A stretch of 64,000 nucleotides of DNA. Source: Bacillota bacterium (GTDB lineage: Bacteria > Bacillota > Sulfobacillia > Sulfobacillales > Sulfobacillaceae). How positions within the stretch are numbered: position 1 is the first letter of the stretch; each line of letters opens with the position of its first letter. The stretch covers positions 1 through 64,000 of the forward strand of contig JAKBWA010000062.1 of assembly GCA_021841025.1 (NCBI GenBank), read 5' to 3'. Under the pieces are notes generated by a model. The model did not search any database, was not told where the DNA came from, and saw nothing but the letters and a program-made list of their open reading frames with translations. The translations under genes were made by a program, and so were the position numbers. Of the stretch, positions 1 through 64,000 are shown one piece after another.

Positions 1-641
1 GAATACGACGTGGCTCCAACGGAATCGTATAGTACCGCGCTTAAGATATCCTAAATTGCCATCTTGATTACAAGAAGGGGGACATTTCACAGCGCCAACG
101 GCATTATTCCGGTACTGGGTTCCCTTAGGCTCTGGAGTACTCATGATAAAGCCACATCACTTGAGAACGTCAGGCACTGGAAGACTACGACTGTGTGAAA
201 TCCAGGGGCGAAAAAGGAAAAAATCTGATTACCGTCGGCCCAAAGGTTGGTTTTCTCATAGAAGCAGACGACAGGACAAGAGATATGGCATAATCATTAG
301 TGATATGGTAAATATCCATACAGCAAGTATGTGAAGTGTAAAGGAGAAGGCCTACGAAATACCGAGGAAACTTTCGCCAAATTATTACTGTGCTGGAACG
401 TCGGTTAATACGTTTTGCGCAAAAGAACTGCTCGCAGAGCCAATTGATCATTCGTCAGCAACTGCTGTGGCGGTGGTATCACCGACTAGTGTATCAGCAC
501 ATTCAAAATCCCCTGACGGTGTCATCTGTGTAATATCAAAAGCCGGGGTACGAAAATTCTTTTCGGGTCCCGGCTTTGCTGTTACTAGGGATGCTGTCCC
601 TTGTTCTATGACATGCATTGGTGACCAACTGAAAGGTGTGA
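1..641. other. Left-end region without a confident gene
   Basis: The first 54 bases could be the last 17 codons of a plus-strand gene that begins outside the window, ending TAA at 52-54, but this cannot be proven from so short a piece. Around 85-200 short stretches in two plus frames read like fragments of one protein (a G-x-P-L-G-S-G-like string near 120-140), which could be a transposase remnant. They are broken by stops and a frame change, so I do not call a gene. The only well-defined element is the hairpin at 539-577. Confidence 0.4.
539..577. terminator. Long hairpin, possible terminator
   Basis: A 9-bp perfect stem (AAAGCCGGG at 539-547 with CCCGGCTTT at 569-577) encloses a second 6-bp stem (CGAAAA 551-556 with TTTTCG 560-565). 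The outer stem carries A and T tracts at its base, so it could end transcripts in either direction. It lies about 65 bases upstream of the carbonic anhydrase start, so it probably separates that gene from whatever lies to the left. Confidence 0.55.
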
Positions 642-1229
642 TTGAGATTGAATAGATTGGCCCAAATTTTGGAGTTCAACAAAAAATTTGTGGAAGACCG
701 TCAATATGAACCCTATCGCACAACGAAATTCCCGAATAAGAAACTGGTTGTTCTTTCTTGCATGGATACTCGCCTCACGGATCTTTTACCGCGGGCTATG
801 AACTTGCAAAATGGTGACGCGAAATTTGTCAAAAATGCTGGCGCGGTGGTGTCTCATCCTTTTGGCAGCACGATGCGCAGTATTCTGGTTGCGGTTCATG
901 AACTGGGGGCAGAGGAAGTTTGTGTTATTGGTCACTATGATTGCGGCATGAGTAGCATCGATCCCGATAAAACCTTCGCTCACATGATTGAACATGGTAT
1001 AGCCTTGGACACCATTCATACCTTGGAGCATGCAGGAATTGATCTGAGGACGTGGTTTCAGCGCATTGATTCCATCACGGACAGCGTACAGAATAGTGTG
1101 GAGATGATTCGCACGCATCCATTGGTTGCTGGGTGGGTCAAGGTACATGGCCTCGTGGTGGATCCGGAAATAGGGCGGCTCGATCTTGTCGTTGATGGCA
1201 ATGCCAACTCTCAAGAGCCTCATCATTAA
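642..1229 (+). CDS. Beta-class carbonic anhydrase
   Basis: Zinc enzyme that interconverts CO2 and bicarbonate in the cytoplasm. The 195-residue length fits the short bacterial beta-CA group. Visible metal-site residues are Cys40 with Asp42 and Arg44 (C-x-D-x-R) and His98/Cys101 in the G-H-Y-D-C-G-M block; K-N-A-G-A near residue 64 is also typical. The start is TTG at 642, five bases after a GAAAGG ribosome site. The N-terminus (L-N-R-L-A-Q-I-L-E-F-N) matches the family's usual start. It is monocistronic, between a hairpin and a convergent glycosyltransferase gene. Confidence in the family is high; no physiological role can be read from context. Confidence 0.93.
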   Translation: MRLNRLAQILEFNKKFVEDRQYEPYRTTKFPNKKLVVLSCMDTRLTDLLPRAMNLQNGDAKFVKNAGAVVSHPFGSTMRSILVAVHELGAEEVCVIGHYDCGMSSIDPDKTFAHMIEHGIALDTIHTLEHAGIDLRTWFQRIDSITDSVQNSVEMIRTHPLVAGWVKVHGLVVDPEIGRLDLVVDGNANSQEPHH

Positions 1230-1316
1230 ATAGCGTGATTTAACCTGTTACGATAGGAAATTACCACGGAATTCACTCCTTGTTGGATCGATTGGGGTAC
1301 CTTTTGGCTCAGCGCG

Positions 1317-3362
1317 TTAGGTCAATAACTTGAAATAGGCCGGAGGAGATACGCTGGGACTATCAATAAGAAACTGAGGGCCATTAGCATTGAAGAGAAA
1401 GACCAGGTCCTGGGCATACTCGGCATAGATAGAAGGATTTTTTTGGACGATGAGGCGATAGAGATATTGCTGGTTGGCTGGGTTAAACGCACGTGACATT
1501 GAGGAGCGCCTGACGCGGTAATGAAAATAGGGTTCGGGAATCGATGCGCCGTAACATCCATTGTCGAGCATTCGAATGAGACTTTCATAGTCCTCCATCC
1601 CATATTCCATTTCGGAATCGTTTTGGCCATACGCTAAAAAATGTTCGCGGAGATAGACCAAGGCGCTCGTGTTTAACGGATTGTGAAACAATGCATAAGG
1701 AGGTTCTGGGTTCCAAGTTGGCCAGATGTGCCGATCGGCTCCGAAGTATTGGGCCCAACATCCGACGAAACTCAGATTGTCATAGTGCTGTAGGATTTGC
1801 AGGGCACGGACGTAATACCGGGGATCCACGGTATCATCGGCATCGAGAAAAGCCAGAAATGTGCCGGAAGATTTGGCTGCTCCAAAATTTCTGGCCTGGG
1901 CCAAACCCTGATTGACTGTGCGGTAAATGGTTGTATTGGGGTAAGTTTTGGCGGCCTTCCGCAGTGCCGCAATGCTGACACCATCTGTTGACCCATCATC
2001 GACCACGATGATTTCTTTTGGGATATTGGCTGGAACTTTCATGAGACTGTCCAACGTCTCGAAAATGTAAGAACCCAAATTGTAAAAGGGAACCACTATG
2101 CTGAGTAGTCCCGACTTGGTCGTGGCGGCAGGCGGTTGAGATCGTGGCCGCACTACAGGGAACATTGTTGTGGGGGATGGACGGTTGGCCATAGACTGCA
2201 GGAATTCCATCTTTTTGTCATAGATCACATCCGGATTGGTCCACTGTGCAACACGCTCTCTGGCTGCTTTGCCCATAGCACGTCTGGCATCAATGCTTTG
2301 ACGAGAGGCTTTATCAATGGTTTCTCCCAGTTTGGCGGACTCACACACGAAACCGCTTTCTTTATCCACGATGACCTCTTGCTGACCGCCTGTTGCACTG
2401 GCTACCACCACGCATTCACGGCTCATGGCTTCCAAGAGCACGTAGGGCAAATTATCAAATCGCGAGGGAAGCACGACTAATCCCGCGCGCCGATACAGCT
2501 TGTCCAGTTCGTCAGGAGAAACTTGGGCATGAATTGCGATGAGCCCTTTCTGAATGTAGGATGCATAACGGTTGCGAATTTCTTCGGCAAAGGTACGGCC
2601 CTTCAAATAAAAAGGTGTGTCTTGACCCACTAGATCCAGAGGCCATTTAAAGCCCGCGTCCCATAAAGGAGCCAGTTGATCGAGCAAGTCCATGATACCT
2701 TTGAAGTATTGCAGGCGTCCTGCGTATAATAACCGAGATTCCCGGAGAACGGGGCTCAAGGACGTCTTGGGCAATTCGAAAGGATTAGGTATGACTGTCA
2801 CGTCCAATCCGGGCAGAGAATCTTCGAGAGCCTTTTTCAGAAAGGCTGAGGGAGATATCACGGCATCGGCAGCTCTCAGACAGAACCGTTCCATTTCCCC
2901 CGTCCAATAGTCGGGAAGCTGGTAGGTGGCGGAGCGATCAATTGGGTCGAGAAGAAATTTGGGATTATGAGCGGTGACAATGACCCGAAGTGGGGACAGA
3001 ACGGGGTCAAAGGTATGCTTGCGTTGCAAGAGATAATAGGGCAGTGCGAGATATTCCTGACTTTCGATAATATCCGGAGGCCCCTCCTGAGTAACATATT
3101 GTTGGATCATGTCAGCAAATGTATAGCTCAAATTGGCCGAAAACCCCATGATGTAGCGTGAATCTGCTGCCAACTTGGAGAAACGGGTGACAACAATGCC
3201 GTGGGCAATGCTTTCTTGAATGCCCTGGGCATCCTTGTCGTAGACAAAGACCCTCACGTCATGTCCGTGGCTGTGCAGCACTTGGGCCGTTAATGCCGTA
3301 TAAAGCCCAATGCCTCCACCGAAAAATGGTGGATATTCTGTGGTTAGCAACCAGTATTTCAA
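1317..3362 (-). CDS. Two-domain glycosyltransferase (GT4 + GT2 fusion)
   Basis: A 681-residue protein with two glycosyltransferase modules. Residues about 1-390 are a GT4 (GT-B fold) enzyme: N-terminal E-Y-P-P-F-F-G-G-G-I-G glycine-rich loop, L-L-Y-A-G-R-L-Q-Y-F-K-G linker motif and E-A-M-S-R-E near residue 310. After a proline-rich linker (about 395-415), residues about 420-650 are a GT2 (GT-A fold) enzyme with I-V-V-P-F-Y-N, V-D-D-G-S-T-D and a D-A-D-D metal motif. Such fusions usually build cell-surface polysaccharides by adding two sugars in sequence; donor and acceptor cannot be read. The start is TTG at 3362, nine bases after GGAGG. It converges on the carbonic anhydrase gene and diverges from the DeoR gene. 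Confidence 0.88.
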   Translation of the reverse strand: MKYWLLTTEYPPFFGGGIGLYTALTAQVLHSHGHDVRVFVYDKDAQGIQESIAHGIVVTRFSKLAADSRYIMGFSANLSYTFADMIQQYVTQEGPPDIIESQEYLALPYYLLQRKHTFDPVLSPLRVIVTAHNPKFLLDPIDRSATYQLPDYWTGEMERFCLRAADAVISPSAFLKKALEDSLPGLDVTVIPNPFELPKTSLSPVLRESRLLYAGRLQYFKGIMDLLDQLAPLWDAGFKWPLDLVGQDTPFYLKGRTFAEEIRNRYASYIQKGLIAIHAQVSPDELDKLYRRAGLVVLPSRFDNLPYVLLEAMSRECVVVASATGGQQEVIVDKESGFVCESAKLGETIDKASRQSIDARRAMGKAARERVAQWTNPDVIYDKKMEFLQSMANRPSPTTMFPVVRPRSQPPAATTKSGLLSIVVPFYNLGSYIFETLDSLMKVPANIPKEIIVVDDGSTDGVSIAALRKAAKTYPNTTIYRTVNQGLAQARNFGAAKSSGTFLAFLDADDTVDPRYYVRALQILQHYDNLSFVGCWAQYFGADRHIWPTWNPEPPYALFHNPLNTSALVYLREHFLAYGQNDSEMEYGMEDYESLIRMLDNGCYGASIPEPYFHYRVRRSSMSRAFNPANQQYLYRLIVQKNPSIYAEYAQDLVFLFNANGPQFLIDSPSVSPPAYFKLLT

Positions 3363-3533
3363 GGATTTGTGCCTCCGTTACTCAAAGTGTCGAAGCAATG
3401 AGAAATCGACTGGTCTTTATAATAACAAAGTCATTGAAATCGCACAGCAAGAGAATTTCACATAAAACAACAGAATTATGGGAGAGTATGTGATAATTAT
3501 GATATTATGAGGCAGACGGGGGATGATGTCGTC

Positions 3534-4331
3534 ATGCGGCCGAGTGAGCGGCAAGAGAAAATCTTAATATGGATAGCGCAACACCGAGGAGGATCGGTTA
3601 AAGACCTCGCCCAAGTTCTCGGGGTTTCGGAAATGACGATTCGCCGCGATGTCCAGGCCTTGGAACAAGACGATTTCCTGGAACAGAAAAGGGGCATTAT
3701 TGATATTAAGAACAGTGCCACAGAATTATCTTTTTCCGTCAAAAGACGCCTGAATCAGCTCGAAAAAGAGCACATAGCACGCATGGCTCTCGGTATGGTT
3801 GAACCGGGAATGACTATCGGCCTTTCCGCTGGCACCACGACATGGGCCATTGCTCATGGAATCCGTGGGTTTTTGGATTTGACCTTTGTGAGCAATTCAA
3901 CCAATATCGCATTAGAGTTGCAGCGCCAAGGTTGGTCACAGATTATTCTGACGGGCGGCAACTTCCGCACCCCTTCCGATGCGTTAGTGGGGCCTTTTGC
4001 GGAATACACGGCCAGGCACCTGCACACCGACCTGTTGTTTTTAGGTGTCCACGGTTTAGATATACATGAGGGAATGAGTACTCCTAACATTCAAGAGGCG
4101 GCTATCGATCAGGTATTTATTCAACACACTGAACGCGTTATTGTCGTCATGGATCCGACTAAATGGGGGGTCAAGGCTTTGGCTCATATCGCTGGATTGG
4201 ACGCGATTGACACAATTATTACCTGTGATAGTCCTTTGACTCGTGTCTATGCGCCGCAGGCTAGGGAACAAGGGGTCAATGTGATACTGCCCCCTCCTTT
4301 GTCACCAACAAAAGAAGGACAGCCGATATGA
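3534..4331 (+). CDS. DeoR-family transcriptional regulator of the galactose operon
   Basis: Typical DeoR repressor: N-terminal winged helix (R-Q-E-K-I-L, V-S-E-M-T-I-R-R-D-V, about residues 4-55) followed by a sugar-phosphate isomerase-like sensor domain with S-A-G-T-T-T near residue 100 and the D-x-T-K-W block near the end. It is the first gene of a five-gene operon and overlaps the next gene by four bases (ATGA), so it probably controls the operon in response to a galactose pathway phosphate ester. I prefer ATG 3534, preceded by GGGGGA. An in-frame ATG at 3507 would add nine residues and has a weaker ribosome site. AT-rich DNA at 3480-3510 is a likely promoter zone. Confidence 0.9.
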   Translation: MRPSERQEKILIWIAQHRGGSVKDLAQVLGVSEMTIRRDVQALEQDDFLEQKRGIIDIKNSATELSFSVKRRLNQLEKEHIARMALGMVEPGMTIGLSAGTTTWAIAHGIRGFLDLTFVSNSTNIALELQRQGWSQIILTGGNFRTPSDALVGPFAEYTARHLHTDLLFLGVHGLDIHEGMSTPNIQEAAIDQVFIQHTERVIVVMDPTKWGVKALAHIAGLDAIDTIITCDSPLTRVYAPQAREQGVNVILPPPLSPTKEGQPI

Positions 4332-5143
4332 AAAAAGTGGAAGGCTTGACTAAACATCAGAGCGATGGGAGAAATATCTGGTACTATCGTCTTCCTGACA
4401 GTAGGCGTAAACCGAAACCTTTGGTACGAGTCGTGACCGGTTCCAACGTTTTAGCTGTTGAGATGGCTAGGCGGATACAAGACGTGACACCGACTATTTT
4501 AGTCGGTCCGGGAAATCCGGACGTGGGCTCTTGTGAAGTAATATCCAATCCCTGGACGACTCCCGAGGTTTGGGAATGGATAAGTCACCGTTATCAGATT
4601 CGCTGTGTCTATCACTGGGGTTTATGGGATCATGGGCTGGACGGCTCAGCCGATATGCTGTTTTCTTCTATCGTGAATGATGGCTTGGGCCTTATAGAGA
4701 CAATTCATGCCGTTAACAATCCGGGATTGATATTGGCTTTGCCCGAATCTTTCTCTCCCGGCACTCCTCAAGTTATCGAGGAAGCTGTGAATCAATTGGC
4801 CCAGCAAGTTCGGATTGTTTCTCGGAGCAAACAATGGCCGTATGCCATGATTCATATGCCGAAGAATTTTGCCATCACAGATCCCGATGAATTTCTCATG
4901 AAGAGAAATAGTCCGTCTTGGTCTTCGCCCCCAGCCGTTCTTGTGCGTGATTCCTTAGTGGAGGCTTGTCTCTTTGAGGACGTTCAGATGAGTGGTGATA
5001 GCCTCTTGGGTGAAGATGGGCCAAAGATCCTTACAGCATATTCGGATTCGGCTGGGAGTGGCGGGGACAACGAAGATTGGAGTGTGTCGGCCTTGCTTCA
5101 GAGATCGGAGCTTTTCGTTCCTGAATTGCTAGACGAGCGATAA
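4328..5143 (+). CDS. Unrecognised protein in the gal operon
   Basis: A 271-residue protein I do not recognise. It starts inside the stop of the DeoR gene (ATGA) and ends 18 bases before galT, so it is a true operon member, in the slot often held by galE. Residues about 35-170 have the alternating strand/helix look of a Rossmann-like fold (V-R-V-V-T-G-S, T-I-L-V-G-P-G, V-Y-H-W-G-L-W-D). The pattern distantly resembles the non-catalytic subdomain of polyketide ketoreductases. There is no G-x-x-G-x-x-G nucleotide loop and no Y-x-x-x-K catalytic pair, so an active SDR or epimerase is not supported. The last 60 residues are acidic and serine/glycine-rich. The role is unknown; a degenerate epimerase relative or accessory protein are the options. 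Confidence 0.8.
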   Translation: MKKVEGLTKHQSDGRNIWYYRLPDSRRKPKPLVRVVTGSNVLAVEMARRIQDVTPTILVGPGNPDVGSCEVISNPWTTPEVWEWISHRYQIRCVYHWGLWDHGLDGSADMLFSSIVNDGLGLIETIHAVNNPGLILALPESFSPGTPQVIEEAVNQLAQQVRIVSRSKQWPYAMIHMPKNFAITDPDEFLMKRNSPSWSSPPAVLVRDSLVEACLFEDVQMSGDSLLGEDGPKILTAYSDSAGSGGDNEDWSVSALLQRSELFVPELLDER

Positions 5144-5161
5144 CGGAAAGGAGAAAGTCTC

Positions 5162-6046
5162 ATGATCTTGTTGCGTCAAGATCCTCTCAGCGGGGAATGG
5201 GTGAGCCTGAACGCAGAACGTCAGACACGGCCGTTAACGCAAGCCAAAGCATGCCCTTTTTGCCCAGGGGATAACACGGAGGTGGGGCACACAACTTTTG
5301 ATGTGGCGGTCTTTGACAATAAATTTCCGGCCTTCCAGTTTCCAGGGACAGCCGAAGTGGTAATTTATTCTCCCCGACATCACGACGATTTGGCTTATTT
5401 GCCGACAGACTACGCTCAGTTGGTATGGCAGGTTTGGAAAGAGCGCAGCGAAGCACTGCAAAAACGAAATGACGTTAAGTCTGTCTTTATCTTTGAAAAT
5501 CGTGGCGCCAAAGTCGGGGCGAGTATTGCTCATCCCCACGGCCAAATTTATGCTTACCCTTATTGGCCGCCGCGTTTAGCGAAAGAACGAGCACATTTTG
5601 AGTCACATTGTCCTATGTGTTTGCCTGGCGAAGGTGACGGGTCTGTGCTGTATGAAAATCGCTGGTGGCGAATTGAAGTGCCTTTTGCGATGCGCATGCC
5701 CTTTCAGCTTTGGCTGCGTCCTGTCCGTCATATCGCTTTCCTAGGTGGATTGACGCAAGAAGAAATCCTATCAGGCGCTAGTTTAATGCAGGATATAGTA
5801 CGCAGTTACGACAGCTATTTTGGGTTGCGTACGGCTTTGGTTATGGCGCTGTATCAAGATATCGCGACCGGATCACCTTATCACCTGCGTTGGGATTTTT
5901 TGCCCATTGACCGAGGACAAGGCAAAATAAAATATCTTGCTGGATCAGAATTGGCGATGGGGGCATTTGTGGTGGATATGACTCCGGAATTCGTAAAAGA
6001 AGAACTCGCTCCCCTGTGGGCCCGCATTCACCAAGAGCCGGAATGA
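5162..6046 (+). CDS. galT: Galactose-1-phosphate uridylyltransferase
   Basis: Leloir pathway enzyme of the HIT superfamily that swaps UMP between UDP-glucose and galactose-1-phosphate. The active-site block A-H-P-H-G-Q-I-Y is present near residue 123. Two Cys pairs (C-P-F-C near 31 and C-P-M-C near 154) fit the zinc sites of the family. At 294 residues it is shorter than the E. coli enzyme (about 350) but in the range of the compact bacterial/archaeal type. It has a ribosome site (GGAAAGGAGA) just upstream. The galK start overlaps its stop (ATGA at 6043-6046), so the two are translationally coupled. Confidence 0.93.
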   Translation: MILLRQDPLSGEWVSLNAERQTRPLTQAKACPFCPGDNTEVGHTTFDVAVFDNKFPAFQFPGTAEVVIYSPRHHDDLAYLPTDYAQLVWQVWKERSEALQKRNDVKSVFIFENRGAKVGASIAHPHGQIYAYPYWPPRLAKERAHFESHCPMCLPGEGDGSVLYENRWWRIEVPFAMRMPFQLWLRPVRHIAFLGGLTQEEILSGASLMQDIVRSYDSYFGLRTALVMALYQDIATGSPYHLRWDFLPIDRGQGKIKYLAGSELAMGAFVVDMTPEFVKEELAPLWARIHQEPE

Positions 6047-7230
6047 GACCGGAAAAGAAGGGACTGACATTTGTGGCACCAACCTGGGCGTCTTTGCAAG
6101 AACAGTTTTTTGAACGCTTTGGTCAAGAACCTGACAGCATCTGGCAATCTCCCGGCCGTATCAACCTCATAGGAGATCATACCGACTATCAGGGAGGATT
6201 AGCATTACCCATTGCCGTGCCCTATAGTACGTGGGTTTTAGGCCGAATGAGGGCGGATCAGACGATCCGCGTCTACAGTGATTATGGGCAAGAAGAGATT
6301 CACATTCAAATTCCGTCAATGCGTTCTCTGGCGCAAAACAGACCGCTCAGAGGTCTGGCCGGTTTTGTGATGGCAGCCTGGGACTTGTTGCGCTGTGAAC
6401 AGGGAATGGACCTGCTGATTGTTTCCACATTACCGGTGGCTACGGGTCTATCTTCGTCCGCTTCCTTGTCTTTAGGCCTTTTAGCGACAATGGCGGAAAT
6501 TATGGGGCAATCGGTTCCACAAGAGCAAATGATTGCCTTGGCTCGCATGATTGAGAATGAGTATCTAGGTGTCAATTCAGGAATTTTGGATCCGCTGGCT
6601 ATAGCAAAGGGACGAGCCAATTCCGCGCTTTTAGTGGACGCCTTGTTACAAGATGCCCGCCCGGTTCCTTTCGACTATGCGCAAAATGGCATGTCCTTGT
6701 GGATTATTGATACCCAAACACCCAGAACTTTGGCCGCGAGCGAATATGACAAGCGGGTTTGGGAGACTCAAGAGGCAAGCCGTATGTTGGGCGTTGCCAA
6801 TTTACGGGACGCGAACGGGCAATCCATTGAGCGCTTGGCGGATCCTGTGCTGCGCGCACGGGCCAGACATGTTATCAGGGAGAATCAACGTGTAGAATGG
6901 ACCGTAGAGGCTGCCCAAGACGGAGACTGGGATAGGGTGAAGTCCCTATTTTGGGCCTCACACCAGTCTTTGTCGCAAGATTTCATGGTGTCTACTGCGG
7001 TTCTTGATCAAACCGTGGAGTGGCTGCAAGAAATGGGAATCGGAGCTCGTCTCACAGGGGCCGGTTTTGGAGGATCCGTCGTGGCTTTGGCGTATTTAGG
7101 GCAAGGAGAAGACATAACCCGCCGTCTGACGCAGGCTTATTGCGAAAAGGGCTGGCATTCTCCGATATTTTTGGAGGTTCGGAGCCCAGCCGAAGGATTA
7201 CACAAGCTCACCTATGAGAGGACTCAGTGA
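6043..7230 (+). CDS. galK: Galactokinase
   Basis: GHMP-superfamily kinase that phosphorylates galactose at C1. Seen: the galactokinase signature around G-D-H-T-D-Y (about residue 43), the ATP loop P-V-A-T-G-L-S-S-S-A-S near 135-145, and the C-terminal G-A-G-F-G-G-S motif. The reading frame is open from 6016, but ATG 6043, overlapping the galT stop, is the natural coupled start and gives about 395 residues, the family's normal length. The downstream galM start overlaps the galK stop (GTGA). Confidence 0.93.
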   Translation: MRPEKKGLTFVAPTWASLQEQFFERFGQEPDSIWQSPGRINLIGDHTDYQGGLALPIAVPYSTWVLGRMRADQTIRVYSDYGQEEIHIQIPSMRSLAQNRPLRGLAGFVMAAWDLLRCEQGMDLLIVSTLPVATGLSSSASLSLGLLATMAEIMGQSVPQEQMIALARMIENEYLGVNSGILDPLAIAKGRANSALLVDALLQDARPVPFDYAQNGMSLWIIDTQTPRTLAASEYDKRVWETQEASRMLGVANLRDANGQSIERLADPVLRARARHVIRENQRVEWTVEAAQDGDWDRVKSLFWASHQSLSQDFMVSTAVLDQTVEWLQEMGIGARLTGAGFGGSVVALAYLGQGEDITRRLTQAYCEKGWHSPIFLEVRSPAEGLHKLTYERTQ

Positions 7231-8162
7231 GGCCAATGCAAGAGCATGTAGTTCGACTCCAGAACCCATTTTGGACTGTGGATGTTTGGCCCAATTTAGG
7301 GGCCAATATTGGCCGCATTTTACACCGGCCTAGTGGCCAGGAATTACTTCGGTGGCCGGAGAATTTGACCAGTCTGTCCCGTGAACCCTATATCTTTGGC
7401 ATGCCTTTGCTGTTTCCGGCGGGGCGTATTGAAGGCGGCGTTTGTAGAGTCGGAAGAGAACTCTGGGAATGGCCGCGTAATGATCCGGCTGGTCCCAATC
7501 ACCTCCATGGATTCTTATGGAATCGACCATTTAACGTAAAAGATTATTCGCTCACACATGTCGTTCTGCAGCCTGCAAAAATCACCGAGGATTTGTTGAA
7601 TCGACAGATGCATCAGCCTTTAGAGATAACAATCTACTACCGCTTGATTGATTCACGGATTGAGATGCGCGCACGCTTTGTCAATCACGGCACCAGGCCC
7701 GTGCCTTTTGGATTCGGGTATCACGTTAACATCTCGTTGAAGACGCCGTGGGAGGTCTTTTTGCCTGGGGGAATGCCTTGGGTGATGGGAAAAGACTTGA
7801 TGCCGAGGCACTTGGCTCAAGATGAAAGCCAGGTTGCTGAACTTAAAGCTCTCCCCTTCAGTGTTCGCAACCTTACGTGCGATTTGTGCTATTTGAGTTG
7901 CACAGAAGATGACAACACGATCAAACTGATTTCACCAGATGATGATTCCGATCTTCAGGTGTCCATTTCCGCTCCGGTGCCATTTCGGCATTGGGTTCTG
8001 TACCGTCCGAATCTTGATGCGGATTTTTTCAGTATTGAGCCGTATACCTGGGTTCATAATGCACCTAATCTGGCCATGGATCCTCGTATTACAGGCATGA
8101 GGCTACTGGATGCACAGGACAGTATTGAAACGCAGTTGTCTTGGACCTGTGACGGAAACTAG
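7227..8162 (+). CDS. galM: Aldose 1-epimerase (galactose mutarotase)
   Basis: Interconverts alpha and beta anomers of galactose and glucose to feed galactokinase. The 311-residue beta-sandwich protein shows the N-P-F-W-T-V/L-G-A-N-I-G N-terminal pattern, N-H-L-H-G-F with the conserved His near residue 92, the G-F-G-Y-H-V second His block, and a C-terminal E-P-Y-T-W motif with the probable catalytic Glu. GTG 7227 lies four bases after GAGAGGA and overlaps the galK stop; ATG 7236 is the alternative. It is the last gene of the operon. The sequence is divergent from E. coli GalM, so sugar preference is uncertain. Confidence 0.87.
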   Translation: MRPMQEHVVRLQNPFWTVDVWPNLGANIGRILHRPSGQELLRWPENLTSLSREPYIFGMPLLFPAGRIEGGVCRVGRELWEWPRNDPAGPNHLHGFLWNRPFNVKDYSLTHVVLQPAKITEDLLNRQMHQPLEITIYYRLIDSRIEMRARFVNHGTRPVPFGFGYHVNISLKTPWEVFLPGGMPWVMGKDLMPRHLAQDESQVAELKALPFSVRNLTCDLCYLSCTEDDNTIKLISPDDDSDLQVSISAPVPFRHWVLYRPNLDADFFSIEPYTWVHNAPNLAMDPRITGMRLLDAQDSIETQLSWTCDGN

Positions 8163-8306
8163 GCCGTGATACAAGGCGTCTTGCGTTTCTAAGTGTGGCA
8201 GTCGCTCGGTATTCTTGGGGAGATCTCGTTAACAATAGGAGAAGTTCGGCGTCTACTAGTCCCGTTAGAAGGCAAGACGGCTCTATGTGCTACGAATAGC
8301 CAGTCA

Positions 8307-8945
8307 CTAGATTGGAAAAATCCCTACGGATTGACTCAGTTGGATGAGATAGCGGCCTGCGATAAGCCACATGACGGTAGCTGAAATTCGATTGATCCAG
8401 GTGAGGGTTTGCAGCTGATTGTTCATTTGGCCAAGCCATTTTCCCATAATAGAGAGCAGAAAGAACCAAAGCCATGAAACCAGGATTGCAGCCAATCCAT
8501 AGGCCATTTTGTCAGGAAGAGCCGGATAAAGAGCGGCACCGCCGCCAATAATCACCACTGTATCCATGACAGCATGAGGATTAAGCAAAGAGGCGCGAAG
8601 AGTATACAGAATACGCCGTTTCAGGGTCCAGTAGACCATTGTCTCATCTTGAGCGGACGGCTGGCGGGTTGACCATGATTGCCAACCCATCCAGATTAGA
8701 AAGGCCGCACCCAAGGCCACTAAAATTTCTTTTAACAAGGGCAGGGCAGCAACAATGGCACTCACCCCTAAAATCGCTAGAATAATCAAGGTAGTGTCTG
8801 ACATGGACGCTATAATCACCACGGGTACAGCATGTCGGTACTCGCGATATGTGGCACCTTGGCTTATGATGAACGCATTTTGTGGTCCCACCGGTAAAAT
8901 TAAGGCGAGAGCCAATACAAATCCATGCATAAAGGCTGAGTCCAT
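8307..8945 (-). CDS. LysE/ArgO-family amino acid exporter
   Basis: A 212-residue inner-membrane protein with about six membrane segments. The N-terminus (G-F-V-L-A-L-A-L-I-L-P-V-G-P-Q-N-A-F) is the hallmark of LysE/ArgO lysine-arginine exporters, and S-L-L-N-P-H-A near residue 120 is also conserved. ATG 8945 follows AAGGAG by about eight bases. It is convergent with the galactose operon and divergent from the IclR gene. The family is clear; the amino acid exported (arginine or lysine) is inferred. Confidence 0.9.
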   Translation of the reverse strand: MDSAFMHGFVLALALILPVGPQNAFIISQGATYREYRHAVPVVIIASMSDTTLIILAILGVSAIVAALPLLKEILVALGAAFLIWMGWQSWSTRQPSAQDETMVYWTLKRRILYTLRASLLNPHAVMDTVVIIGGGAALYPALPDKMAYGLAAILVSWLWFFLLSIMGKWLGQMNNQLQTLTWINRISATVMWLIAGRYLIQLSQSVGIFPI

Positions 8946-9078
8946 GCTAATGGCTCCTTTTCTTGAGACTCTCCGCTGCTATCCCCATCTGTGAAACATA
9001 AAACATTATTTGTAGGCTGGAGCCGTCCTTCGCAAGATGGGAATAGGCTTGATCCGTGAGGTCATTTCCCTAGTGGAA

Positions 9079-9105
9079 TGGTCAACATCATAATTGCATT
9101 ATAAT
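9079..9105 (+). promoter_or_regulatory. Candidate promoter upstream of the IclR gene
   Basis: A perfect TATAAT lies at 9100-9105. The best -35 candidate is TGGTCA at 9079-9084, 15 bases away, which is a poor match. It would give a leader of about 200 bases before the IclR start at 9313; that leader holds no recognised element. Confidence 0.35.
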
Positions 9106-9312
9106 CGAACTTGACAGAGAGTGAGATCAAGGAAGAGGGAATTACGTGCGCCGAGTCTTTCAAATGTCAAGACCGGACATTACGGAAAACAGACAGGGGT
9201 TTTCACCTCACGCTGTGGGCATTTTTTGAGATCAGGGATATGATACGAATAATATGTTTGCGTGATGCGAAGTTGGGATGCGGGGTATGTGCACCCGGTT
9301 AGGAGGATTTTA

Positions 9313-10137
9313 ATGGAAGGACGAGTGAAATCTGCAGATCGTGTGGTGATGGTGTTGTCGGCCATCGCTGACATTCCGGGGGGGCTATCCTTTACCGATC
9401 TATTAAACAAGACAGGTCTGCCGAAAAGCAGTCTTCACGGCATTATTCAGACTATGGTAGTCAATTCGATGATCACGTACGATGATGTCACCCGAGTATA
9501 CTACTTTGGACCCAAGATGTGGGAATTGGCGATGAAATATTATGATCGGCTTCATTTGGTCCCTTTAGCCTGGCCTTATGTCGAACGGTTGCGGGATACC
9601 TGCGGACAAACTGTGCAGATGGCTGTGTTGGAAGGACAAGATGTGCTTTACGTGGCTAAAGCTGAATCCCACCGTCCGTTGCAAATGGCATCCTATGTGG
9701 GCAGCAGATTGCCGGCTTATGCGACGGGATTAGGGAAAGCTCTCTTAGCCACTATGGCAAGTTCTCGCCTTCGAACCATTTTTCCCAAGGAACCTTGGCG
9801 TGCTTTCACCAAAATGACCATCACGCGTTATGATGACTTGCTTGAGAAGTTGCAACAAATTCGTGAAAAGGGATTTGCCGAAGATATAGGAGAATATTCG
9901 CCCGATATCAGGTGCCTTGCCTATCCTGTCCTAGGGCTGGAAAATATGGGCGTCGCCGCCATTAGTGTGTCGATTTCTGCCGATGAGTTTGCATCGGTGG
10001 ATAAAGGTGATGTGGTTCAGGCTCTGCACCGCGAGTGTCACCTTTTGGCCAGACGCTTAGGGAGTACTGACCCGGAAGCGTGGCGCCAGGGTACTGAAAT
10101 TGAGTTTTCGCCCTCCGTTCGCGAAAAGTTACTGTGA
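9313..10137 (+). CDS. IclR-family transcriptional regulator
   Basis: N-terminal winged helix (A-D-R-V-V-M-V-L-S-A-I with G-L-P-K-S-S-L-H-G recognition region, about residues 8-60) and a C-terminal ligand-binding domain (V-Q-M-A-V-L-E-G-Q-D-V-L-Y-V, G-T/S-R-L-P-A-Y-A-T-G-L-G-K-A-L-L-A, Y-S-P-D-I-R-C-L-A-Y-P-V), all in family order. AGGAGG at 9301-9306 sets the start at ATG 9313; earlier in-frame codons lack a site. It sits immediately upstream of the alpha-galactosidase gene and probably controls the GH36-GH37-transporter-GH78 block through the repeated motif at 10155 and 13852. That link is inference. Confidence 0.92.
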   Translation: MEGRVKSADRVVMVLSAIADIPGGLSFTDLLNKTGLPKSSLHGIIQTMVVNSMITYDDVTRVYYFGPKMWELAMKYYDRLHLVPLAWPYVERLRDTCGQTVQMAVLEGQDVLYVAKAESHRPLQMASYVGSRLPAYATGLGKALLATMASSRLRTIFPKEPWRAFTKMTITRYDDLLEKLQQIREKGFAEDIGEYSPDIRCLAYPVLGLENMGVAAISVSISADEFASVDKGDVVQALHRECHLLARRLGSTDPEAWRQGTEIEFSPSVREKLL

Positions 10138-10154
10138 AAAAAACCTTTAACGGA

Positions 10155-10178
10155 GAACTTATGTTCTCCATAGTGAAC
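10155..10178. promoter_or_regulatory. Candidate operator, copy 1 (GAAC-N4-GTTC-N8-GAAC)
   Basis: GAAC-TTAT-GTTC lies inside a perfect 7-bp hairpin (GGAGAAC 10152-10158 with GTTCTCC 10163-10169), followed eight bases later by another GAAC at 10175-10178. The same three-half-site layout occurs at 13852-13875, where the inner 12-mer is the exact reverse complement. It sits 42 bases before the GH36 start codon. Binding by the adjacent IclR protein is inferred. The core also resembles a Gram-positive LexA box. Confidence 0.55.
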
Positions 10179-10220
10179 ACTTAGCCAAAGATCACATTAC
10201 GCCAGGATCAGGAGGATGTT

Positions 10221-12473
10221 ATGCCGATCGAGATAGATCGCGACCATTTGATCTTTCATTTAAACGGCCCTGATTCCAGCTACGTGATGGCAATAACCCC
10301 GCAAGGATACCTTGCGCATCTGTACTGGGGAAAACGTCTGGCTGCTTCACCCACACTGTTGAGGGTTCTGCCGTTAATGTCCCGACCTTTTTCCGTGACC
10401 CGAGAGCGAGATTCATCATGGTCTTTGGATTTGCTTCCGCAGGAATATCCCGGTTTGGGGCATGGCGACTTGCGTGCTCCGGCCTATCAGGTTCTCTTGG
10501 ACGATGGGACAATGGTGTTAGATCCCAAATATCAAACACATCGGGTTATGGCCGGCAAGCCAACTCTGAACCAATTGCCTCATATTCGCGTGGAATCATC
10601 AGAGATGGCCGAAAGTCTCGAGATTGAATTGGAAGATAGCTATTCCCAACTTCATATTACGCTCCTCTATACGGTCTTCACCCATCTGGACGTAGTGGTC
10701 CGTTCTGTGCGATTTGTTAATCACTCGGGTCATTCTATGCGAATTCTGAGAGCTTTGTCTGCTACGGTGGATTTTTTAGAACATCCTTGGGATATTATTT
10801 CGTTGCCAGGGGCCTGGGGGCGTGAGCGGGTGATTCAAAGAAGCCCTTTAGGACAAGGGATGATATCGGCGGAAAGCAGGTGCGGCATATCGAGTCATCA
10901 GGCCAATCCTTTTTGGGCTATGCTAAGCCCTGACACGACCGAAGAAACGGGGGAAGTGTTCGCCTTCAACTTGGTTTACAGCGGTAATTTTTTGGTTTTT
11001 TCGGAAATGGATCAGTATCACCAAGTTCGCAGCGGAATAGGGATCAATCCCTTGGACTTTTCGTGGCTATTAGAACCCCACGAGACATTTCAGACTCCTG
11101 AAGCGGTATTAGTTTATTCGGATAAGGGACTCGAAACAATGTCCTGGAATTTTCACGCCCTTTATGGCGAACATTTAAACCAAGGGCAGTGGCAACACCG
11201 GGAAAGGCCTATTGTCATTAATAATTGGGAGGCCACCTATTTTTCTTTTACGGAAGAAAAATTGCTGGATATTGCTAAGGCAGCCGCGAATCTGGGCATT
11301 GAACTGTTTGTTTTAGATGACGGTTGGTTTGCACAGCGCAATGATGATAGACACTCACTTGGCGACTACGAGGTCAATCTCGAGAAACTGCCACGAGGCC
11401 TTGGAGTGCTGGCAGAAGAAATCAATCGGCGAGGGCTCGCTTTTGGCTTGTGGGTCGAACCGGAAATGGTTTCTCCCGACAGTGATTTGTACCGACAGCA
11501 TCCTGATTGGTGTTTGCAAGTGTCCCACCGCGCGTCCTCGTGGGGCCGAAATCAGCTTGTGCTCGATCTCTCGCGCGAGGATGTGCAAAACTGGATCATC
11601 AAGACCTTGTCCAAGGTGTTTCAGAAGGCCAATATTGCGTATGTGAAGTGGGATATGAACCGCAGTTTAACGGAAATGGGTTCGCCCTGGCTGCCTGAAA
11701 AACGCCGGCAAGAAACCGCTCACCGCTATGTGCTGGGCCTTTACCGGATTCTTGATGTGTTAACCGGTCTTTTTCCCCAGATCTTGTTTGAAGGTTGCTC
11801 GGGTGGCGGAGGGCGGTTTGACCCAGGAATCCTCTATTATATGCCGCAAATTTGGACGAGTGACACTACAGATGCAGCTGAGAGAGCAAAAATCCAATAC
11901 GGAACCAGTGTTGTCTACCCACCTGCGGTTATGACGGCTCATGTCTCAGGAGTACCGAATCATCAACTGGGCCGGATCATGCCTTGGGATGCCCGGCACT
12001 GGATGGCGATGTCGGCTAATTTTGGCTATGAGCTGGATCTTGCCGCACTCACGCCCAACGAACGCACTGAAGCAATAGAATATATTCAATTTTATAAGAA
12101 CACGTTGCGTAAGCTGGTGCAATGGGGGCGTTTTTCCCGCTTGCAAGATCCTTTCACTACCGGTGGGGTGTCTTGGATGTTTTCCGACGGTGAGGGTAAC
12201 GAAATCGTGGTGATTTACCTTTGCTTAAGAACAGAGGTCAATTCCATTCGCACGTGGATTAAGCTGCGTCATTTGCACCCGGCCGCGCGTTATCATATCC
12301 GCTGTTTCGGAGAAAAACAAGAAGCCCAGGATTCGTGGGTAGTCCTGGGAGGTGATGAGCTGATGAGTGTGGGCTTATCTGTGTGGCCTGGTTACGACGG
12401 TTTTGCCCGGGCGTGGCACCTCATTCGGGACAAAAAGAGAGTGGCCCCGGATTCCAACGATCTGCTCTCTTGA
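10221..12473 (+). CDS. Alpha-galactosidase, GH36
   Basis: Hydrolyses terminal alpha-1,6-galactose from raffinose, melibiose or stachyose-type sugars. At 750 residues it has the full GH36 layout: N-terminal beta-sandwich (1-320), catalytic barrel (about 330-640) and C-terminal sheet. Seen: D-D-G-W-F near 374, the nucleophile block V-K-W-D-M-N-R near 480, and the acid/base region C-S-G-G-G-G-R-F-D-P-G ... W-T-S-D-T-T-D-A near 530-555. There is no signal peptide, so it acts inside the cell on imported sugar. ATG 10221 follows a CAGGAGGATG-type site. Released galactose would enter the galT-galK-galM pathway encoded 2 kb upstream. Confidence 0.94.
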   Translation: MPIEIDRDHLIFHLNGPDSSYVMAITPQGYLAHLYWGKRLAASPTLLRVLPLMSRPFSVTRERDSSWSLDLLPQEYPGLGHGDLRAPAYQVLLDDGTMVLDPKYQTHRVMAGKPTLNQLPHIRVESSEMAESLEIELEDSYSQLHITLLYTVFTHLDVVVRSVRFVNHSGHSMRILRALSATVDFLEHPWDIISLPGAWGRERVIQRSPLGQGMISAESRCGISSHQANPFWAMLSPDTTEETGEVFAFNLVYSGNFLVFSEMDQYHQVRSGIGINPLDFSWLLEPHETFQTPEAVLVYSDKGLETMSWNFHALYGEHLNQGQWQHRERPIVINNWEATYFSFTEEKLLDIAKAAANLGIELFVLDDGWFAQRNDDRHSLGDYEVNLEKLPRGLGVLAEEINRRGLAFGLWVEPEMVSPDSDLYRQHPDWCLQVSHRASSWGRNQLVLDLSREDVQNWIIKTLSKVFQKANIAYVKWDMNRSLTEMGSPWLPEKRRQETAHRYVLGLYRILDVLTGLFPQILFEGCSGGGGRFDPGILYYMPQIWTSDTTDAAERAKIQYGTSVVYPPAVMTAHVSGVPNHQLGRIMPWDARHWMAMSANFGYELDLAALTPNERTEAIEYIQFYKNTLRKLVQWGRFSRLQDPFTTGGVSWMFSDGEGNEIVVIYLCLRTEVNSIRTWIKLRHLHPAARYHIRCFGEKQEAQDSWVVLGGDELMSVGLSVWPGYDGFARAWHLIRDKKRVAPDSNDLLS

Positions 12474-12552
12474 CCCATGAGTCAAGGAGAAGGGATAACA
12501 AAAGGACTGATGGTGAAACAAATATCACGGCCCTGAAAGCAAAGGAGTTATC

Positions 12553-13755
12553 ATGCCATTCTTAAGTGAGGAAGAAAAAATCTCCGCATGGGAGTTGTAT
12601 CAGCGCATTGCCGGTTGGTGGCATGAGGATCAGAGGCATGGCAACTTATCTGAGGATACATGGATCCCTCTGCCGCGCGCGTATATCACCCCTGGCGGCC
12701 AGGAATCAGTGTTCCCGGAGCTTTATTATTGGGATTCTTACTTCATTGTGCGAGGACTTTTGGCGCATGATGAAGTGATGATGGCGCGCGATCAAATTGA
12801 CAACTTGCTGGATTTGGCCGCACGCTTCGGATTTGTGCCCAACGGCAATCGGAGTTTTTATCTCACGCGCTCCCAACCGCCCCTTCTAACAGCTATGGCG
12901 AAGGCCTATTACACTTATACGAAAAATCGCCGATGGCTTAACGAATCCTTGGAATGGATGGTCAAGGAATTGGCCTATTGGTTTGATGGCCCTCATTGCC
13001 CTCAAGGTGATTTGGCCCGGTGGTTTGATTTAGGGGATCCGGGGCTGTCTGCTGAATTGGCTAGTGAAGCAGAATCAGGATGGGACTTTACCGCGAGGTT
13101 TGAAGGCGATGCCAGACGTTTTTATGCTGTGGACCTTAACGCATTATTGTACGGAATGATGCGAGATCTGAGTTTTTTTGCCGAGGAACTCGGTAAAGGG
13201 CAAGAAGCTTTGCAATACCGTCAGCGAGCCCAGAACTTCTTACGGCAAATGCACCGCGTATTGTGGGATCCGGTGCATGGGGAGTATCGCGACTGGAATT
13301 TTGAAGTTGGCACCTTTAGTTCGGTATCGTCTTTGGCATCCTTTTACCCCTTATGGACACGCTGTGCATCCGATAGTCAAGCCCGGAAGCTTTCGACTCG
13401 CGTGACTGACTTTTCCAGATCCTGTGGACTCGTCGCTACAGATCGTATCTATCCTAGTCCCCATCCCCAATTCGATTTTGTGCAGTGGGGAGATCCCATT
13501 ATGTGGGCTCCTTTGCAACTCATTGTGGCGGAAGGCCTCAAAGGATATGGGTTCACCGTCTATGCCCAAGACATCGCGCAAACTTATTTGCGCGTGATCT
13601 TAAAGAGGTACCAAGAAACAGGCAAACTCTATGAAAAATACCATGCAGAGACGGGAAACGAGGATGTTCCCCAGGAACGCTATCCGAATCCCCCATTTCA
13701 TGGCTGGTCAGCAGGCGTGTTTGCGGTGTTTGCCAAAGAAATAATGGCGTTCTAA
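12553..13755 (+). CDS. GH37 trehalase-family glycoside hydrolase
   Basis: A 400-residue (alpha/alpha)6-barrel enzyme. The first trehalase signature is recognisable (T-P-G-G-Q-E-S-V-F-P-E-L-Y-Y-W-D-S-Y near residues 46-62), as is P-N-G-N-R-S-F-Y-L-T-R-S-Q-P-P. The second signature is altered: F-V-Q-W-G-D-P-I-M-W-A-P in place of Q-W-D-x-P-x-G-W-A-P. The protein is shorter than classic trehalases (about 540). The C-terminal E-D-V-P-Q-E-R-Y ... H-G-W-S region holds a candidate catalytic Glu. There is no signal peptide. Its place among galactoside and rhamnoside genes leaves open a substrate other than trehalose. Confidence 0.85.
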   Translation: MPFLSEEEKISAWELYQRIAGWWHEDQRHGNLSEDTWIPLPRAYITPGGQESVFPELYYWDSYFIVRGLLAHDEVMMARDQIDNLLDLAARFGFVPNGNRSFYLTRSQPPLLTAMAKAYYTYTKNRRWLNESLEWMVKELAYWFDGPHCPQGDLARWFDLGDPGLSAELASEAESGWDFTARFEGDARRFYAVDLNALLYGMMRDLSFFAEELGKGQEALQYRQRAQNFLRQMHRVLWDPVHGEYRDWNFEVGTFSSVSSLASFYPLWTRCASDSQARKLSTRVTDFSRSCGLVATDRIYPSPHPQFDFVQWGDPIMWAPLQLIVAEGLKGYGFTVYAQDIAQTYLRVILKRYQETGKLYEKYHAETGNEDVPQERYPNPPFHGWSAGVFAVFAKEIMAF

Positions 13756-13811
13756 TTTAGGGCGGTGAGCATCTTTCGGGGTGAAAATATGACGCTATTA
13801 GTCGGAGATTA

Positions 13812-13838
13812 TTGATTTTATTAATTCACTATTATAAA
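13812..13838 (+). promoter_or_regulatory. Candidate promoter of the lost transporter operon
   Basis: TTGATT at 13812-13817 and TATAAA at 13833-13838 are 15 bases apart, a little short, in AT-rich DNA. The motif at 13852-13875 lies just downstream, where a bound repressor would block initiation or early elongation. Confidence 0.4.
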
Positions 13839-13851
13839 TAGTATCAATCGC

Positions 13852-13875
13852 GAACATAAGTTCATGTTTGTGAAC
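13852..13875. promoter_or_regulatory. Candidate operator, copy 2 (GAAC-N4-GTTC-N8-GAAC)
   Basis: GAAC-ATAA-GTTC followed by eight bases and GAAC. Spacing and half-sites are identical to the copy at 10155-10178, and both copies have GT immediately before the third GAAC. It lies 28 bases before the TTG start of the transporter remnant. Confidence 0.55.
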
Positions 13876-13903
13876 GAGGAAAACATAGTGAGGAGGAATT
13901 GAT

Positions 13904-14012
13904 TTGAACACAGTGTCTCGGATTGCGACGGGGGTGGTTGTCGCGGTTGAGGGAGCGGCGGGAGTGGGTGCGTGTGGAAGTGCCGCGGCCCCGAAAACTA
14001 CTGCAACATTTT
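13904..14012 (+). pseudogene. Solute-binding lipoprotein, 5' remnant
   Basis: A strong AGGAGG (13891-13896) and TTG 13904 open a frame that begins like a secreted substrate-binding lipoprotein: a hydrophobic stretch and a lipobox-like G-V-G-A-C-G-S near residues 20-26, followed by A/T/P-rich linker residues. After about 36 codons the frame loses sense and the next one over continues as the C-terminal part of an ABC ATPase. This looks like the 5' end of the first gene of a transporter operon, joined by deletion to its last gene. The hydrophobic core contains a Glu (V-A-V-E-G-A), which may itself be a defect. Confidence 0.65.
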
Positions 14013-14763
14013 TAGTGGTATTGCCAAGCCCAATCGGCTCTTGTTCCAGAAATTTCAATCCGTTTTCCCCTACGGATTTGCCAGGTACAACCGTCGTCAG
14101 CAGTTGCAACGCCCATTACAGCTGATTACCAATACGCGCTATAATATAGAGAGTTTGCTTGAGGCCGTTGGTTTGTCTCGTGACTTACAACATAAGTTAC
14201 CTCACGAGTTGTCGGGGGGGCAGCGTCAGCGAGTGGTAATTGCTCGTGCGATGGCGTTGAATCCTGAGATTATTGTCGCTGACGAGCCCATCTCTATGCT
14301 TGACGTTTCTATACGCGCGAGTATTTTGTTCTTAATGAATGACCTGAGAACCCGTTATCAGGTGAGTTACCTCTATATAACCCCTGATCTGGCTTCGGCA
14401 CGGTTTTTCTCGGATCGCATCATGGTTATGTATGGTGGGCATCTAGTTGAAATAGCTGATTCGTCGGAATTAATTCGCCGTCCGTCCCATCCTTATACCC
14501 AGTTGCTGTTAGCCGCCACGCCAAGTAAACATCGCAAAAAGACGACCTTGCCGCAAAAGGGTTATGGCGTCCCCAATTTATGGTCCACGCAAAAGGGGTG
14601 CCCGTTCGCACCTCGGTGTCTTTACGTTCAGGATGCCTGTCATGTCACCCGTCCACCCTGGACTTGGATAACCTCAACACATGGCGTTGCTTGTTTTGCG
14701 TGGGACCAATTCAGAATTGGTGCGGGTGCCAAGAACCATATAAAATTTGAGAATATACCATGA
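14012..14763 (+). pseudogene. Oligopeptide/dipeptide ABC transporter ATPase, truncated
   Basis: The C-terminal two thirds of an OppF/DppF-type ATPase. The ABC signature (E-L-S-G-G-Q-R-Q-R-V), Walker B (I-I-V-A-D-E-P) and the C-terminal peptide-transporter motif with G-C-P-F-A-P-R-C are intact. Walker A is absent and the Q-loop region is scrambled. The switch histidine is replaced (I-T-P-D-L instead of I-T-H-D-L). The protein could not hydrolyse ATP normally. It ends 22 bases before the GH78 gene. Family members also import plant-derived oligosaccharides, which would fit the neighbouring hydrolases; the permease genes are missing from the window. Confidence 0.85.
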
Positions 14764-14785
14764 ATGAACCGGAGGGATAGCATCA

Positions 14786-17479
14786 ATGCCGGATTTGCTG
14801 GCAACGGACTTGACGGCTGTAAATTTAAAGGTTGAATATTTGCCAAATCCCCTGGGGCTCGACGTCTTTAATCCAAGATTCAACTGGAGTGTTCAAGGCC
14901 AGGGCAGAAATCGCAAACAAAGTGCCTACCAGATAACCGTATTGTCTCAGTCTAATCCTCCTGCCGTCGTATGGGATACGAAGAAGGTTGTCTCCTCTGA
15001 CACCCTTCACATCGCTTATCAAGGTCTTCCGTTGAAGCCTAAAAAGCGATACACCTGGCAAGTTCGAATTTGGGACGAGAAGGATCGGGGATCGCGGGTT
15101 ACCTCGTCGTGGTGGGAAACGGGGATGTTGCATCAAGAAGAATGGTCGGCAAAATGGATCGGAAGTGCTGGAAAAAAAGCGGGAGAGCAGGAGTTTACGG
15201 ACCGTTCCCCCCCGGAAACGGAACTGGCTCCCGGCGTATTTATTCGCAAGGTCTTTAATCTCAACACGTCTGTGAAGCGGGCCAGACTGTATGCTTCTGC
15301 TTTAGGACTTTACATGCCTTTTATCAATGGCAGGCGGATTAGTCCCGACCTGTTCACGCCCGGATGGACCGATTACACCCAGCGCCTTACCTACCAAACC
15401 TATGACATCACGCCCTATCTGCTCTCGGGAAGCAATGCGCTGGGAGTGATTCTAGGAGAGGGTTGGTACAGTGGATCTGTGGGTTTTAGGACAAAGAAAC
15501 CCCGCCATCACTATGGAGACCATCCTCTTTTTATCGCTCAAATTGAATGGGTCGATGAAAAAGGGTGCCTGGGCCGCGTCGTGAGTGATGGGACTTGGCG
15601 CTATCAAGACAAGGGCCCGATACGATATTCGGATTTCTTGGCAGGGGAATACTATGATGCCCGTTGTGAAATGCCTGGCTGGGCTAGTGAGCCGTTTGAC
15701 GAGGGAAACTGGGAGAATGTGCAAGAAGCTGTTCGTATAAAGCCTGTTCCTCTGTATGGGGAAAAGACGTTGCCTGTGAGGATTACCGAGATGCGTCTGC
15801 CGCAAAATGTTAGACGATTCTCTGCGTTGCGCCAGATTGTCGATTTCGGCCAAAATATGGCAGGATGGGTACGCATTAAAGTTAAAGGACCGACAGGTGC
15901 CAGACTCCAACTGCGGTTTGCCGAAATGCTGACAGAAGAGAAAGAACTCTATACGGCCAACTTCCGCTCCGCGAAAAATACGGACACCTTTATATTGCGA
16001 GGAGACGGAGTAGAGAGTTGGGAGCCACATTTTACGATTCATGGGTTTCGCTATGTAGAAATTTCTTCGAATTCAGCTGAGGTGTGTTTTGAGCAAATCG
16101 CCGCCTGTGTGATTCATAATGACTTACCTGGGACTGGAGAGTTTCAGTGTTCCAGTGAAATGGTTAATCAATTGCAACGAAATATCCAGTGGAGCCAGCG
16201 CAGTAATTTTGTGAGCATTCCCACAGATTGTCCGCAACGCGACGAAAGACTCGGATGGTTGGCTGATGCCCATATTTTCGCTAGAACGGCCATGTTCAAT
16301 ATGGATGTTTCCAGTTTCTTCACCAAATGGCTCGATGATGTTAAAGATGCGCAATCCCCGGAAGGGGCCTTTTCGGTGGTCGCGCCCAGACTGGTGGACG
16401 AAGGAGACGGGGCGCCGGGATGGGGAGACGCGGGCATTATCCTTCCCTGGACTATGTACTTAGTCTATGGCGACAGGAGGATATTGGAAGTCCTTTATCC
16501 TGCCATGGCGAAGTGGCTTGACTATATCGGCGAGGTGAATCCCCAGTATTTGTGGGTGAACCGCCGGAATCATGATTTTGGCGACTGGCTGGCCCTTGGG
16601 GAGGAGACGCCGAAAGAACTGATTGCCACCGCCTTTTGGGCCTATGATGCGTGTTTGATGAGCCGGATAGCGAAGATTTTGGGCAAAAGTGATGAGGCTA
16701 GAAGTTACCGGTCGTTATTTCGCCGCATCCAAAGTGCATTTGTGGACGCGTTCGTCGCCGCTGATGGAGAGATTCAAGGAAATACCGAGAGTGCCTATGC
16801 CATGGCTCTTTTTATGCATCTTCTTCCGCGTGCCTTGCGACAGAACGCAGGAAAAAAATTGGTGAGTGCTATAAAGGATCGGCACAATCATGTCTCCACC
16901 GGGTTTCTCGGCATCAGCTATCTTCTTCCTGCTCTGAGCCACAGTGCTCACGATGAGGTGGCTTATCAGCTTCTCTTGAATACGACCTATCCCTCCTGGG
17001 GATACCAGATTCTTAATGGGGCGACAACATTGTGGGAACGGTGGAACGGGTGGACTCGCAACCAGGGGTTTCACCCGTCCGATCTGAATTCTTTTAATCA
17101 TTATGCCTTCGGCTCTGTCGGCGATTGGCTCTACCGTTTTGCTGCTGGCATTGACACCGACCCGAGATACCCTGGATACCAGCACATTGTCATTCGACCG
17201 CGCATAGGCCCATTAAACTGGGTCAAAGCCTCATATGACTCAATTCACGGACGGATTACCGTATTTTGGACAGTGGCGGGGAATGATTTGACCCTGGATG
17301 TCAGTATTCCGGTCAATACCACCGCCACCATTTATTTTCCCTTAACTGAAGATCGGCAGATTCTTGAGGATGAACTGTCGGCAGCAAAGGCGTCAGGGGT
17401 CCTCAATTATCGTCGTAATTCCCATGGTACCATCATAGACATTGGATCTGGACACTACCATTTTGTTTCCGAGAGGTAA
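14786..17479 (+). CDS. Alpha-L-rhamnosidase, GH78
   Basis: An 897-residue enzyme that removes terminal alpha-L-rhamnose from plant glycosides or polysaccharides. Domains in order: N-terminal Ig-like/beta domains with the V-E-Y-L-P-N-P-L-G-L-D opening and W-x-A-K-W-I-G block, a jelly-roll module, then the (alpha/alpha)6 catalytic domain. That domain has I-P-T-D-C-P-Q-R-D-E-R-L-G-W near 480 (general acid region) and a W-E-R-W-N block near 750 with a conserved Glu. There is no signal peptide, so it is intracellular. ATG 14786 follows CCGGAGGG. It is the last gene of the IclR-linked block. Confidence 0.94.
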   Translation: MPDLLATDLTAVNLKVEYLPNPLGLDVFNPRFNWSVQGQGRNRKQSAYQITVLSQSNPPAVVWDTKKVVSSDTLHIAYQGLPLKPKKRYTWQVRIWDEKDRGSRVTSSWWETGMLHQEEWSAKWIGSAGKKAGEQEFTDRSPPETELAPGVFIRKVFNLNTSVKRARLYASALGLYMPFINGRRISPDLFTPGWTDYTQRLTYQTYDITPYLLSGSNALGVILGEGWYSGSVGFRTKKPRHHYGDHPLFIAQIEWVDEKGCLGRVVSDGTWRYQDKGPIRYSDFLAGEYYDARCEMPGWASEPFDEGNWENVQEAVRIKPVPLYGEKTLPVRITEMRLPQNVRRFSALRQIVDFGQNMAGWVRIKVKGPTGARLQLRFAEMLTEEKELYTANFRSAKNTDTFILRGDGVESWEPHFTIHGFRYVEISSNSAEVCFEQIAACVIHNDLPGTGEFQCSSEMVNQLQRNIQWSQRSNFVSIPTDCPQRDERLGWLADAHIFARTAMFNMDVSSFFTKWLDDVKDAQSPEGAFSVVAPRLVDEGDGAPGWGDAGIILPWTMYLVYGDRRILEVLYPAMAKWLDYIGEVNPQYLWVNRRNHDFGDWLALGEETPKELIATAFWAYDACLMSRIAKILGKSDEARSYRSLFRRIQSAFVDAFVAADGEIQGNTESAYAMALFMHLLPRALRQNAGKKLVSAIKDRHNHVSTGFLGISYLLPALSHSAHDEVAYQLLLNTTYPSWGYQILNGATTLWERWNGWTRNQGFHPSDLNSFNHYAFGSVGDWLYRFAAGIDTDPRYPGYQHIVIRPRIGPLNWVKASYDSIHGRITVFWTVAGNDLTLDVSIPVNTTATIYFPLTEDRQILEDELSAAKASGVLNYRRNSHGTIIDIGSGHYHFVSER

Positions 17480-17534
17480 AACCAGGTACGATTGGTGCCG
17501 TACAATAAGGGGAGATGATGAAAGAGGTGAATGG

Positions 17535-18950
17535 ATGGCACAGAACTGGAATGATCGGGTTCCCGAGACACTCCAACGGTTATGGTCATCGCTTTTTGAT
17601 TCACACAGGCCAGTGTATTTGGTGGGGGGAGCAGTCCGAGACTTGCTGCGGGGAAACACCCCTCATGATTATGACCTGGCTTCAGCGAGAACTCCCGATG
17701 AGATTATCGTTTGGGCGGCAGATCATGGATGGCGAACTGTGCCGTCCGGAATTCGCTTTGGCACTGTAACACTCTATGAACCGTCTAATCCGGGTTTTTT
17801 GATTGAGCATACGACCTTACGCCAAGAAGGCCGATATCCGGATGGCCGCCACCCTGATCACGTGGTATGGACCACAAGTATTGAAGAGGACTTGAGCCGC
17901 CGTGATTTTACCTTTAATGCCATGGCCATTTCCTGGAATGGCCGGATCGTGGATCCCTTTCATGGCCAGCATGCCCTGAAACAGGGAATTGTGGCGGCAG
18001 TTGGTGACCCGCTTAAACGGTTTGCCGAAGATCCCTTGCGGATGTGGCGAGCGGCACGCTTTGCCGGCATGGATTTGAGCGGGCATGCATTTCGGCTCGA
18101 TCCTACGGTTGAACAGGCCATGCTGTTGTTGTGGCCCGATTTAAGGCAGGTCAGCCCCGAGCGTCAACGTGATGAGTTTTGGCGTCTCTTGCAGCAGCCC
18201 CACTTTTTTGAGGCATTGCAAATCGCCGATGCAACGGGACTGTTTCTCTCGCTTTGGCCAGAATGGCGCATGACTCAGGGATTTAATCAAAGAACACTCT
18301 ATCATCGGTATCTTCTCAACGAGCACTTATTGCGCACGGCAGCTCAGGGGCCCACACCCGAATTGAGGTTGGCCGGATTGATGCATGATATTGGCAAACC
18401 TTGGTGTTATACGTTGGATTCCAATGGCCAGGGACACTTCTATGGTCATGACACCATGGGAGCCTGGCAGGTCGAACGCATGCTGAAGCGCATGCATTTT
18501 AGTCAGCGAACTGTTGTAAGGGTGAGAGATCTGGTGGCGCATCACATGTATCCATGGGACCATGTTGGTGCCAAAACCCTGCGTCGCATAAACCGGGAAT
18601 GGGGGGAAGAACACGTTAGAGAATTATGGACATTGCGTAAAATGGATGTCTTGGGAACAGGACTTCACGGGACTTGGGAAAAAGAATCAGATATTAGGCA
18701 AAGATGGTCTGACGCCGTGGGGCCCGAGCCGTCAAAGTCCCGTCGTCTTACGGTGAGTGGCCATGATCTCATGGAGTGGTTTCATTGGTCCCCCGGACCT
18801 AAAATCGGTTGGTGGCTTCATAAGATGGAGGAGTGGATAGACCAAGATCCCTCGCTTAATCATCCAACGACCTTACGCGAACGAATACGCAGGGAAATAG
18901 GCCGTGGCATGGATGCTCCCATAGAAGATACTTCGGGAAACTGCTATTAA
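17535..18950 (+). CDS. CCA-adding tRNA nucleotidyltransferase
   Basis: Class II nucleotidyltransferase that builds or repairs the 3'-CCA end of tRNAs. Seen: the catalytic loop G-G-A-V-R-D-L-L-R-G with the D-Y-D metal residues (about residues 30-48), the R-R-D-F-T-F-N-A-M-A motif, the R-x-x-R-A-x-R-F-A block, and an HD-type domain (M-H-D-I-G-K-P) near 310. ATG 17535 with AAAGAGGTG just upstream is preferred over the longer open frame from 17442, which would overlap the GH78 stop. The 471-residue length is usual for HD-containing members. Confidence 0.92.
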   Translation: MAQNWNDRVPETLQRLWSSLFDSHRPVYLVGGAVRDLLRGNTPHDYDLASARTPDEIIVWAADHGWRTVPSGIRFGTVTLYEPSNPGFLIEHTTLRQEGRYPDGRHPDHVVWTTSIEEDLSRRDFTFNAMAISWNGRIVDPFHGQHALKQGIVAAVGDPLKRFAEDPLRMWRAARFAGMDLSGHAFRLDPTVEQAMLLLWPDLRQVSPERQRDEFWRLLQQPHFFEALQIADATGLFLSLWPEWRMTQGFNQRTLYHRYLLNEHLLRTAAQGPTPELRLAGLMHDIGKPWCYTLDSNGQGHFYGHDTMGAWQVERMLKRMHFSQRTVVRVRDLVAHHMYPWDHVGAKTLRRINREWGEEHVRELWTLRKMDVLGTGLHGTWEKESDIRQRWSDAVGPEPSKSRRLTVSGHDLMEWFHWSPGPKIGWWLHKMEEWIDQDPSLNHPTTLRERIRREIGRGMDAPIEDTSGNCY

Positions 18951-19222
18951 GCCAATCTGGGTCAATCGTTTCCTCGCAATCCTTGTCTTTTGTCAGTGGG
19001 GAGGATCTTAGAGACATACAGACAAGCCTAGCCCATAGGTTTGCAGCCCAATCCCCTGACCATTTTGCCCTAGCTAACTCCCGGGGCCAAGGACATCCTG
19101 GACCGGATAGCCAAGGCCAATTGCACAGGGGCCAGGCAAGAAGGGGAGATGTGTGCGCGTATGATTGTCTAGGTCTAGTCCTTCAGATGGCTGTGGGTGC
19201 GGCGGATGCTGCTCGCAACACC

Positions 19223-20813
19223 CTAGTAATAAAAGGCTAAGGAGCCGACAGCTACAATGAGAGTATCCCAGGGTGCCCCAATCCATTTGTGTCCGCCAAA
19301 TGAGCCCGCAAAAGACATCCCCCCGATGAACACTAAGAAGAGAATCAACCAGTAGGCGGAACGAAGATCCTCCCATTTTCCTACCGAGAAGTCTTGGAAA
19401 AAATACACAGCATAGAGAGCACCACCCAGAGCACTTAACGCCAACAGCCATCCTGTTACAGGCCATCCGCCCCAATAAAAGATCAGGCTGCCAATGACAA
19501 AGGCTAAGGGCGCTAATTGAGGGGGCGTAGTTCATTCGGTAAGGACGGGGACGGTCAGTATCTCTCTGGCGCAGGGTCATAAAGCGACCGGACCGATCAT
19601 GTAGGTCATGATAGTGGCTCCGGAGACGATACCAACCATTTTTTGCCATCTGGGAAACGGCAAGAGAAAGGCCATAGCAATAAGAAAACTGACGAGAGTG
19701 CTTATTTGCGGCACTCCTTGTTTATTCAGACGCAAGAACGTGCGGGGAAAGTAGCCATTGCGAGCAAAAGCATAGAGAGCGCGTGGTATCGCGGCCGCAT
19801 AGACTAAGGTACTGCCCGCCGGGGAGATGATGGCGTCAGTATAAAGGATGACGGCTAACCAGCCCATATTCAGCGCAATGGCCAAATTGGCAAAGGGCGA
19901 AGTGAAGACTACGTGGGCCCATCCATTGGTCAAATCTCTCATGGGTACAGCCCCAATGAAGACGACTTGCAGCAAAATGTAAAGCATGCCAGCCAGTGTG
20001 ATTGAGGCAATAAATGCCCAAGGGATATCGCGTTGAGGATTTTTGGCTTCGCCAGCAAGATCAAACAATGGACGAAATCCGGTAAAACTAAAGATAATGC
20101 CTTGCGGTGAGAACGCTGGATACGCCATATGGGGCAAATCCGCCCTTTAAGTAAAAATTGCTGGGATGAAACGAGGCCATGATCAGAGCAATGATGGTCA
20201 TCGTGGGAGCCGCCAGCTTGATAAATGTCAAAGGAGTGTTCACTCGGGCGTATAACTTAACCCCTAAGTAGTTGAGCCCAAAGAATCCCATCAACAACAA
20301 TGCCGCAATCACAAACCCTAGCGCCGTTAATGAGGCAGTGTGTGCGTTGTAGACGTGGGGAATATATCCAGCTGCGTATTCTAAGACGGCTTCAGCTTTC
20401 ATAGCCGGTGCGGCAGCCCAGGAAATTATTGCCGCCCAACCCATCAAAAAGCTCACGAGAGTACCGTGGGAATAGTGCGGAAATCGGATAACACCGCCTG
20501 CCTCAGGATAGGCAGCCGACAATTCCGCAAATGTCAATCCCAAAATCACGACGGCAATTCCGCCTATGACCCATGAAATGAGTGACGCCGGACCCGCTAT
20601 GGTTGCGGTTGCCAGAGCACTAAATAACCAGCCTGATCCAACCAAGCCTCCGGCAGCTGTCATTAGCAGATCAATGCGGGTAAGCCGTCGGTGAAAGTGT
20701 GGTTGAGAGGTGGTTGAAGGGTTTCTAAGGGTAGAGATCTGATTCATCCACATAAGCTCCTTTAAACTCTGGTGAAATTTATTGAAATGAGTGCTGTGCT
20801 GCTGGGTATTCAC
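19223..20813 (-). pseudogene. APC-superfamily amino acid permease with several frameshifts
   Basis: Read right to left this is one 12-segment APC permease of about 530 codons, but it runs through four reading-frame segments. Segment 1 (20813 to about 20100) holds the N-terminal G-x-V-G-S-G-W-L-F motif. A shift near 20095-20115 leads to segment 2, with F-S-F-T-G-F-R-P and A-G-E-A-K-N-P. That segment stops at 19577, and the protein continues (M-T-L-R-Q-R-D-T-D) one frame over. A further shift near 19510-19530 leads to the final segment, ending at 19223. Three independent shifts rule out a functional product. It may have been an amino acid/polyamine importer. Confidence 0.85.
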
Positions 20814-21484
20814 TCAGGAATCTTTCATGCTTTACCGCGGCAAAGTAGAAAATTCATACTGCATAAATATACCCATTGCAATTTATTTTGCAAGGCTTAC
20901 GGCCAGAAACCAATGAAATTCGTACTGATTGTAATTGTCAAAAAATGATGACGATTTCTGGGTGGGCAATTCGAAGGCAAATGACACGGCGGAGCCAAAT
21001 ATCTTTACAGGAAAACGCCAGGTTTCCTGGTAGAGACCGAGGTCCACATACAGGGCTGAATTTCTGGATTGATCTTTAGTGACCAAGCTTATTGAAGCAG
21101 TGGTATTTTGTTGTCCTGTCGGAGGAAGGAAACATTAAAAACTGGATCGCGAGGAGATTTTTAAAGAAATTGTGAGTAATGTCTTCATGCTATAACATGA
21201 AATGTGCTATAGCAAACGGAGCATGCCGTACAATAAAGCCCTGACAGAGCAGCCCGTGGGCAAAGACGCGGCGTATATTATATGTTAGTTCAATTCATAT
21301 TTGTTTGGGCTTCTTCTGTTTGCCCTCTGTGCTTGGGTTTATTCACCGGAGCGAGTTGCCTCACAAGCAAAAAATCCCTTAGTCCACTACGATTGTCTAT
21401 TAGGCACGTGTATCATTAAGGATAACAAATACAAAAAATTCAAGAACTTGAAGAATTAGTGAAATAAATAGGAGGGCATTTGTG
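20814..21484. other. 670-base intergenic region
   Basis: No gene can be supported here. It contains a 7-bp inverted repeat (TGCTATA 21188-21194 with TATAGCA 21208-21214) and AT-rich DNA near 21280-21300 and 21420-21470, which may hold the promoter of the acetyltransferase gene. No riboswitch is recognised. Confidence 0.5.
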
Positions 21485-22378
21485 ATGATGGCTTTTCACG
21501 TGTATGCCTGTGGCCCTTTAGACGATTTTATTCAGCACTTTGCTTCGTTTGCTGCTCATCAAGAAGCCAGGTATAACCTCATGTGGGGGTTAATGCTGCG
21601 GATGCGCCGCTTTCGCCCGCGGCAACCGGATAGCTATTGGGCGTGGGTTGAAAATGGCGAAGGCAAGGTGGAGGGTGTTGCTCTAAGAACTCCCGGCAAT
21701 CAACTGGTGATATCGGATTTTTCAGACGTTTCAGCGTTGGGCCCTCTGATTGACGATCTGGTGCGAAGGAATCAGGGATTGCCAGGGGTCTTGGGACCTA
21801 CGCCCATTGCCGAGATTTTTGCCAGTGCATGGAGTTCTGGGGCTGGATGCCAGTTTAGCTTGACGATGAGGGAAACCATTTATGAGTTAACAGCCGAGAA
21901 GCTTGTTTCGCGGGATTTGAAAGAAAATGAACGAGTGATCGAGGCGCGCTCAGAAAGCACCAGGGATTGGCTTGCAGGATGGATTTATGAATTCGAAAGA
22001 GAAGCGATGCCTGAGGTGGGGGCGACAATGGAACACGCCATGCAACTTGTCAATGGACGACTTAATACACCAGACGGATGCGCAGGATTTTATGTGTTAG
22101 AGGTGGAGGATCAGCCGCGTTCAGTAGTGGGCTATGCGAACCCTACCCTGACGGGAATTCGCATAGCTCCAGTCTACACGCCTTCTAAATGGCGTAATCA
22201 AGGCTATGCCGGCCGACTCGTAGCGGAAAGTTGCCGTCGGTTGTTTGGGCAGGGTTATCACCGCATTTTTCTTTTTGCCGACAAGAAGAATCCGGAAGCT
22301 AATGCTATTTATCAGAAAACAGGTTTTGCGTCCGTAGAAGAGGTCGATCACTATCAGTTTGTCGCATCTCCTGCTTAG
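21485..22378 (+). CDS. GNAT-family N-acetyltransferase
   Basis: A 297-residue protein with a divergent N-terminal half (about 1-150) and a GCN5-type acetyltransferase domain in the C-terminal half. The acetyl-CoA loop region reads R-N-Q-G-Y-A-G-R-L-V near 240, followed by the typical I-F-L-F-A-D ... N-P-E-A-N-A-I-Y-Q-K-T-G-F. ATG 21485 is eight bases after GGAGGG; GTG 21482 is an alternative. The substrate is unknown. The IS200/IS605-type element begins immediately after its stop codon. Confidence 0.87.
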   Translation: MMAFHVYACGPLDDFIQHFASFAAHQEARYNLMWGLMLRMRRFRPRQPDSYWAWVENGEGKVEGVALRTPGNQLVISDFSDVSALGPLIDDLVRRNQGLPGVLGPTPIAEIFASAWSSGAGCQFSLTMRETIYELTAEKLVSRDLKENERVIEARSESTRDWLAGWIYEFEREAMPEVGATMEHAMQLVNGRLNTPDGCAGFYVLEVEDQPRSVVGYANPTLTGIRIAPVYTPSKWRNQGYAGRLVAESCRRLFGQGYHRIFLFADKKNPEANAIYQKTGFASVEEVDHYQFVASPA

Positions 22379-22411
22379 CGGTTTAGATTCACGAACTCTC
22401 CCCCCGCCTGG

Positions 22412-23072
22412 CTACGCCGAGGCGGAGGGTTCCGGGATCGCTCCCAGAAGTTCCTGGTTCGCCGACCGCTGCGCTGGAGACATGGGGTCTCCGGCGTCTT
22501 GGGTGATCTCCCCAGGCGTGACTTCGGACCGTTCCGGCCCTAGCTTCCGAAAAATTCGCGTGGTTTTGTGAGATTTCGTGAGCGGATCGCCGGACGGGAG
22601 CTTTGAGATCCCCCGCTTCGCGATCACCACGGCTGCATTGTGGTCCGCGTTATCGATGTGTCCGCAGCGGTGACAGACACACACAGCCTGTGAAGGCCGA
22701 TTGTCCGGGGAAGGGAATGGGTTTGGTAAGCCACACCGCTTGCCTTCCAGTTTTCTTCTTGAACTTGGGACGCCCTCCGAGCTTCTGGAAGAAGCGGCTG
22801 TAGGATTGTCGGAATTTGACCGCACCGTTGCGCAAGATCTGCGCGGACACCTGTTGGAGAACAGGCGGTTTGTCCGTAATGAACGGGCTGTACTGCTGAT
22901 CAAGGGGAACCTCTATGCCCGCGGTGCCGACTATGCGTTGCGCAAATCGGCGAAAATAGCGATCTTCTTGGAGCTTGACGTTATAGATCAGTCGTGGGCA
23001 TCCGATCCACGGGAGCAAGATCTGTTCCTGCTCCGGGTTAGGGTACAGACGAAACGGGTAACCGTTCAGCAT
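22412..23072 (-). pseudogene. tnpB: TnpB (IS605 OrfB) with internal deletion
   Basis: The N-terminal part (F-R-L-Y-P-N-P-E-Q-E through G-G-R-P-K-F-K-K-K, about 115 residues) lies in one frame. The C-terminal zinc-ribbon part (D-N-R-P-S-Q-A-V followed by C-H-R-C-G-H and D-N-A-D-H-N-A-A) lies in another. They are joined near 22700-22730. The middle of the protein, including two of the three RuvC acidic residues and the first CxxC, is missing. No RNA-guided nuclease activity is possible. Confidence 0.85.
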
Positions 23073-23089
23073 GCACTCACCCTCTGGCG

Positions 23090-23500
23090 TTGGTTCGTAT
23101 TGCCCTTATATCCTTAGGTGACTATGAAGAGCACGCGGTATACTCTCTTCGGTTACCTATTGTCTTTGTGACCAAATACCGGCGGACGACCTTGACGCCA
23201 GAATTGTTAGACGCCTTGCGGGAGACGTTCGCGGAGATTCTGACCGACTGGCGTTGTACCCTGATCGAATTCGGCGGGGACGCCGATCATGTCCATCTTC
23301 TGGGGGGCATCCATCCAGCACTCCATATCTCCACGTTGATCAATAATCTCAAGTCGGCCAGTTCTCGACGCATGCGCAACCGGTTTGCTCCCCCTCTCGC
23401 GAAATTTTACGGGAAACCGTACTGTTGGCACCGCGCGTATTATGTCGGGAGTGTGGGCCATGCCTCTTTGGCAACGGTAAAACGCTATGTGGAGGCTTAA
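23090..23500 (+). CDS. tnpA: IS200-type TnpA, HUH transposase
   Basis: A 136-residue Y1-type single-strand transposase. The metal-binding HUH motif is D-H-V-H-L-L near residues 63-68. The catalytic tyrosine helix (T-V-K-R-Y-V-E) is at the extreme C-terminus. The N-terminus H-A-V-Y-S-L-R-L-P-I-V-F-V-T-K-Y-R-R is standard. The frame opens at TTG 23090; no ATG is available and no clear ribosome site is visible. The protein stops right after the Tyr helix, slightly short of typical members. It may be functional and could mobilise the element. Confidence 0.85.
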   Translation: MVRIALISLGDYEEHAVYSLRLPIVFVTKYRRTTLTPELLDALRETFAEILTDWRCTLIEFGGDADHVHLLGGIHPALHISTLINNLKSASSRRMRNRFAPPLAKFYGKPYCWHRAYYVGSVGHASLATVKRYVEA

Positions 23501-23576
23501 GGGACGAAAGAAAAACCCCGCAAGGCGGCCCCGCGGGCATTATGTTCAATGACTGTTAAATAATTGCCCGGCAATA

Positions 23577-23617
23577 CCCCAAAATTCCGGCGAGAGCTAA
23601 AACTTCTCTCGCCGGAA
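23577..23617 (-). terminator. Rho-independent terminator of the aconitase gene
   Basis: On the minus strand a 12-bp perfect stem (23606-23617 with 23585-23596, TTCCGGCGAGAG arms) with a nine-base loop is followed by TTTTGGGG. It starts four bases after the aconitase stop. Confidence 0.9.
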
Positions 23618-23621
23618 ACTG

Positions 23622-26324
23622 TTATTGCAAATGGTTGAAAACCGTTTGCAGTATGCCGTTATTGCGGAAATAATCACTTTCAGCCGCTGAATCCAATCGG
23701 CACACAACCGTATGCTCTGCCGTCGAATTATTTTGAGGGCACTCGACTTTGACAACGACCTGTGAGCCGGAAAGGATAGGGTTCGGCAATTCTATACTGA
23801 GAAATTCGTCTCCATGTAAATCCCAAGTCTCGCTGGATTCGCTTGAGAGAAACTGCAAGGGAAGAATGCCCATTCCCACCAGATTGCTTCGGTGAATCCG
23901 TTCATAGCTTTGGGCAATGACAGCAGCAACACCTAACAATTTTGGGCCTTTTGCAGCCCAGTCGCGTGAACTGCCAGTCCCGTACTCTTTGCCGGCTATG
24001 ACAATGAGAGGAATGCCTCGATCTTTGTAGTCCATGGCCGCATCAAAGATGGGCTTGATCTCACCGGAAGGATAGACCTTAGTGACGCCGCCCTCACTGC
24101 CGGGGACCATCAGGTTGTGAATACGGATATTGGCGAAAGTTCCCCGCATCATGACTTCATGATTTCCGCGGCGCGAACCATAGGAATTGAAATCGCGGGG
24201 AGACACGCCGTGGCCTTGTAGGTATTGTCCCGCGGGACTTTGGACAGGAATGCTTCCGGCAGGGGAGATATGATCCGTTGTTACTGAGTCACCAAAAATC
24301 GCCAGTATGCGGGCAGGGGTAATCTTCTCGCTATGCTTTTGCGGGGAATCAAAAAATGGCGGTTTGCGGATGTAGGTTGAGGCTTCATCCCAAGCGTAGG
24401 TGCTTCCTGTCAGTTCAGGTAATTGATTCCACAAAGGATTGGCTGAAAACACGGATTGATATTGCTGAAGGAACATCTGAGGCTTGAGTGCTGTCTCCAG
24501 GGTTTCCTGGATTTCGTGGTTGCTGGGCCAAATATCACGTAGATAAACTGGCTGTTCATCTTTGTCGTAACCGACAGGATCAGTTGACCAATTGATGCGC
24601 ATGGTGCCCGCTAAGGCATAGGCTACCACTAAGGGCGGAGATGCCAGATAGTTGGCTTTAACCAAAGGGTGTACCCGTCCCTCAAAATTTCGGTTTCCGC
24701 TTAAGACTGCCGCCACGGTGAGATCATGTTGCTGAATCGTCAGGGCGACGGGGTCAGGCAAAGGTCCGCTGTTGCCAATGCAGGTGGTGCAGCCGTATCC
24801 GACGACATCAAATCCCAATTGAGACAAATAAGGCAGTAATCCGGCATTGTCCAAATAGGCCGTGACGACCCGAGAACCGGGAGCCAGACTGGTTTTGACA
24901 TAAGGTTTCACCTCTAGGCCCTTTTCCACCGCCTTTTTCGCCAAAAGTCCGGCGCCAATCATCACGGAGGGATTGGAGGTATTCGTACAACTGGTTATGG
25001 CTGCAATCACCACTGAGCCTTGCTCTAAGATGTCCTCACGGCCATCGATCCCGCTAATTGCGGCGGTTTTATGAGCTTGTTCTTCATTGAGCCCAAATCC
25101 TCGTTGACTGATATCTTTCCGTAACGAATCTTCAAAGGCTTGCGGCATGGCGTCCAGTTCGATGCGGTCCTGAGGACGCTTGGGTCCGGCCAGGCTAGCC
25201 TTGATGTCCCTCAGATCGAGTTCAATCACTTCGGAGAAAACAGGATCTGGGATCGTGTCATTACGAAATAGCCCTTGTTTCTTAAGATACCATTCGATCA
25301 ACCGGATATTGGCCGGGTCTCTTCCGGTTTGCTGTAAGTAGCGAATGGTTTCTTTATCGACGGGGAAGAAGCCCATAGTCGCGCCATATTCAGGTGCCAT
25401 ATTAGCCACCGTGGCACGATCTGCGATGCTCATTTCAGCAACCCCAGGTCCAAAGAATTCCACGAATTTGCCTACGACTCCATGTTGGCGCAGAATCTGG
25501 GTGATATTCAAGGCTAGATCCGTAGCAGTGACTCCTTCGTTGAGTTCGCCTTGCAGTTTAAAGCCTACGACTTGGGGAGAAACAAAAGACAAGGGCTGCC
25601 CTAACATGTTGGCTTCGGCCTCGATCCCCCCTACGCCCCAGCCTAAAACGCCGAGACCGTTAATCATGGTGGTATGAGAGTCGGTTCCCACTACAGAATC
25701 AGGGAAGATAAGCGTTCCATCTTCTTCCTCTCGGGCAAAGACAACCGATGCCAGATATTCTAGGTTGACTTGATGCACAATGCCGGTATCGGGCGGTACT
25801 ACCCGGAAGTTGGAAAACGCTTGTTGTGCCCATTTGAGGAGGCGATATCGTTCGTTATTCCGTTCGAATTCACGGGCCATGTTGAATTCCATGGCCGAAG
25901 AATTGCCAAACATATCCACTTGTACAGAATGGTCGATGACTAAATCGACAGGAACCAAGGGATTAATATGGTTGGGATCTTTGTGGACGAGAGCCGCCTG
26001 ATCTCGCATTGTGGCCAAATCGACTACGGCAGGCACTCCAGTAAAATCCTGCAGCACAACCCGCGCCGGTTTAAAAGGAATATCCCCAGAGGGATTTTTT
26101 GGATCCCACTCACTGAGGCGCAGAACGTCTTCCTTAGTGATGTGATGACCATCCATTTGACGCAATACCGATTCCAGTAAAATCTTGATAGAAAATGGCA
26201 ATTTTTCGAGCGATAACTTCGGATTATGCGAGGCTAGGGCGTCGAGACGGTAGTAGATGACCCTCTGATTTTCAAATTCAGTCTGGACGCGAGCATTAAA
26301 CACATCATGCTGTTTGCCATTCAT
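23622..26324 (-). CDS. acnA: Aconitate hydratase A
   Basis: TCA-cycle enzyme converting citrate to isocitrate, with a 4Fe-4S cluster. The 900 residues match AcnA/IRP1-type length. Cluster cysteines are seen in [10 protein letters not shown] near 435 and [10 protein letters not shown] near 500. G-T-D-S-H-T-T-M and the C-terminal swivel-domain Y-G-S-R-R-G-N-H are present. ATG 26324 gives the expected N-terminus but has no ribosome site directly before it. An AAAGGAG about 30-35 bases upstream instead precedes a three-codon ATG-CCT-AAT-TAG frame. Confidence 0.96.
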
Positions 26325-26741
26325 ATGGTGGCGCGGGACTAATTAGGCATTAAATATTCCCGCTACTCCTTTCTCCAATGTAAACTCTTGAGCTAACAAT
26401 CTCATTGCCAAGAAAAACATTTGCCCGTCAGGCCATAAAACCCAAGCACCTGGCATCGTGCTCTTCTTGTCCACGGGGAACATCTGGTGCGTCCCATGGG
26501 AGTATTAACCCCGTCAGCGCTTCCTTTGGTTCTAAGACCGGGCAAGGACCGTTCACGCCTAGAGTTTGTAGTCTGGCGAACCGAGTATTGCCAGGGTTAA
26601 TGGGACTGTCACCTCGATTTGACTCGTTCGATTTGTGAATCATGATTATTGTAAACACGCCGTTCCCCATTTGTCGACGTGTGAAATATCCGAAGCGATG
26701 ATATAATTTATGGGTAATCAGAGTCAGGAAGGGAGACCAGC
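26325..26741. other. Divergent intergenic region between acnA and prfC
   Basis: Holds the acnA leader on the left and the prfC promoter on the right. Open frames of 77-80 codons on both strands here look unlike any family I know, lack ribosome sites and overlap each other, so I do not call them. Confidence 0.5.
26699..26707 (+). promoter_or_regulatory. Extended -10 promoter of prfC
   Basis: TG-A-TATAAT (extended -10 type) at 26699-26707, 34 bases before the GTG start. The -35 position is weak (GTGTGA 26679-26684, 17-base spacing), as expected when the extended -10 compensates. Confidence 0.6.
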
Positions 26742-28310
26742 GTGAGTCAGTTGCCTAGTGAAATTGCTTCAGGACGGACATTTGCCATCATTTCACATCC
26801 CGATGCCGGGAAAACAACCCTTACGGAGAAATTATTGTTATTTGGGGGAGCAATCCGGGAAGCGGGAGCGGTCAAAGCCCGAAAGCAACAGACTCATGCC
26901 CGCTCTGACTGGATGGCCATTGAGAAGCAAAGGGGGATTTCTGTTACCTCGACGGTTCTGCAATTTCATTATGATGGTTACCGGGTGAATTTGCTGGATA
27001 CCCCAGGGCACCAGGATTTCAGTGAAGATACATACCGTACGCTATTGGCCGCAGATAGTGTGGTGATGGTCATTGATGCGGCCAAAGGTGTGGAAGCACA
27101 AACCATAAAGCTGTTTCAAGTTGCCGCGAAGCGCCGTATCCCTGTGTTTACCTTTGTGAACAAACTCGACCGGGAAGGGCGCGATCCCTGGGAACTGCTA
27201 CAGGAAATCGAGCAGGTCCTGGGTATTCAGAGCTGTCCGATGAACTGGCCGGTGGGGATGGGCCTGGACTTTCGCGGTATCTATGACATATATCGTCGCC
27301 GCTTTGAGCATTTTGACCGCGGGAACCAAAAATATCATATTGTGGATTACGAGACTCTGAAGGATGAACTTCCCTCTGATCAACGCCAGGGATTAGAGGA
27401 GGCCTTGGAGCTGATTTTGGAGGCGGGAGAGCCTTTTTCCGAGCAGAAAGTGTCCCAGGGATTGCTGAGTCCTGTGTTTTTTGGCAGTGCAATTGCCAAT
27501 TTTGGGGTGAAGTCCTTTTTGGACACCTTTTTGCAATTAGCGCCGGCTCCAACTCCCAGACCCAGCACGCATGGAGACATCGTTCCAGGTTATGACTCTT
27601 TTAGCGGATTTGTCTTTAAAATCCAGGCTAATATGAATCCGCAGCATCGCGATCGCGTGGCATTTATCCGGATTGTTTCCGGCCATTTTCGCCGGGGTTT
27701 GGGTGTCAATCATGTGAGAAGCGGCCGTGTTATCCGGTTGAACCAACCGCAACAGTTTTTGGCCCAGGACCGCTTTATCGTAGAAGATGCCTATGCGGGT
27801 GACGTGATCGGAGTCCATGATCCAGGACTTTTCAATATTGGAGACACGCTTACCCAACATGATTCCTTTGAATTTATTGGCTTTCCTCGGTTTAGTCCCG
27901 AGCACTTTGCGGAAATTGAGCTGAAATATGCGCTCAAGCATAAACAATATCAGCGTGGACTGGATGAACTCACCGAAGAGGGGTTAATCCAAGTGTTTCA
28001 TCCCACGGACATGGGCCCGCAGACTTTCCTAGGCGTTGTGGGACCCCTGCAATTTGATGTGCTAGAGTATCGGATGAAAACTGAATACGGCGTGGATATT
28101 TCCGTGCGGCCCTTAAATTATTCCCTGGCACGATGGATTGAGGGGCCGTGGCCAGAACTTGGCCGCTTCGACCGGGCCCGCGTGGTTCTAGACCAGGAAG
28201 GGCAGGCGGTATTATTGGTAGAAGACAAGTATACCCTTGAGCGGTTGCGGGATAAGTATCCCCGTACTCGCTTCCACGAGTCTTCAGTGGTTGTGTCGCC
28301 TTTGCCTTGA
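26742..28310 (+). CDS. prfC: Peptide chain release factor 3
   Basis: Translational GTPase that recycles RF1/RF2 after termination. G1 is S-H-P-D-A-G-K-T-T, G2 lies in R-G-I-S-V-T-S, G3 is D-T-P-G-H-Q-D-F, G4 is N-K-L-D. The length of 522 residues is exact for the family. S-H-P-D-A-G (rather than A-H-V-D-H-G of EF-G) identifies RF3. GTG 26742 follows GGAAGGGAG. Confidence 0.96.
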   Translation: MSQLPSEIASGRTFAIISHPDAGKTTLTEKLLLFGGAIREAGAVKARKQQTHARSDWMAIEKQRGISVTSTVLQFHYDGYRVNLLDTPGHQDFSEDTYRTLLAADSVVMVIDAAKGVEAQTIKLFQVAAKRRIPVFTFVNKLDREGRDPWELLQEIEQVLGIQSCPMNWPVGMGLDFRGIYDIYRRRFEHFDRGNQKYHIVDYETLKDELPSDQRQGLEEALELILEAGEPFSEQKVSQGLLSPVFFGSAIANFGVKSFLDTFLQLAPAPTPRPSTHGDIVPGYDSFSGFVFKIQANMNPQHRDRVAFIRIVSGHFRRGLGVNHVRSGRVIRLNQPQQFLAQDRFIVEDAYAGDVIGVHDPGLFNIGDTLTQHDSFEFIGFPRFSPEHFAEIELKYALKHKQYQRGLDELTEEGLIQVFHPTDMGPQTFLGVVGPLQFDVLEYRMKTEYGVDISVRPLNYSLARWIEGPWPELGRFDRARVVLDQEGQAVLLVEDKYTLERLRDKYPRTRFHESSVVVSPLP

Positions 28311-28359
28311 GTGAGAAGCATACAAGTTTAGTTTTGATCATAAGGGGGATCTGTCATCA

Positions 28360-29313
28360 GTGAAATATCGACGATTAGGCAAAGCCGGGATTAAAGTGTC
28401 GGAAATCGCTTTAGGCAGTTGGCTGACCTATGGTACCGTAACTGAACAGAACACGGCAGAAGCTTGTATCCATCAAGCGTACGAACTGGGAATTAATCAT
28501 TTTGATTGCGCCAATGTCTACGGCAATGCTCCTCATGAAGCGGAACGTTTTTTGGCCCAATCACTCAAGCCCTTTTCACGCGATTCTTATGTGCTCACTA
28601 CTAAAGCTTTTTGGCCGGTGGGGGAGGGTGTTAACGACAGAGGATTAAGCCGAAAACATCTGACGAGTCAGCTGAATCAAAGTTTGCAAGCTTTAAACAC
28701 TGACTATGTCGACATTTTTTATTGCCACCGCTATGATCCGGATACCGAAATGGAAGAGATAGTGAGTACCATTGACGATTTTGTCCGTCAGGGTAAGGTC
28801 CGTTATGGTGGCATCAGCGAATGGCCGGCAGAACGCATTGCCAAAGCGATCACGGTCGAAAGCCAATTAAAAACCCATCCTTTGCGAGCTAGTCAGCCGG
28901 TATACAATCTTTTCAATCGCTATATTGAAGCCGCGGTGCTGCCCATCTGTCAACAAAATGGACTGGGTGTTGTGGTGTTTTCCCCGTTGGCACAGGGACT
29001 GCTGACCGGAAAATACCGGCCAGGACAGCCTCTGCCCCCAGGATCTCGGGCCGCTACCCAGGGCGTGAGTCAATTTATTACCCGTCATCTTACCGAGGAC
29101 AACTTGGCCAAGGTCGAAAAGCTTGGAGGGCTAGCTCGCGACATGGGTATAAGCCTCAGTCAATTGTCAATCGCATGGGTTTTGCGGCAACAAGCCATAT
29201 CCAGCGCGTTAATCGGAGCCTCCAAGCCGGAGCAAGTAGTGGAAAATGTAAAGGCGGTCCAGGTGAACTTGTCGGAGGATGTGCTTAAGCGCATCGAAGA
29301 AATTGTCAGCTAA
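28360..29313 (+). CDS. Aldo/keto reductase, Kv-beta-like
   Basis: NADPH-dependent oxidoreductase with a TIM barrel (317 residues). The N-terminus M-K-Y-R-R-L-G-K-A-G-I-K-V-S and L-G-S-W, catalytic Asp/Tyr in F-D-C-A-N-V-Y near 51-56, Lys in T-T-K-A-F-W near 85, and His in Y-C-H-R-Y near 124 follow AKR order. G-G-I-S-E-W and the C-terminal A-L-I-G-A-S-K block resemble the Kv-beta/AKR6 group. GTG 28360 follows a GGGGGAT site. It is ended by the terminator at 29339. Confidence 0.92.
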   Translation: MKYRRLGKAGIKVSEIALGSWLTYGTVTEQNTAEACIHQAYELGINHFDCANVYGNAPHEAERFLAQSLKPFSRDSYVLTTKAFWPVGEGVNDRGLSRKHLTSQLNQSLQALNTDYVDIFYCHRYDPDTEMEEIVSTIDDFVRQGKVRYGGISEWPAERIAKAITVESQLKTHPLRASQPVYNLFNRYIEAAVLPICQQNGLGVVVFSPLAQGLLTGKYRPGQPLPPGSRAATQGVSQFITRHLTEDNLAKVEKLGGLARDMGISLSQLSIAWVLRQQAISSALIGASKPEQVVENVKAVQVNLSEDVLKRIEEIVS

Positions 29314-29338
29314 GCTATTTGAGAACCCTTGAAGCATG

Positions 29339-29374
29339 ACAGGGCGTGCTCTTTACCGAACACGCCCTGTTTTT
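29339..29374 (+). terminator. Rho-independent terminator
   Basis: Perfect 10-bp stem ACAGGGCGTG (29339-29348) with CACGCCCTGT (29361-29370), loop of 12, followed by TTTT. It lies 26 bases after the aldo/keto reductase stop. Confidence 0.92.
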
Positions 29375-29416
29375 GTCATACATTGGTCTGCTAAAGACTA
29401 TGCATGTACAGGGTGA

Positions 29417-30226
29417 GTGGATGTGAAGAAAGACGCATGGTGCTGGCCAGGCATTTTTAGTCCTCCGGCTGCGGAATTTCTGCAAGCGGTTGAATACGTT
29501 AGTGGATGGCGCCTATTTATGGCCACGGTGGCGGGATCTTTACTGGTGTTAATCATGGGGCAGACGGCTCAGAGCAGCAGTGTCGGGTACTGTTACGGGG
29601 TGATTGGTTTTAGTGTCATCAGCTGGCCATTTGTTCCGCGAATCATAGAGCGTGTGCGCTGGACGGAAGGAACGATCTTTCAAGCCGTGCTGGTATTGAT
29701 TGCTAGTATGGTTCTGGGAGACGCAGCCCAAAGAATTTTGGGATTTAACCCGCAAGCTTCGGGTCTGAAGCATATGAATTGGACAATCGCGGTACATCTC
29801 TTATGGCAATTTCCCTTGGTGCTTCCGGTGGAAAATCTGTTGCTAATCGGCGCGATGGGATGGTTATGGAAATTCTTACGGCCTAAAACGCCAGGCAATC
29901 GTTTCGGCGTGGCTCTATTGAGTGCGGCTTTTTTCGGCTTGTGGCATGTGCCCTTTTGGGGGCCTTGGACGATGTGGACGATTGGGCTCAGTGTGCTGCC
30001 CTGGACAATATACATGCTTGCCACAGGCGATTTCTTAGTGCCGGTGATTGCCCATGTTCTGATGGATGTGATTGCTGTGGTGTTGACCTTTTCGCCCAAA
30101 GACAGCTTTATCAGCCATTATTTTTGGCCACTGTTAGCTGGGGGGTTGATTTTATTAGGACTCAGCTATTCCCTTTACCGGGACTGGGGGGTTGGGGCGA
30201 AAAGATCGCCTGACCAATCACCTTAG
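29417..30226 (+). CDS. CPBP-type intramembrane metalloprotease homologue
   Basis: A 269-residue multi-pass membrane protein (about eight hydrophobic segments). Three CPBP/Abi-like motifs appear in order: P-V-E-N-L-L-L-I-G near 128 (weakened E-E-x-x-x-R motif with one Glu), F-F-G-L-W-H near 175, and H-V-L-M-D near 212. The second motif-1 Glu is lost, so proteolytic activity is uncertain. Starts are GTG 29417 or GTG 29423; no strong ribosome site. Its 3' end overlaps the convergent MaoC-like gene by 65 bases. Confidence 0.72.
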   Translation: MDVKKDAWCWPGIFSPPAAEFLQAVEYVSGWRLFMATVAGSLLVLIMGQTAQSSSVGYCYGVIGFSVISWPFVPRIIERVRWTEGTIFQAVLVLIASMVLGDAAQRILGFNPQASGLKHMNWTIAVHLLWQFPLVLPVENLLLIGAMGWLWKFLRPKTPGNRFGVALLSAAFFGLWHVPFWGPWTMWTIGLSVLPWTIYMLATGDFLVPVIAHVLMDVIAVVLTFSPKDSFISHYFWPLLAGGLILLGLSYSLYRDWGVGAKRSPDQSP

Positions 30227-30572
30227 GCATGTCACTGGAAGAGGATTGTATGGATATTTTGGCTTGCAATTCGCCGTCTTGTATTGAGCCGAGAGTGGCG
30301 GAAAAGACTAAAGTTTCGCCGGGCCTGACGATTTGGCGAAATCGCACAGAAATTTCTCGCAGTCTATACCCCTCGTTGTACAACGGGATAAAGAGATGAT
30401 CCAGTAAGCCCATACTGAGCATACCATGTGCAATAACCCCCGGCAGTCCAAACTGCCTTGCAACTGTCGTGTCGTAGTGGATCGGATTAAAGTCGCCTGA
30501 TGCCGCGGCATAGCGGATGAGTTGCTCTCGGTTAATGGTTTTGGTGACAGAAGGCAGAACTTTAGAGGTCAT
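30162..30572 (-). CDS. MaoC-like (R)-specific hydratase subunit
   Basis: A 136-residue hotdog protein. The hydratase motif with the catalytic Asp and His is visible as Y-A-A-A-S-G-D-F-N-P-I-H-Y near residues 21-33, followed by G-V-I-A-H-G-M-L. It likely hydrates trans-2-enoyl-CoA or a related thioester. ATG 30572 follows AAGGAGGCACA and overlaps the upstream gene's stop (ATGA), so the two MaoC-like proteins are probably partners, as in the HadA-HadB dehydratases. Confidence 0.88.
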   Translation of the reverse strand: MTSKVLPSVTKTINREQLIRYAAASGDFNPIHYDTTVARQFGLPGVIAHGMLSMGLLDHLFIPLYNEGYRLREISVRFRQIVRPGETLVFSATLGSIQDGELQAKISIQSSSSDMPKVIGQAIFSPQPPSPGKGNS

Positions 30573-31018
30573 TGTGCCTCCTCCTTGCCCTGGTTTAGGT
30601 CCAGATTGATAATTAACAACGATCGCGAGATAAATATCTCATCACCGAAGGGATTGCTGCCGGTGGTTTTGATGCTCAGAAAAATGGTGGAGCCACGCTG
30701 TTTGAGGCTTTCCACGCACTGGACTACCAAAATCTCATCGCCAGCGGTAATAGGCATATTGAAAGTAAATTGTTGCTCACCATGAATGATGCCAGCCTTA
30801 GGGAAGTCGAGACCGGGGATTGGATCAGCTTTCAAAGTCACGGCAAAAGTGGGCGGGGCGATGATATCCCGATATCCTGCCGCTTTGGCCGCCTGGGAAT
30901 CAAAATAAGGAGGATAACTGAGATCCAGGGCTCTGGCAAACTGTTCCAGAACAGAGTGCTGGATATGATGTGTCTTTGGCAAAGAGCATCGTCCGATAAG
31001 ATCATTCGACCACGACAT
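30569..31018 (-). CDS. MaoC-like N-terminal dehydratase-domain protein
   Basis: A 149-residue hotdog protein of the FAS1/HadA type: an early P-x-x-Y/F-x-D region, I-A-P-P-T-F-A near residue 57 and G-E-Q-Q-F-T-F near 84, without its own hydratase motif. This is the usual regulatory/scaffold half of a two-subunit enoyl-thioester hydratase. ATG 31018 is preceded by GGAGGACTGAAC; the longer frame from 31162 has no site. It is coupled by ATGA overlap to the catalytic partner. Confidence 0.82.
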   Translation of the reverse strand: MSWSNDLIGRCSLPKTHHIQHSVLEQFARALDLSYPPYFDSQAAKAAGYRDIIAPPTFAVTLKADPIPGLDFPKAGIIHGEQQFTFNMPITAGDEILVVQCVESLKQRGSTIFLSIKTTGSNPFGDEIFISRSLLIINLDLNQGKEEAQ

Positions 31019-31115
31019 GTTCAGTCCTCCACAGAATTTAGTAACAATACCGAAAACAAGGGAGCATGAGCATTGTATAATAATTACGAGGTCGTTCACA
31101 AGACATAAGAAGGTG

Positions 31116-31322
31116 ATGGCAATAGATCGGGAGGAACTGTTGAACTCCATGGTGTTATCCATTCTGGCTATTCACGCTGGCGGAGCGTCTTCGTCCCTCT
31201 GGACAGAGTCCGGGATGAATGTTTTGCGGCAACATTTGAAACCTCGTCCGTTAAATCCCCACGAACCGTTCTTCTTTCTTTTCCCATTATGCGACGCGTT
31301 ACATCCTAATGAGGGAGGGTGA
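31116..31322 (+). CDS. Small hypothetical protein coupled to the amidase gene
   Basis: A 68-codon frame starting ATG 31116 just after AGAAGGTG and ending TGA at 31320-31322, overlapping the amidase ribosome site and first codon. I do not recognise the sequence. The N-terminal half is helical and alanine/leucine-rich; the middle is proline- and phenylalanine-rich. The good ribosome site and exact coupling support a real gene. A small partner like those found beside AtzE-type amidases is possible, but no motif proves it. Confidence 0.5.
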   Translation: MAIDREELLNSMVLSILAIHAGGASSSLWTESGMNVLRQHLKPRPLNPHEPFFFLFPLCDALHPNEGG

Positions 31323-31324
31323 TT

Positions 31325-32683
31325 ATGCCATCGCAAATTAAGACTTTGCATCAAGATTTTGTCAACGGCCGACAGAACCCCGTTTCATGGCTTGAGGAAT
31401 TGGAAGATAAGATTCTTTTGGTGCAACAGACGACCAATGCCTTCATCCATTTGGATCTTCACCGGGCCCGGATGAGTGCCGAAGAATCGTGGAGGCGTTA
31501 TCGCGAAGGGCGGCCTTTAAGCGTGATGGACGGCGTACTGGTCGGGCTGAAGGACTTGTTTGAAACGGCGAACATGCCGACTACGGCAGGGTCACAAATT
31601 CTTAAAGACTACCAGCCCACTCATGATGCGTCCATTGTGCAACACTTGCGGCGATGGGGAGCCAATTGCGACCTGGGTAAACTGAATTTGCATGAATTTG
31701 CCTTTGGCCCGACGAGCTGTTATTCATATTTTGGCGCAGTTCGTCATCCTCTCGATTTTGGCAAGATGGCTGGGGGGTCCAGTGGAGGGTCTGCTGTCGT
31801 AGTGGCCACCGATTTGATGCCTTTAGCACTAGGAACCGATACGGGAGGGTCGATCCGGATTCCTGCCGCGTTATGCGGCGTGATCGGCTTAAAGCCCACT
31901 TATGACCGTATCAGCCGACAAGGGGTTATTCCCCTAGCCTGGACCCTGGATCATGTTGGACCGTTGGCCCGAAGCCTGGATGATGTCGCTTTGTTTATGG
32001 ACCTGTTATCTCCTCACGAACATTTTGGCGAGCAAATGGCGCTTCATCCTCCCTCCTTGAGAGTGCTTGTGCCCGAAGGGACTGAGGGCAGAGCACTGGA
32101 TGCGGATCTTCAAAGCCGTTTTGAGGGTGCTCTTGACTTGCTTTCGTCATTAAGGAATGTGCGCGTTGATTATGCTCCTCTTCCCGAGATGGAACGGATT
32201 CGTGCGGCACAACTGGTCATTATCGGCGCGGAAGCCAGTAATTATCATTGGAAATGGTTGCAAGAAAGGCCAATGGATTACCAAACGGATGTACGTGAAC
32301 GGCTTATGGCCCGCTCTTCTTATTTGGCTGTCCAATATATTGAAGGATTGCGTGCGAGACATGAACTCATAAAGAGATATCGCACTCTCTTTAACGCTTA
32401 TGATGTCATCATTTTACCCACTGTTCCCATCTATGCACCCGATCTCAGCACCCAGTCAGTGACCGGTTATGATGGACAACAGACCGATGTCCGAAATCTG
32501 CTAGTATGGATGACCGCCCCTTTTAACCTTCTGGGACTGCCAGCTCTAACGCTTCCTGTTGGGAAAAACCCGCAGGGCTTTGCGGCGTCAGCTCAAATTG
32601 TGGCGCCGTGGGGCCAAGAGGGGCGAATATTGCAGGTTGCTAAGATATGGCAAGACGCCATGGAAACAGCGATTCCCGAATGA
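31325..32683 (+). CDS. Amidase-signature-family amidase
   Basis: A 452-residue hydrolase of the GatA/amidase signature family. The Ser-cisSer-Lys triad is visible: Lys in G-V-L-V-G-L-K-D-L-F near 78, the G-G-S-S-G-G-S-A loop near 152-160, and nucleophile Ser in D-T-G-G-S-I-R-I-P near 178. There are no gatB/gatC neighbours, so it is probably a stand-alone amidase. ATG 31325 is six bases after GAGGGAGG; GTG 31319 is an alternative. The substrate is unknown. Confidence 0.9.
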   Translation: MPSQIKTLHQDFVNGRQNPVSWLEELEDKILLVQQTTNAFIHLDLHRARMSAEESWRRYREGRPLSVMDGVLVGLKDLFETANMPTTAGSQILKDYQPTHDASIVQHLRRWGANCDLGKLNLHEFAFGPTSCYSYFGAVRHPLDFGKMAGGSSGGSAVVVATDLMPLALGTDTGGSIRIPAALCGVIGLKPTYDRISRQGVIPLAWTLDHVGPLARSLDDVALFMDLLSPHEHFGEQMALHPPSLRVLVPEGTEGRALDADLQSRFEGALDLLSSLRNVRVDYAPLPEMERIRAAQLVIIGAEASNYHWKWLQERPMDYQTDVRERLMARSSYLAVQYIEGLRARHELIKRYRTLFNAYDVIILPTVPIYAPDLSTQSVTGYDGQQTDVRNLLVWMTAPFNLLGLPALTLPVGKNPQGFAASAQIVAPWGQEGRILQVAKIWQDAMETAIPE

Positions 32684-32723
32684 AGCGGTCAGCCTCTTTG
32701 AGGGGTGACTTTTCTACGTAAAT

Positions 32724-32766
32724 ACGCCCTGGCACTAGGATAATTCGTGATCTGGCGCCAGGGCGT
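32724..32766. terminator. Hairpin between amidase and pyrophosphatase genes
   Basis: Perfect 10-bp stem ACGCCCTGGC (32724-32733) with GCCAGGGCGT (32757-32766) and a 23-base loop. It lies between two convergent genes. There is no long T run on either side, so efficiency is uncertain. Confidence 0.6.
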
Positions 32767-32855
32767 GTCGTCTTTACATGACCTTTGTGGCCCACAGGAA
32801 CTGTCTTGCAAGAGGGCCAGGTTTGCTCCTCTCTATGTCCTGACAGCCCGGTCTT

Positions 32856-33344
32856 TTAATGTTGGGTTTTAGCGAAACGTTCCTGGCTTTCCATAAGAAC
32901 CCGCTCTCCCTCTTCCGCGTCACGCCAGCCGCCCACATGGGATTCTTTTCCGCCCTCTAAATCCTTATAGGTGGCAAAAAAATGAGCAATTTCTTTTAAG
33001 GTATGAGAGGGAACGTCTTGAATCCTCGTGATGTGGTCCATGCGCGGGTCATCGGCGGCAACAGCTAAAATCTTATTGTCGATTCCGTTTTCGTCACGCA
33101 TTTCCAACAGGCCCACAATACGAGACCGCACGATGCATCCCGGGAACGTGCTGAGGGACATCAGGATCATGACGTCAATGGGATCCCCATCTTCGCCGAG
33201 AGTCTGTTCAACAAATCCATATTCCGTGGGATAATGAAACGGTGAATAGAGAACCCGGTCGAGTCGAATCCGGCCGGTTTCATGGTCGACTTCATATTTG
33301 TTTTGACTCCCGCGAGGAATTTCTACAACAACGTCGACAATCAC
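32856..33344 (-). CDS. ppa: Inorganic pyrophosphatase (family I)
   Basis: Hydrolyses pyrophosphate to phosphate, pulling biosynthetic reactions forward. The 162-residue length is right for bacterial Ppa. Seen: V-V-E-I-P-R-G-S-Q-N-K-Y near the N-terminus, Y-P-T-E-Y-G-F, and the metal signature D-G-D-P-I-D-V near 53-59. GTG 33344 follows AAGGAGGT by seven bases. Confidence 0.95.
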   Translation of the reverse strand: MIVDVVVEIPRGSQNKYEVDHETGRIRLDRVLYSPFHYPTEYGFVEQTLGEDGDPIDVMILMSLSTFPGCIVRSRIVGLLEMRDENGIDNKILAVAADDPRMDHITRIQDVPSHTLKEIAHFFATYKDLEGGKESHVGGWRDAEEGERVLMESQERFAKTQH

Positions 33345-33582
33345 GGCGTTGACCTCCTTGGCTTGGATTGTGAGTCTCGCATTCTTTTGGTATATGTAAC
33401 TTCACACCGCAAGTGACTCATTGGAAATCGGTTTGACATTGCGGCATCTTGTTTCATTGTGGAAGAAGAGAGAAGAAAAATCAATCGGAAACGGAAGAAA
33501 AGGAGGGGGTTGTGGATTATTCGACAATCGAAGCTTTGCGTTCTATAACAGGGTTAGTTAAGATTAGGCGGGAGGGAACAGT

Positions 33583-34797
33583 GTGCAGCGACGGTGGGCC
33601 AACATTACTTTAGGCATAGCTCTGGCGTTGTTTTTGATAGGACTGGCATTTCATCGGCAGGTGTGGGCTCCTTATCTGGAGTCCATGGCATTGGCCGGAT
33701 TGGCTGGCGGCGTCGCGGACTGGTACGCTGTGACGGCTTTGTTTCGGCATCCCTTGGGCCTTAAATGGCTGCCGCATACGTCCATCATTTCGGCTAACCG
33801 TGAACGAATCATTGAGGCCATTTCCAGCCTGGTGGAGACGGAATTGCTCTCAGTGTCGTTTATTGAAGCGAATATCGAAAAACTCGAGATCGGCAGAAAA
33901 ATCGTCGAGTTTTTGGATAAACCCCTTGATCCTGTGCTACAAACCCAGCTTCGCGATACCCTGAGCCAGTTGTTGGATTTTATTCCCGAAGACAAGCTGG
34001 CCCTCTATTTGGAAGAATTTACATCGGACAAAGTGGCTGATATACAAGTTTCTGATTATATTGTGCGACTAATCAAGTGGTTGGTGCAGTCGGAAAATGA
34101 CCGAGTTCTTTTCCAATTTGTTGCCCGTCATGTTGTTGAGGTGTTAAATAGTGTGGAATTTACCGAGGACATGGAAGCTCGGCTCAAAGACATGCTGGAG
34201 AAATACACCAAAACGACGACACAAAAATTGGTGCTGGGCGTTCTCGAATCTTTAGGAACTGTCGATTACAAGGACTTAAGCGTCACCGTCAAAGCGCAGC
34301 TTATCGAGTGGCTCCAATCCGATAAAGCATTTGAGCAGTTTGAACTGGCCATTGTTCGCATCATGATTACAGTTAGAGACGATAGTGCATTGCGAGAGCG
34401 TATTGAAAAAGCGAAGAATGACCTGGTCGCAGCCGTGCCTTGGGATCGTGCTGTAAACTGGGTTATGACTGAGGTTCGCACCCAAGTGAGCGGCGACCAA
34501 CTCTGGACTGGTTTGAGCCACGTGGCTGGGGATATAGCCGACAGTCTTCGGAGCTACCCCGAGCGGCAGGCCCAGCTGGAAAATATGATTAAGCATTTAA
34601 CTGTCTCTGTGCTTCACCGTTATCACCCGCTTATTGGCCGCCTGGTCCGGGACAACCTGCGCCATATGGATGAACGGGAATGGATCGATAAGCTGGAATG
34701 GTATGTTGGGCGAGACTTGCAGTGGATCCGAGTCAATGGTGCCATTGTCGGTGGCTTGGTTGGCCTTATTTTGGCTTTTTTGATTCACTTTTTGTAA
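33583..34797 (+). CDS. DUF445-family membrane protein
   Basis: A 404-residue protein with an N-terminal membrane segment (about 7-25), the family block G-G-V-A-D-W-Y-A-V-T-A-L-F-R-H-P-L-G near 42-60, a long helical middle region and a C-terminal membrane anchor. Function of the family is not established. GTG 33583 is preceded by GGCGGGAGGGAACA. Its last 32 bases overlap the convergent BrkB gene. Confidence 0.88.
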   Translation: MQRRWANITLGIALALFLIGLAFHRQVWAPYLESMALAGLAGGVADWYAVTALFRHPLGLKWLPHTSIISANRERIIEAISSLVETELLSVSFIEANIEKLEIGRKIVEFLDKPLDPVLQTQLRDTLSQLLDFIPEDKLALYLEEFTSDKVADIQVSDYIVRLIKWLVQSENDRVLFQFVARHVVEVLNSVEFTEDMEARLKDMLEKYTKTTTQKLVLGVLESLGTVDYKDLSVTVKAQLIEWLQSDKAFEQFELAIVRIMITVRDDSALRERIEKAKNDLVAAVPWDRAVNWVMTEVRTQVSGDQLWTGLSHVAGDIADSLRSYPERQAQLENMIKHLTVSVLHRYHPLIGRLVRDNLRHMDEREWIDKLEWYVGRDLQWIRVNGAIVGGLVGLILAFLIHFL

Positions 34798-35650
34798 CCA
34801 GGGGAGTCGTCTGAGCCTTGGCCTTTTTTTCGTGGTGGTGAGAGAGGGCATTCATTTCCACCCCCAGAAGGATGGCCAATGATAAAAGATACAAATATAA
34901 GAGCAACAAGATGACGGCGCCTAGGCTGCCGTACATTTTGTTATAGGAATGAAAATGACTGGTGTAGAGGGAAAAGCCCAGAGACAAGAGAATGAAAACC
35001 ACGGTGGCCAGTATGGTCCCGGGACTGAATAGCCTAAAGGGTATGGGGACGTCCGGTAAAATGGCATACAAGATGTCCAGGCTTATTATAAGCATTGCCA
35101 ATAAGAGCAGCCAGTGGACCAACGAGGAAGCAACTTTGTCGAGCGGTAAATGGAGAACATGGTCTAAAAGCCAATGGGTTATCAACGTTCCTCCTGTCGC
35201 CAGAAGCAACAGGGTTACAAACAACATGCCGAAAACGAGACCTGTGCCGATGCCCAGGGCGTAACGCTGCCAAACAGTGCGTTTGAAGGGATAAGAGAGT
35301 TCATAGGCATGGTTAAAGGCGTCCATTAATTCCATAAATGCTCCGGTCATGCCCCAGATAAAACCGAGGATACCCAAGGATAAAACGGTCGGATTTTCAT
35401 GTTGGACGGCTTGAGTAATATTGTTCTCGAGCAATTTTACCACGGCTTTAGGCATGAGGTTCGAAAGCGGACCGATCATGTTAGGGATTGTCCTGGGGAG
35501 ATGCAAAAATGCCAATAAGGCCGTGAGGAAGAGAATCAGGGGAAATAAGGCAAACAAGAATTTGTAAGCCAAAGCCGCAGCGTAAGAGGTCATATCATCA
35601 CGACCAAGGCGGGTGATTAGTTGTTTGGAATAAGCGAAAGCGTTTTTCAC
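34766..35650 (-). CDS. YihY/BrkB-family inner-membrane protein
   Basis: A 294-residue protein with six membrane segments. The N-terminal D-D-M-T-S-Y-A-A-A-L-A-Y-K-F-L-F-A-L-F-P motif, the central W-x-x-T-G-A-F/M-E-L-M-D-A-F-N-H-A-Y and the C-terminal Y-G-S-L-G-A-V-I-L-L-L-L-Y-L-Y block define the family. The C-terminus is short, charged and lysine-rich. Role unresolved in the literature I know. It is divergent from the TauE gene with a 6-bp inverted repeat (35682-35703) between. Confidence 0.92.
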   Translation of the reverse strand: MKNAFAYSKQLITRLGRDDMTSYAAALAYKFLFALFPLILFLTALLAFLHLPRTIPNMIGPLSNLMPKAVVKLLENNITQAVQHENPTVLSLGILGFIWGMTGAFMELMDAFNHAYELSYPFKRTVWQRYALGIGTGLVFGMLFVTLLLLATGGTLITHWLLDHVLHLPLDKVASSLVHWLLLLAMLIISLDILYAILPDVPIPFRLFSPGTILATVVFILLSLGFSLYTSHFHSYNKMYGSLGAVILLLLYLYLLSLAILLGVEMNALSHHHEKKAKAQTTPLVTKSESKKPK

Positions 35651-35732
35651 AGGTTATCTCTCCTCAGTACATGATTAGAACCACACTGGCGCATCCTAGT
35701 GTGTATCACAACACGAACGGGGAGGATGCGCA

Positions 35733-36560
35733 ATGCTTTTGGGCGGATTCGCAACTGGCGTGCTGGCAATGTCCAGCGGCATGGCGATAGGTGTGCTATT
35801 GGCCACGTCCGGAGGCAGTGCCTTGATTTTGTCCATTATGATCCTGCACTATTTACTCGGTTTACGGCACTCTATTTTGTTTGGCACCTCGGCTGCTGTA
35901 ACTTCAGTTAATGCCTTGATGCTCTATGTTCTGCGCCGACGCACTTCGCGAGGAGCTGTGAAACCCGCGATGTGGTTTACGCTTCCGGGGTTAGTGGGTA
36001 TGGGTGTGGCACGGACCATTGCTCACGCGGTGTCCACACCAACCCGCATGGCTTTGTTGGGCTTACTTATGGTGGCCAATACGCTCATTTCTTTCATTTT
36101 ACCAAAAAAGACCGAGTCTTTCCCCGTTATTCGCCGGAAACGTTTAGCCCTTGCGGGCTGTGCTATCGGAATCATTGTTGGCTATTTCGGAGGAGCCGGG
36201 GGGTTTTTGGCCTTGCCCAGTATGCTTATCACCGGATTGCCCCAGAACCTTGCCCTGGGAAGTTCGACATTGACCGTGGCAGGATTTTCTTTGGTGGCTA
36301 CGCTTAGGGATATTTTGCATGCCGCGGTCAATTGGGCCATCGTCATTCCCTATATTGCCGGGGCTTGGGCTGGCGTATTTATGGCCGGGCATTGGCTCGG
36401 ATTGACAAGTTCTTTGAAACTGTTGCAAAGAACAGTGACAGTCTTGGTATTAGCGGCAGGCGTATTTTTGCTGCAGCGGCATTGGCTTAGTCTTTACATG
36501 CCTTCTATAGCCCTTTATGATGGGATAAAAGGAGGGCTATTACATGAGTTTACAGATTGA
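35733..36560 (+). CDS. TauE/SafE-family transporter
   Basis: A 275-residue membrane protein with about eight hydrophobic segments in two repeats. The second repeat shows G-Y-F-G-G-A-G-G-F-L-A-L-P near 148-160, typical of the sulfite/sulfonate exporter family. ATG 35733 follows GGGGAGG. The next gene's ribosome site and start lie within its last 17 bases, so it is coupled to an IscA-like protein, which hints at a link with sulfur handling (inference). Confidence 0.88.
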   Translation: MLLGGFATGVLAMSSGMAIGVLLATSGGSALILSIMILHYLLGLRHSILFGTSAAVTSVNALMLYVLRRRTSRGAVKPAMWFTLPGLVGMGVARTIAHAVSTPTRMALLGLLMVANTLISFILPKKTESFPVIRRKRLALAGCAIGIIVGYFGGAGGFLALPSMLITGLPQNLALGSSTLTVAGFSLVATLRDILHAAVNWAIVIPYIAGAWAGVFMAGHWLGLTSSLKLLQRTVTVLVLAAGVFLLQRHWLSLYMPSIALYDGIKGGLLHEFTD

Positions 36561-36864
36561 AGTGACTCCTCAAGCCGTGGCGAAGTTGGCCGAATTGGGG
36601 ACAGATAAGAAAGGTGAGTATGTGCGGGTTAGTGCCCAGCAAGCTTGCGGTTGCGGGCGAATTGGCTACCGCATGGCTTGGGACGACAATCTCGCCGAGG
36701 GCGATGAACAATTGCAAGCGGCAGGAATTACCCTCGTCGTGGATGGCGACAGCCGCCCCTATATTGAAGGCGGTGTTTTAGATTATCAAATGGATTCGAT
36801 GCAAGAAGGGTTTGTCTTGACAAATCCCAACGCTCAAAGCAGTTGTAGTTGCGGAAGCCATTAA
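36544..36864 (+). CDS. IscA/HesB-type Fe-S carrier-like protein
   Basis: A 106-residue A-type carrier-like protein. It keeps the C-terminal C-S-C-G pair and a cysteine cluster (A-C-G-C-G-R-I-G-Y) near residue 35, where canonical IscA has a single Cys. V-D-G-D-S-R-P-Y-I-E-G-G-V-L-D-Y matches the core fold. It probably binds or delivers iron-sulfur clusters. ATG 36544 is within the TauE gene, preceded by AAAAGGAGGGC. The terminator begins at its stop codon. Confidence 0.87.
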   Translation: MSLQIEVTPQAVAKLAELGTDKKGEYVRVSAQQACGCGRIGYRMAWDDNLAEGDEQLQAAGITLVVDGDSRPYIEGGVLDYQMDSMQEGFVLTNPNAQSSCSCGSH

Positions 36865-36889
36865 CACCGCGTATGCGGTGTTTTTTTTT
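36863..36889 (+). terminator. Strong rho-independent terminator
   Basis: Eight-bp stem AACACCGC (36863-36870) with GCGGTGTT (36875-36882), four-base loop, then T to 36889. The stem starts within the TAA stop of the IscA-like gene, and the T run reaches the stop codon of the convergent mannosyltransferase gene. Confidence 0.95.
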
Positions 36890-38120
36890 AGGCAACCCAG
36901 TGAGCCGTAGCGAACAATGAAACAAAGAGAATGCCGAGCGGAAGAGCGAAAACAAAGTAGAGGCGCCGGCGCCAGGGCTTGTGATGAATGGCAAGCCCTA
37001 GCGCAATAAAGACCGGAAAGGCTTCCATGACTAACCGCGGTAAAGACATTAGAGCGTAACCGACGGCGGGATAGGAGAATGGAACCATGATGGCCAAAAG
37101 CTCGTAAACCCAGAGATATAGAGGAAGTCGCCATATGGAATAGACCAAAATGGCAATCAAAAAGAGAGCGAAAACCCAATTGTAAAAGTTACTGGTACCC
37201 AAGTGCGGCACACCCTGCGCAAAGAGATGCCCGAAACTCAGAGCCTGTTCCCAGGCTTTGAAAGCTTCTATGGTTGCGGACCACAATGTTGATCCGAACC
37301 AGGCGAAATGGCGTGCCCAGTTGCTTTGAGCGTGTTCGAAAACCAGGGGATCGCCAAATCGGATTAAGAGAAACGTCATATACACACCGAGTCCTAGAGG
37401 CGGCCAGAAGACATGCACCAAAGGGCGCCACCGGTGGTGTTCCTGGCGCCAAATAAGGAACAGTAAAGGAGCAGAGAGTAGAAGTCCATACATGCTAGCC
37501 ATAGTAGCCGCCATGGCCAAGGGCCCCGCCACTATGTACTGACGCGTTTTGGCAAAATACAGAGAGCCGATGGCTAACGCCATAAATAAGGGCTCTGAAT
37601 AGACTGCATTAACATAAAACGCTGTAGGAAAAAACGCGAGTACCAGAACCGTATCCCATGCTATACCAGGCCCAAACTCCAGACGGGTGAGATGAAACAA
37701 GAACCACAGGGTCAGCGCGAAGCAGAAAAGACTAATGACAACACCTGAGATCACTCCGCCGCCAAATAAATGGATGAGCCAAGGATAAAGGGGAAAGAAG
37801 GCGGTGGCCGTAGGGCGGTTTAAATATCCTTTGTTCGCAATAGATAAGTACCATAACCCATCCCAGTGAGACCACAGCCCAAAAACCACGTGATAAAGCA
37901 ACTGTCCTCCCGGAGGCAATATACCTGGTGGTGATTCTACCCAAGCGTGCGGTAAATAAATATAGGCCAATCCGCCTATTTCCATGAAAAAGGCTCGGGA
38001 AATCAAGAATAACCACAGCAAAGGTCGAAGTGTCGGCCACTTAAGGTATGGTGACAGGTGAATCAAGAGGGCTTTCCGCTCCACTCGGACGGCGGCATCA
38101 GTTACCGGGTCTTTGGCCAT
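36888..38120 (-). CDS. PIG-V-like membrane mannosyltransferase
   Basis: A 410-residue GT-C type glycosyltransferase with about ten membrane segments. H-W-D-G-L-W-Y-L-S-I-A near residue 88 and F-F-P-L-Y-P-W near 108 match the PIG-V/bacterial mannosyltransferase group, in which the Asp of the W-D pair is catalytic. The donor is probably a polyprenyl-phosphate sugar. ATG 38120 follows GAGGAGGACGC, inside the end of the LCP gene (23-base overlap), so the two are one operon for envelope glycopolymer synthesis. Confidence 0.85.
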   Translation of the reverse strand: MAKDPVTDAAVRVERKALLIHLSPYLKWPTLRPLLWLFLISRAFFMEIGGLAYIYLPHAWVESPPGILPPGGQLLYHVVFGLWSHWDGLWYLSIANKGYLNRPTATAFFPLYPWLIHLFGGGVISGVVISLFCFALTLWFLFHLTRLEFGPGIAWDTVLVLAFFPTAFYVNAVYSEPLFMALAIGSLYFAKTRQYIVAGPLAMAATMASMYGLLLSAPLLFLIWRQEHHRWRPLVHVFWPPLGLGVYMTFLLIRFGDPLVFEHAQSNWARHFAWFGSTLWSATIEAFKAWEQALSFGHLFAQGVPHLGTSNFYNWVFALFLIAILVYSIWRLPLYLWVYELLAIMVPFSYPAVGYALMSLPRLVMEAFPVFIALGLAIHHKPWRRRLYFVFALPLGILFVSLFATAHWVA

Positions 38121-38859
38121 GCGTCCTCCTCGCAGGATGTTGTAATTGTTTAATAGTGCCTAATTGCAAGGCGTCGCCCCGGATGTAATTGGCCAGAGAA
38201 AACACCTGGTAGGCAGTTAAGTTGGTCTTAGATGTTTTTGCCATCCCCAACAATTCGCCTGCAGCCAACGTATTCACTTCGGGCAACTTGTTTACGATTT
38301 CTGACAGCAGTACTACTTGAGCTTTAGGATTGGCGGCACCGTCAGGGTAACCGAATGTGCCAAGCATTGCCGAGGGCGTTAAGGTTTTGGGCCAATGGCC
38401 ATTGGCGTGGTAATATAATGCGTTCATGACTAACAGCAAATCCTTGGTTGTGAGATAAAAGTAATGATGAATTGGCACATGAATGGACTGCGAAATCATT
38501 TTGGTGGCTGTGGCAGGGCTGTCCTGGCTAACTTGTGTATACAAAGGCACAGACTTTCCATTGGGGCCCTTGATTTCAGCGCTTGCCGATATGGGCACAA
38601 CCGTGAGGAACTGGCTATTCGGTTTGACCACGGCGAGAAACCCAATAAACGCAGGATTGGCGTTCGTTCCGCGAATCCCTACGAGCACCTTAACAGGCTG
38701 TTTCTGGTTTATGGCGATAGTACTGACGCGAGAGTGGATTCTGGCATGCAGTGCCACGGAAAACACGACGAAAATAGCCCCTAAAATCGCCAGAACGCTA
38801 GTAAACCACCGCTGACGAGGTGTGAAGCCTATGGCCGTTTTCTCAGTCCGCGTTTGCAT
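38098..38859 (-). CDS. LytR-CpsA-Psr-like envelope protein
   Basis: A 253-residue protein with an N-terminal membrane anchor (about 18-40) and an extracellular domain with the LCP order: G-I-R-G-T-N near 68, V-V-P-I-S-A-S near 92, then H-H-Y-F-Y-L-T-T-K-D-L near 130. LCP proteins attach wall polymers to peptidoglycan. The conserved arginines of active LCP enzymes are not obvious, so it may be a divergent or non-catalytic member. ATG 38859 has only a weak GGGATG site. Confidence 0.72.
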   Translation of the reverse strand: MQTRTEKTAIGFTPRQRWFTSVLAILGAIFVVFSVALHARIHSRVSTIAINQKQPVKVLVGIRGTNANPAFIGFLAVVKPNSQFLTVVPISASAEIKGPNGKSVPLYTQVSQDSPATATKMISQSIHVPIHHYFYLTTKDLLLVMNALYYHANGHWPKTLTPSAMLGTFGYPDGAANPKAQVVLLSEIVNKLPEVNTLAAGELLGMAKTSKTNLTAYQVFSLANYIRGDALQLGTIKQLQHPARRTHGQRPGN

Positions 38860-39006
38860 CGGTCATCCCCAATCTGCATTATCGTCGGTCGTAACCCTAA
38901 TCGTCCAGGCGTACACAAGACTAAATTGTATCACGAATTTTGACCAAGTGTTGAGGATTGCGAGGTAAACAGTCTCTTTTTCCAGGATTCCCCATTATGG
39001 CCACCT

Positions 39007-39849
39007 TTATTCCTGGAGCCACGCCACATTACTGTTCCATTTGACGCCAGCCAATCGCGATGACGGAGGACACTTGGCACGATAAATGAATAGGGCGGGG
39101 GAGGGCAACGTGCGATGAGAAAGTACTTCGAGATTGGCAATGCCTTTGATAATAAATCCATCATAATCCCTGGGCCACAGGCGCGTGTCGTGAAAATCGA
39201 TGCGGCTGAAAGAAAAATTTTGTCCCAAGTTGAGAATTTCATCAGCTATGTGTTCCAGCTGCACCGAAGCAATATCATCTAAGGTGACGTCATTTAAAAA
39301 GGGTTGATGTCTGACGAGAATATGAATGTGCCGTCCTTTATGGCGCAAGCTTCTCATCAACTCCCGATCAAAGATGATTTCGCCTGCATTATCGGTGATG
39401 TATAAAATGGTGTTGCCTTCCGGAACTTGCTCCAGAAATCGTGCGGAGTCATCCCGCGCCATGCCCTCTGCAATAGCATCATCCAATTGCCGGGCAATGT
39501 GATCGGTGGGTGTGGCTAATCCTGCATCGATAACATTTCCGGCTGCCGCATATAAAATGCGTGCTGGGATGTTTTCTAAGGAAACGGGATGTTCGTGCCA
39601 GTAGCTTTCGGCGAGCTGGTTAAACAGCCGTTTATCTTCGGCATACGCGTCATAGACGCCAATGCTTTCGTTGGCGAGCTTGTACATCATATTTAGGGCG
39701 ATACCGGGGTTGTCTAAAGTGGGCCACTGTGCCCCTAAGACCGACATGACTTCTCCCTGAATGGCACGTTGGTCGGCAATCTTTTGGTGGTCTAACGTTC
39801 GCATAAGCTGCAACTGAACGCATGGAGCACATTCTGAAGAAATTTTCAT
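39007..39849 (-). CDS. DUF89/ARMT1-like damage-control phosphatase
   Basis: A 280-residue protein of the bacterial/archaeal DUF89 subfamily. The N-terminal C-x-x-C (S-E-C-A-P-C) near residue 6-9, D-N-A-G-E-I-I-F-D near 153 with the metal-binding Asp, and I-I-K-G-I-A-N near 240 are diagnostic. Family members are metal-dependent phosphatases thought to clear damaged sugar phosphates. GGAGGC sets ATG 39849; the frame is open from 39864 but without a site. It is monocistronic and divergent from the SRAP gene. Confidence 0.9.
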   Translation of the reverse strand: MKISSECAPCVQLQLMRTLDHQKIADQRAIQGEVMSVLGAQWPTLDNPGIALNMMYKLANESIGVYDAYAEDKRLFNQLAESYWHEHPVSLENIPARILYAAAGNVIDAGLATPTDHIARQLDDAIAEGMARDDSARFLEQVPEGNTILYITDNAGEIIFDRELMRSLRHKGRHIHILVRHQPFLNDVTLDDIASVQLEHIADEILNLGQNFSFSRIDFHDTRLWPRDYDGFIIKGIANLEVLSHRTLPSPALFIYRAKCPPSSRLAGVKWNSNVAWLQE

Positions 39850-40001
39850 CACTCGCCTCCGCATTCTGGGGATTTTAGATCATGTCGTGTAACATGGAGA
39901 GCAGGATATATTGTGACCATGCCTGATGACAGCGCTTCAACATTTGCATACAATTTCGATTTCATCTAATTTGTCATTTCACTATCAAGGATGAGTTTAG
40001 C

Positions 40002-40625
40002 ATGTGCGGACGATTTAGTGCTACTTTTACCTGGAACGACCTAAAGGCCTGGTGGCCTGTGCAAAACGACATGGCAGTGAATTATGCTCCTAGGTTCAAC
40101 ATCGCCCCCGGCCAGGAGATTGTCACCGTCGGTTTTAATGCTGAGGGGGCATGGAGTGCGGCATGGGTGCATTGGGGTTTTCCTCTTAATCACAAGCTAT
40201 TGATTAACGCCAGACGGGAAGGAATCGAGGGAAAGCCACTGTTTCGCCAAGCGTACCGCCATCAGCGTGCGATTGTTCCAGCCGATGGATTTTATGAGTG
40301 GAAAAAGCCCCAGCGTCAGCCTTTTCGCTTTACTATGGATCAGCCCTTTGCTATTGCCGCCATCCTGATGCCTGATGGCGAACGGAGGTGGCATGTTGTG
40401 CTTTTGACGACACAGGCCGATGAAGCCGTGGGCGCCGTTCATGACCGTATGCCTTGGATTTTGTCGCCAGACCAAGTGCCAAAATGGTTAAATCGCCAGG
40501 ACACCCAGTATGCACATCTCCCCGTTGCGCCGGTAACGTGGCGCGTTTACCCCGTGACGCGCCGTCTCAATGACGCAAAAAATGATGACCCCGACCTAAT
40601 TTTGCCTTTCCATGAGAAAATGTAA
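40002..40625 (+). CDS. SRAP-family DNA-protein crosslink protein (YedK/HMCES)
   Basis: Recognises abasic sites in single-stranded DNA and forms a protective thiazolidine crosslink through Cys2. The sequence starts M-C-G-R-F as required. I-N-A-R-R-E-G near 67, P-A-D-G-F-Y-E-W near 93 (active-site Glu) and V-H-D-R-M-P near 146 are all present. 207 residues is normal. AAGGATGAG precedes ATG 40002. The 3' end overlaps the convergent phosphatase gene by 30 bases. No LexA box was recognised upstream. Confidence 0.95.
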   Translation: MCGRFSATFTWNDLKAWWPVQNDMAVNYAPRFNIAPGQEIVTVGFNAEGAWSAAWVHWGFPLNHKLLINARREGIEGKPLFRQAYRHQRAIVPADGFYEWKKPQRQPFRFTMDQPFAIAAILMPDGERRWHVVLLTTQADEAVGAVHDRMPWILSPDQVPKWLNRQDTQYAHLPVAPVTWRVYPVTRRLNDAKNDDPDLILPFHEKM

Positions 40626-41072
40626 GAAATTGTCCAGGGCTTCATTCAAGAGCTGGTACACGTGCTCAAATCCTCCTGAATAAAAGGGGTCAGGCACATT
40701 TGGGTCAGAAGCCGAAGAGAATGTCAGCACCTTAAACACATTGCGGGCATCAGGCCTCAATTGGTGCACCTCGTCCCAGTTTTCCTGATCCATCACGAGA
40801 ATCCAGTCAAATTCAGAAATGTCTTCCGGGTGAAGTTGCCGAGCTCTGATCCCATCAAAGGCAATACCGCGGGCCCGCAAAACCTGTTGTGTTCCCTGGT
40901 GAGGTTCTTCACCAATATGCCAGCCTCCGGTTCCGGCCGAGTCCACTACAATTCGGCCGCTTAAACCCTCTTTGGCGACCTTGTTCCGGAATAATGCCTC
41001 AGCCATGGGAGAGCGGCAAATGTTACCGGTACAGACAAATAATACGCGAAGAGGCTGTTGGGAATTTGGCAC
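40596..41072 (-). CDS. Low-molecular-weight protein-tyrosine phosphatase
   Basis: A 158-residue phosphatase with the P-loop C-T-G-N-I-C-R-S (Cys14 nucleophile, Arg20) at the N-terminus and the general acid in P-D-P-F-Y-S-G-G-F near 130. In Firmicutes such enzymes act on arginine- or tyrosine-phosphorylated proteins; which applies here cannot be told. GTG 41072 follows AAAAGGA by about ten bases. It lies downstream of the cyclophilin gene with a large palindrome between. Confidence 0.93.
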   Translation of the reverse strand: MPNSQQPLRVLFVCTGNICRSPMAEALFRNKVAKEGLSGRIVVDSAGTGGWHIGEEPHQGTQQVLRARGIAFDGIRARQLHPEDISEFDWILVMDQENWDEVHQLRPDARNVFKVLTFSSASDPNVPDPFYSGGFEHVYQLLNEALDNFLHFLMERQN

Positions 41073-41106
41073 GTTAGAGTCATCCTTTTATCAAGAAGTA
41101 TCAAGA

Positions 41107-41146
41107 GATCATCACAGATCATATTCTAATATGATCTGTGATGATC
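41107..41146. repeat. Perfect 18-bp-stem palindrome
   Basis: Arms 41107-41124 and 41129-41146 are exact reverse complements around a four-base TCTA loop. It lies five bases after the cyclophilin stop codon and 34 bases before the phosphatase start, both on the minus strand. It lacks a T run, so it is not a classic terminator. It could be a processing/attenuation structure or a protein-binding palindrome. Confidence 0.85.
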
Positions 41147-41151
41147 CAAAC

Positions 41152-41817
41152 TTAGTTTCCACTCTCGGAAATTGTCACGGACGTGATGTAATAGGGATGA
41201 ATAGGCAGAGAATGCTCCTGGGTTTTGGGATTGGTTTTCACTGGTCCGTCGGCTATCTTCTGCACAACACGCCATCCATTGGTTACACGGCCTAATTCGG
41301 TATAAATTGGATTCTGATTCAAATTAATGCTGTCGGGGCCCGTGCACACAAAAAACTGGCTGCCATTGGTATTGGGGTTGCCGGAATTGGCCATTGCGAC
41401 GATCCCGGGCTGATAAGGAAATGTCGGGGTTTCCCCTTTCCACTCGTAGCCAGGACCTCCGTACCCATCATTCAACGGATCTCCCGTTTGAAACATAAAA
41501 GGCTTGATGACACGAAAAATTTCATCGCCATTAAAAAATTTGTGATCTGCCAGAAACACAAAATTGTTAACGGCGATGGGATCTTGTTTCGCAAACAGGG
41601 CAATATCAAAAATTCCCGCTGTTGTTTTCACTGTCGCGGTGTAAGTCTTAGTGGGATTGATAAGCATCTTAGGGGCATGGGACCATCTCAAATTGCGGCC
41701 ATTTTGCACAATAGGGGCACCTTTGGTTTTTTGCTGTCCACAACCGGCCGTAATCACAGACAGCGCCAAAACCATTACCGGCATTAGATTTCTCAATTTT
41801 GTTGTCAACCTGTCCAC
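41152..41817 (-). CDS. Cyclophilin-type peptidyl-prolyl isomerase, lipoprotein
   Basis: A secreted foldase anchored by lipid. Residues 1-26 form a lipoprotein signal peptide with lipobox I-T-A-G-C (Cys about 26). The cyclophilin domain follows, with F-R-V-I-K-P-F-M-F-Q-T-G-D-P near 102, G-I-V-A-M-A-N-S-G near 138 and N-G-S-Q-F-F-V near 151. GTG 41817 is five bases after AAGGG. It likely helps folding of proteins outside the membrane. Confidence 0.93.
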   Translation of the reverse strand: MDRLTTKLRNLMPVMVLALSVITAGCGQQKTKGAPIVQNGRNLRWSHAPKMLINPTKTYTATVKTTAGIFDIALFAKQDPIAVNNFVFLADHKFFNGDEIFRVIKPFMFQTGDPLNDGYGGPGYEWKGETPTFPYQPGIVAMANSGNPNTNGSQFFVCTGPDSINLNQNPIYTELGRVTNGWRVVQKIADGPVKTNPKTQEHSLPIHPYYITSVTISESGN

Positions 41818-41867
41818 CTCAACCCTTGGGGTTTTCGCCCGTCATTGTACCATGACAGGAGCAGTCT

Positions 41868-43040
41868 TTACAGAGATTTTATCAGAGGATGCTGTTTAAG
41901 ACTTAAGGTATGCACAATATAGGCCAGACTTAAAAAGGCCAGAGCACTCAAGGAGACTCCGGTCCATCGGAATTGCGCCCAGGCTTCACTGGCGATTCCT
42001 GACCCAATTGAGCCCCCGATAAAATAGGTGACCATATACACGGTATTAATGCGAGCTCTGGCATCTGGGCGCAGAGCATAAATGCGAGACTGATTCGAAA
42101 TCTGTCCCGCCTGAACGCCCAGGTCCAGCAAAATGATTCCGATAATCATCGCCCAAAGATGGCCAGATAAGGGCCACATCCATAACCAGGACAAAGTCAC
42201 CAGCACAATGGCTGCGCTCAAAGTTATTCTAGGGTCTCTTTTATCGGCCAGGCGCCCGACAATTGGGGCGATACTGGCACCGGCAATGCCCAGGAGTCCA
42301 AAAAATCCGATGACTGACGCCGTGTAATGGTAGGGGGCTGCGCTGAGCCTGAATGTCAATGTCGTCCAAAATGCGCTGAAGGTGGCAAATAGTGCGCCTC
42401 CCGTCAGTGATGCCTTAACGAGTTCGGGCTCGGACCGAATGATAGGGATCAATGAACGAATGAGTTGTGGATAGTTGTGGGACGAGTCCCGAGGCTTGGA
42501 TTGTGAAAACCAGGCGAATATCATCAGCGCAAAGAGAATCATAAGAATGCCGGCTAAGCGAAAGACGTTGCGCCATCCCAGTAAGTCTCCCGTCAGGCCG
42601 CTAATGGCGCGAGCGGCCAAAACCCCTATTAGCAAACCGCTCATGACCACCCCAACGACCCGTCCTCTTTGTGCGTCCGGGGCCAAATCAGCCGCCAGAG
42701 GAACAATGACTTGGGGCACGGAGGTGAAGGCGCCCAATATAAAGTTCGCACACAGAAATACCAAAAAATCCGTAGACGCGGCGACAAATTCTAAAGCCAC
42801 GGCTGTTGACAAAAATAAACCAATGACCAGTTTTTTGCGTTCCATCAGATCGGCCAGGGGAACAAACAGCAGAAGTCCCGTGGCGTAACCAATTTGAGTA
42901 AGCATCGTAACCATTCCCACGGAGCCGGGACTTACGTGAAAACTTTTGGCCATGAGTGTCAACAGTGGTTGATTATAATAAAGGTTGGCAACACTGGCAC
43001 CGGTCGCCGCCGCCATAAACAACACGCGGGCAGATCGCAT
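41868..43040 (-). CDS. MFS transporter (drug/metabolite efflux type)
   Basis: A 390-residue, 12-segment permease. The N-terminal N-L-Y-Y-N-Q-P-L-L and the loop 2-3 motif (P-L-A-D-L-M-E-R-K-K) point to the YnfM/DHA efflux group. ATG 43040 follows CAGGAGGACGCT. The substrate cannot be read. It is divergent from the quinone oxidoreductase gene with about 260 bases between that show no further gene. Confidence 0.9.
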   Translation of the reverse strand: MRSARVLFMAAATGASVANLYYNQPLLTLMAKSFHVSPGSVGMVTMLTQIGYATGLLLFVPLADLMERKKLVIGLFLSTAVALEFVAASTDFLVFLCANFILGAFTSVPQVIVPLAADLAPDAQRGRVVGVVMSGLLIGVLAARAISGLTGDLLGWRNVFRLAGILMILFALMIFAWFSQSKPRDSSHNYPQLIRSLIPIIRSEPELVKASLTGGALFATFSAFWTTLTFRLSAAPYHYTASVIGFFGLLGIAGASIAPIVGRLADKRDPRITLSAAIVLVTLSWLWMWPLSGHLWAMIIGIILLDLGVQAGQISNQSRIYALRPDARARINTVYMVTYFIGGSIGSGIASEAWAQFRWTGVSLSALAFLSLAYIVHTLSLKQHPLIKSL

Positions 43041-43304
43041 AGCGTCCTCCTGAATAAGTTTTTCAATTTGTGTCGGATATCCTGGTGTTCAAGGGTGTAT
43101 TTAGCTTGCCCGAACGTGCTGCTGCTCTTCCCGTGAACCGTTAGAGCATTAAAGATTCGGGCAATGATAAAAAGTTGCGTGTTCGCACAGGAAGTATAAC
43201 AATGGGCTGTGAAAACTGAAAGTCCTGGTCCATGGGGCTTGCGCTTGAACGGAATTGTTGTCCGGACCAACCGCAAGGACGGTTAAAGGAATGGGGGAGT
43301 TATT

Positions 43305-44297
43305 ATAAAAGCCGTGGTTTTGAGAGAATTTGGAGAACCGGATGTCTTACGGGTAGAGAACATTCCTAATCCCGACTGGGGGAGAGAAGATATCTTAATT
43401 CGCGTCGTCGCTGCCGGGGTTAACCGGGCCGATTTGTTAGAACGCATGGGGCTTTATCCCCCTCCTGGTCCCGCCCCTCTCTATCACATTCCTGGGTTGG
43501 AGTGTGCGGGAGTGGTGGATCAAGTGGGTAAAAACGTCACTCGCTTTCGTCCTGGCGATCGAGTCATGGCACTCTTAAACGGGGAGGCATATGCGCAGTA
43601 TGTGGCGTGTCCGCAAGACAATGCCTGGCTAATTCCGCCAGGGCTCGACGAGACACAAGCCGCAGGCATTCCCGAAGCCTTTATTACGGCATACGATGCA
43701 TTGGTAGACAAGGCGGGATTGAAAATGGGTCAGAGAGTCTTGATCCATGCCGGAGCCGGGGGCGTAGGATCCGCGGCAATTCAGCTGGCCCGCCAAATGG
43801 GACTCCGAGTTGCCACGACCGTAGGGTCTGTGGACAAAGCTCGCTACGTAAAAACAATTGGTGCGGAATTGGCTGTCAATTATCATGAACAGGACTTTGT
43901 CCAGGAAGTTCGAGCCTGGTCAGGCTCTCAAGGCGTCGACGCTGTATTGGATTTTGTGGGGAAAAGCTATTTGGCCCGCAATCTAGCCGTGTTACGGACC
44001 GGAGGGATTGCTGTGATTATCGGCACCCTCGGGGGAGCCCAAGGCGAAATCGATTTGGGCGAATTGTTAAAGAGACGTTTGACTATTCGTGGCACAGCTC
44101 TTCGATCGCGCCCCAGCTATGACAAAATGCACCTAATTCAGGAATTTCAGCAGGCCACGGCCTCATTTTTTGAGACGGGGCAGTTGCGGGCCGTCATAGA
44201 CCGGGTGTTTCCCCTCAGTGAAGCTCCCGAAGCCCACCGATATATGGCCAGCAACCAAAATATTGGAAAGATTATTCTCCAGGTATCGCAGGATTAG
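43305..44297 (+). CDS. NADPH:quinone oxidoreductase (MDR family), non-canonical start
   Basis: Medium-chain reductase of the zeta-crystallin/PIG3 type: N-terminal GroES-like domain, then a Rossmann domain with H-A-G-A-G-G-V-G-S-A-A near 147. The family opening M-K-A-V-V-L-R-E-F-G is encoded only if translation begins at ATA 43305 (or ATT 43302). The frame back to the TAA at 43284 has no ATG, GTG or TTG before GTG 43314, which would delete K-A-V. GGGGGAG at 43293-43299 is five bases before the ATA but 14 before the GTG. The 3' end overlaps the DHH gene by 26 bases. Confidence 0.85.
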   Translation: MKAVVLREFGEPDVLRVENIPNPDWGREDILIRVVAAGVNRADLLERMGLYPPPGPAPLYHIPGLECAGVVDQVGKNVTRFRPGDRVMALLNGEAYAQYVACPQDNAWLIPPGLDETQAAGIPEAFITAYDALVDKAGLKMGQRVLIHAGAGGVGSAAIQLARQMGLRVATTVGSVDKARYVKTIGAELAVNYHEQDFVQEVRAWSGSQGVDAVLDFVGKSYLARNLAVLRTGGIAVIIGTLGGAQGEIDLGELLKRRLTIRGTALRSRPSYDKMHLIQEFQQATASFFETGQLRAVIDRVFPLSEAPEAHRYMASNQNIGKIILQVSQD

Positions 44298-45159
44298 TCC
44301 GTAAGTACTCACTCACGTTCTCTAGAAGTGTTTGTGTGTGCGAAGAGTCATAGGGTCCGGGATAATCCATGCGCCCTCCGGCAGCGCGGGCGTGGCCGCC
44401 TCCATGAAACAAATGTTCCATCAAATGGGCAGCGTTAATGCGCTCGTCGCTGCGTGCGGACAGCCGGCCGTCTGGTTTGAGTAAAATGACCAGCGCATTG
44501 CCTTGATTTAGCAAATGGTGAGCGAGTTCATTAGTGGCTCCTTCATGGGTTAGGGGAATTGCGGTAACGGGTAAAGGTGTTGAGATTTTTATCGCGTGTG
44601 CCAATTGCTTCCGGATATAATGCTGTTCCTCGAAAATCAGATCGGCGAGTCTCTTCTGTTCGTCGGGTGTGTAAGGGGTCCATCCTTGCGCGAAACGTTC
44701 TTTATACCAGGAATATCCTAAAACTTGGAGTAAGCGGTTGAGATTTTGTCCCGCTTCCCGGCAAGATTTCCACAAGTCATAACGCTCTACGGTGTGAATT
44801 AAGCGATCCCACGCGGGCGTTGGGCTTATCCAGTTGTGGCGGCAAGCAAAGTCGTAGAACAAGTGGGAGCCGGACTGGCTCATGTCGACCAAGACATTGT
44901 CATAGTGACTGATGGCTAGTGCCGACTGGTGATGGTCCAGTACTTTTGTGATACGGGATCCCACAAGGGCGTATTGTTCCGCGGTAATCGAAACATCGGC
45001 TAAATACAGGTTGCCTTCTGGGGGGATTTGTTCGATTGCTTCGTAAACCCGATCGGGTTCAACGAAAATCGGTGTGAATCCTGATTGGTCTGTAATCAAG
45101 GCGGCTGTGGACCCGTCAAGACAATTCTTGTGTGTAATGAGCCATCCCCGGTTTGTCAT
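44272..45159 (-). CDS. DHH/DHHA1-family phosphoesterase
   Basis: A 295-residue predicted phosphohydrolase. It has H-K-N-C-L-D-G-S at the N-terminus (the D-x-D/D-G region), Y-L-A-D-V-S-I near 55, the D-H-H motif (V-L-D-H-H-Q-S) near 74, and the DHHA1 domain ending in G-G-G-H-A-R-A-A-G-G near 272. Members cleave nucleotides such as oligoribonucleotides or cyclic dinucleotides; this lineage has not been matched to a substrate here. AGGAGG sets ATG 45159. Confidence 0.9.
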   Translation of the reverse strand: MTNRGWLITHKNCLDGSTAALITDQSGFTPIFVEPDRVYEAIEQIPPEGNLYLADVSITAEQYALVGSRITKVLDHHQSALAISHYDNVLVDMSQSGSHLFYDFACRHNWISPTPAWDRLIHTVERYDLWKSCREAGQNLNRLLQVLGYSWYKERFAQGWTPYTPDEQKRLADLIFEEQHYIRKQLAHAIKISTPLPVTAIPLTHEGATNELAHHLLNQGNALVILLKPDGRLSARSDERINAAHLMEHLFHGGGHARAAGGRMDYPGPYDSSHTQTLLENVSEYLRTNPAIPGE

Positions 45160-45195
45160 GGCAAGCCTCCTCATAGGATAGTGGTGAAATTTCGG

Positions 45196-45495
45196 TTAAG
45201 GTCGTTTGGCTTCTACCACGTCGATTCTGTGAGCGTTTATGGTATGGCCTTTTATTGTGCCAGCTAATCGGACCATAGTCCCGGCTTGTAAGAGATCTAG
45301 CCGGGAAATCGTCGTTTTGTGGGTCAGTTCAATCGTATAAACAACGGGACGGTCATGATGAATTTGAGAATAGGCCAAGAGCCTTTGTGAGATTCTGCGG
45401 GTTTCGGATGGGGCAGTATGGTGAATCGAGGTGAGAAGGGTAGCGGTCATTAACATCGTGACCAGTTGTACGGATGATCCCTTCCGCACTACCAT
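45196..45495 (-). CDS. Small exported hypothetical protein
   Basis: A 99-residue protein with an N-terminal signal-like segment (basic R-K then V-T-M-L-M-T-A-T-L-L, about 5-25) and a small beta-rich domain (T-M-V-R-L-A-G-T-I-K-G-H-T-I-N-A-H-R-I-D-V-V) that could be an OB-like fold. AAGGAGG lies ten bases before ATG 45495. I do not recognise a family. It lies 20 bases upstream of the DHH gene's leader and is probably cotranscribed. Confidence 0.6.
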   Translation of the reverse strand: MVVRKGSSVQLVTMLMTATLLTSIHHTAPSETRRISQRLLAYSQIHHDRPVVYTIELTHKTTISRLDLLQAGTMVRLAGTIKGHTINAHRIDVVEAKRP

Positions 45496-45621
45496 CGCAT
45501 ATCGTCCTCCTTATAATCTTGGTGGATCGCCGATTGGGTTTTTGATGCTGATGTATTGATTAAGTTCGGGGGGGATGGCCGGAATTCCTGCTGCCAAGCT
45601 CAGTTATTTGTTTGCCCATGC

Positions 45622-46863
45622 CTAAGTGCTTTGACGCACCCGGTATATCAGGACAGAGCCTGCGGCAAAATAGAGAAACGTAACCAAAAAGAGAATGCGG
45701 TAGGCTTCCCCCAAAGAAACCACATGCGACAAAGGGGCAATGACAAGACCTGCAATGAAGCCTGCCCCCACCTGCCCCAGATTGAACGATGCCTGCCATA
45801 ACCCCATACTTCGCCCCTGAGTCGGCCCAGGAGGGAGAACATCGACAGCCAAAGCCCAATCAGTCGAAAGGTAGATGCCGTAGCCTACCCCAAAAACCAG
45901 TCCCATGCTGAGAATAAGCAGCATGTTATGCGCAAATACAAATGTCAGGGCAGTCGCCCCCATAAGCAAGCCTCCCGTGAATACCAGAATTTTACGTTTG
46001 TGTACGCGATCAGAAATCCAGCCCGCAGTCAGTACCGAGATAAGAGATCCAAGAGTCAAAAGAACCAAAATACGAAACACGGTCGATTCGGGGCTCTTTA
46101 AGCCCACGGTGAATTTCAAATAATAAAACAGGTAGTTTTCCAGTGTTGCAAATCCCAGCATAACCATTAATCGAGTGGCAAAGACCCACCAAAAGTCCGG
46201 ATACCTCCGGGGAGATATCCACAATTGGCGAAGACCCTGGGTCAAGGTGACAGGTTCAACCGAGAGATTGCGCGAATCTTGTTCGTGGACTCCCCATTGG
46301 GTAATGGCCCATCCCAGCAACAATATTATGGCCAGAATCCAAGATACACTCTTATCCCCAAAGTAATTCGGCACAAGAGCCCCGAAAATGATCGCAAACT
46401 GGGTCATAAATCCCATCCACCCCGATGCTAAACCCCGTTGCTCCTCGGAAACTAAATCAGGAATAAGCGCTTGATAGGCTGCTTGAGCCAAATTCGAAAA
46501 AAACTGCACCATGAGATAACCTAAGGCAAAAAAATACAGCGAGTGTCCCGAATATCCCATGATCAACAGCCCCAGTACATTGCCAAACGTTCCCCACATG
46601 ATATAGGGCCGCCTTCGTCCCCAGGCATGACGGACGCGGTCGCTTACCCATCCCGCCCAAGGCTGAACAAATGTGGCGATTAAGGATCCGCTGAAAACCA
46701 AGGCGGACAGTATGCCCGTTGAGGAATTGCGACCAACAATAAATAAGACAGCGCGCGGAACGACGATAATGATAAGAGCCGTCCACTGAATATTGGAAGC
46801 AAGCCAATAAAAACTCAGTGCTAAATTTTGCATCAATGATAAACGCGGTTTTCCATTTTCCAT
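45622..46863 (-). CDS. MFS transporter, SLC45-like
   Basis: A 413-residue, 12-segment permease. The loop 2-3 motif G-W-V-S-D-R-V-R-H-A-W-G-R-R-R-P-Y resembles the sucrose/SLC45-like and glycoside-cation symporter groups. A second copy of the loop motif (G-W-I-S-D-R-V-H-K-R-K) marks the second half. Sugar import is a reasonable guess and would suit the hydrolase genes, but they are 30 kb away. ATG 46863 is directly after GAAAGG; the frame is open from 46917 with no better start. Confidence 0.85.
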   Translation of the reverse strand: MENGKPRLSLMQNLALSFYWLASNIQWTALIIIVVPRAVLFIVGRNSSTGILSALVFSGSLIATFVQPWAGWVSDRVRHAWGRRRPYIMWGTFGNVLGLLIMGYSGHSLYFFALGYLMVQFFSNLAQAAYQALIPDLVSEEQRGLASGWMGFMTQFAIIFGALVPNYFGDKSVSWILAIILLLGWAITQWGVHEQDSRNLSVEPVTLTQGLRQLWISPRRYPDFWWVFATRLMVMLGFATLENYLFYYLKFTVGLKSPESTVFRILVLLTLGSLISVLTAGWISDRVHKRKILVFTGGLLMGATALTFVFAHNMLLILSMGLVFGVGYGIYLSTDWALAVDVLPPGPTQGRSMGLWQASFNLGQVGAGFIAGLVIAPLSHVVSLGEAYRILFLVTFLYFAAGSVLIYRVRQST

Positions 46864-47083
46864 GACCTTTCTCGGCCCCTTCTCAAGCGTATACCACAGC
46901 TTTATTTGACATCGCACGCGAAAAGTCCTGCATTACATAAAAATGGCAATCACACTTCCTTCTATGGCCCCAACACCTTTACTGTACTGCCTGGGTTGAA
47001 GTTTGTGTGAGGGTCTACAGACAGGCAGGAAAAACAAGGCGATCTGGCACCATGTTGGAGGCTCTTCCGGTTCGGGCTTTAGG

Positions 47084-47089
47084 TATAAT
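47084..47089 (+). promoter_or_regulatory. Candidate -10 box for the cysteine synthase gene
   Basis: A perfect TATAAT 33 bases before ATG 47123. No good -35 is present at 16-18 bases, so strength is uncertain. Confidence 0.45.
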
Positions 47090-47122
47090 AGGACAGAATG
47101 CGGTAAGGAGGAACACAAAACC

Positions 47123-48052
47123 ATGTTAGATAGGGATGGAATCTTACCAGATGTTCTGGCAGCAGTGGGCCATACACCTTTGATCGCTTTGCAGCGTATC
47201 AAGCCGAGTAATGGCGTTGAGATTGCTGTGAAACTGGAGGGCGTGAATCCTGGCGGAAGTATCAAAGACCGAATTGCGGCGAGTCTTATTGCCGTGGCGG
47301 AGAAGGAAGGCCGTCTTCGGCCGGGTGGCGTGATAATTGAGGCCACGGCAGGCAATACCGGTATTGCTCTGGCTATGGCGGCAGCCGTTAAAGGGTACCG
47401 GGCGGTATTTGTGGTGCCAGACAAGATGAGTGCGGACAAAATCGCTATTCTTCAGGCTTATGGGGCGGAGGTTAAAGTCGTGGCGGATGTGCCGCGCGAT
47501 GATATCAATAATTACCAGCACATTGCGAAACGCTTGGCCCAGGAAATTCCGGGCGGGTGTTATATAGGACAGTTCGAACAACAAGCCAATCCCGAAGCGC
47601 ATTACCTTTTTACTGGACCAGAAATTTGGAATGGATCTCAAGGACGTGTCGCGGCTTTGGTGGCAGGGGCGGGAACCGGGGGCACAATCACGGGCATTGG
47701 AAGATATTTGAAAGAGAAAAATCCCGAGATATTAATCATCGGTGCGGACCCTGTCGGTTCAATCTTTACCGGGCCGGTAGCCCCTTTTAAAATCGAGGGG
47801 ATGGGTGAAGATTACTATCCTGAAACATTAGATGCCAAAGTGGTGGACCGGTGGGTGGCCGTGTCCGATGAGGAAGCATTTAGCATGAGCCGACGCTTGG
47901 CGCGGGAAGAAGGCATTTTGGCTGGAGGATCCACCGGAGCCATTGTGCACGTGGGACTGAAAATAGCTTATGACCTCGAGCCCGGATCCTTAATTGTGGC
48001 CGTAGCCCCTGATACCGGGCGCAATTATTTGAGTAATATATTCGCTAAATAA
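47123..48052 (+). CDS. Cysteine synthase / cystathionine beta-synthase family
   Basis: PLP-dependent beta-replacement enzyme of 309 residues. The PLP lysine is in N-P-G-G-S-I-K-D-R near 43-50, the substrate loop is E-A-T-A-G-N-T-G near 75, and the phosphate-binding loop is G-A-G-T-G-G-T near 180. The block E-G-M-G-E-D-Y-Y-P near 224 is closer to cystathionine beta-synthases than to CysK, so either cysteine or cystathionine formation is possible. AGGAGG sets ATG 47123; the frame is open from 47003 without a site. A rhodanese gene follows, consistent with sulfur metabolism. Confidence 0.92.
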   Translation: MLDRDGILPDVLAAVGHTPLIALQRIKPSNGVEIAVKLEGVNPGGSIKDRIAASLIAVAEKEGRLRPGGVIIEATAGNTGIALAMAAAVKGYRAVFVVPDKMSADKIAILQAYGAEVKVVADVPRDDINNYQHIAKRLAQEIPGGCYIGQFEQQANPEAHYLFTGPEIWNGSQGRVAALVAGAGTGGTITGIGRYLKEKNPEILIIGADPVGSIFTGPVAPFKIEGMGEDYYPETLDAKVVDRWVAVSDEEAFSMSRRLAREEGILAGGSTGAIVHVGLKIAYDLEPGSLIVAVAPDTGRNYLSNIFAK

Positions 48053-48207
48053 TCTCTTCGGTCAAGGGACTATTTTAATGAAGCCAAAGGTTGCGTGTCT
48101 GAGATTGGGGATCGGCAAGCTCTTCTGGGAACGACGCCTGGGATGCTACAATAATGGTCAGAGTCTCAACAAGGACAGGTCAGATAGTGAAAGGATGGGA
48201 TACGAGA

Positions 48208-48558
48208 ATGTTGGAATGGCTCATCGGGAAAAAGCGTGAAAACATCGTGCCAAAAGTTTCTACGACCATAGAGCCGGACGAAGTCCAGGAATTGTTGGCA
48301 AAGAACGAGAAAATTGTCATTCTGGATGTACGTCAGCAACACGAGTACCGCAGTGGCCATATCAAGGGGGCACAACATATTCCTTTGATGGAATTGAACA
48401 AACGGATCCATGAATTAAGGAAAGACAGCACGATTGTCACCGTATGTCATTCAGGCCGCCGCAGTGCACAAGCAGCAAAACTGCTTCAGCGAGAAGGGTT
48501 CACGGTCCGCAATATGGTGGGAGGAATGATGAGGTGGCGCGGAAAGGTTGTGAGATAA
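48208..48558 (+). CDS. Rhodanese-domain sulfurtransferase
   Basis: A 116-residue single-domain rhodanese with a short N-terminal extension. Seen: I-L-D-V-R-Q-Q-H-E-Y near 38, G-H-I-K-G-A-Q-H-I-P near 50 and the active loop V-C-H-S-G-R-R-S with the catalytic Cys near 80. It probably carries persulfide sulfur. ATG 48208 is preferred; GTG 48187 is possible. It heads a small operon with a membrane protein and an EamA transporter. Confidence 0.88.
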   Translation: MLEWLIGKKRENIVPKVSTTIEPDEVQELLAKNEKIVILDVRQQHEYRSGHIKGAQHIPLMELNKRIHELRKDSTIVTVCHSGRRSAQAAKLLQREGFTVRNMVGGMMRWRGKVVR

Positions 48559-48589
48559 GTCCTTGGAGATTAGGAAGGGGGTTTAGAGT

Positions 48590-48889
48590 ATGTGGGCATT
48601 GGTAGACCGCACGCTTGTTCGGGCCACAGGGATTGTCTCTCTTGTTGGAGGCTTGATTTTTCTGGCTATTGGAGTTCCGTCTATCTCCTATTATTTAATA
48701 CCAGCTGGCATCATTTTTTTAGCTTTTACCGTGAATTGGAAGGCACGTTACGAAAATGTTTTGGACGAACCCCCCAAGGGCTATGAACCCACTGGAGAAG
48801 TCTACCCGAATCCCGGTGGTCAGCCGGTAGAGGTTTGGCATCTTGGTATTCGCCGGGTATATGTCCGTCATAAGAATGTGGCTGAGTGA
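48590..48889 (+). CDS. Small two-segment membrane protein
   Basis: A 99-residue protein with two hydrophobic helices (about 13-30 and 34-48) and a cytoplasmic or external tail ending in a histidine/arginine-rich stretch. AGGAAGGGGG precedes ATG 48590. The stop codon is immediately followed by the ATG of the EamA gene, so the two are coupled. No family recognised. Confidence 0.7.
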   Translation: MWALVDRTLVRATGIVSLVGGLIFLAIGVPSISYYLIPAGIIFLAFTVNWKARYENVLDEPPKGYEPTGEVYPNPGGQPVEVWHLGIRRVYVRHKNVAE

Positions 48890-49795
48890 ATGCGCGCAAA
48901 ATTCATCTTGTATTTGGTTGGAGCCAACGTGCTCTGGGCGGGAAACTACCTGGCTGGTAGGGTTTTGCGTCTCAGCATGGGGCCTTTTACCCTCAATGGC
49001 ATACGTTGGATTATCTCAGCCATGATTTTATGGATCATTGTGTCAAAACGCGGGGAATACGTACCATTAAGGCGGGAATGGAAAGCCTTTCTTCTCCTCG
49101 GAACTTTTGGAATGGTGTTATTCTCGAGCTTTACGTATTGGGGACTGAGTATGGTCCCAGCAGGAGAAGCGGGTCTGTTGTCAGGATTTACACCATTGGC
49201 GGTTCTGGTGGCCGGCTTCGTGATAGCGCGTGACACGGTGCGGATATGGCAATGGCTGATGGTTGCCGTGTCTATAACAGGGGAAATTTTGCTGCTGGGT
49301 GGAGCGGGTCATGCTTCTGGAGGAAGTGTTTTTGGTGCTTTAATCTTGATTGGTGCTGCGTTGTCGTGGGGCATTTATACAGCATTGGGGCGGCGTTACC
49401 GGCACCGGTTGTCAGCCTTGGTGCTAACCACGGGGGCCGCCATATGGGGAGCCGTGCCGTCCGCCGTGCTGGGAATTGTGAATCTTGCCACACATCCCAT
49501 AAGCCTTGATTCGCAAAGTATCCTGGCCTTGTTATATATCAGTACGATGGCTTCGGTCGTGGCCTTCATGATGTGGAGTGCTGGGGTTAATGAACTGGGA
49601 AGTGGTACCGCGGCTCCATATTTAAACTTGTTGCCGGTGTTTACGGCGTTGTTAGCTGTGATGTTGCTCCACGAATCGTTAAGTGTGTCCCAGCTTGAAG
49701 GCGGATTGATCGTTGTGGCGGGTGCTGTGGGGGCAGCATGGTCCAAAGAGGCACCCCATTCTCTTAAGAAGACGCCGACATCGATGCCTGAATAA
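48890..49795 (+). CDS. EamA/DMT-family transporter
   Basis: A 301-residue permease with ten membrane segments in two EamA repeats (about 5-135 and 150-285). G-A-N-V-L-W-A-G-N-Y near the start and A-A-P-Y-L-N-L-L-P-V-F near 240 are typical. Exports or imports a small metabolite of unknown identity. Its terminator lies at 49855-49893, inside the convergent thioredoxin-fold gene. Confidence 0.92.
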   Translation: MRAKFILYLVGANVLWAGNYLAGRVLRLSMGPFTLNGIRWIISAMILWIIVSKRGEYVPLRREWKAFLLLGTFGMVLFSSFTYWGLSMVPAGEAGLLSGFTPLAVLVAGFVIARDTVRIWQWLMVAVSITGEILLLGGAGHASGGSVFGALILIGAALSWGIYTALGRRYRHRLSALVLTTGAAIWGAVPSAVLGIVNLATHPISLDSQSILALLYISTMASVVAFMMWSAGVNELGSGTAAPYLNLLPVFTALLAVMLLHESLSVSQLEGGLIVVAGAVGAAWSKEAPHSLKKTPTSMPE

Positions 49796-50399
49796 GATAG
49801 GCCGCAAAATGTTGAGGGGATACCGTGCCGGTAAAGACATAAGGTCCCGGCTCGCACCATGTTGTGGGAACTCCCATAACATGGTGTTTTTTTGCCTTGT
49901 TGGAAAACTCATCCGTTTGAATGACGTGGGCTGTGATTAAAGGCTGCAAGACGCAAAAGTTGATGGCCATGTTCACGACATGGGGACACCGGGTTCATGT
50001 AGGGGACACAAAAATGTTTGCGCTGACGGGATGATGAATTTCCTTCAATAATTGGCTCCAAGGGGTGGGAGAAGAATCTTGGGGACGCACGGAGGCTACC
50101 ACAGCTTCAATAAAGGAGCGATATTCCAAACCCGTGGGCGTGCCCACAAAATGAACGCCAAAGACCTTTCCGTCCCGGTTACGAATTGTCACAGCGGGGT
50201 CTAGATCTGCGCCAATTCTTCCTACTACCTCCCGAGAAATTTTTTGGGGCATCAAGCTGACCGTATAATGGACCAGATCCCGGATAGCTTGTGTGGCCGG
50301 GCTGTCCCATTGATTAGTATGAATACTCAGCACAACCGGTTCAGCTAATAAAGACAACACTGCGGTGACGTCTTGTTCGTGTTCCGAATCTAAAATCAT
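49764..50399 (-). CDS. Candidate selenoprotein: protein-disulfide-oxidoreductase-like, in-frame UGA
   Basis: Two minus-strand open frames (50399-49998 and 49994-49764) are in register and separated only by a TGA at 49995-49997. Read through as selenocysteine the product is 211 residues. Residues about 20-115 form a degenerate first thioredoxin fold (no CxxC); 125-211 form a second fold. The second reads I-F-V-S-P-T-U135-T-R-C138-P-H-V-V-N and later M-G-V-P178-T-T-W with the conserved cis-proline. Family members (PDO, AhpF N-terminal domain) have C-x-x-C-P exactly here, so the UGA replaces the first redox Cys. A hairpin follows the UGA (49967-49983). AAGGAG precedes ATG 50399. The alternative is a Cys-to-stop nonsense mutation. 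Selenocysteine machinery is not in the window. Confidence 0.65.
49855..49893 (+). terminator. Rho-independent terminator of the rhodanese-EamA operon
   Basis: A 14-bp stem with one G-U pair (49855-49868 with 49873-49886), four-base loop, then seven T. It is 60 bases after the EamA stop and lies entirely within the coding sequence of the opposite-strand thioredoxin-fold gene, covering its residues 169-182 including the cis-proline. Confidence 0.9.
49967..49997 (-). promoter_or_regulatory. Candidate bacterial SECIS element with UGA codon
   Basis: Following the UGA (49997-49995) on the minus strand, CCATGT and ACATGG pair around a five-base CGTGA loop (49983-49967). A G-G/C-C pair below it is possible with a bulge. 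The loop begins 18 bases after the UGA and has G at its second position, in line with the known bacterial SECIS pattern. The stem is short, so the call needs covariation support. Confidence 0.5.
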
Positions 50400-51009
50400 C
50401 TTTACTAATCTCCTTAGCGATTGACTTGGTCTAAAGGGAATTTTTAACTGACTGTATCTCCAGCACAATGTGGAATCGATGGCCATACTAAAGATTGCAC
50501 CGATCTTTACGGTCTATCCGTCATGCGTCACCAATTGACGGTGACGCATTGTAATACGCGCTCAATCCTCGTGGGCTTTCGCGTCTTCATCCCGCACCAG
50601 CTCGGAAACTCGCGAGAGTTATTCTATGGTTACGATACCATTCTTGGCTGCAGTGTAAAATGATTGGCCAAGGCGTGTTCTGGGATGGGGCTAAAAGTGA
50701 CGGCGAGAAAACATCACAGGGAAACACTGCCAAAACGAAAAGACGGTGCTGACCCTCAATGAGAAAGGGGAGAGCAATGGGCATTTCGGAGGTGACAAAA
50801 AGGGCAATGAGTCTGGCTGCGTCGTTGCGAATCGATCATGTATTCGTGTGATATTTTGGCGTTTTCGGGGCGTCTAATCCATTTCTCCTCCAAAGGAGAG
50901 CGCAAGTTTGCTGCCAAAGCCTTTTCTTCAAATGCCAGGTTTCTTTTGCATAATACCAATGTCCTTAGACAAGCTACCAAGGTAAATACTTTTGAGGAGG
51001 TCTTTGGCC
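50400..51009. other. Intergenic region with a 10-bp palindrome
   Basis: No gene is supported over about 610 bases; the short minus-strand frames here lack ribosome sites and family features. A perfect hairpin ATGCGTCACC (50523-50532) with GGTGACGCAT (50540-50549), loop of seven, lies about 125 bases upstream of the thioredoxin-fold gene. It could be an operator or a transcript-end structure; no T run follows. Confidence 0.5.
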
Positions 51010-51237
51010 GTGAAAATCAAAGAATTTCGTTTCACCGGACAATATCCGAATTTTGAAGTGCATAGCGTGCTGACTGATGGGAACAATGACGACCATGATA
51101 TAGAACTCGGGGATTTGGAATATGTGGGAACCCTCAATGAAAAACAATTGAAAGAACTCATCAAACAAACTTTAAAAGGTCATAAACAACCCAAGTTGAC
51201 GGAAGCCATGAAACAGCTCAAGGGCGAATCCTTATAG
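51010..51237 (+). CDS. Small charged hypothetical protein
   Basis: A 75-residue protein starting GTG 51010, nine bases after GAGGAGG. The N-terminal half looks like a beta-rich fold with an acidic loop (D-G-N-N-D-D-H-D-I-E-L-G-D); the C-terminal half is a lysine/glutamine-rich helix. No family recognised. It lies 80 bases upstream of the dehydrogenase start and may be cotranscribed. Confidence 0.65.
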   Translation: MKIKEFRFTGQYPNFEVHSVLTDGNNDDHDIELGDLEYVGTLNEKQLKELIKQTLKGHKQPKLTEAMKQLKGESL

Positions 51238-51317
51238 CCGATGTTGTGCCAAAAACCAAGGGAAAAGGTGCTACAATCTTACGTATTATGAAACCAGCAG
51301 ATGAGGAGATTTCTCAT

Positions 51318-52403
51318 ATGAACAGCACGAAACACCACCGGCCCTTGGTCATATCTTTTGCTGTGCAAGCGACAATTAAACAAATGGCTAGCAATTTTCC
51401 GGATCTCGATGTGCGGTTTGTTGATGACATCGCACCGTCTCAAAGACTGGCGGTTTATGATCAAGCCGACGCCATGATAGCAGCGGGCAACCGTGTGAAT
51501 GCTGGAACGATTGGACCGTGGGATCATCTCAAATTCGTTCAGACCCTGGGTTCAGGCTACAACAACCTGGAACTTGAGGAATTAAGGCAACAAGGGATTG
51601 TAGTGGCCCATAATCCGGGGCATAATGCTCAAGCTGTCGCCGAACATGTAATAATGTCTGCAATGTACTTGCTTCGGGAAATGAGTCAAGCGCATTCAAT
51701 GGTTCACGGACATTTCGCAAATCGGCGCTATTTGGCTGGTCAAATTCGTGAATTAAGTGGGTTGACTTTCGGTTTATATGGATACGGACATATCGGTCAA
51801 ACTCTGACCCGGCTTCTTCAGCCTTTTGATGTCACCATTCTCTATCACCAACGGCATCAAGTTGCGTCACACGAAGAACGATTTGGAGTGAGATATGTTT
51901 CGGCCAATGAAATTTGGACGGCATCAGATGTGGTGGTCTTGAGTGTTCCTTTGACTCCCCACACGTACCACTTAGCCTCGGCGTCCGAGTTTGAGAGGAT
52001 GAAACCCACGGCAATTGTCATTAACGTTGGCAGAGGTCCTGTGGTTGACGAGGAAGCTTTGGCCGCGGCCCTGGTGAAGCGTCGGATTGGCGGTGCGGCC
52101 TTAGATGTGTTTGAAAAGGAACCTTTGGATCCCAAAAGCCCCCTGTTGCATCTACCCGAAGAGATTCGTCCTCGTGTCCTCTATTCACCTCACGTTTCCG
52201 GTGTCACGCAGCAATCTCTCCAAAGAATGACAGTTGCTGCGTTTGATAATGTCCGGCGTTTCTTTAATCGTGAGAAGCCCCTTCATCTGCTGGTGCCGGA
52301 AGATGAGGTTTCGCTTTGGACTTGGCAACATAACGTGCGCCGACAACAACCTGCCAGGCATCGGAATGAGGAATCAGAGGACATCCATTCACCAAAACGC
52401 TAG
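51318..52403 (+). CDS. D-isomer-specific 2-hydroxyacid dehydrogenase
   Basis: NAD(P)-dependent oxidoreductase of 361 residues. The substrate-domain core comes first, then the coenzyme-domain G-L-Y-G-Y-G-H-I-G loop near 150. The catalytic set is Arg in N-V-G-R-G-P-V-V-D-E near 238, Glu in D-V-F-E-K-E-P-L near 267 and His in S-P-H-V-S-G near 292. The C-terminal 35 residues (W/R/Q/E-rich) have no family match and lie in the 140-base overlap with the convergent M50 gene, so the natural stop may reflect recent extension. ATG 51318 is nine bases after GAGGAG. Substrate could be glyoxylate, hydroxypyruvate or similar. Confidence 0.9.
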   Translation: MNSTKHHRPLVISFAVQATIKQMASNFPDLDVRFVDDIAPSQRLAVYDQADAMIAAGNRVNAGTIGPWDHLKFVQTLGSGYNNLELEELRQQGIVVAHNPGHNAQAVAEHVIMSAMYLLREMSQAHSMVHGHFANRRYLAGQIRELSGLTFGLYGYGHIGQTLTRLLQPFDVTILYHQRHQVASHEERFGVRYVSANEIWTASDVVVLSVPLTPHTYHLASASEFERMKPTAIVINVGRGPVVDEEALAAALVKRRIGGAALDVFEKEPLDPKSPLLHLPEEIRPRVLYSPHVSGVTQQSLQRMTVAAFDNVRRFFNREKPLHLLVPEDEVSLWTWQHNVRRQQPARHRNEESEDIHSPKR

Positions 52404-52692
52404 CAGTCGTCCACAACAACGCTCCCTTAGCCCAGGGTTCACCAAAATGAAGCCACAAAAGACAAGACACACTAGCTAGAGTCAGGTCGACGAAAACACC
52501 CGCGGCGGCTATTTGACGATGAGCCCTGACATCTAAGCCGGTGATATCTACTGCTGTAGATATCCGGCCGTTGCGAAAACGGATACCAAGCCAATGACCT
52601 CCTAACTCGCGCGCAACAAGGCCGTGAGCAGATTCATGAGCCACAACGTTAACAACGGCTGCTACAGCCACCGACCAAAGGAGAATGGGCAT
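52264..52692 (-). CDS. Mini M50-type (site-2-protease-like) metallopeptidase
   Basis: A 142-residue membrane protein with the zinc motif H-E-S-A-H (A-H-E-S-A-H-G-L) near residue 20 in the first hydrophobic helix, and the second M50 motif N-x-x-P-x-x-P-x-x-D (N-G-C-P-L-I-P-H-S-D) near 103. That is the minimal S2P core; no PDZ or CBS domain. ATG 52692 follows AAAGGGAGGG; the frame is open from 52713. A role in membrane proteolysis is inferred from motifs only. Confidence 0.78.
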   Translation of the reverse strand: MPILLWSVAVAAVVNVVAHESAHGLVARELGGHWLGIRFRNGRISTAVDITGLDVRAHRQIAAAGVFVDLTLASVSCLLWLHFGEPWAKGALLWTTASVLVNGCPLIPHSDAWQVVVGARYVAKSKAKPHLPAPADEGASHD

Positions 52693-52895
52693 CACTATCC
52701 CTCCCTTTGCCATAATTCAAGAAAATTACCTGTTATTGGTAATAAGAGTCTACGTCATTTTTCGTCAAAAACCAAGAACCAAAATAGACAAAAATTATGT
52801 TAACTAGCTGTCCCAATATCAGGGTTCGTCAAGTAAGGCTCAGTTAGGATATAGTTAATACCGTGTTGCTAAATTTTGTGATAGGGGACCGATGA

Positions 52896-54539
52896 GTGAT
52901 GACGATGCACAAGCTTCAGCCCATTACGCAGATAGGCAAGCAACTAGGCCTCTCGGCAGATGATATTATTCAATATGGCATGTACAAGGGCAAAATTCCA
53001 TTAGATATTGTCTATCAAAGACCGCGCCGGGCAAAATTGGTGCTCATGACGTCCATCAATCCTACACCGGCAGGTGAAGGAAAAACGACTGTGTCTGTGG
53101 GCTTGTCACAGGCTCTTTCCAAAATCGGCGTAAGGGCTACAGCGGTTCTGCGCGAACCGTCGATGGGTCCCACTTTCGGCATGAAGGGCGGGGCAACGGG
53201 AGGAGGGGCTTCCCGTGTGGAGCCATCAACCGAAATAAACCTGCACTTTACCGGTGACTTTCATGCAATTACGGCTGCGCACAATTTACTGGCGGCGATT
53301 GTCGACAATGAATTGTATCACGGCCGCCGCCTTAACATGAATCCGAAACATGTTCTCTGGAAACGGGTGCTTGACGTAAACGACAGAGCTCTGCGGCGGG
53401 TCATAATTGGTCTTGGCGGATCGGGTCAAGGGGTCATGCGTGAGAGCGGGTTTGATATTACTGCCGCTTCTGAGGTTATGGCCGTGCTAACATTGGCACA
53501 CGATTTGCCTGATCTTAAAAGGAAGTTGGGACGTATGGTCGTGGCTGCAACGGGCAGTGAAATGGTCACTGTTTCGGATATCGGCGCCGAAGAGGCGTTG
53601 ACAGCTATTTTGAGGGAAGCCATGCTGCCTAATCTCGTCCAAACCCGAGAACATACACCTGTGATAATGCACGGGGGGCCATTTGCCAATATCGCGCATG
53701 GTTGCAATAGCATTGTCGCTACAGAGGCTGGCTTGAGAATGTCTGATGTCGTGATTACGGAAGCGGGTTTTGGTGCGGATCTGGGAGCGGAAAAGTTCTT
53801 GGATATCAAATCCCCGGAAGCTCAGCTCAGTCCAGACCTCGCTGTCGTGGTGGTGACGCTCAAAGCCCTGCGCTATCATGGCGGGCAATCCTTAAAAGAG
53901 ATTGACCGACCCGATTCGATGGCACTGAGAGCCGGTATGGCTAACTTGAATAAGCATCTGGAAAATCTTCAGCAATTTGGCTTGCCTGTGGTAGTAGCGA
54001 TTAACAAATTTCCTGCCGATACTAAAGAAGAGACAGACTGGCTATTGCGAGAACTGACGAAACAAGGAACCCCGGCAGCACTTGCTGATGTTTTTGTTCA
54101 AGGGGGTCAAGGAGGACAAATGTTGGGGCACTTGGTTATGCAGCAATTGGATGAGACCCAAAGTCATTATGCTCCTCTTTACCAGGCCCAAGAATCTCTG
54201 GAAGACAAAATTCACAAGATAGCGAGTCGAATCTATGGAGCAGACGGTGTGGATTATTCACCCCAAGCCTTGACCACACTCAGACGTCTTCACTCATGGG
54301 GTGAGGACGCCATGCAAATTTGCATGGCGAAGACTCAATATTCTCTTAGCGACAACCCCAAATTGCTGGGACGCCCTGAAGGTTTCCGCCTGAGTATCCG
54401 CGATATCGAAATTGCCCGTGGCGCGGGATATATCGTGCCTTTGGCAGGCGATATGATTCGCATGCCTGGGTTGCCCAAAGAACCGGCAGCGTTTCGCGTG
54501 CAAGTAGCCGACGATGGCAGTATTTCAGGAATTGACTGA
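52896..54539 (+). CDS. fhs: Formate-tetrahydrofolate ligase
   Basis: Makes 10-formyl-THF from formate, THF and ATP for one-carbon metabolism. The ATP loop T-P-A-G-E-G-K-T-T-V-S-V-G-L is near 55-68. E-P-S-M-G-P-T-F-G-M-K-G-G-A-T-G-G-G near 87, L-H-F-T-G-D-F-H-A-I-T-A-A-H-N and the H-G-G-P-F-A-N-I-A-H-G-C-N-S block near 250 are all conserved. 547 residues is normal. Starts GTG 52896 or ATG 52899; AGGGGAC upstream is modest. The HAD phosphatase follows four bases after its stop. Confidence 0.96.
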   Translation: MMTMHKLQPITQIGKQLGLSADDIIQYGMYKGKIPLDIVYQRPRRAKLVLMTSINPTPAGEGKTTVSVGLSQALSKIGVRATAVLREPSMGPTFGMKGGATGGGASRVEPSTEINLHFTGDFHAITAAHNLLAAIVDNELYHGRRLNMNPKHVLWKRVLDVNDRALRRVIIGLGGSGQGVMRESGFDITAASEVMAVLTLAHDLPDLKRKLGRMVVAATGSEMVTVSDIGAEEALTAILREAMLPNLVQTREHTPVIMHGGPFANIAHGCNSIVATEAGLRMSDVVITEAGFGADLGAEKFLDIKSPEAQLSPDLAVVVVTLKALRYHGGQSLKEIDRPDSMALRAGMANLNKHLENLQQFGLPVVVAINKFPADTKEETDWLLRELTKQGTPAALADVFVQGGQGGQMLGHLVMQQLDETQSHYAPLYQAQESLEDKIHKIASRIYGADGVDYSPQALTTLRRLHSWGEDAMQICMAKTQYSLSDNPKLLGRPEGFRLSIRDIEIARGAGYIVPLAGDMIRMPGLPKEPAAFRVQVADDGSISGID

Positions 54540-54543
54540 AGTC

Positions 54544-55293
54544 ATGTCCTTAAAAAGTGTGATCTTTGACGTGGACGGGACTTTGGCAGATACCGAAACA
54601 CAGGGACATTTATGGGCGTTTAACCGCGTTTTCCAATTATGGAATCTTCCTTTTCGTTGGACACCCGGCGTGTACCGGGAACTGCTGAAAATATCGGGGG
54701 GAAAGGAACGGTTGGCATATTATTTGACCCAGCATCCCAAATATCGCCAATTGACGCCCGATGAGATCCGGGAGATTTATGAGCTCAAAACGCACTTGTT
54801 CAAGGATCGGGTGTGGAGTGGAGCGGTACCCCTTCGAATTGGCGTGCACTCTTTGGTTGTTCAATGTTATGAAGAAGGGATCAGTTTGGGCATCTCTACC
54901 ACCACCCATTACGACAATGTGGAAGCTTTACTTTCGAGACACTTTGGCAGTCAGTGGACAAGGATGTTTAGGGCGATTGTGGCGGGGGACGAGGTGCCGA
55001 AGAAGAAACCGGATCCGGCGGTATATTTTCGTTGTTTAGACCAACTCGGCATCAAATCCCATGAGGCCCTGGCGATCGAAGACTCCCAGGTGGGTTTAAA
55101 AGCCGCCTTACAAGCCGGAATTCCTACCATTGTGACGATGAACACCTGGACGTATCATCAAAGATTCACGGGTGCGCGGGCCATTTTGACGGATTTGGGT
55201 ACCTCGCACACGCCGTCTTATGGCAGAGGGCCCAGGGGATGGGGACGATATCAGATCACGGTGGACCAATTAAGGTCCTGGCAAAGTCTATGA
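54544..55293 (+). CDS. HAD-superfamily phosphatase, CbbY-like
   Basis: A 249-residue phosphatase with nucleophile motif D-V-D-G-T-L-A-D-T-E at residue 8, S-T-T-T near 116 (motif II), K-K-K-P-D-P near 153 (motif III) and E-D-S-Q-V-G near 178 (motif IV). The cap and A-I-E-D-S-x-V-G-L-K-A-A pattern are close to CbbY/beta-phosphoglucomutase-like proteins, which dephosphorylate inhibitory sugar bisphosphates. ATG 54544 is coupled to the end of fhs. Confidence 0.9.
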   Translation: MSLKSVIFDVDGTLADTETQGHLWAFNRVFQLWNLPFRWTPGVYRELLKISGGKERLAYYLTQHPKYRQLTPDEIREIYELKTHLFKDRVWSGAVPLRIGVHSLVVQCYEEGISLGISTTTHYDNVEALLSRHFGSQWTRMFRAIVAGDEVPKKKPDPAVYFRCLDQLGIKSHEALAIEDSQVGLKAALQAGIPTIVTMNTWTYHQRFTGARAILTDLGTSHTPSYGRGPRGWGRYQITVDQLRSWQSL

Positions 55294-55318
55294 GACATGC
55301 TTAATAGAGATGTTCGAA

Positions 55319-55348
55319 AATAGCCCCGCGGTTACCCGCGGGGCTATT
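55319..55348. terminator. Strong hairpin after the fhs operon
   Basis: Thirteen-bp perfect stem (55319-55331 with 55336-55348, AATAGCCCCGCGG arms) with a four-base loop, 26 bases after the HAD gene stop. The flanks are A-rich rather than a clear T run on the plus strand; on the minus strand TTTT follows. Likely a (possibly bidirectional) terminator. Confidence 0.75.
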
Positions 55349-55733
55349 AAATCCTGCCAGCCAAAGATCTTTCACACTTCTATCCGTCTGCTAAACAGCC
55401 TAATAATAGGATAATGGCAACACGGGAACAAGACGACAAATTTCCTGACATGACGTGAGGGGCCCAGCTCATAATGTTGGTGGGATGTAAAGTGAATTGA
55501 GATTGGTCTAAAACTGGAAAGATGAAAGGAATGGCCCTCTAGACATCTCCGTGACAAAAGAAGAGGGATAAGAAATGACGGAAGGAAAAAATGAAATCGG
55601 TTGAATCTATCTATGATTGGTGTGCAGAATCTAATACACTGGTATTGTACAGAATGTTTGAACTGAAGAAAACACTTGTCCTGTTTTGACAATGTTTGTG
55701 CCGCATTCCGACCAAAAACTTGCTTCCTGATAC

Positions 55734-56216
55734 GTGTACGTGCCTTTTGTAGCTTTTGTTGAGGATATGTCCCCCCTATACTGGCGTGAGGTCCCGGAAT
55801 CTTGGATAGACACGGCGGGAGATGGATGGACTATGGAAAAGAATGCAAAGCAACGGCGGTGGCACAGATACGGTAGAGCCCGCCAGGGATGCGGCGATTT
55901 GCCACAGATATCATGGACGTCCACTAACCCCGGCCGCTGGCGGTTACCGTTGGACGCTGTAGGATGGGGCTTGGCACATAGCCGTTGGCATCGCTGGGGG
56001 ATGTTATCACATCTGGACTGGTTTCCCGTCACATGGGCTGATCAGGCCCGGTGGCTGAAATGGTGCCGTGTCGATGGGGTCCTGTTGTTTGCGGATCGTG
56101 AAGTAGGGCTATCCTTATCTCGCTTAAGCATGATTCATGCCATTGCCGGGCCTGGTGGCCCTGTGGTTTTACGAGAGGCCCTCATAATAGAAGATAATCT
56201 AGGATGCGTGTCCTGA
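55734..56216 (+). CDS. Doubtful open frame in a gene-poor stretch
   Basis: A 160-codon frame beginning GTG, rich in Trp and Arg (W-R-L-P-L-D-A-V-G-W-G-L, S-H-L-D-W-F-P-V-T-W), with no ribosome site and no family I recognise. The stretch 55349-56664 around it holds no other supported gene. It could be a decayed or orphan gene, or chance. Confidence 0.3.
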   Translation: MYVPFVAFVEDMSPLYWREVPESWIDTAGDGWTMEKNAKQRRWHRYGRARQGCGDLPQISWTSTNPGRWRLPLDAVGWGLAHSRWHRWGMLSHLDWFPVTWADQARWLKWCRVDGVLLFADREVGLSLSRLSMIHAIAGPGGPVVLREALIIEDNLGCVS

Positions 56217-56664
56217 ATCTAACCAATGCGCATATCCATTCTCTGACGGTAATTCTGACGCCCGTGCCGCGAAATCGGCACGCCCACACAGAGGAAAAAT
56301 TGAGGGCAGTTGATACGTCGGGGGTTGCTCGCTCTGTTTTCAAGGGAGTTATCTTTTGATTCCAGATGGGAAAGTATCTGCGGTCGAAGGCTCGGCCCTT
56401 GTTGTTTGTTAAAAATGACAGCACGACAAGCTTGGGAATTACACTGGCGAGCGGTAAAGTGCCGAATGTTCTTAGAAACCGGTTTCAGCCTCGAGGAGAC
56501 GCCGGACGCCATTTTTTGAATAGGTGGCGGCACGGGGCATAGATGCCGTGAGTAAGATCCAATGCCTTCTGGGTAGTGCTGGAGAAGCTTCTAGCAAAAC
56601 CCATTCACCATGGAGAATAAAAGGGGGACAAAAGATTTTTGATTCCCTACGCAGATTCCTATGC

Positions 56665-57009
56665 CTACCGTGCGGCCTTTCTTGCGATTAAGTAGGATCC
56701 CGGTAATCCGACTATCGCAATCAATCCGCAACCCCATCCTATCGACATCCAGTCGATAGGATAGTGCCATTGTTGCCACAACCGCCAGTCCAAAATTCCT
56801 TCATAGACAATTAGCGCTACAGCCCACAAGATGACGCCGCTCCAGGTTGCAGTTCGGACATTGCGAGTTGTGCGGCCGCTACCATAAACCAGTACGGTCA
56901 AAACGAGTGCCCAAACTCCATACGTGGTGATTTTAGACCAATCAATGGAACTGGCGCCTAAAATCATTCCCAAAATTATGGCACTCGTAATCCATGACCA
57001 CTTTGACAT
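56665..57009 (-). CDS. Small four-segment membrane protein
   Basis: A 114-residue protein with hydrophobic segments near 5-22, 30-45, 55-72 and 85-105 and a basic C-terminus (A-R-K-A-A-R). AAGGAG is five bases before ATG 57009, a convincing start; the longer frame from 57105 has none. No family recognised. Confidence 0.65.
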   Translation of the reverse strand: MSKWSWITSAIILGMILGASSIDWSKITTYGVWALVLTVLVYGSGRTTRNVRTATWSGVILWAVALIVYEGILDWRLWQQWHYPIDWMSIGWGCGLIAIVGLPGSYLIARKAAR

Positions 57010-57683
57010 AGCGTCTCCTTCAGCACCCACTGAGATCCGAAAAAGAGTTATCCGGCCCGCAAAATTCGATATTTTAAAAATACCACGAGGGCAAATTGCG
57101 GGCAATTATGATTGCACTGATTGCGCCCAGGTTATGGTTGTGGCGGAGTCTCGCATTACGTTCCTCAGGTGATCGGGAGCTATTTGCGATGTCTTTTCAT
57201 TAAGATAGGGGATAAAATGTCTGTTCATGTCTGGTGTTTGTCTGGTCCCGCTTTTCCGTCCCATTTGGCCTATATGCTGATGAATGCGAAGAAATCGCTC
57301 GTGGATCGACAAAGCTTTTATGCCACACAGGCTGAATATACAGAATACATCCTTGAAAACAGTTGGGCGTGTAGCTACAATGGACCGTGTTGTGAGCTGC
57401 TTAATGAACTAAGGAATATTCGTACAGAAAAAAGTCGAATCTTGAGGCTGACTTTTTCCTTAAGTATACAATGGTATCACCCAAAATTTTGGGAATAGAG
57501 TGTCACTATCCCGGAATACGAATAGACTAAGATGATGACCCGAAAGTGCAGAATTCAGCGTCATGTTTGGTGCGGATTTGCCGAGCCCATAATGTGATCG
57601 GCGCGCCCCCTTCCTAAGACTGAAACAGTACGACGTAATGAGGAAAATGCGGTATTCATTCAATCTGACAACTGAGGTGAGAT
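57010..57683. other. Intergenic region upstream of the GH31 gene
   Basis: No supported gene. A plus frame at 57217-57498 (ATG after a weak AGGGGAT) reads cysteine-rich and low-complexity at its end and matches nothing I know. The GH31 promoter must lie here but no clear -35/-10 pair is seen. Confidence 0.4.
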
Positions 57684-60089
57684 ATGCGTCCTTTGAAAAC
57701 GCTATATGATCGATCCACCGATGTGTGGACGGGCTTTAACACAAACGTGGAACAGGTCGAGGACTCCGTAGTGCGGTGGAGAAATGCTCAGAACATCAAT
57801 CAGTGTGTATATTTTCGGGTGAGTATGTCCGGAGTGGTACAAGTACAGATGGGAGAAGGCTCGAACCTCTTTGCAGAGGTTCAAGAACAACTTGGGTGGG
57901 AGAGAGAAGCGTGGGCGCCAGTCACTGTGACAAGTCAGGGGAAGGATTGGAAAATTAGCGGTCCTGACGCATCGGTACGGTTATCTAGTGATACGGCTGT
58001 GGTGACGACCGGATCTCGTGTATTCACCTTGACGCAATTGGGAAATAAGGCCTTGGGTATTCAATGCCGAGTGTCTTTGGACTCATCGGAACAGCTATTC
58101 GGGTTTGGCGAGAAAGTGGGAGGGTTGAATAAGCGGGGTAGGATGTGGACCCAGTGGGCCACGGATGTAACTCCTCACACACCCGATACGGATCCCTTGT
58201 ATCAAGCCATTCCTTTTTCGTTGATTGGTTCTGAGAGCGGGTGGCGTGGCATCTTTGCCGCCACTAGTACGCGCACATATTTTGATGCGACTCAAGAAGA
58301 CGGTTTATGGATCGCTGCAGATGTGGGACCTTTGGTGTTAGAGTTGATGGGAGGAAACAGTCCTGCCGAGGTGATAACCCAATATACCGCTATCACCGGC
58401 CGGATGCCGTTGCCTCCTCTTTTGGCTTTGGGATTTCATCAGAGTCGGTATAGCTATATGCGCGCAGACGATGTGTTAGATGTAGCCCAGAAGTTTCGGG
58501 CCTATGACATTCCCTTAGATGCCATACACCTCGATATTGACTATATGGATGGCTACCGTGTTTTTACGTTTAATCCTGAAACGTTTGAAAATCCGGATCT
58601 ATTGTCCCAAGCGACTAAGGAGAGGGGAGTGTCCTTAATATCCATTGTCGATCCCGGAGTGAAAGTCGATGACGTGTACCGCGTCTACCGGGAAGGACAT
58701 GCTCGCGAATACTTTATTCGCTATGCCAATGGCAACGAGTTTCACAGCCACGTGTGGCCAGGATTGTGCGCTTTTCCTGACTTTTTGCGCAAAGATGTGC
58801 GAGCTTGGTGGGGAGAGTGGAATCAGAGATGGTTGCAGCAAGGCATTACCGGAATTTGGAATGATATGAATGAACCCGCGTTGTGGGGGATAGACCCCGA
58901 AAAGAGACAGGGCGACGCCGCTGAAGAAAACGGGATTCTCCACTACGCAGACGACGGAAAGTGGTGGCCACATCAGGCAGTTCACAACCTCTATGCCTTA
59001 TTGGAAGCAGAGGCGACTTTTCAAGGGATGTCGACCGTCCAGCCTCGTCCCTTTATTTTGACGCGATCGGGATTCAGTGGCATCCAGCGCTATGCGGCGG
59101 TCTGGACCGGAGACAATTCGAGCACATGGGAGCATTTGGCGATGGCGATTCCCATGTGTCTGAACTTGGGCCTCTCGGGAGTTCCGTGGGTAGGTACTGA
59201 CATTGGGGGATTTTTGGGGATTTGTTCTCCCGAGCTATACACCCGGTGGTTGCAACTAGGCAGTTTTTTGCCATTTTCCCGTGCACATACCGATCGTAAT
59301 ACGCCTCCCAACGAACCTTGGGCATACGGACTCACTGCACTAAATGTGGCCCGTGATTATATCCGCTATCGTTATCGCCTCTTGGCATATTGGTATGCAC
59401 TGGCACGCGAGGCCCGGGATACCGGCGTCCCCTTGATGCGTCCTATATGGTGGCAGGACAAACGATCTTTGGCAGTGGAATGCGAAGATGAGTTTTTGCT
59501 GGGGGATAGTCTATTGGTGGCGCCCGTGGTTAAAGAAGGTGTTACGGAGCGTGAAGTCTACTTCCCCAATGGGTTGTGGTGGAATGTATGGGAACACACG
59601 TGGCATTCTGGACATGGACGAGCCGTGATTAAGGCTCCTTTGGACAGGCTTCCCCTGTTTCTGCGCTCAGGGGCTATTATTCCTCTCACTCCGGTGGTTT
59701 CGTCGACTGCCGAATGGAGCACGAGCCCTTGGCCGGAAACCATGCTGGTGATCCGCGGCATGGGTGCATTCACATTATATGCAGATGACGGACATTCTAC
59801 GTTGTACAAAGATGGAGAATATTGGGACATTGGCGTCAACGTGGAGGATCTAGACAGTCGTCTGCAAGTGGGTTGGACTCTGCGCCATCGACCTAGTCAA
59901 CAATCATTACTATCATTGCCTCCCGTGACATTTCGAGTGGGCCCGTTATCGGATGAACCCTATGGCGTCATTTTGGAACAGCGTCGGGGACAGCAAGAAT
60001 TAGAATGGCGCATGTCTGAGCAATTTTGCGAGTTTACGGTGGATCTGTTGGAAGGTTCTGGAATGGTAGAAATTCGAATGACACCATAG
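57684..60089 (+). CDS. GH31 alpha-glucosidase / alpha-xylosidase
   Basis: An 801-residue GH31 enzyme. N-terminal beta-sandwich (1-230), then the catalytic barrel with L-G-F-H-Q-S-R-Y-S-Y near 252, D-I-D-Y-M-D near 288, the nucleophile block W-N-D-M-N-E-P near 394 and the acid/base region W-T-G-D-N-S-S-T-W near 475. C-terminal beta domains follow. It removes alpha-linked glucose or xylose from sugar ends; the sequence does not settle which. No signal peptide. ATG 57684 follows GAGGTGAGAT. It stands alone, 40 kb from the other hydrolases. Confidence 0.95.
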   Translation: MRPLKTLYDRSTDVWTGFNTNVEQVEDSVVRWRNAQNINQCVYFRVSMSGVVQVQMGEGSNLFAEVQEQLGWEREAWAPVTVTSQGKDWKISGPDASVRLSSDTAVVTTGSRVFTLTQLGNKALGIQCRVSLDSSEQLFGFGEKVGGLNKRGRMWTQWATDVTPHTPDTDPLYQAIPFSLIGSESGWRGIFAATSTRTYFDATQEDGLWIAADVGPLVLELMGGNSPAEVITQYTAITGRMPLPPLLALGFHQSRYSYMRADDVLDVAQKFRAYDIPLDAIHLDIDYMDGYRVFTFNPETFENPDLLSQATKERGVSLISIVDPGVKVDDVYRVYREGHAREYFIRYANGNEFHSHVWPGLCAFPDFLRKDVRAWWGEWNQRWLQQGITGIWNDMNEPALWGIDPEKRQGDAAEENGILHYADDGKWWPHQAVHNLYALLEAEATFQGMSTVQPRPFILTRSGFSGIQRYAAVWTGDNSSTWEHLAMAIPMCLNLGLSGVPWVGTDIGGFLGICSPELYTRWLQLGSFLPFSRAHTDRNTPPNEPWAYGLTALNVARDYIRYRYRLLAYWYALAREARDTGVPLMRPIWWQDKRSLAVECEDEFLLGDSLLVAPVVKEGVTEREVYFPNGLWWNVWEHTWHSGHGRAVIKAPLDRLPLFLRSGAIIPLTPVVSSTAEWSTSPWPETMLVIRGMGAFTLYADDGHSTLYKDGEYWDIGVNVEDLDSRLQVGWTLRHRPSQQSLLSLPPVTFRVGPLSDEPYGVILEQRRGQQELEWRMSEQFCEFTVDLLEGSGMVEIRMTP

Positions 60090-60243
60090 ATTACAAAGGC
60101 TAAAGCAAGATCTTTGGTGTTTCTTGAAGTATTGCGTAGTGTTCGGTAACCGCATCCGCCACGCGAGCTGAGGTTTTGGTTTGGTGGCGGTGTGGGTTGA
60201 GAAATTTTGGGTGGTAGAAAGTGGTCGAAAGAGGAGGAAACCA

Positions 60244-60660
60244 GTGGTTTTTCAGGGATATGATACGGTGATGTTTGGCGATGTGGACGCCTCAGGAATC
60301 GGGCATTTTGCTCATCAGGTCCGATTTGTTGAACGGGCAGAATTTCTATTTATGAAACAGATAAATTTGGATCCGCGTGAGTGGTTTTTGAAGAACTACC
60401 TTTTTCCCAGGGTCAAATTGGAAGTGGAATATTTGTCGCCTTTGCATTTTGCAGACGAGATGCGCATGGATGTGCAAGTGGGGCATTTAGGCAATACCTC
60501 GTATTCTTTGACTGTGAAGATCATAAACCTCACGACTCAGATGACAGCCATGTCGTGCCGCGTTGTCATTGTCGTGGTTGATCCCGATACCCAAAGACCG
60601 GTTCCTCTTCCTTCTCCGTTGCGCGCTGCTCTGACACCCTATCTGCAATCAGCAGAGTAA
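60244..60660 (+). CDS. YbgC/4HBT-like hotdog thioesterase
   Basis: A 138-residue acyl-CoA thioesterase-like protein. The active-site region F-G-D-V-D-A-S-G-I-G-H-F-A-H near 10-23 corresponds to D-x-D-x-x-G-I/V-x-Y-x-x-Y of the 4-hydroxybenzoyl-CoA thioesterase group, with the Asp kept and the tyrosines replaced. AGGAGG (60232-60237) sets GTG 60244; the frame is open from 60181. The substrate is unknown. Confidence 0.82.
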   Translation: MVFQGYDTVMFGDVDASGIGHFAHQVRFVERAEFLFMKQINLDPREWFLKNYLFPRVKLEVEYLSPLHFADEMRMDVQVGHLGNTSYSLTVKIINLTTQMTAMSCRVVIVVVDPDTQRPVPLPSPLRAALTPYLQSAE

Positions 60661-61830
60661 CGGGGGATTTTTTGGCGGAAGGACGGTGTATAGGCAAAAA
60701 ACTTGTTGCATCCATAAGACTTGGAAGAGGCGTAGAGACGTGAATATCTGCCAACTCGGGAGTATCGGTGCCGCACTACGCGATATACCATGTGGCTGTT
60801 GTGTACAGATCAAGGGCTACTCTTTTTTACCTGGTTGCCTAAGTCGTAACCCGCGGAGAAAATGGATCCGTTACATATCGTTGTTCCAGTGCGTGGACTT
60901 CCGCTAGTCCGATAAAGTCGAGAAATTCCCCAAATGATATCAGCCGGTCCGGTTGTGAGTCCGCCTGTGGATTTCTATGCTACTGTTTTCCCTACGCCCG
61001 GACAATGTGTTATAGGGAGTGGCTGTGGCGAGTGGAGTAACTGTTTGTACAATGGTATGTCCGTTCGTCTCACGGCACAACTTCGATCGCGAATAATCGC
61101 GCTTGGGCGCATTCCATAGCCTGGTATCGTGACCCCCTGAATACCCTATTCCCAACCACTTGGTTATTGATGGCAATTGGATGCCCTCCGCTAAACACGA
61201 CCATCCGGGGGATGAAGGGGATTCCGGTTAGCAAAGGGGGGCGATTTTTATAAAATCATGCCATTGATCCGTGGACATGCCAAAGCCTGCAGCAGTCCAA
61301 TCCTTGTTCTGTGCAATATCGATACTTAAGAGTTTCGTCTGATCCATTCGAAGAATGGCTTTTAGAAATCCTCAGTCATCAACCACGGCAATCCCTGTGG
61401 GGATTGCGATTTCCTTTGCCTTGGACCCTGCCCGATTCACCATGAGTTGGACCAGTTACACGCCATACAAGAGCTTCTTCAGCCATTTTCGCACACGAAA
61501 CATAAATCTCTGTGCTAGCATCAACAAATATCTATTCAATTATCGGTATATTCTAATTATGGTAAATCTATCATCCTAAATTACCATTATTAGCACATCC
61601 GTGGAACCCTCGTACCATCGATTTGCATTGTGCACGAAGTCATTGTAAAAATGCGTTCCCGTGGCCAGCTTGGGGAATAACAAACCGATCATGAGCGGTC
61701 ATGTTGATGACTTTTGGAGTTATCAATTGTCCGTAGTGTGAGGGATGGCTGTGTCCTGGGGGAACGACTGTGATCTTTACTTACAGCGTATTCCTCAATA
61801 GCCAGTCCTGCTGGGGGAATACTCCCATAG
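60661..61830. other. Gene-poor stretch left of the IS630 element
   Basis: About 1.2 kb without a supported gene. It contains a hairpin GCAATCCC (61388-61395) with GGGATTGC (61400-61407). Short frames on both strands are interrupted and lack ribosome sites. It looks like decayed DNA near an insertion site. Confidence 0.45.
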
Positions 61831-61924
61831 CTATATAAATCTCCGGAAACTTTTCCATTTTTTGGGGTCGTAAAGGAGATCCTTGAGGCGACGGCGAATA
61901 GATCTGCCCAGGAGGATGAGCCTC

Positions 61925-62431
61925 ATGGTCAAGATCACGAACACCCACGGCGATACGTTGAAGACCTTACGCCAAAGGGAAAAACGGATCCATTTGTCTC
62001 GCGTGCGCTTGCGGATTATGGCGGTCCGGTTGGTTTGGGAAGGCTATTGGGCCACAGCTGTGGCCGATATTTTAGGCATGACGGCGGAAACCGTGAGTCG
62101 CTATATTGCGAGTGGGAATCGGGGCGGGTCCGATGCGCTCATTCCTGGCAAGAGCTCGGGACAACCGTCGAAAATTCCTCCTGAGTTAACCGCCGACATC
62201 CGAGCCGCATTGCAACAAACTCCCTGGGCTGTCGGGTATGGGGAGTCCACTCACTGGGACACTCGCATCTTTCAGAACTTCTTGCGAGATCGGTATCCGA
62301 TTGTGCTCAGCCGATCGGGGTGCACGCGATGGCTCTATCGCCACGGCTTTAGCTGGACCCGTCCGACGTATGTCTTGGCGAAAGCGGATCGGCCCCAACA
62401 AAAAACGTGGATAGAGGCCTTGCAGAATTAA
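61925..62431 (+). CDS. IS630 transposase, N-terminal frame
   Basis: Helix-turn-helix half of the transposase (R-L-R-I-M-A-V-R-L-V-W-E-G-Y ... V-A-D-I-L-G-M-T-A-E-T-V-S-R-Y near 25-60) and the start of the RNase H-like region. ATG 61925 follows AGGAGG by nine bases. The frame ends TAA at 62429-62431. The family sequence continues in the -1 frame, entered at a run of six A plus C (62400-62406), a plausible programmed frameshift site. Confidence 0.82.
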   Translation: MVKITNTHGDTLKTLRQREKRIHLSRVRLRIMAVRLVWEGYWATAVADILGMTAETVSRYIASGNRGGSDALIPGKSSGQPSKIPPELTADIRAALQQTPWAVGYGESTHWDTRIFQNFLRDRYPIVLSRSGCTRWLYRHGFSWTRPTYVLAKADRPQQKTWIEALQN

Positions 62432-63086
62432 AAAAACTGACTCCCGAGGACCTTCTGTTATTTGACGAGGAAGCCCACATTCGTGATGACCCAGCTATCG
62501 GAGCGACCTGGTTTCTCCGGGGACACCAAAAGAAAGTCCGGACGACGGGGGCTGTCTCAAAAGGTATGTCGGCCGTGATGCCGTCCCTAAAATGTGCCCC
62601 TTTTACCCCATGTAGTGGAGAAAGTCGGTCACTTTCCTCCTCATTTTTAGGGGTCAAGTGGGAGAAAATTTTAGGACTAAAGCCTTTTGAGACAGCCCCA
62701 TTCTGATGGGCACGGTCGCCCCGGCGACCGGTGACGTCATCGTGGAAGAATATGAGGAATCGACAGCGGACACTTTTCATCAATTTCTCCAGGTGATTCT
62801 CCATCGTTATCCCGGTAAACAAATCTATCTGATCCTCGACCATGCCAAAATTCATCATGCCCAGGTGCTCGCCCCGTTTCTCGCAGACCATCCGGCACGG
62901 CATCTCCTGTTCTTACCGCCTTATTCCCCGCATTGGAATAACGTCGAGCGGCTGTGGAAGTGGCTGCGTGAAAAAGTCATTCTCAATACGTATTTCCCCG
63001 ACCTCGTGGCGATCAAAACGGCCATCCAGCGCTTTCTTCGCTTCTTGAAGGGAGCCCCAAGCGAAATCCGCTCACGCCTTTGTTGA
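62407..63086 (+). pseudogene. IS630 transposase, catalytic frame, split by a MITE
   Basis: The DDE half: L-L-F-D-E-E-A-H-I near 62455 (first acidic residues), then after the MITE I-L-D-H-A-K-I-H-H and L-P-P-Y-S-P-H-W-N-N-V-E-R-L-W-K-W with the second Asp and final Glu. The MITE at 62548-62699 breaks the frame after K-K-V-R-T-T-G and a few codons appear lost at the junction (M-G-T-V resumes at 62706). The element cannot make its own transposase. Confidence 0.88.
62548..62699. mobile_element. 152-bp MITE with 17-bp terminal inverted repeats
   Basis: GGGGCTGTCTCAAAAGG at 62548-62564 is the exact reverse complement of 62683-62699. The interior (118 bp) has no meaningful coding capacity. The terminal sequence is of the GGGGCTGTCTCAAAA type seen at the ends of some full-size DDE insertion sequences (IS1182/IS5-like), so such an element probably supplied the transposase. 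No clear target duplication is seen. Confidence 0.88.
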
Positions 63087-63128
63087 CTACCGGGCGATAC
63101 CAAGAAAAATTAAGTGCGATTTATATAG

Positions 63129-63690
63129 TAAGTGACAGGTTGGCATTCCGTCTGAGTGACGAAGTGTGACGGGATCACGACGTGATTTGAATCCGTCACC
63201 AAGAGATCACCGCTCTGGTGGGGATCGATTCTTCTCTTGAGAACATTCTAACTTCATCCCGGTGGAGACTTCACATCAGAAGCGCGCAAGGATCTATCCT
63301 GTGATGTGGCAAATGCTGCCATAGCGATTCGTTGACAGGATAATCTGGCCGCCGATATCAATAATCTCCGAGGGAGCGATCTGGCCGGTTTTTTGCTTTT
63401 CTGCGGCTTCTCAATTTCAAGAGGCAAAACTTTTAATAATGGCTGCTCTTGTCAAGGCAGAAATCCTTGAGATGTTGGACATGACAAGGGCAGAAGGTGG
63501 GGATCAGTGAAAGAAGCTAATTGTCTTTGAATCCGGTGCAAATGCCCTACACAAATGGAGTAATCGCGTCATGTTGCAGGAGGATGGGCACTTTACAATG
63601 AAAGCGCAGATCAATCAATCATCCGATTAATTGGTGATGTAGGTACTTGTCATATGTGACGTCAGTTCAAGGGTCGGAAAAGGAGAGAAC
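63129..63690. other. Intergenic region between IS630 and the TetR gene
   Basis: No complete gene. A minus-strand stretch near 63300-63410 reads like a protein fragment (I-I-D-I-G-G-Q-I-I-L-S-T-N-R) of 37 codons closed by stops with no start, perhaps a vestige. Confidence 0.4.
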
Positions 63691-64000
63691 ATGACAGGGT
63701 ATGAAGCGCGGCGGCAACAGGTGTTGGACGGGTGTGCTCATGTTTTTGCCGAAAAAGGGTACGATTCGGCGTCAATTCGCGATATCGCGAAAGCAGTGAG
63801 CATGAGTTCGGGAGGATTATACCACTACTGTACTAATAAGCAGGATTTGCTCTATCAAGTTTGTGAACGAGCATTTCGCTCCCTCACAGCACGTCTGGAT
63901 ATCGCGTTGTCCCATGCTGCAGAACCCCAAGAGCGCTTGTATACAGTCTTCGCGACCCATCTCGCATATTTTCTGGAGCGTCCCCACGAACTGATTACCT
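63691..64000 (+). CDS. TetR-family regulator, partial (runs off the window)
   Basis: The first 103 codons of a TetR repressor. The DNA-binding domain is complete: R-R-Q-Q-V-L-D-G-C-A-H-V-F-A-E-K-G-Y-D-S-A-S-I-R-D-I-A-K then S-S-G-G-L-Y-H-Y at the recognition helix and K-Q-D-L-L-Y-Q-V. The start is ATG 63691 after AAAAGGAGAGAAC. The ligand-binding domain lies mostly beyond position 64000, so the regulated genes are unseen. Confidence 0.9.
   Translation, partial: MTGYEARRQQVLDGCAHVFAEKGYDSASIRDIAKAVSMSSGGLYHYCTNKQDLLYQVCERAFRSLTARLDIALSHAAEPQERLYTVFATHLAYFLERPHELIT

Follow-up and report, generated by a model that had tools for sequence, protein, structure and literature searches.

The two copies of the motif GAAC-N4-GTTC-N8-GAAC found in the 64-kb stretch of DNA analyzed here (the window) are in all likelihood part of a conserved circuit of small size that controls the use of L-rhamnose, and not of a galactose-sugar circuit. 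Comparison with related genomes makes it probable that both sites constitute three-box operators of the protein encoded by the adjacent IclR-family gene, which would control uptake and oxidation of L-rhamnose together with the breakdown of oligosaccharides that contain rhamnose; the binding, the repression, the inducer, and the sigma factor involved are predicted.

Two copies of a three-box motif in the window

The motif occurs twice on the forward strand, just upstream of start codons (Table 1), exactly as the earlier note on this DNA had described, and nowhere else in the window. Chance would hardly produce this pair, as 100 dinucleotide shuffles of the window yielded a mean of 0.02 matches and none of them contained two or more. 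Scanning the entire genome (3,391,785 bases in 118 contigs), as the earlier note had suggested, revealed three exact copies compared with one for the reversed control pattern. The only copy beyond the window pair, on contig C19, lies by our own reading inside an RNase R-like reading frame and was therefore rejected as an operator.

Table 1. Predicted genes and operators of the regulon segment of the window
Feature	Coordinates	Strand	Remarks
IclR-family regulator, 274 aa	9313..10137	+	Pfam HTH_IclR and IclR_C over cut-off; co-occurs with the sites
Three-box operator 1 (putative)	10155..10178	+	42 nt before GH36 ATG (10221); box 3 faces the gene
GH36 alpha-galactosidase	10221..12473	+	Pfam Melibiase plus the N and C domains of GH36; AgaB and AgaA are the closest solved structures
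Short trehalase-like (GH37-type) glycosidase, 400 aa	12553..13755	+	Pfam Trehalase; solved trehalases match in pieces
Three-box operator 2 (putative)	13852..13875	+	28 nt before TTG (13904) of the remnant solute-binding-protein gene
Remnant solute-binding-protein (SBP) gene, first ~65 codons	13904..14125	+	Stop at 14123-14125
Remnant OppF, C-terminal two thirds	14093..14763	+	Frame differs from SBP start; 78% identity to OppF of genome G006
GH78 alpha-L-rhamnosidase, intact	14786..17479	+	Five Pfam rhamnosidase domains; 67% identity to GH78 of genome G006

The inner pair alone (GAAC-N4-GTTC) was at background level in the window (2 found, 0.83 expected) and below control in the genome (34 sites versus 51), and hence it is the third box that makes the two sites stand out. 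This bears on the explanation that the sites are LexA (SOS) boxes placed twice near the IclR gene by chance. The core of the Bacillus-type SOS box does match GAAC-N4-GTTC, and the genome carries both lexA and recA; however, a search for GAAY-N4-RTTC retrieved nothing from the loci of these two genes. Copies at DNA repair genes, which the earlier note had named as a finding that would refute its regulon proposal, were thus absent from both loci. Together with the shortage of inner pairs in the genome, and with the conservation of box 3 and of the close link to the IclR gene, this leaves the LexA explanation with practically no chance of being correct, and we rejected it.

Two further details of the earlier note were accurate for the window: the inner 12-mers of the two operators are exact reverse complements of each other, and GT precedes box 3 in both. 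Neither feature is conserved across species. Among 32 sites compared, the inner N4 varies, and the most frequent base is G in column 19 (16 sites) and A in column 20 (18 sites). Since the inner N4 is not conserved, it is probably by chance that the two 12-mers mirror each other. Box 3 itself is conserved, although less so at its last base. A further occurrence of the 12-mer GAACTTATGTTC, at C76:1033, was rejected as a regulon member: the surrounding sequence is an MFS-type reading frame, and box 3 is missing on both strands.

Conservation of the sites with the IclR gene

Sites with at most one mismatch were present in the IclR or rhamnose-gene loci of 22 of the 23 genomes that carry an orthologue of the IclR gene, and the gene is linked to the sites and kept with them in the same proportion of genomes. 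This co-occurrence supports the proposal of the earlier note that the two sites share an operator sequence for which the adjacent IclR protein is the candidate regulator. In locus L066 of genome G014, no site was found at this threshold. In total, the loci counted comprised 508,549 bases, 46,385 of which make up the regions immediately preceding genes of the set, and 33 of the 34 sites were located within 300 bp upstream of such genes. Loci L085 to L091 were left out of this count; four of them (L085, L086, L087, and L090) carry IclR paralogues of 31 to 36% identity and contain no site at up to one mismatch, and the other three (L088, L089, and L091) had been chosen for an exact match and are not IclR linked. 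In the IclR tree, which omits row L031, the 23 orthologues were separated from seven paralogues by a branch with a support of 1.000. After one mirror match had been dropped, box 3 pointed toward the catabolic gene in all 32 sites. As for the window operators themselves, operator 1 has a counterpart at the same place in genomes G006 (exact) and G002 (one mismatch), and operator 2 has an exact one in G006.

Most sites precede L-rhamnose-type genes

The earlier note had proposed that the sites would define a small alpha-galactoside regulon. In such a system, the IclR protein would sense an alpha-galactoside or galactose and control the GH36 enzyme and an oligosaccharide transporter. Indeed, operator 1 directly precedes the GH36 gene, and the regulator is itself preceded, at a distance of 1 kb, by a galT-galK-mutarotase cluster. 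Nevertheless, that cluster has no GAAC-N4-GTTC-N8-GAAC site, and linkage of GH36 to the regulator is limited to 3 of the 23 genomes (G000, G002, and G006), while sites precede L-rhamnose-type genes in 20 of the 23, the source genome of the window included. Two sites of the source genome, each with one mismatch, are located on contig C117 before a rhamnose-oxidation operon (C117:32171-32194) and before its MFS transporter gene (C117:26602-26625). In genomes G006 and G002, the sites in the loci examined stand solely at GH36/SBP genes; this and the single mismatches of the C117 sites count against the rhamnose reading.

The C117 genes downstream of these sites encode an Lra1-like protein, an MDR dehydrogenase, a hydrolase, an L-rhamnonate dehydratase, the mutarotase RhaM, and the MFS transporter, so that sites do lie upstream of genes of what would be a complete L-rhamnose route. 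The dehydratase scored over its curated cut-off; Lra1 (SDR) and didehydro-deoxy-rhamnonate hydrolase were best matches that both remained below their family cut-offs, and the sole candidate for the lactonase step is an unassigned 264-aa protein. The product of the MDR gene is probably the enzyme described in a 2015 study in the same genus. Furthermore, the last gene of the window operon codes for a GH78 alpha-L-rhamnosidase, and the GH36-GH37-transporter-GH78 genes of S. benefaciens continue directly into the rhamnose operon as a single uninterrupted row. Because the sites, both in relatives and on C117, mostly precede oxidative L-rhamnose genes, and because of this gene row, we favor an L-rhamnose/rhamnoside regulon. 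Given the rhamnose genes on C117 and this arrangement in S. benefaciens, a plain alpha-galactoside regulon appears very unlikely and was rejected. The GH36 gene is still a member, and therefore alpha-galactosides may be among the substrates. That the regulon is small, as had been anticipated, is borne out by the four sites found in the genome, one each upstream of GH36-GH37, of the relic transporter with GH78, of the operon for rhamnose oxidation, and of the MFS gene.

Loss of the transporter

The earlier note had also recognized a lost transporter operon, and the comparison of loci agrees with it, since SBP and OppF remnants persist in the window whereas the operon is intact in S. benefaciens. 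The deletion in the Opp-type transporter spans early SBP to mid OppF, with a junction at about 14093-14125, and the SBP remnant shares 70% identity with residues 6 to 65 of the 548-aa protein of G006. Judged by these remains, operator 2 now stands before what is left of a deleted sugar transporter, and it is now the only operator upstream of GH78. A paralogous SBP is encoded elsewhere in the genome (C92:80268, 50% identity); its 4.6-kb locus contains no site at up to one mismatch.

Promoter context and proposed mechanism

A sigma-70 promoter scan at both window sites found nothing. Promoters of the sigma-H type combine an AGGA-type −35 element and a GAAT-type −10 element at fixed spacing, and a sigma-H gene is present in the genome. 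A sigma-H-like pattern was found at 27 of the 32 sites compared with 115 of 20,000 random 60-mers: it lies upstream of all 27 rhamnose-gene and MFS sites and of none of the five GH36/SBP sites. If the promoters are correctly assigned, box 1 begins 10 to 29 nt downstream of the −10-like GAA at each of these 27 promoters. In some cases, 7 nt separate the end of the site from the start codon. Both distances point to the position of a repressor and not to that of a classical activator. They thereby argue against the alternative that the same protein acts on the same operators as an activator, needing a sugar acid to turn the genes on. This alternative draws on RhcR, which is described as an activator of haloarchaeal rhamnose catabolism (PMC11519228), and because of this precedent the sign of control may differ here; we nevertheless consider activation unlikely.

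Under the favored repressor model, an IclR dimer or tetramer would, without inducer, occupy the inverted pair (boxes 1 and 2) and box 3, the direct repeat of box 1 located 20 bp further on. The occupied boxes would lie at the transcription start, just below the −10 element of a promoter that is sigma-H-like in appearance at the rhamnose and MFS genes, and would block transcription. A pathway intermediate (rhamnose, rhamnonate, or 2-keto-3-deoxyrhamnonate) would then release the regulator.

More tentatively, with the odds slightly against it, a broader picture can be proposed for the Sulfobacillus family and a neighboring family of its order. There, sigma-H-type (transition-state) promoters would drive L-rhamnose oxidation, and a polar three-box IclR operator across the transcription start, its box 3 always facing the gene, would lock it. 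The GH36-GH37-Opp-GH78 cassette would have been added to this set, governed by the same operator but by a promoter of another type, and its transporter would have been lost in two of the three genomes with the cassette. If so, the scavenging of rhamnose would be coupled to the stationary or sporulation state, and the three-box complex, being asymmetric, would always be oriented in one way with respect to transcription. Together with the constant orientation of box 3, the sigma-H-like promoters make it directly testable whether sugar scavenging is linked to growth phase in Sulfobacillus-type bacteria. An IclR-family protein of acidophilic Firmicutes also gains a predicted target motif, a regulon of four sites, and a class of inducers that can be tested.

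Comparison with known IclR systems

Three-box operators of the IclR family have been described, with PcaU, PobR, and HmgR cited as the experimental cases (Suvorova and Gelfand 2021, PMC8222616). The consensus given there is an inverted pair with a 3- to 4-nt gap (group 2), whose second box is shared with a pair with a 7- to 8-nt gap (group 1), the boxes alternating in direction. The window motif, exact in both copies, has this architecture: an inverted pair with a 4-nt gap is followed by GTTC-N8-GAAC, box 3 repeats box 1 in the same direction at a distance of two helical turns, and an IclR gene is nearby. The main text of that paper mentions neither rhamnose nor Sulfobacillus, and its passages considered here do not discuss a fixed polarity of box 3 or sigma-H-like promoters, both of which are seen in the present set. 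The paper treats alternative dimerization at three-box operators as a hypothesis that needs experiment, a question that these two features make testable. The window regulator scored 134.7 bits against the PcaR/PcaU/PobR subfamily model TIGR02431, below the cut-off of 284.75.

Among IclR regulators of rhamnose or rhamnonate use, the literature search returned mentions of RhcR and RhmR only, and both are likened to the window regulator by description only. RhcR, an IclR-like activator of haloarchaeal L-rhamnose catabolism (Reinhardt et al. 2019, cited in PMC11519228), shares the family and the link to rhamnose catabolism but is archaeal and an activator. YfaX/RhmR of Escherichia coli, an IclR-like regulator of rhamnonate use (PMC12445098), likewise belongs to the family and adjoins rhamnonate catabolism genes; it differs in acting on rhamnonate, with an aldolase route. 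Collectively, the architecture of its sites suggests that the window system represents a rhamnose case of the already known IclR three-box operator type, to which it would add this sugar.

Conservation of a three-box operator

The motif GAAC-N4-GTTC-N8-GAAC, consisting of an inverted pair (boxes 1 and 2) and a third GAAC (box 3), occurs exactly, within the window, at only the two positions reported in the earlier note (Table), while shuffled window sequence contained a mean of 0.02 matches. The genome scan that the note had called for, carried out on the genome of the window (G000), yielded three exact matches; the third, on contig C19, falls within a reading frame and was rejected as an operator. 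Since the inner pair alone occurs at background level in both the window and the genome, the signal is carried by the third box.

Summed over 61 genomes (G000 and 60 relatives), the exact pattern gave 31 matches versus 25 for a reversed control, and 12 of the 31, spread over 10 genomes, lie at operons linked to the window-type IclR gene. We then collected loci by homology to IclR or rhamnonate dehydratase, without use of the motif (L062-L084 and L165-L173; 508,549 bases, small overlaps included). These loci held 34 sites with at most one mismatch, 33 of them within 300 bp upstream of the genes of the set, a space of 46,385 bases. Box 3 pointed toward the catabolic gene in all 32 sites counted, a count that leaves out one mirror match (L080:9307). 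Operator columns 1-3, 10-12, 21, and 23 were invariant over 32 sites, partly because sites were admitted only with at most one mismatch. Collectively, these data revealed that the operator pair is real and conserved.

The neighboring IclR protein as the probable regulator

The product of the adjacent gene contains both IclR domains, and 32 of the 61 genomes encode a match at an E value of ≤1e-30. Matches with at least 43% identity, found in 23 genomes, were taken as orthologues; in a tree of 30 rows (one further row, in the wrong frame, was left out), these 23 split from 7 weaker paralogues with a branch support of 1.000. Across the recognition helix, 22 of the 23 orthologues share the sequence P[KR]SSLH, the remaining one having a stop at that place, and all 7 paralogues are of the KST- or IST-type. 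A site with at most one mismatch accompanied the orthologue in 22 of the 23 genomes; the sole exception, G014, carries a site with two mismatches upstream of an MDR dehydrogenase gene. No site with at most one mismatch was found in the pieces fetched from three genomes with a rhamnonate-dehydratase-like gene and no regulator orthologue (G028, G036, and G037). The adjacent IclR protein, already proposed as the candidate, would thus bind the operator pair and is most likely its regulator.

Table. Coordinates of operators and genes
Feature	Location	Remark
271-aa reading frame	window 4328-5143	between DeoR-type regulator and galT
IclR gene	window 9313-10137	
Operator 1, before GH36	window 10155-10178	exact
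Trehalase-like protein	window 12553-13755	400 aa
Operator 2, before remnant SBP gene	window 13852-13875	exact
Operator before C117 MFS gene	C117:26602-26625	one mismatch
Operator before C117 rhamnose operon	C117:32171-32194	one mismatch
Conserved 255-264 aa protein	L165:17395-18159 (-), C117 of G000	
Conserved 255-264 aa protein, second example	L076:10701-11492	
G002 GH36-GH37 cassette	L064:533-4894	

Genes under the sites

The motif pair had been read as an alpha-galactoside regulon, but most sites in other genomes, and those on C117, another contig of G000, precede L-rhamnose-type genes. Downstream of the sites in other genomes lie genes for an unassigned protein of 264 aa, for a zinc (MDR) dehydrogenase and an SDR, for an FAA-type hydrolase and a dehydratase of the mandelate-racemase type, and for an MFS transporter; Lut genes are frequently present as well. 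The C117 dehydratase exceeded the cut-off for L-rhamnonate dehydratase (637 bits versus 393), and its nearest solved structures concur. The C117 SDR matched L-rhamnose 1-dehydrogenase Lra1 best (345 bits, under the cut-off of 400), and the best match of the C117 hydrolase was 2,4-didehydro-3-deoxy-L-rhamnonate hydrolase (210 bits, under the cut-off of 500); among solved structures, this named enzyme (8gsr) ranked fourth for the hydrolase, after HpcE-type and other entries. A rhaM mutarotase gene lies in the same row. In the available portion of PMC6336799, whose reference list includes a title naming thermosulfidooxidans, "Route III" ends in pyruvate and lactate, and a route of this kind would explain the Lut genes. 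Collectively, the regulon most likely serves L-rhamnose and rhamnosides, a reading in which we infer both the inducer and the sign of regulation.

The conserved 255-264 aa protein, encoded by the first gene in most of these rhamnose operons, had no match in Pfam or NCBIfam, and among solved structures it matched, weakly, only a glyoxylase of the beta-lactamase superfamily. Judged by position, it could be a rhamnonolactonase.

Promoter-like elements

An AGGA-N17/18-GAA element, picked only after the alignment was viewed, lies upstream of 27 of the 32 sites (spacing searched, N16-N18; one match listed per site), with its GAA 10 to 29 nt ahead of box 1. None of the 5 GH36/SBP sites has the element; the 27 rhamnose-gene and MFS sites all do. 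The reversed pattern was found at 2 and the opposite strand at 0 of the 32 sites, and 115 of 20,000 random 60-mers drawn from the same loci contained the element. We take it to resemble the B. subtilis sigma-H promoter. G000 encodes a sigma-H that passes the cut-off of its family, along with two sigma-H-like paralogues, and sigma-H would be the sigma factor at the rhamnose and MFS genes, as judged from sequence. The position of the operator over the likely transcription start argues for repression.

The stricter AGGAWWT-N14/15-GAAT occurs 51 times in G000, the C117 MFS promoter included, versus 11 times for the reversed control, which suggests some forty sigma-H-type promoters in this genome.

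An apparently lost transporter in the window

The earlier note's lost transporter operon was supported by Sulfobacillus benefaciens AMDSBA1 (G006; 81% match), whose intact order is IclR, site, GH36, GH37, site, SBP (solute-binding protein), two permeases, OppD, OppF, and GH78, followed in the same row by rhamnose and Lut genes (L063 and L166). Relative to this order, the window assembly shows an apparent deletion of roughly 4.7 kb, from about codon 65 of SBP to about codon 107 of OppF, and the OppF remnant and the SBP start lie in different frames. GH78 is intact and lies approximately 0.9 kb beyond operator 2. The G002 cassette likewise lacks the greater part of its SBP gene, with breakpoints unlike those of the window, and neither permease had a match at that locus.

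The trehalase-like protein of the window is shorter than the matched solved trehalases (535-756 aa), and its substrate may therefore be other than trehalose. The 271-aa reading frame had no Pfam or NCBIfam match.

Comparison with known systems

IclR-type regulators of rhamnose or rhamnonate use have been described in other organisms, namely RhcR, which is an activator (PMC11519228), and YfaX/RhmR (PMC12445098). The accessible text of the rhamnose regulon survey PMC3870299 names regulators of the AraC, DeoR, and LacI kinds, and the word IclR is absent from it. An L-rhamnose IclR regulon of the window type was not found in the open-licence literature searched. According to PMC8222616, 32 orthologous groups of IclR proteins have predicted three-box sites, and the experimental cases given there are PcaU, PobR, and HmgR; the window operators are identical to these sites in box spacing and direction. 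With three-box IclR sites and IclR-type rhamnose or rhamnonate regulators both described, the system is of a kind already known.

Follow-up and report, generated by a model that had tools for sequence, protein, structure and literature searches.

The window, a 64,000-nucleotide stretch of contig JAKBWA010000062.1 from a Sulfobacillaceae assembly (GCA_021841025.1), contains on its minus strand, from 50399 to 49764, a frame of 211 codons that runs from ATG to TAA with a single internal stop, a TGA. The plus-strand translation of the same interval shows many stops. The initial annotation had described two in-register frames split by one TGA at these coordinates, and both points proved correct; it gave no strand, and the gene lies on the minus one. 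The TGA corresponds to residue 135, in the context NIFVSPT-U-TRC-PHVV, and occupies, as had been proposed, the first position of a CxxC-P motif (U-T-R-C-P), in the column that is invariant among homologues. Besides this position, Cys is found only at residues 138, 149 and 182; residues 1–134 contain none, confirming that the first fold lacks a CxxC of its own, and the calculated mass of the 211-codon product (23.2 kDa) agrees with the approximately 23 kDa foreseen. Under the standard code, the frame is called as truncated, ending at the TGA, with 163 codons. The 3′ end of the gene and a convergent EamA transporter gene share 32 bp (49764–49795), and this convergent order is kept throughout the genus. 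Table 1 lists the features.

Table 1. Features of the putative selenoprotein gene in the window, and tRNA-Sec-like tRNAs at loci of sister genomes
Feature	Position	Strand	Basis
CDS, predicted Sec-containing PDO/AhpF-NTD-like protein, 211 aa	49764..50399; ATG 50397-50399, TAA 49764-49766	-	translation, homologues, alignment, dN/dS
In-frame TGA, predicted Sec codon, residue 135, position 1 of UxxC	49995..49997	-	TGA in 27/30 homologues, TGC/TGT in 3
TGT codon, Cys138, putative resolving cysteine of UxxC	49986..49988	-	invariant in alignment
Pro178, cis-Pro loop of second thioredoxin fold	49866..49868	-	invariant in alignment; fold assignment by structure
Thioredoxin-fold half 1, Cys-free	50046..50399	-	structure model, Cys positions
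Thioredoxin-fold half 2 with UxxC (Pfam Thioredoxin_3)	49767..50045	-	Pfam match, structure model
Bacterial SECIS-type hairpin CCAUGU-CGUGA-ACAUGG; 6 bp stem, 5 nt loop	49967..49983	-	covariation, bSECIS model fit
Shine-Dalgarno-like AAGGAG, 10 nt before ATG	50410..50415	-	sequence
tRNA-Sec-like tRNA-Cys (GCA)	L071 1497-1587; L072 1501-1593	-; +	similar scores in G001, G004

Profile searches placed the second half of the protein in the Pfam family Thioredoxin_3, while the NCBIfam model TIGR02187, named PDO_seleno_TRX by NCBI, covered it almost completely (E 1.2e-29, residues 5–204, model positions 2–208 of 209). The score of 103.2 bits lies below the equivalog cut-off of 185, which makes the window gene a homologous paralogue rather than an equivalog. 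The NCBIfam matches ranking next were AhpF models, and a sequence search against solved structures retrieved the PDOs of Aquifex and Pyrococcus and the AhpF N-terminal region. No member of the DsbA Pfam family was found in the genome. AlphaFold2, given an alignment of 28 sequences, produced a model (pLDDT 93.9) with two tandem thioredoxin folds, the fold shared by PDO and the AhpF N-terminal domain (NTD); the model's best PDB matches were 2ywm (TM-score 0.87), 1a8l (0.86) and 1zyn (0.83), together with 2ayt. A CxxC in both folds, as in a classical two-site PDO, is not present, there being no Cys before residue 135. Given the Pfam, NCBIfam, solved-structure and model matches, the protein is predicted to stand alone as a tandem of two thioredoxin folds and, as in the AhpF N-terminal domain, to have only one active site. 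Reviews already list a ‘Homolog of AhpF N-terminal domain (Grx-like domain protein)’, TIGR02187, with a UxxC motif, as a predicted selenoprotein family (PMC9312934, PMC13188914). Because of this listing, the earlier proposal of a candidate new selenoprotein holds for the gene but not for the family: by its sequence, the window gene is a new, divergent member of an already predicted one.

We searched 61 related genomes for homologues and obtained matches in 47. Sulfobacillus benefaciens AMDSBA1 is one of the named relatives, and the window accordingly belongs to Sulfobacillus or close to it. At codon 135, the 30 homologous loci that were fetched carry TGA (27), TGC (2) or TGT (1). Two of the three homologues with a Cys codon come from other Sulfobacillus species (G001 and G005), where they occupy the same syntenic position, while TGA is present in the window’s own genome (G000) and in G002, G003, G004 and G006, including the near-complete genomes G003 and G004 (2–3 contigs). 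In UGA and Cys genomes alike, the gene lies between the EamA transporter gene and an 81-aa gene. The only invariant columns of the 28-sequence alignment are G86, G90, T134, C/U135, C138, V142 and P178. Since the TGA falls on an invariant CxxC column and recurs in nearly all of the homologous loci, its placement there is more than chance. Nei–Gojobori dN/dS was low on both sides of the codon and, after the TGA, amounted to about 0.06–0.36 in pairs with unsaturated dS, indicating purifying selection. Both conservation of TGA across species and its exchange with TGC or TGT between conserved flanks, anticipated in the initial annotation as marks of selenocysteine, were thus observed. The opposite picture, a TGA in this strain alone with decay of the downstream half, was not: the codon is widespread and the downstream part is constrained. 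Judged from these comparisons, selection evidently maintains UGA where a Cys codon would otherwise stand. An in-frame TAG in the homologues from G024, G026 and G030 was considered as a second recoded stop and rejected, as it is the natural end of the protein.

A hairpin of the bacterial SECIS type, a line of evidence that the initial annotation did not have, begins 11 nt after the UGA, with an apical G-U. The bSECIS model allows a loop of 3–9 nt, a stem of 4–16 bp, a G at position 1 or 2 of the loop, a spacing of 16–37 nt and an MFE of at most -7.5 kcal/mol (PMC13188914), and the hairpin lies within every one of these limits (5 nt loop starting with CG, 6 bp, 17 nt from UGA to loop, -9.5 kcal/mol). 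The fold energy of the single-sequence hairpin did not differ significantly from that of shuffled sequences (z -0.77); the SECIS argument is, therefore, founded on covariation. In the comparison of 31 distinct UGA sequences, 98.9% of cells were paired, with compensatory changes in five of the six pairs. None of 500 shuffles equalled the observed pairing and covariation score, and sliding the stem to other positions reduced pairing to 20–39%. Codons 3–9 after the UGA (TGT CCC CAT GTC GTG AAC ATG) have identical third bases in five Sulfobacillus UGA sequences (the window and four relatives), in which synonymous sites vary elsewhere. When seven pairs were counted, 66% of cells were paired in the five Cys copies versus 93% in the UGA copies. 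From the covariation, the fixed third bases and the damaged stem of the Cys copies, it follows that the predicted hairpin tracks the UGA and not the protein sequence.

The initial annotation had proposed looking for selenocysteine genes, and the window’s own assembly (118 contigs) gave a mixed answer. It contains selA (contig C58, 470 bits) and selD (contig C20, 362 bits), the latter itself a selenoprotein gene with an in-frame TGA in SGUGCK, whereas neither selB nor a complete tRNA-Sec was found in it. Contig C22, however, ends 16 nt into a tRNA-Sec, which is preceded by a TTGACA/TATGAT-type promoter, also present in relatives; the same contig carries the cysteine synthase gene that precedes tRNA-Sec in the relative G002. 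No remainder of the tRNA was detected elsewhere in the assembly, allowing up to 3 mismatches. The selB neighbours secD and a spoIIE-like gene were likewise without a match in this assembly; for the Mur-ligase neighbour, there was nothing beyond a 37% match at the edge of a contig. As C22 breaks off inside tRNA-Sec and the neighbours of selB are missing along with it, the absence of selB and of tRNA-Sec is best read as a consequence of assembly gaps. In the sister genomes, selB was present in 7/7 and tRNA-Sec with anticodon UCA in 6/7, the seventh genome being 61% complete. By sequence, the UGA precedes a covarying hairpin of the bacterial SECIS type and belongs to a lineage equipped with Sec machinery. 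Sister genomes also encode a tRNA-Sec-like tRNA of 91–93 nt with anticodon GCA (selC*-type tRNA-Cys), scoring above the Rfam tRNA-Sec cut-off.

The genome contains four Sec PDO-like paralogues, on contigs C110 (the window), C67, C115 and C48. Those on C67 (212 bits) and C115 (195 bits) score above the TIGR02187 cut-off and the window gene below it. In the tree, the latter falls into a clade made up of 24 divergent members and separate from the canonical paralogues; within it, only G001 and G005 have Cys. The C115 (L098) and C48 (L099) paralogues have UGA at the same site, within TPTUPHC and TTPGUPKC, respectively. On C67 (L097), the canonical Sec-PDO (minus strand) is found beside a divergently oriented small glutaredoxin-like frame (plus strand, TGA at 3278, TTPTUPHC), which looks like a second selenoprotein, a UxxC glutaredoxin. 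L103 and L039 likewise have similar glutaredoxin-like frames with UGA close to PDO genes.

Taken as a whole, the evidence is explained best, and with high confidence, by a UGA that inserts Sec into a 211-residue selenoprotein with two fused thioredoxin folds of the PDO/AhpF-NTD type. A nonsense mutation of a Cys codon, leaving a pseudogene or a truncated protein with only the first fold, would need one step from a Cys codon to TGA, and G001 and G005 do have Cys forms at this locus. This reading is nevertheless refuted by the conservation of the TGA across species, being common to dozens of species of the order; the low downstream dN/dS, the conserved covarying hairpin and the Sec machinery of the lineage also oppose it, and we consider it very improbable. 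An error of sequencing or assembly at the codon, conceivable in so fragmented an assembly, is still less credible and is refuted by independent assemblies that share the TGA, the near-complete G003 and G004 included.

Slightly more room, although still little, is left for UGA being reassigned genome-wide or read as Cys by a tRNA-Sec-like tRNA-Cys. Such a tRNA is present in sister genomes, and a class of tRNA-Sec-like tRNA-Cys with a UCA anticodon is known elsewhere and provides a precedent (PMC7609411). In this lineage, however, that tRNA has the anticodon GCA, the UCA tRNA is tRNA-Sec and selD has a classic Sec site; moreover, TGA terminates 16 of the 50 long frames in a mechanically compiled list for the window.

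With UGA read as Sec, SelB carrying Sec-tRNA would bind the hairpin to direct insertion. By analogy with PDO and AhpF, Sec135 would be the nucleophile attacking a disulfide or a peroxide-derived substrate, and Cys138 would resolve the intermediate as a selenenylsulfide. Both PDO and AhpF are re-reduced by a flavoprotein; a partner of the thioredoxin-reductase/AhpF type may likewise re-reduce this protein. The Cys-free first fold probably plays a structural or docking part. As to its role, the protein might carry electrons specifically to a peroxiredoxin, as the AhpF NTD does for AhpC, rather than act as a general disulfide reductase. The predicted structure is about equally close to the AhpF NTD and to PDO, and only the second fold would be active, as in the AhpF NTD. 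A candidate recipient is the Sulfobacillus Sec peroxiredoxin PrxU, which is upregulated when S. thermotolerans experiences ore stress (PMC7409299). No prx gene is among the identified neighbours of the gene, however, and we regard this role as possible but not the more probable one; the link of the window protein to PrxU is only a suggestion.

No publication was found that treats this gene in Sulfobacillus; the two papers on the genus that mention selenocysteine deal with formate dehydrogenase and PrxU. Because the frame ends at the TGA by the standard code and scores below the NCBI equivalog cut-off, the gene is likely mis-annotated. With UGA and Cys forms as orthologues at a single locus, Sec/Cys exchange can be followed as a clean natural experiment, and the same set informs the evolution and decay of coding-region SECIS elements. 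The gene also strengthens the case that thiol redox control in acidophilic Sulfobacillus draws on several selenoproteins. More speculatively, and with considerable doubt, Sulfobacillus and its order may possess a separate, fast-evolving Sec-dependent PDO-like subfamily acting as a dedicated selenium electron relay with its own substrates (e.g. a Sec peroxiredoxin) in acidic, metal-rich, oxidising habitats.

Among known systems, the predicted protein shares with TIGR02187 (PDO_seleno_TRX) the two thioredoxin folds, the UxxC in the second fold, the cis-Pro loop and the UGA site, but differs in its motif (U-T-R-C, not U-P-Y-C), its separate clade and its score (103 bits, below the cut-off of 185, which the C67 and C115 paralogues exceed). 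It resembles the PDOs of Aquifex aeolicus and Pyrococcus (2ywm, 2ayt, 1a8l) in overall fold (TM-score 0.86–0.87). Those proteins, however, use Cys and have two CxxC sites, whereas here a single UxxC is combined with a Cys-free first fold. The AhpF N-terminal domain (1zyn, 5h29) is also alike in fold (TM-score 0.83), and it too has its redox motif only in the second fold, the only active one; unlike that domain, the window protein stands alone, not fused to a flavoprotein, and Sec would replace Cys.

Follow-up and report, generated by a model that had tools for sequence, protein, structure and literature searches.

A minus-strand reading frame in the window, by which we mean the whole stretch of 64,000 nucleotides analysed here, is interrupted by an in-frame UGA (49997-49995) that, judged from aligned homologues, stands for an active-site Cys codon. 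This raises the question whether translation ends at this codon or whether the hairpin that lies directly behind it acts as a bacterial SECIS element (bSECIS) and has the codon read as selenocysteine (Sec). The host organism is a relative of Sulfobacillus, and of the four papers in the searched library that contain both Sulfobacillus and selenocysteine, the two on Sulfobacillus name no Sec proteins other than formate dehydrogenase and PrxU.

The host gene and its predicted product

With the TGA read as Sec, the 5' part of the frame continues into a 3' part that runs to 49764, and translation, Pfam and TIGR02187 matches, aligned starts, predicted fold and dN/dS together describe a putative selenoprotein gene (49764-50399, minus strand) for a two-domain thioredoxin-fold disulfide oxidoreductase of 211 residues (AhpF N-terminal/PDO-like). 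The longer open reading frame opens at 50486; the alignment of homologue starts points to the ATG at 50399 as the likely start, which a probable ribosome binding site, AAGGAGA (50409-50415, minus strand), precedes by 9 nt. A perfect 10-bp inverted repeat, ATGCGTCACC-GTCAATT-GGTGACGCAT (window 50523-50549, minus strand), is located approximately 125-150 nt upstream of this start and is a possible operator or terminator. At its 3' end the gene shares 32 nt (49764-49795) with the end of a convergent open reading frame of 301 amino acids (48890-49795, plus strand) that resembles a membrane transporter.

The match to Pfam Thioredoxin_3 (PF13192) extends across the UGA, and downstream of this codon the comparison of the window gene with four orthologues gave dN of 0.08-0.16 and dS of 0.37-0.81; since dN is well below dS, the frame beyond the UGA is under purifying selection. 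The predicted Sec takes the place of the first Cys of the PTCxxC motif and would create the active site U-T-R-C, a UxxC motif in the second domain. Protein disulfide oxidoreductases (PDOs) carry CxxC in both domains. In the AlphaFold2 model, built on a seven-sequence alignment, two thioredoxin-like domains were predicted (pLDDT 76, pTM 0.77), with residues 173-192 modelled poorly, and the best PDB matches of this model found with Foldseek (TM 0.80-0.84) were the Aquifex aeolicus PDO (2YWM, 2AYT; TM 0.84) and AhpF N-terminal domains (1ZYN, 5H29). The fold is thus shared, on the window side as a predicted model, with proteins that use Cys, whereas the sole active-site motif of the window protein is the UxxC of its second domain.

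TIGR02187 (Homolog of AhpF N-terminal domain, Grx-like domain protein) is already listed as a UxxC selenoprotein family (PMC13188914). The window protein resembles this family in its UxxC, its two thioredoxin-fold domains and a match over nearly its full length, but differs in the missing CxxC of the first domain and in a score of 102.6 bits. Because this score is below the cut-off of 185, we assign the protein, on the profile match, to a related, divergent subfamily outside the TIGR02187 equivalog. Two of the UGA-containing paralogues in the same genome exceed the cut-off (211.6 and 194.9 bits).

Geometry and stability of the hairpin

On the minus strand the TGA is followed by ACCCGGTGTCC and then by CCATGT CGTGA ACATGG. 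The resulting CCAUGU-CGUGA-ACAUGG hairpin (49983-49967) has a 6-bp stem and a 5-nt loop, that is, a 5' arm CCAUGU (49978-49983), an apical loop CGUGA with G at position 2 followed by U (49973-49977) and a 3' arm ACAUGG (49967-49972). The original prediction had read from the letters a stem starting 12 bases after the UGA, a loop from base 18 and a G as its second base, and this geometry is correct; the distance from the UGA to the apical loop is 17 nt. The rule it had applied for bacterial elements, a loop 16-37 nt away with a G in its first two positions, agrees with the published bSECIS rules, which ask for a loop of 3-9 nt with at least one G in the first two positions, an upper stem of 4-16 bp, a spacing of 16-37 nt and an energy of at most -7.5 kcal/mol (PMC13188914). 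Loop, stem, loop G and spacing of the window hairpin all lie within these limits and, like the bSECIS consensus, it is placed in the coding region directly after the UGA and presents G and then U in the loop. Unlike the consensus, it is a short, bare 6-bp stem, and its 17-nt form is weaker than the energy threshold (-5.3 kcal/mol by itself), whereas the fold of 45-50 nt is below it (-9.5 kcal/mol).

RNA folding of the 50-nt stretch returned exactly the CCAUGU/ACAUGG stem. The stretch as a whole (-9.5 kcal/mol) was no more stable than its dinucleotide shuffles (mean -9.1 kcal/mol, z = -0.15), and the energy of the lone hairpin, being equal to that of shuffles, was dropped as evidence. The SECIS stem of E. 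coli fdhF has a bulged U, which the window stem does not have. When the published rules were applied by script to all 2242 TGA triplets of the window, counted over the two strands, 44 of them (2.0%) preceded a stem of 6 or more Watson-Crick pairs obeying the loop and spacing rules, and 15.8% did so when G-U pairs were allowed. As 2.0% of the TGAs have a comparable hairpin, the single hairpin on its own is only weak evidence, about 1 in 50.

Conservation and covariation of the stem

The homologue search covered 61 related genomes and yielded about 60 distinct UGA homologues, all with the UGA at the same codon as the window gene, the closest of them from the same genus with 58-70% identity. A contig scan for close relatives returned only Sulfobacillus benefaciens AMDSBA1, which carries one of the UGA homologues. 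Two same-genus orthologues carry Cys at this codon, as TGT (G005) and TGC (G001). The genome itself is rich in Sec: besides the window gene it has three or more UGA paralogues of the oxidoreductase family, and its SelD gene also contains an in-frame UGA.

Homologues were aligned gap-free on the UGA and pairs were scored at a fixed distance from it. All six pairs were found in register in 57 of 60 distinct UGA homologues versus 1 of 14 Cys homologues, these counts coming from related sequences and not representing independent events; UGA homologues devoid of a stem, which the original prediction had named as the observation that would speak against it, are thus not what the family presents. The loop GU was found in 60/60 UGA homologues and also in 14/14 Cys homologues, where it belongs to a Val codon, and so does not discriminate between the two groups. 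The stem occurs as CCAUGU/ACAUGG, CCAGAU/AUCUGG, CCAGGC/GCCUGG, CCGGGC/GCCUGG, GCAGAU/AUCUGC and CAGCGC/GCGUUG.

For covariation we chose 25 representatives for diversity. RNAalifold, run blind, recovered exactly the six pairs, five of which were changed on both sides, so that the compensatory changes for which the original prediction had suggested looking in homologous genes are indeed present. In the proposed structure 98.7% of the cells were paired and the covariation score was 0.618, against 0.283 +/- 0.033 in shuffles, none of which reached it (0/500, a figure that is not a probability given the relatedness of the sequences); with the structure slid along the alignment, a control that retains this relatedness, the score was at most 0.104. 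In these alignments the stem is retained by paired compensating changes in UGA genes and lost in most Cys relatives. The in-register conservation and covariation lift the hairpin far above chance, and the proposal of a SECIS-like hairpin right after the UGA gains its support from them and from the loss of the stem in most Cys homologues.

Protein constraint versus RNA constraint

A conserved protein motif could itself produce a stem as a by-product, in which case the UGA might still encode Sec and the true signal would lie elsewhere. We therefore kept each protein fixed and redrew the codons from local usage in 1000 trials. The full stem, observed in 95% of UGA homologues, was expected from the redraw in 11% (maximum 25% over the 1000 trials), while among Cys homologues it was observed in 7% and expected in 3%. 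Within the clade of the window gene the protein alone yields the stem in 35% of the redraws and, since this explains much of the stem, the clade would not convince by itself; the decisive evidence comes from the wider family, in which residues and stem change together. Several homologues, moreover, have alternative minimum-energy folds. Against a chance hairpin there stand, besides the redraw, the stem's synonymous sites, all of which are fixed among UGA orthologues but not among Cys orthologues. In five UGA orthologues of the clade every base of codons +3 to +9 is identical, in the compared pairs 42% of third positions differ in the shared codons before the UGA, and in the two Cys orthologues both codons and residues of the +3 to +9 stretch are altered. 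Across subfamilies the residues +5 to +9 of UGA genes shift together (HVVNM, QMVHL, QAVRL, RAVRL, SAVRV) in a way that preserves all six pairs; in the two same-genus Cys orthologues they are HVVAM and QVVDQ. The other objection foreseen by the original prediction, that protein conservation would explain the stem fully and without compensatory change, is answered by the redraw and by the double changes in five of six pairs. We regard a chance hairpin as very improbable; these comparisons are read most simply as selection for the stem at the RNA level, with the amino acids following from it.

A further reading, towards which we incline only slightly, is that the SECIS stem dictates the residues after the active site, thereby constraining the sequence of a catalytic helix. 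It is a further possibility, with weak support, that another hairpin, some 110 nt downstream, has an effect on the mRNA as well. This second, stronger hairpin, CACCATGTT...AACATGGTG, is formed around TGGGA/TCCCA in codons +37 to +47, counted from the UGA (window 49855-49886, minus strand). The protein sequence HHVMGVPTTWC accounts for most of it (codon-redraw P of 0.01-0.11 for energy per gene), yet one third-position pair in it varies as T-A, C-G and A-T. As part of the Sec signal it is unsupported, being found in UGA and Cys orthologues alike and following in the main from the protein. Synonymous divergence between orthologues was 14-25% of shared codons after the UGA (window 49767-49994, minus strand), as against the 42% before it, and the low values cover the entire 3' part, beyond the SECIS alone.

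Selenocysteine machinery in the genome and its relatives

The draft genome encodes SelA (539 bits) and the UGA-containing SelD (362 bits), while SelB and a complete tRNA-Sec were searched for in it and not found; its matches to the Rfam tRNA-Sec model are Ser, Leu and Tyr tRNAs according to ARAGORN. In a sister genome (G003) selC lies directly after a cysteine synthase gene. One contig of the draft (C22) shows this arrangement up to its end, which falls 16 bases into selC (GGGAGTAGTTGGGGGC versus GGGGGTAGTTGGGGGC), with 15 of these 16 bases equal to the sister tRNA-Sec, and it is probably because of this contig end that the draft seems to be without tRNA-Sec. Of the 18 kb that surround selB in the sister genome, nothing but a tRNA match was found in the draft, and the SecD protein encoded next to selB was not found in the draft by a query that found it in 6/6 other genomes. 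Since the adjoining secD is missing as well, the missing selB, like the incomplete selC, is best read as an assembly gap. Loss of the Sec trait in the species is less likely in view of the selC truncated at a contig end, the missing neighbour secD and the success of its query in six other genomes. Sister genomes possess SelB and complete tRNA-Sec. Across the 61 genomes SelB was present in 40 of 43 with a UGA homologue versus 7 of 18 without one, an association between related genomes for which the Fisher value is indicative only. In two genomes with no SelB or tRNA-Sec over the cut-offs (G010 and G019), the homologues with a locatable active site were only Cys forms.

The same hairpin and SelB could also serve a Sec-like tRNA-Cys with UCA anticodon (selC* type), the UGA then being read as Cys, and such systems have been described in some bacteria (PMC7609411). 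Eight relatives carry tRNA genes with Cys (GCA) anticodon and a long variable arm, which score 52-65 bits with the tRNA-Sec model and resemble the selC* tRNA-Cys of Firmicutes and others (PMC7609411); none of this type was seen in the genome studied here. Although relatives thus possess Sec-like tRNA-Cys genes, the anticodon of these is GCA and not UCA, and the UCA tRNA found in relatives is called tRNA-Sec (64-77 bits with the Rfam tRNA-Sec model). The Sec-making SelA and SelD in the genome and the agreement of its selC start with the sister tRNA-Sec likewise favour Sec, and decoding as Cys appears highly unlikely.

An ordinary stop or a decayed gene, with the UGA derived from a Cys codon (TGT and TGC are one change away) through nonsense mutation or an error in sequencing and the downstream part untranslated, might be read from the SelB and tRNA-Sec missing in the draft, but the same UGA in many genomes and paralogues, the purifying selection that continues past it and the tie of stem conservation to the UGA make it the least probable reading, one that conservation has already refuted for the family.

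A probable SECIS element in a divergent relative of the TIGR02187 family

We are left, with high confidence, with the reading that the mRNA of this two-domain disulfide oxidoreductase contains a bacterial SECIS element, the hairpin at 49983-49967, which would serve to place Sec at the UGA. SelB with GTP and Sec-tRNA(Sec) is known to bind SECIS and bring Sec to UGA (PMC13188914). From this pathway we infer that SelB loaded with Sec-tRNA(Sec) would attach to the hairpin loop as the ribosome arrives at the UGA (49997-49995), and selenocysteine would be inserted in place of termination, completing the U-T-R-C active site. The enzyme would have a redox role, with peroxiredoxins or protein disulfides as the probable recipients of its electrons.

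On the comparative evidence we are very probably dealing with a true bSECIS, in a gene related to, but divergent from, an established family of UxxC selenoproteins, and what had been a guessed hairpin is now a well-supported SECIS. The reading of the gene is corrected accordingly, as stop-codon rules would cut the protein at its active site, and the subfamily to which it belongs lies below the NCBIfam cut-off. Moreover, the pairs of Sec and Cys orthologues within one genus offer a clean test of how an RNA signal in a coding region constrains protein sequence.
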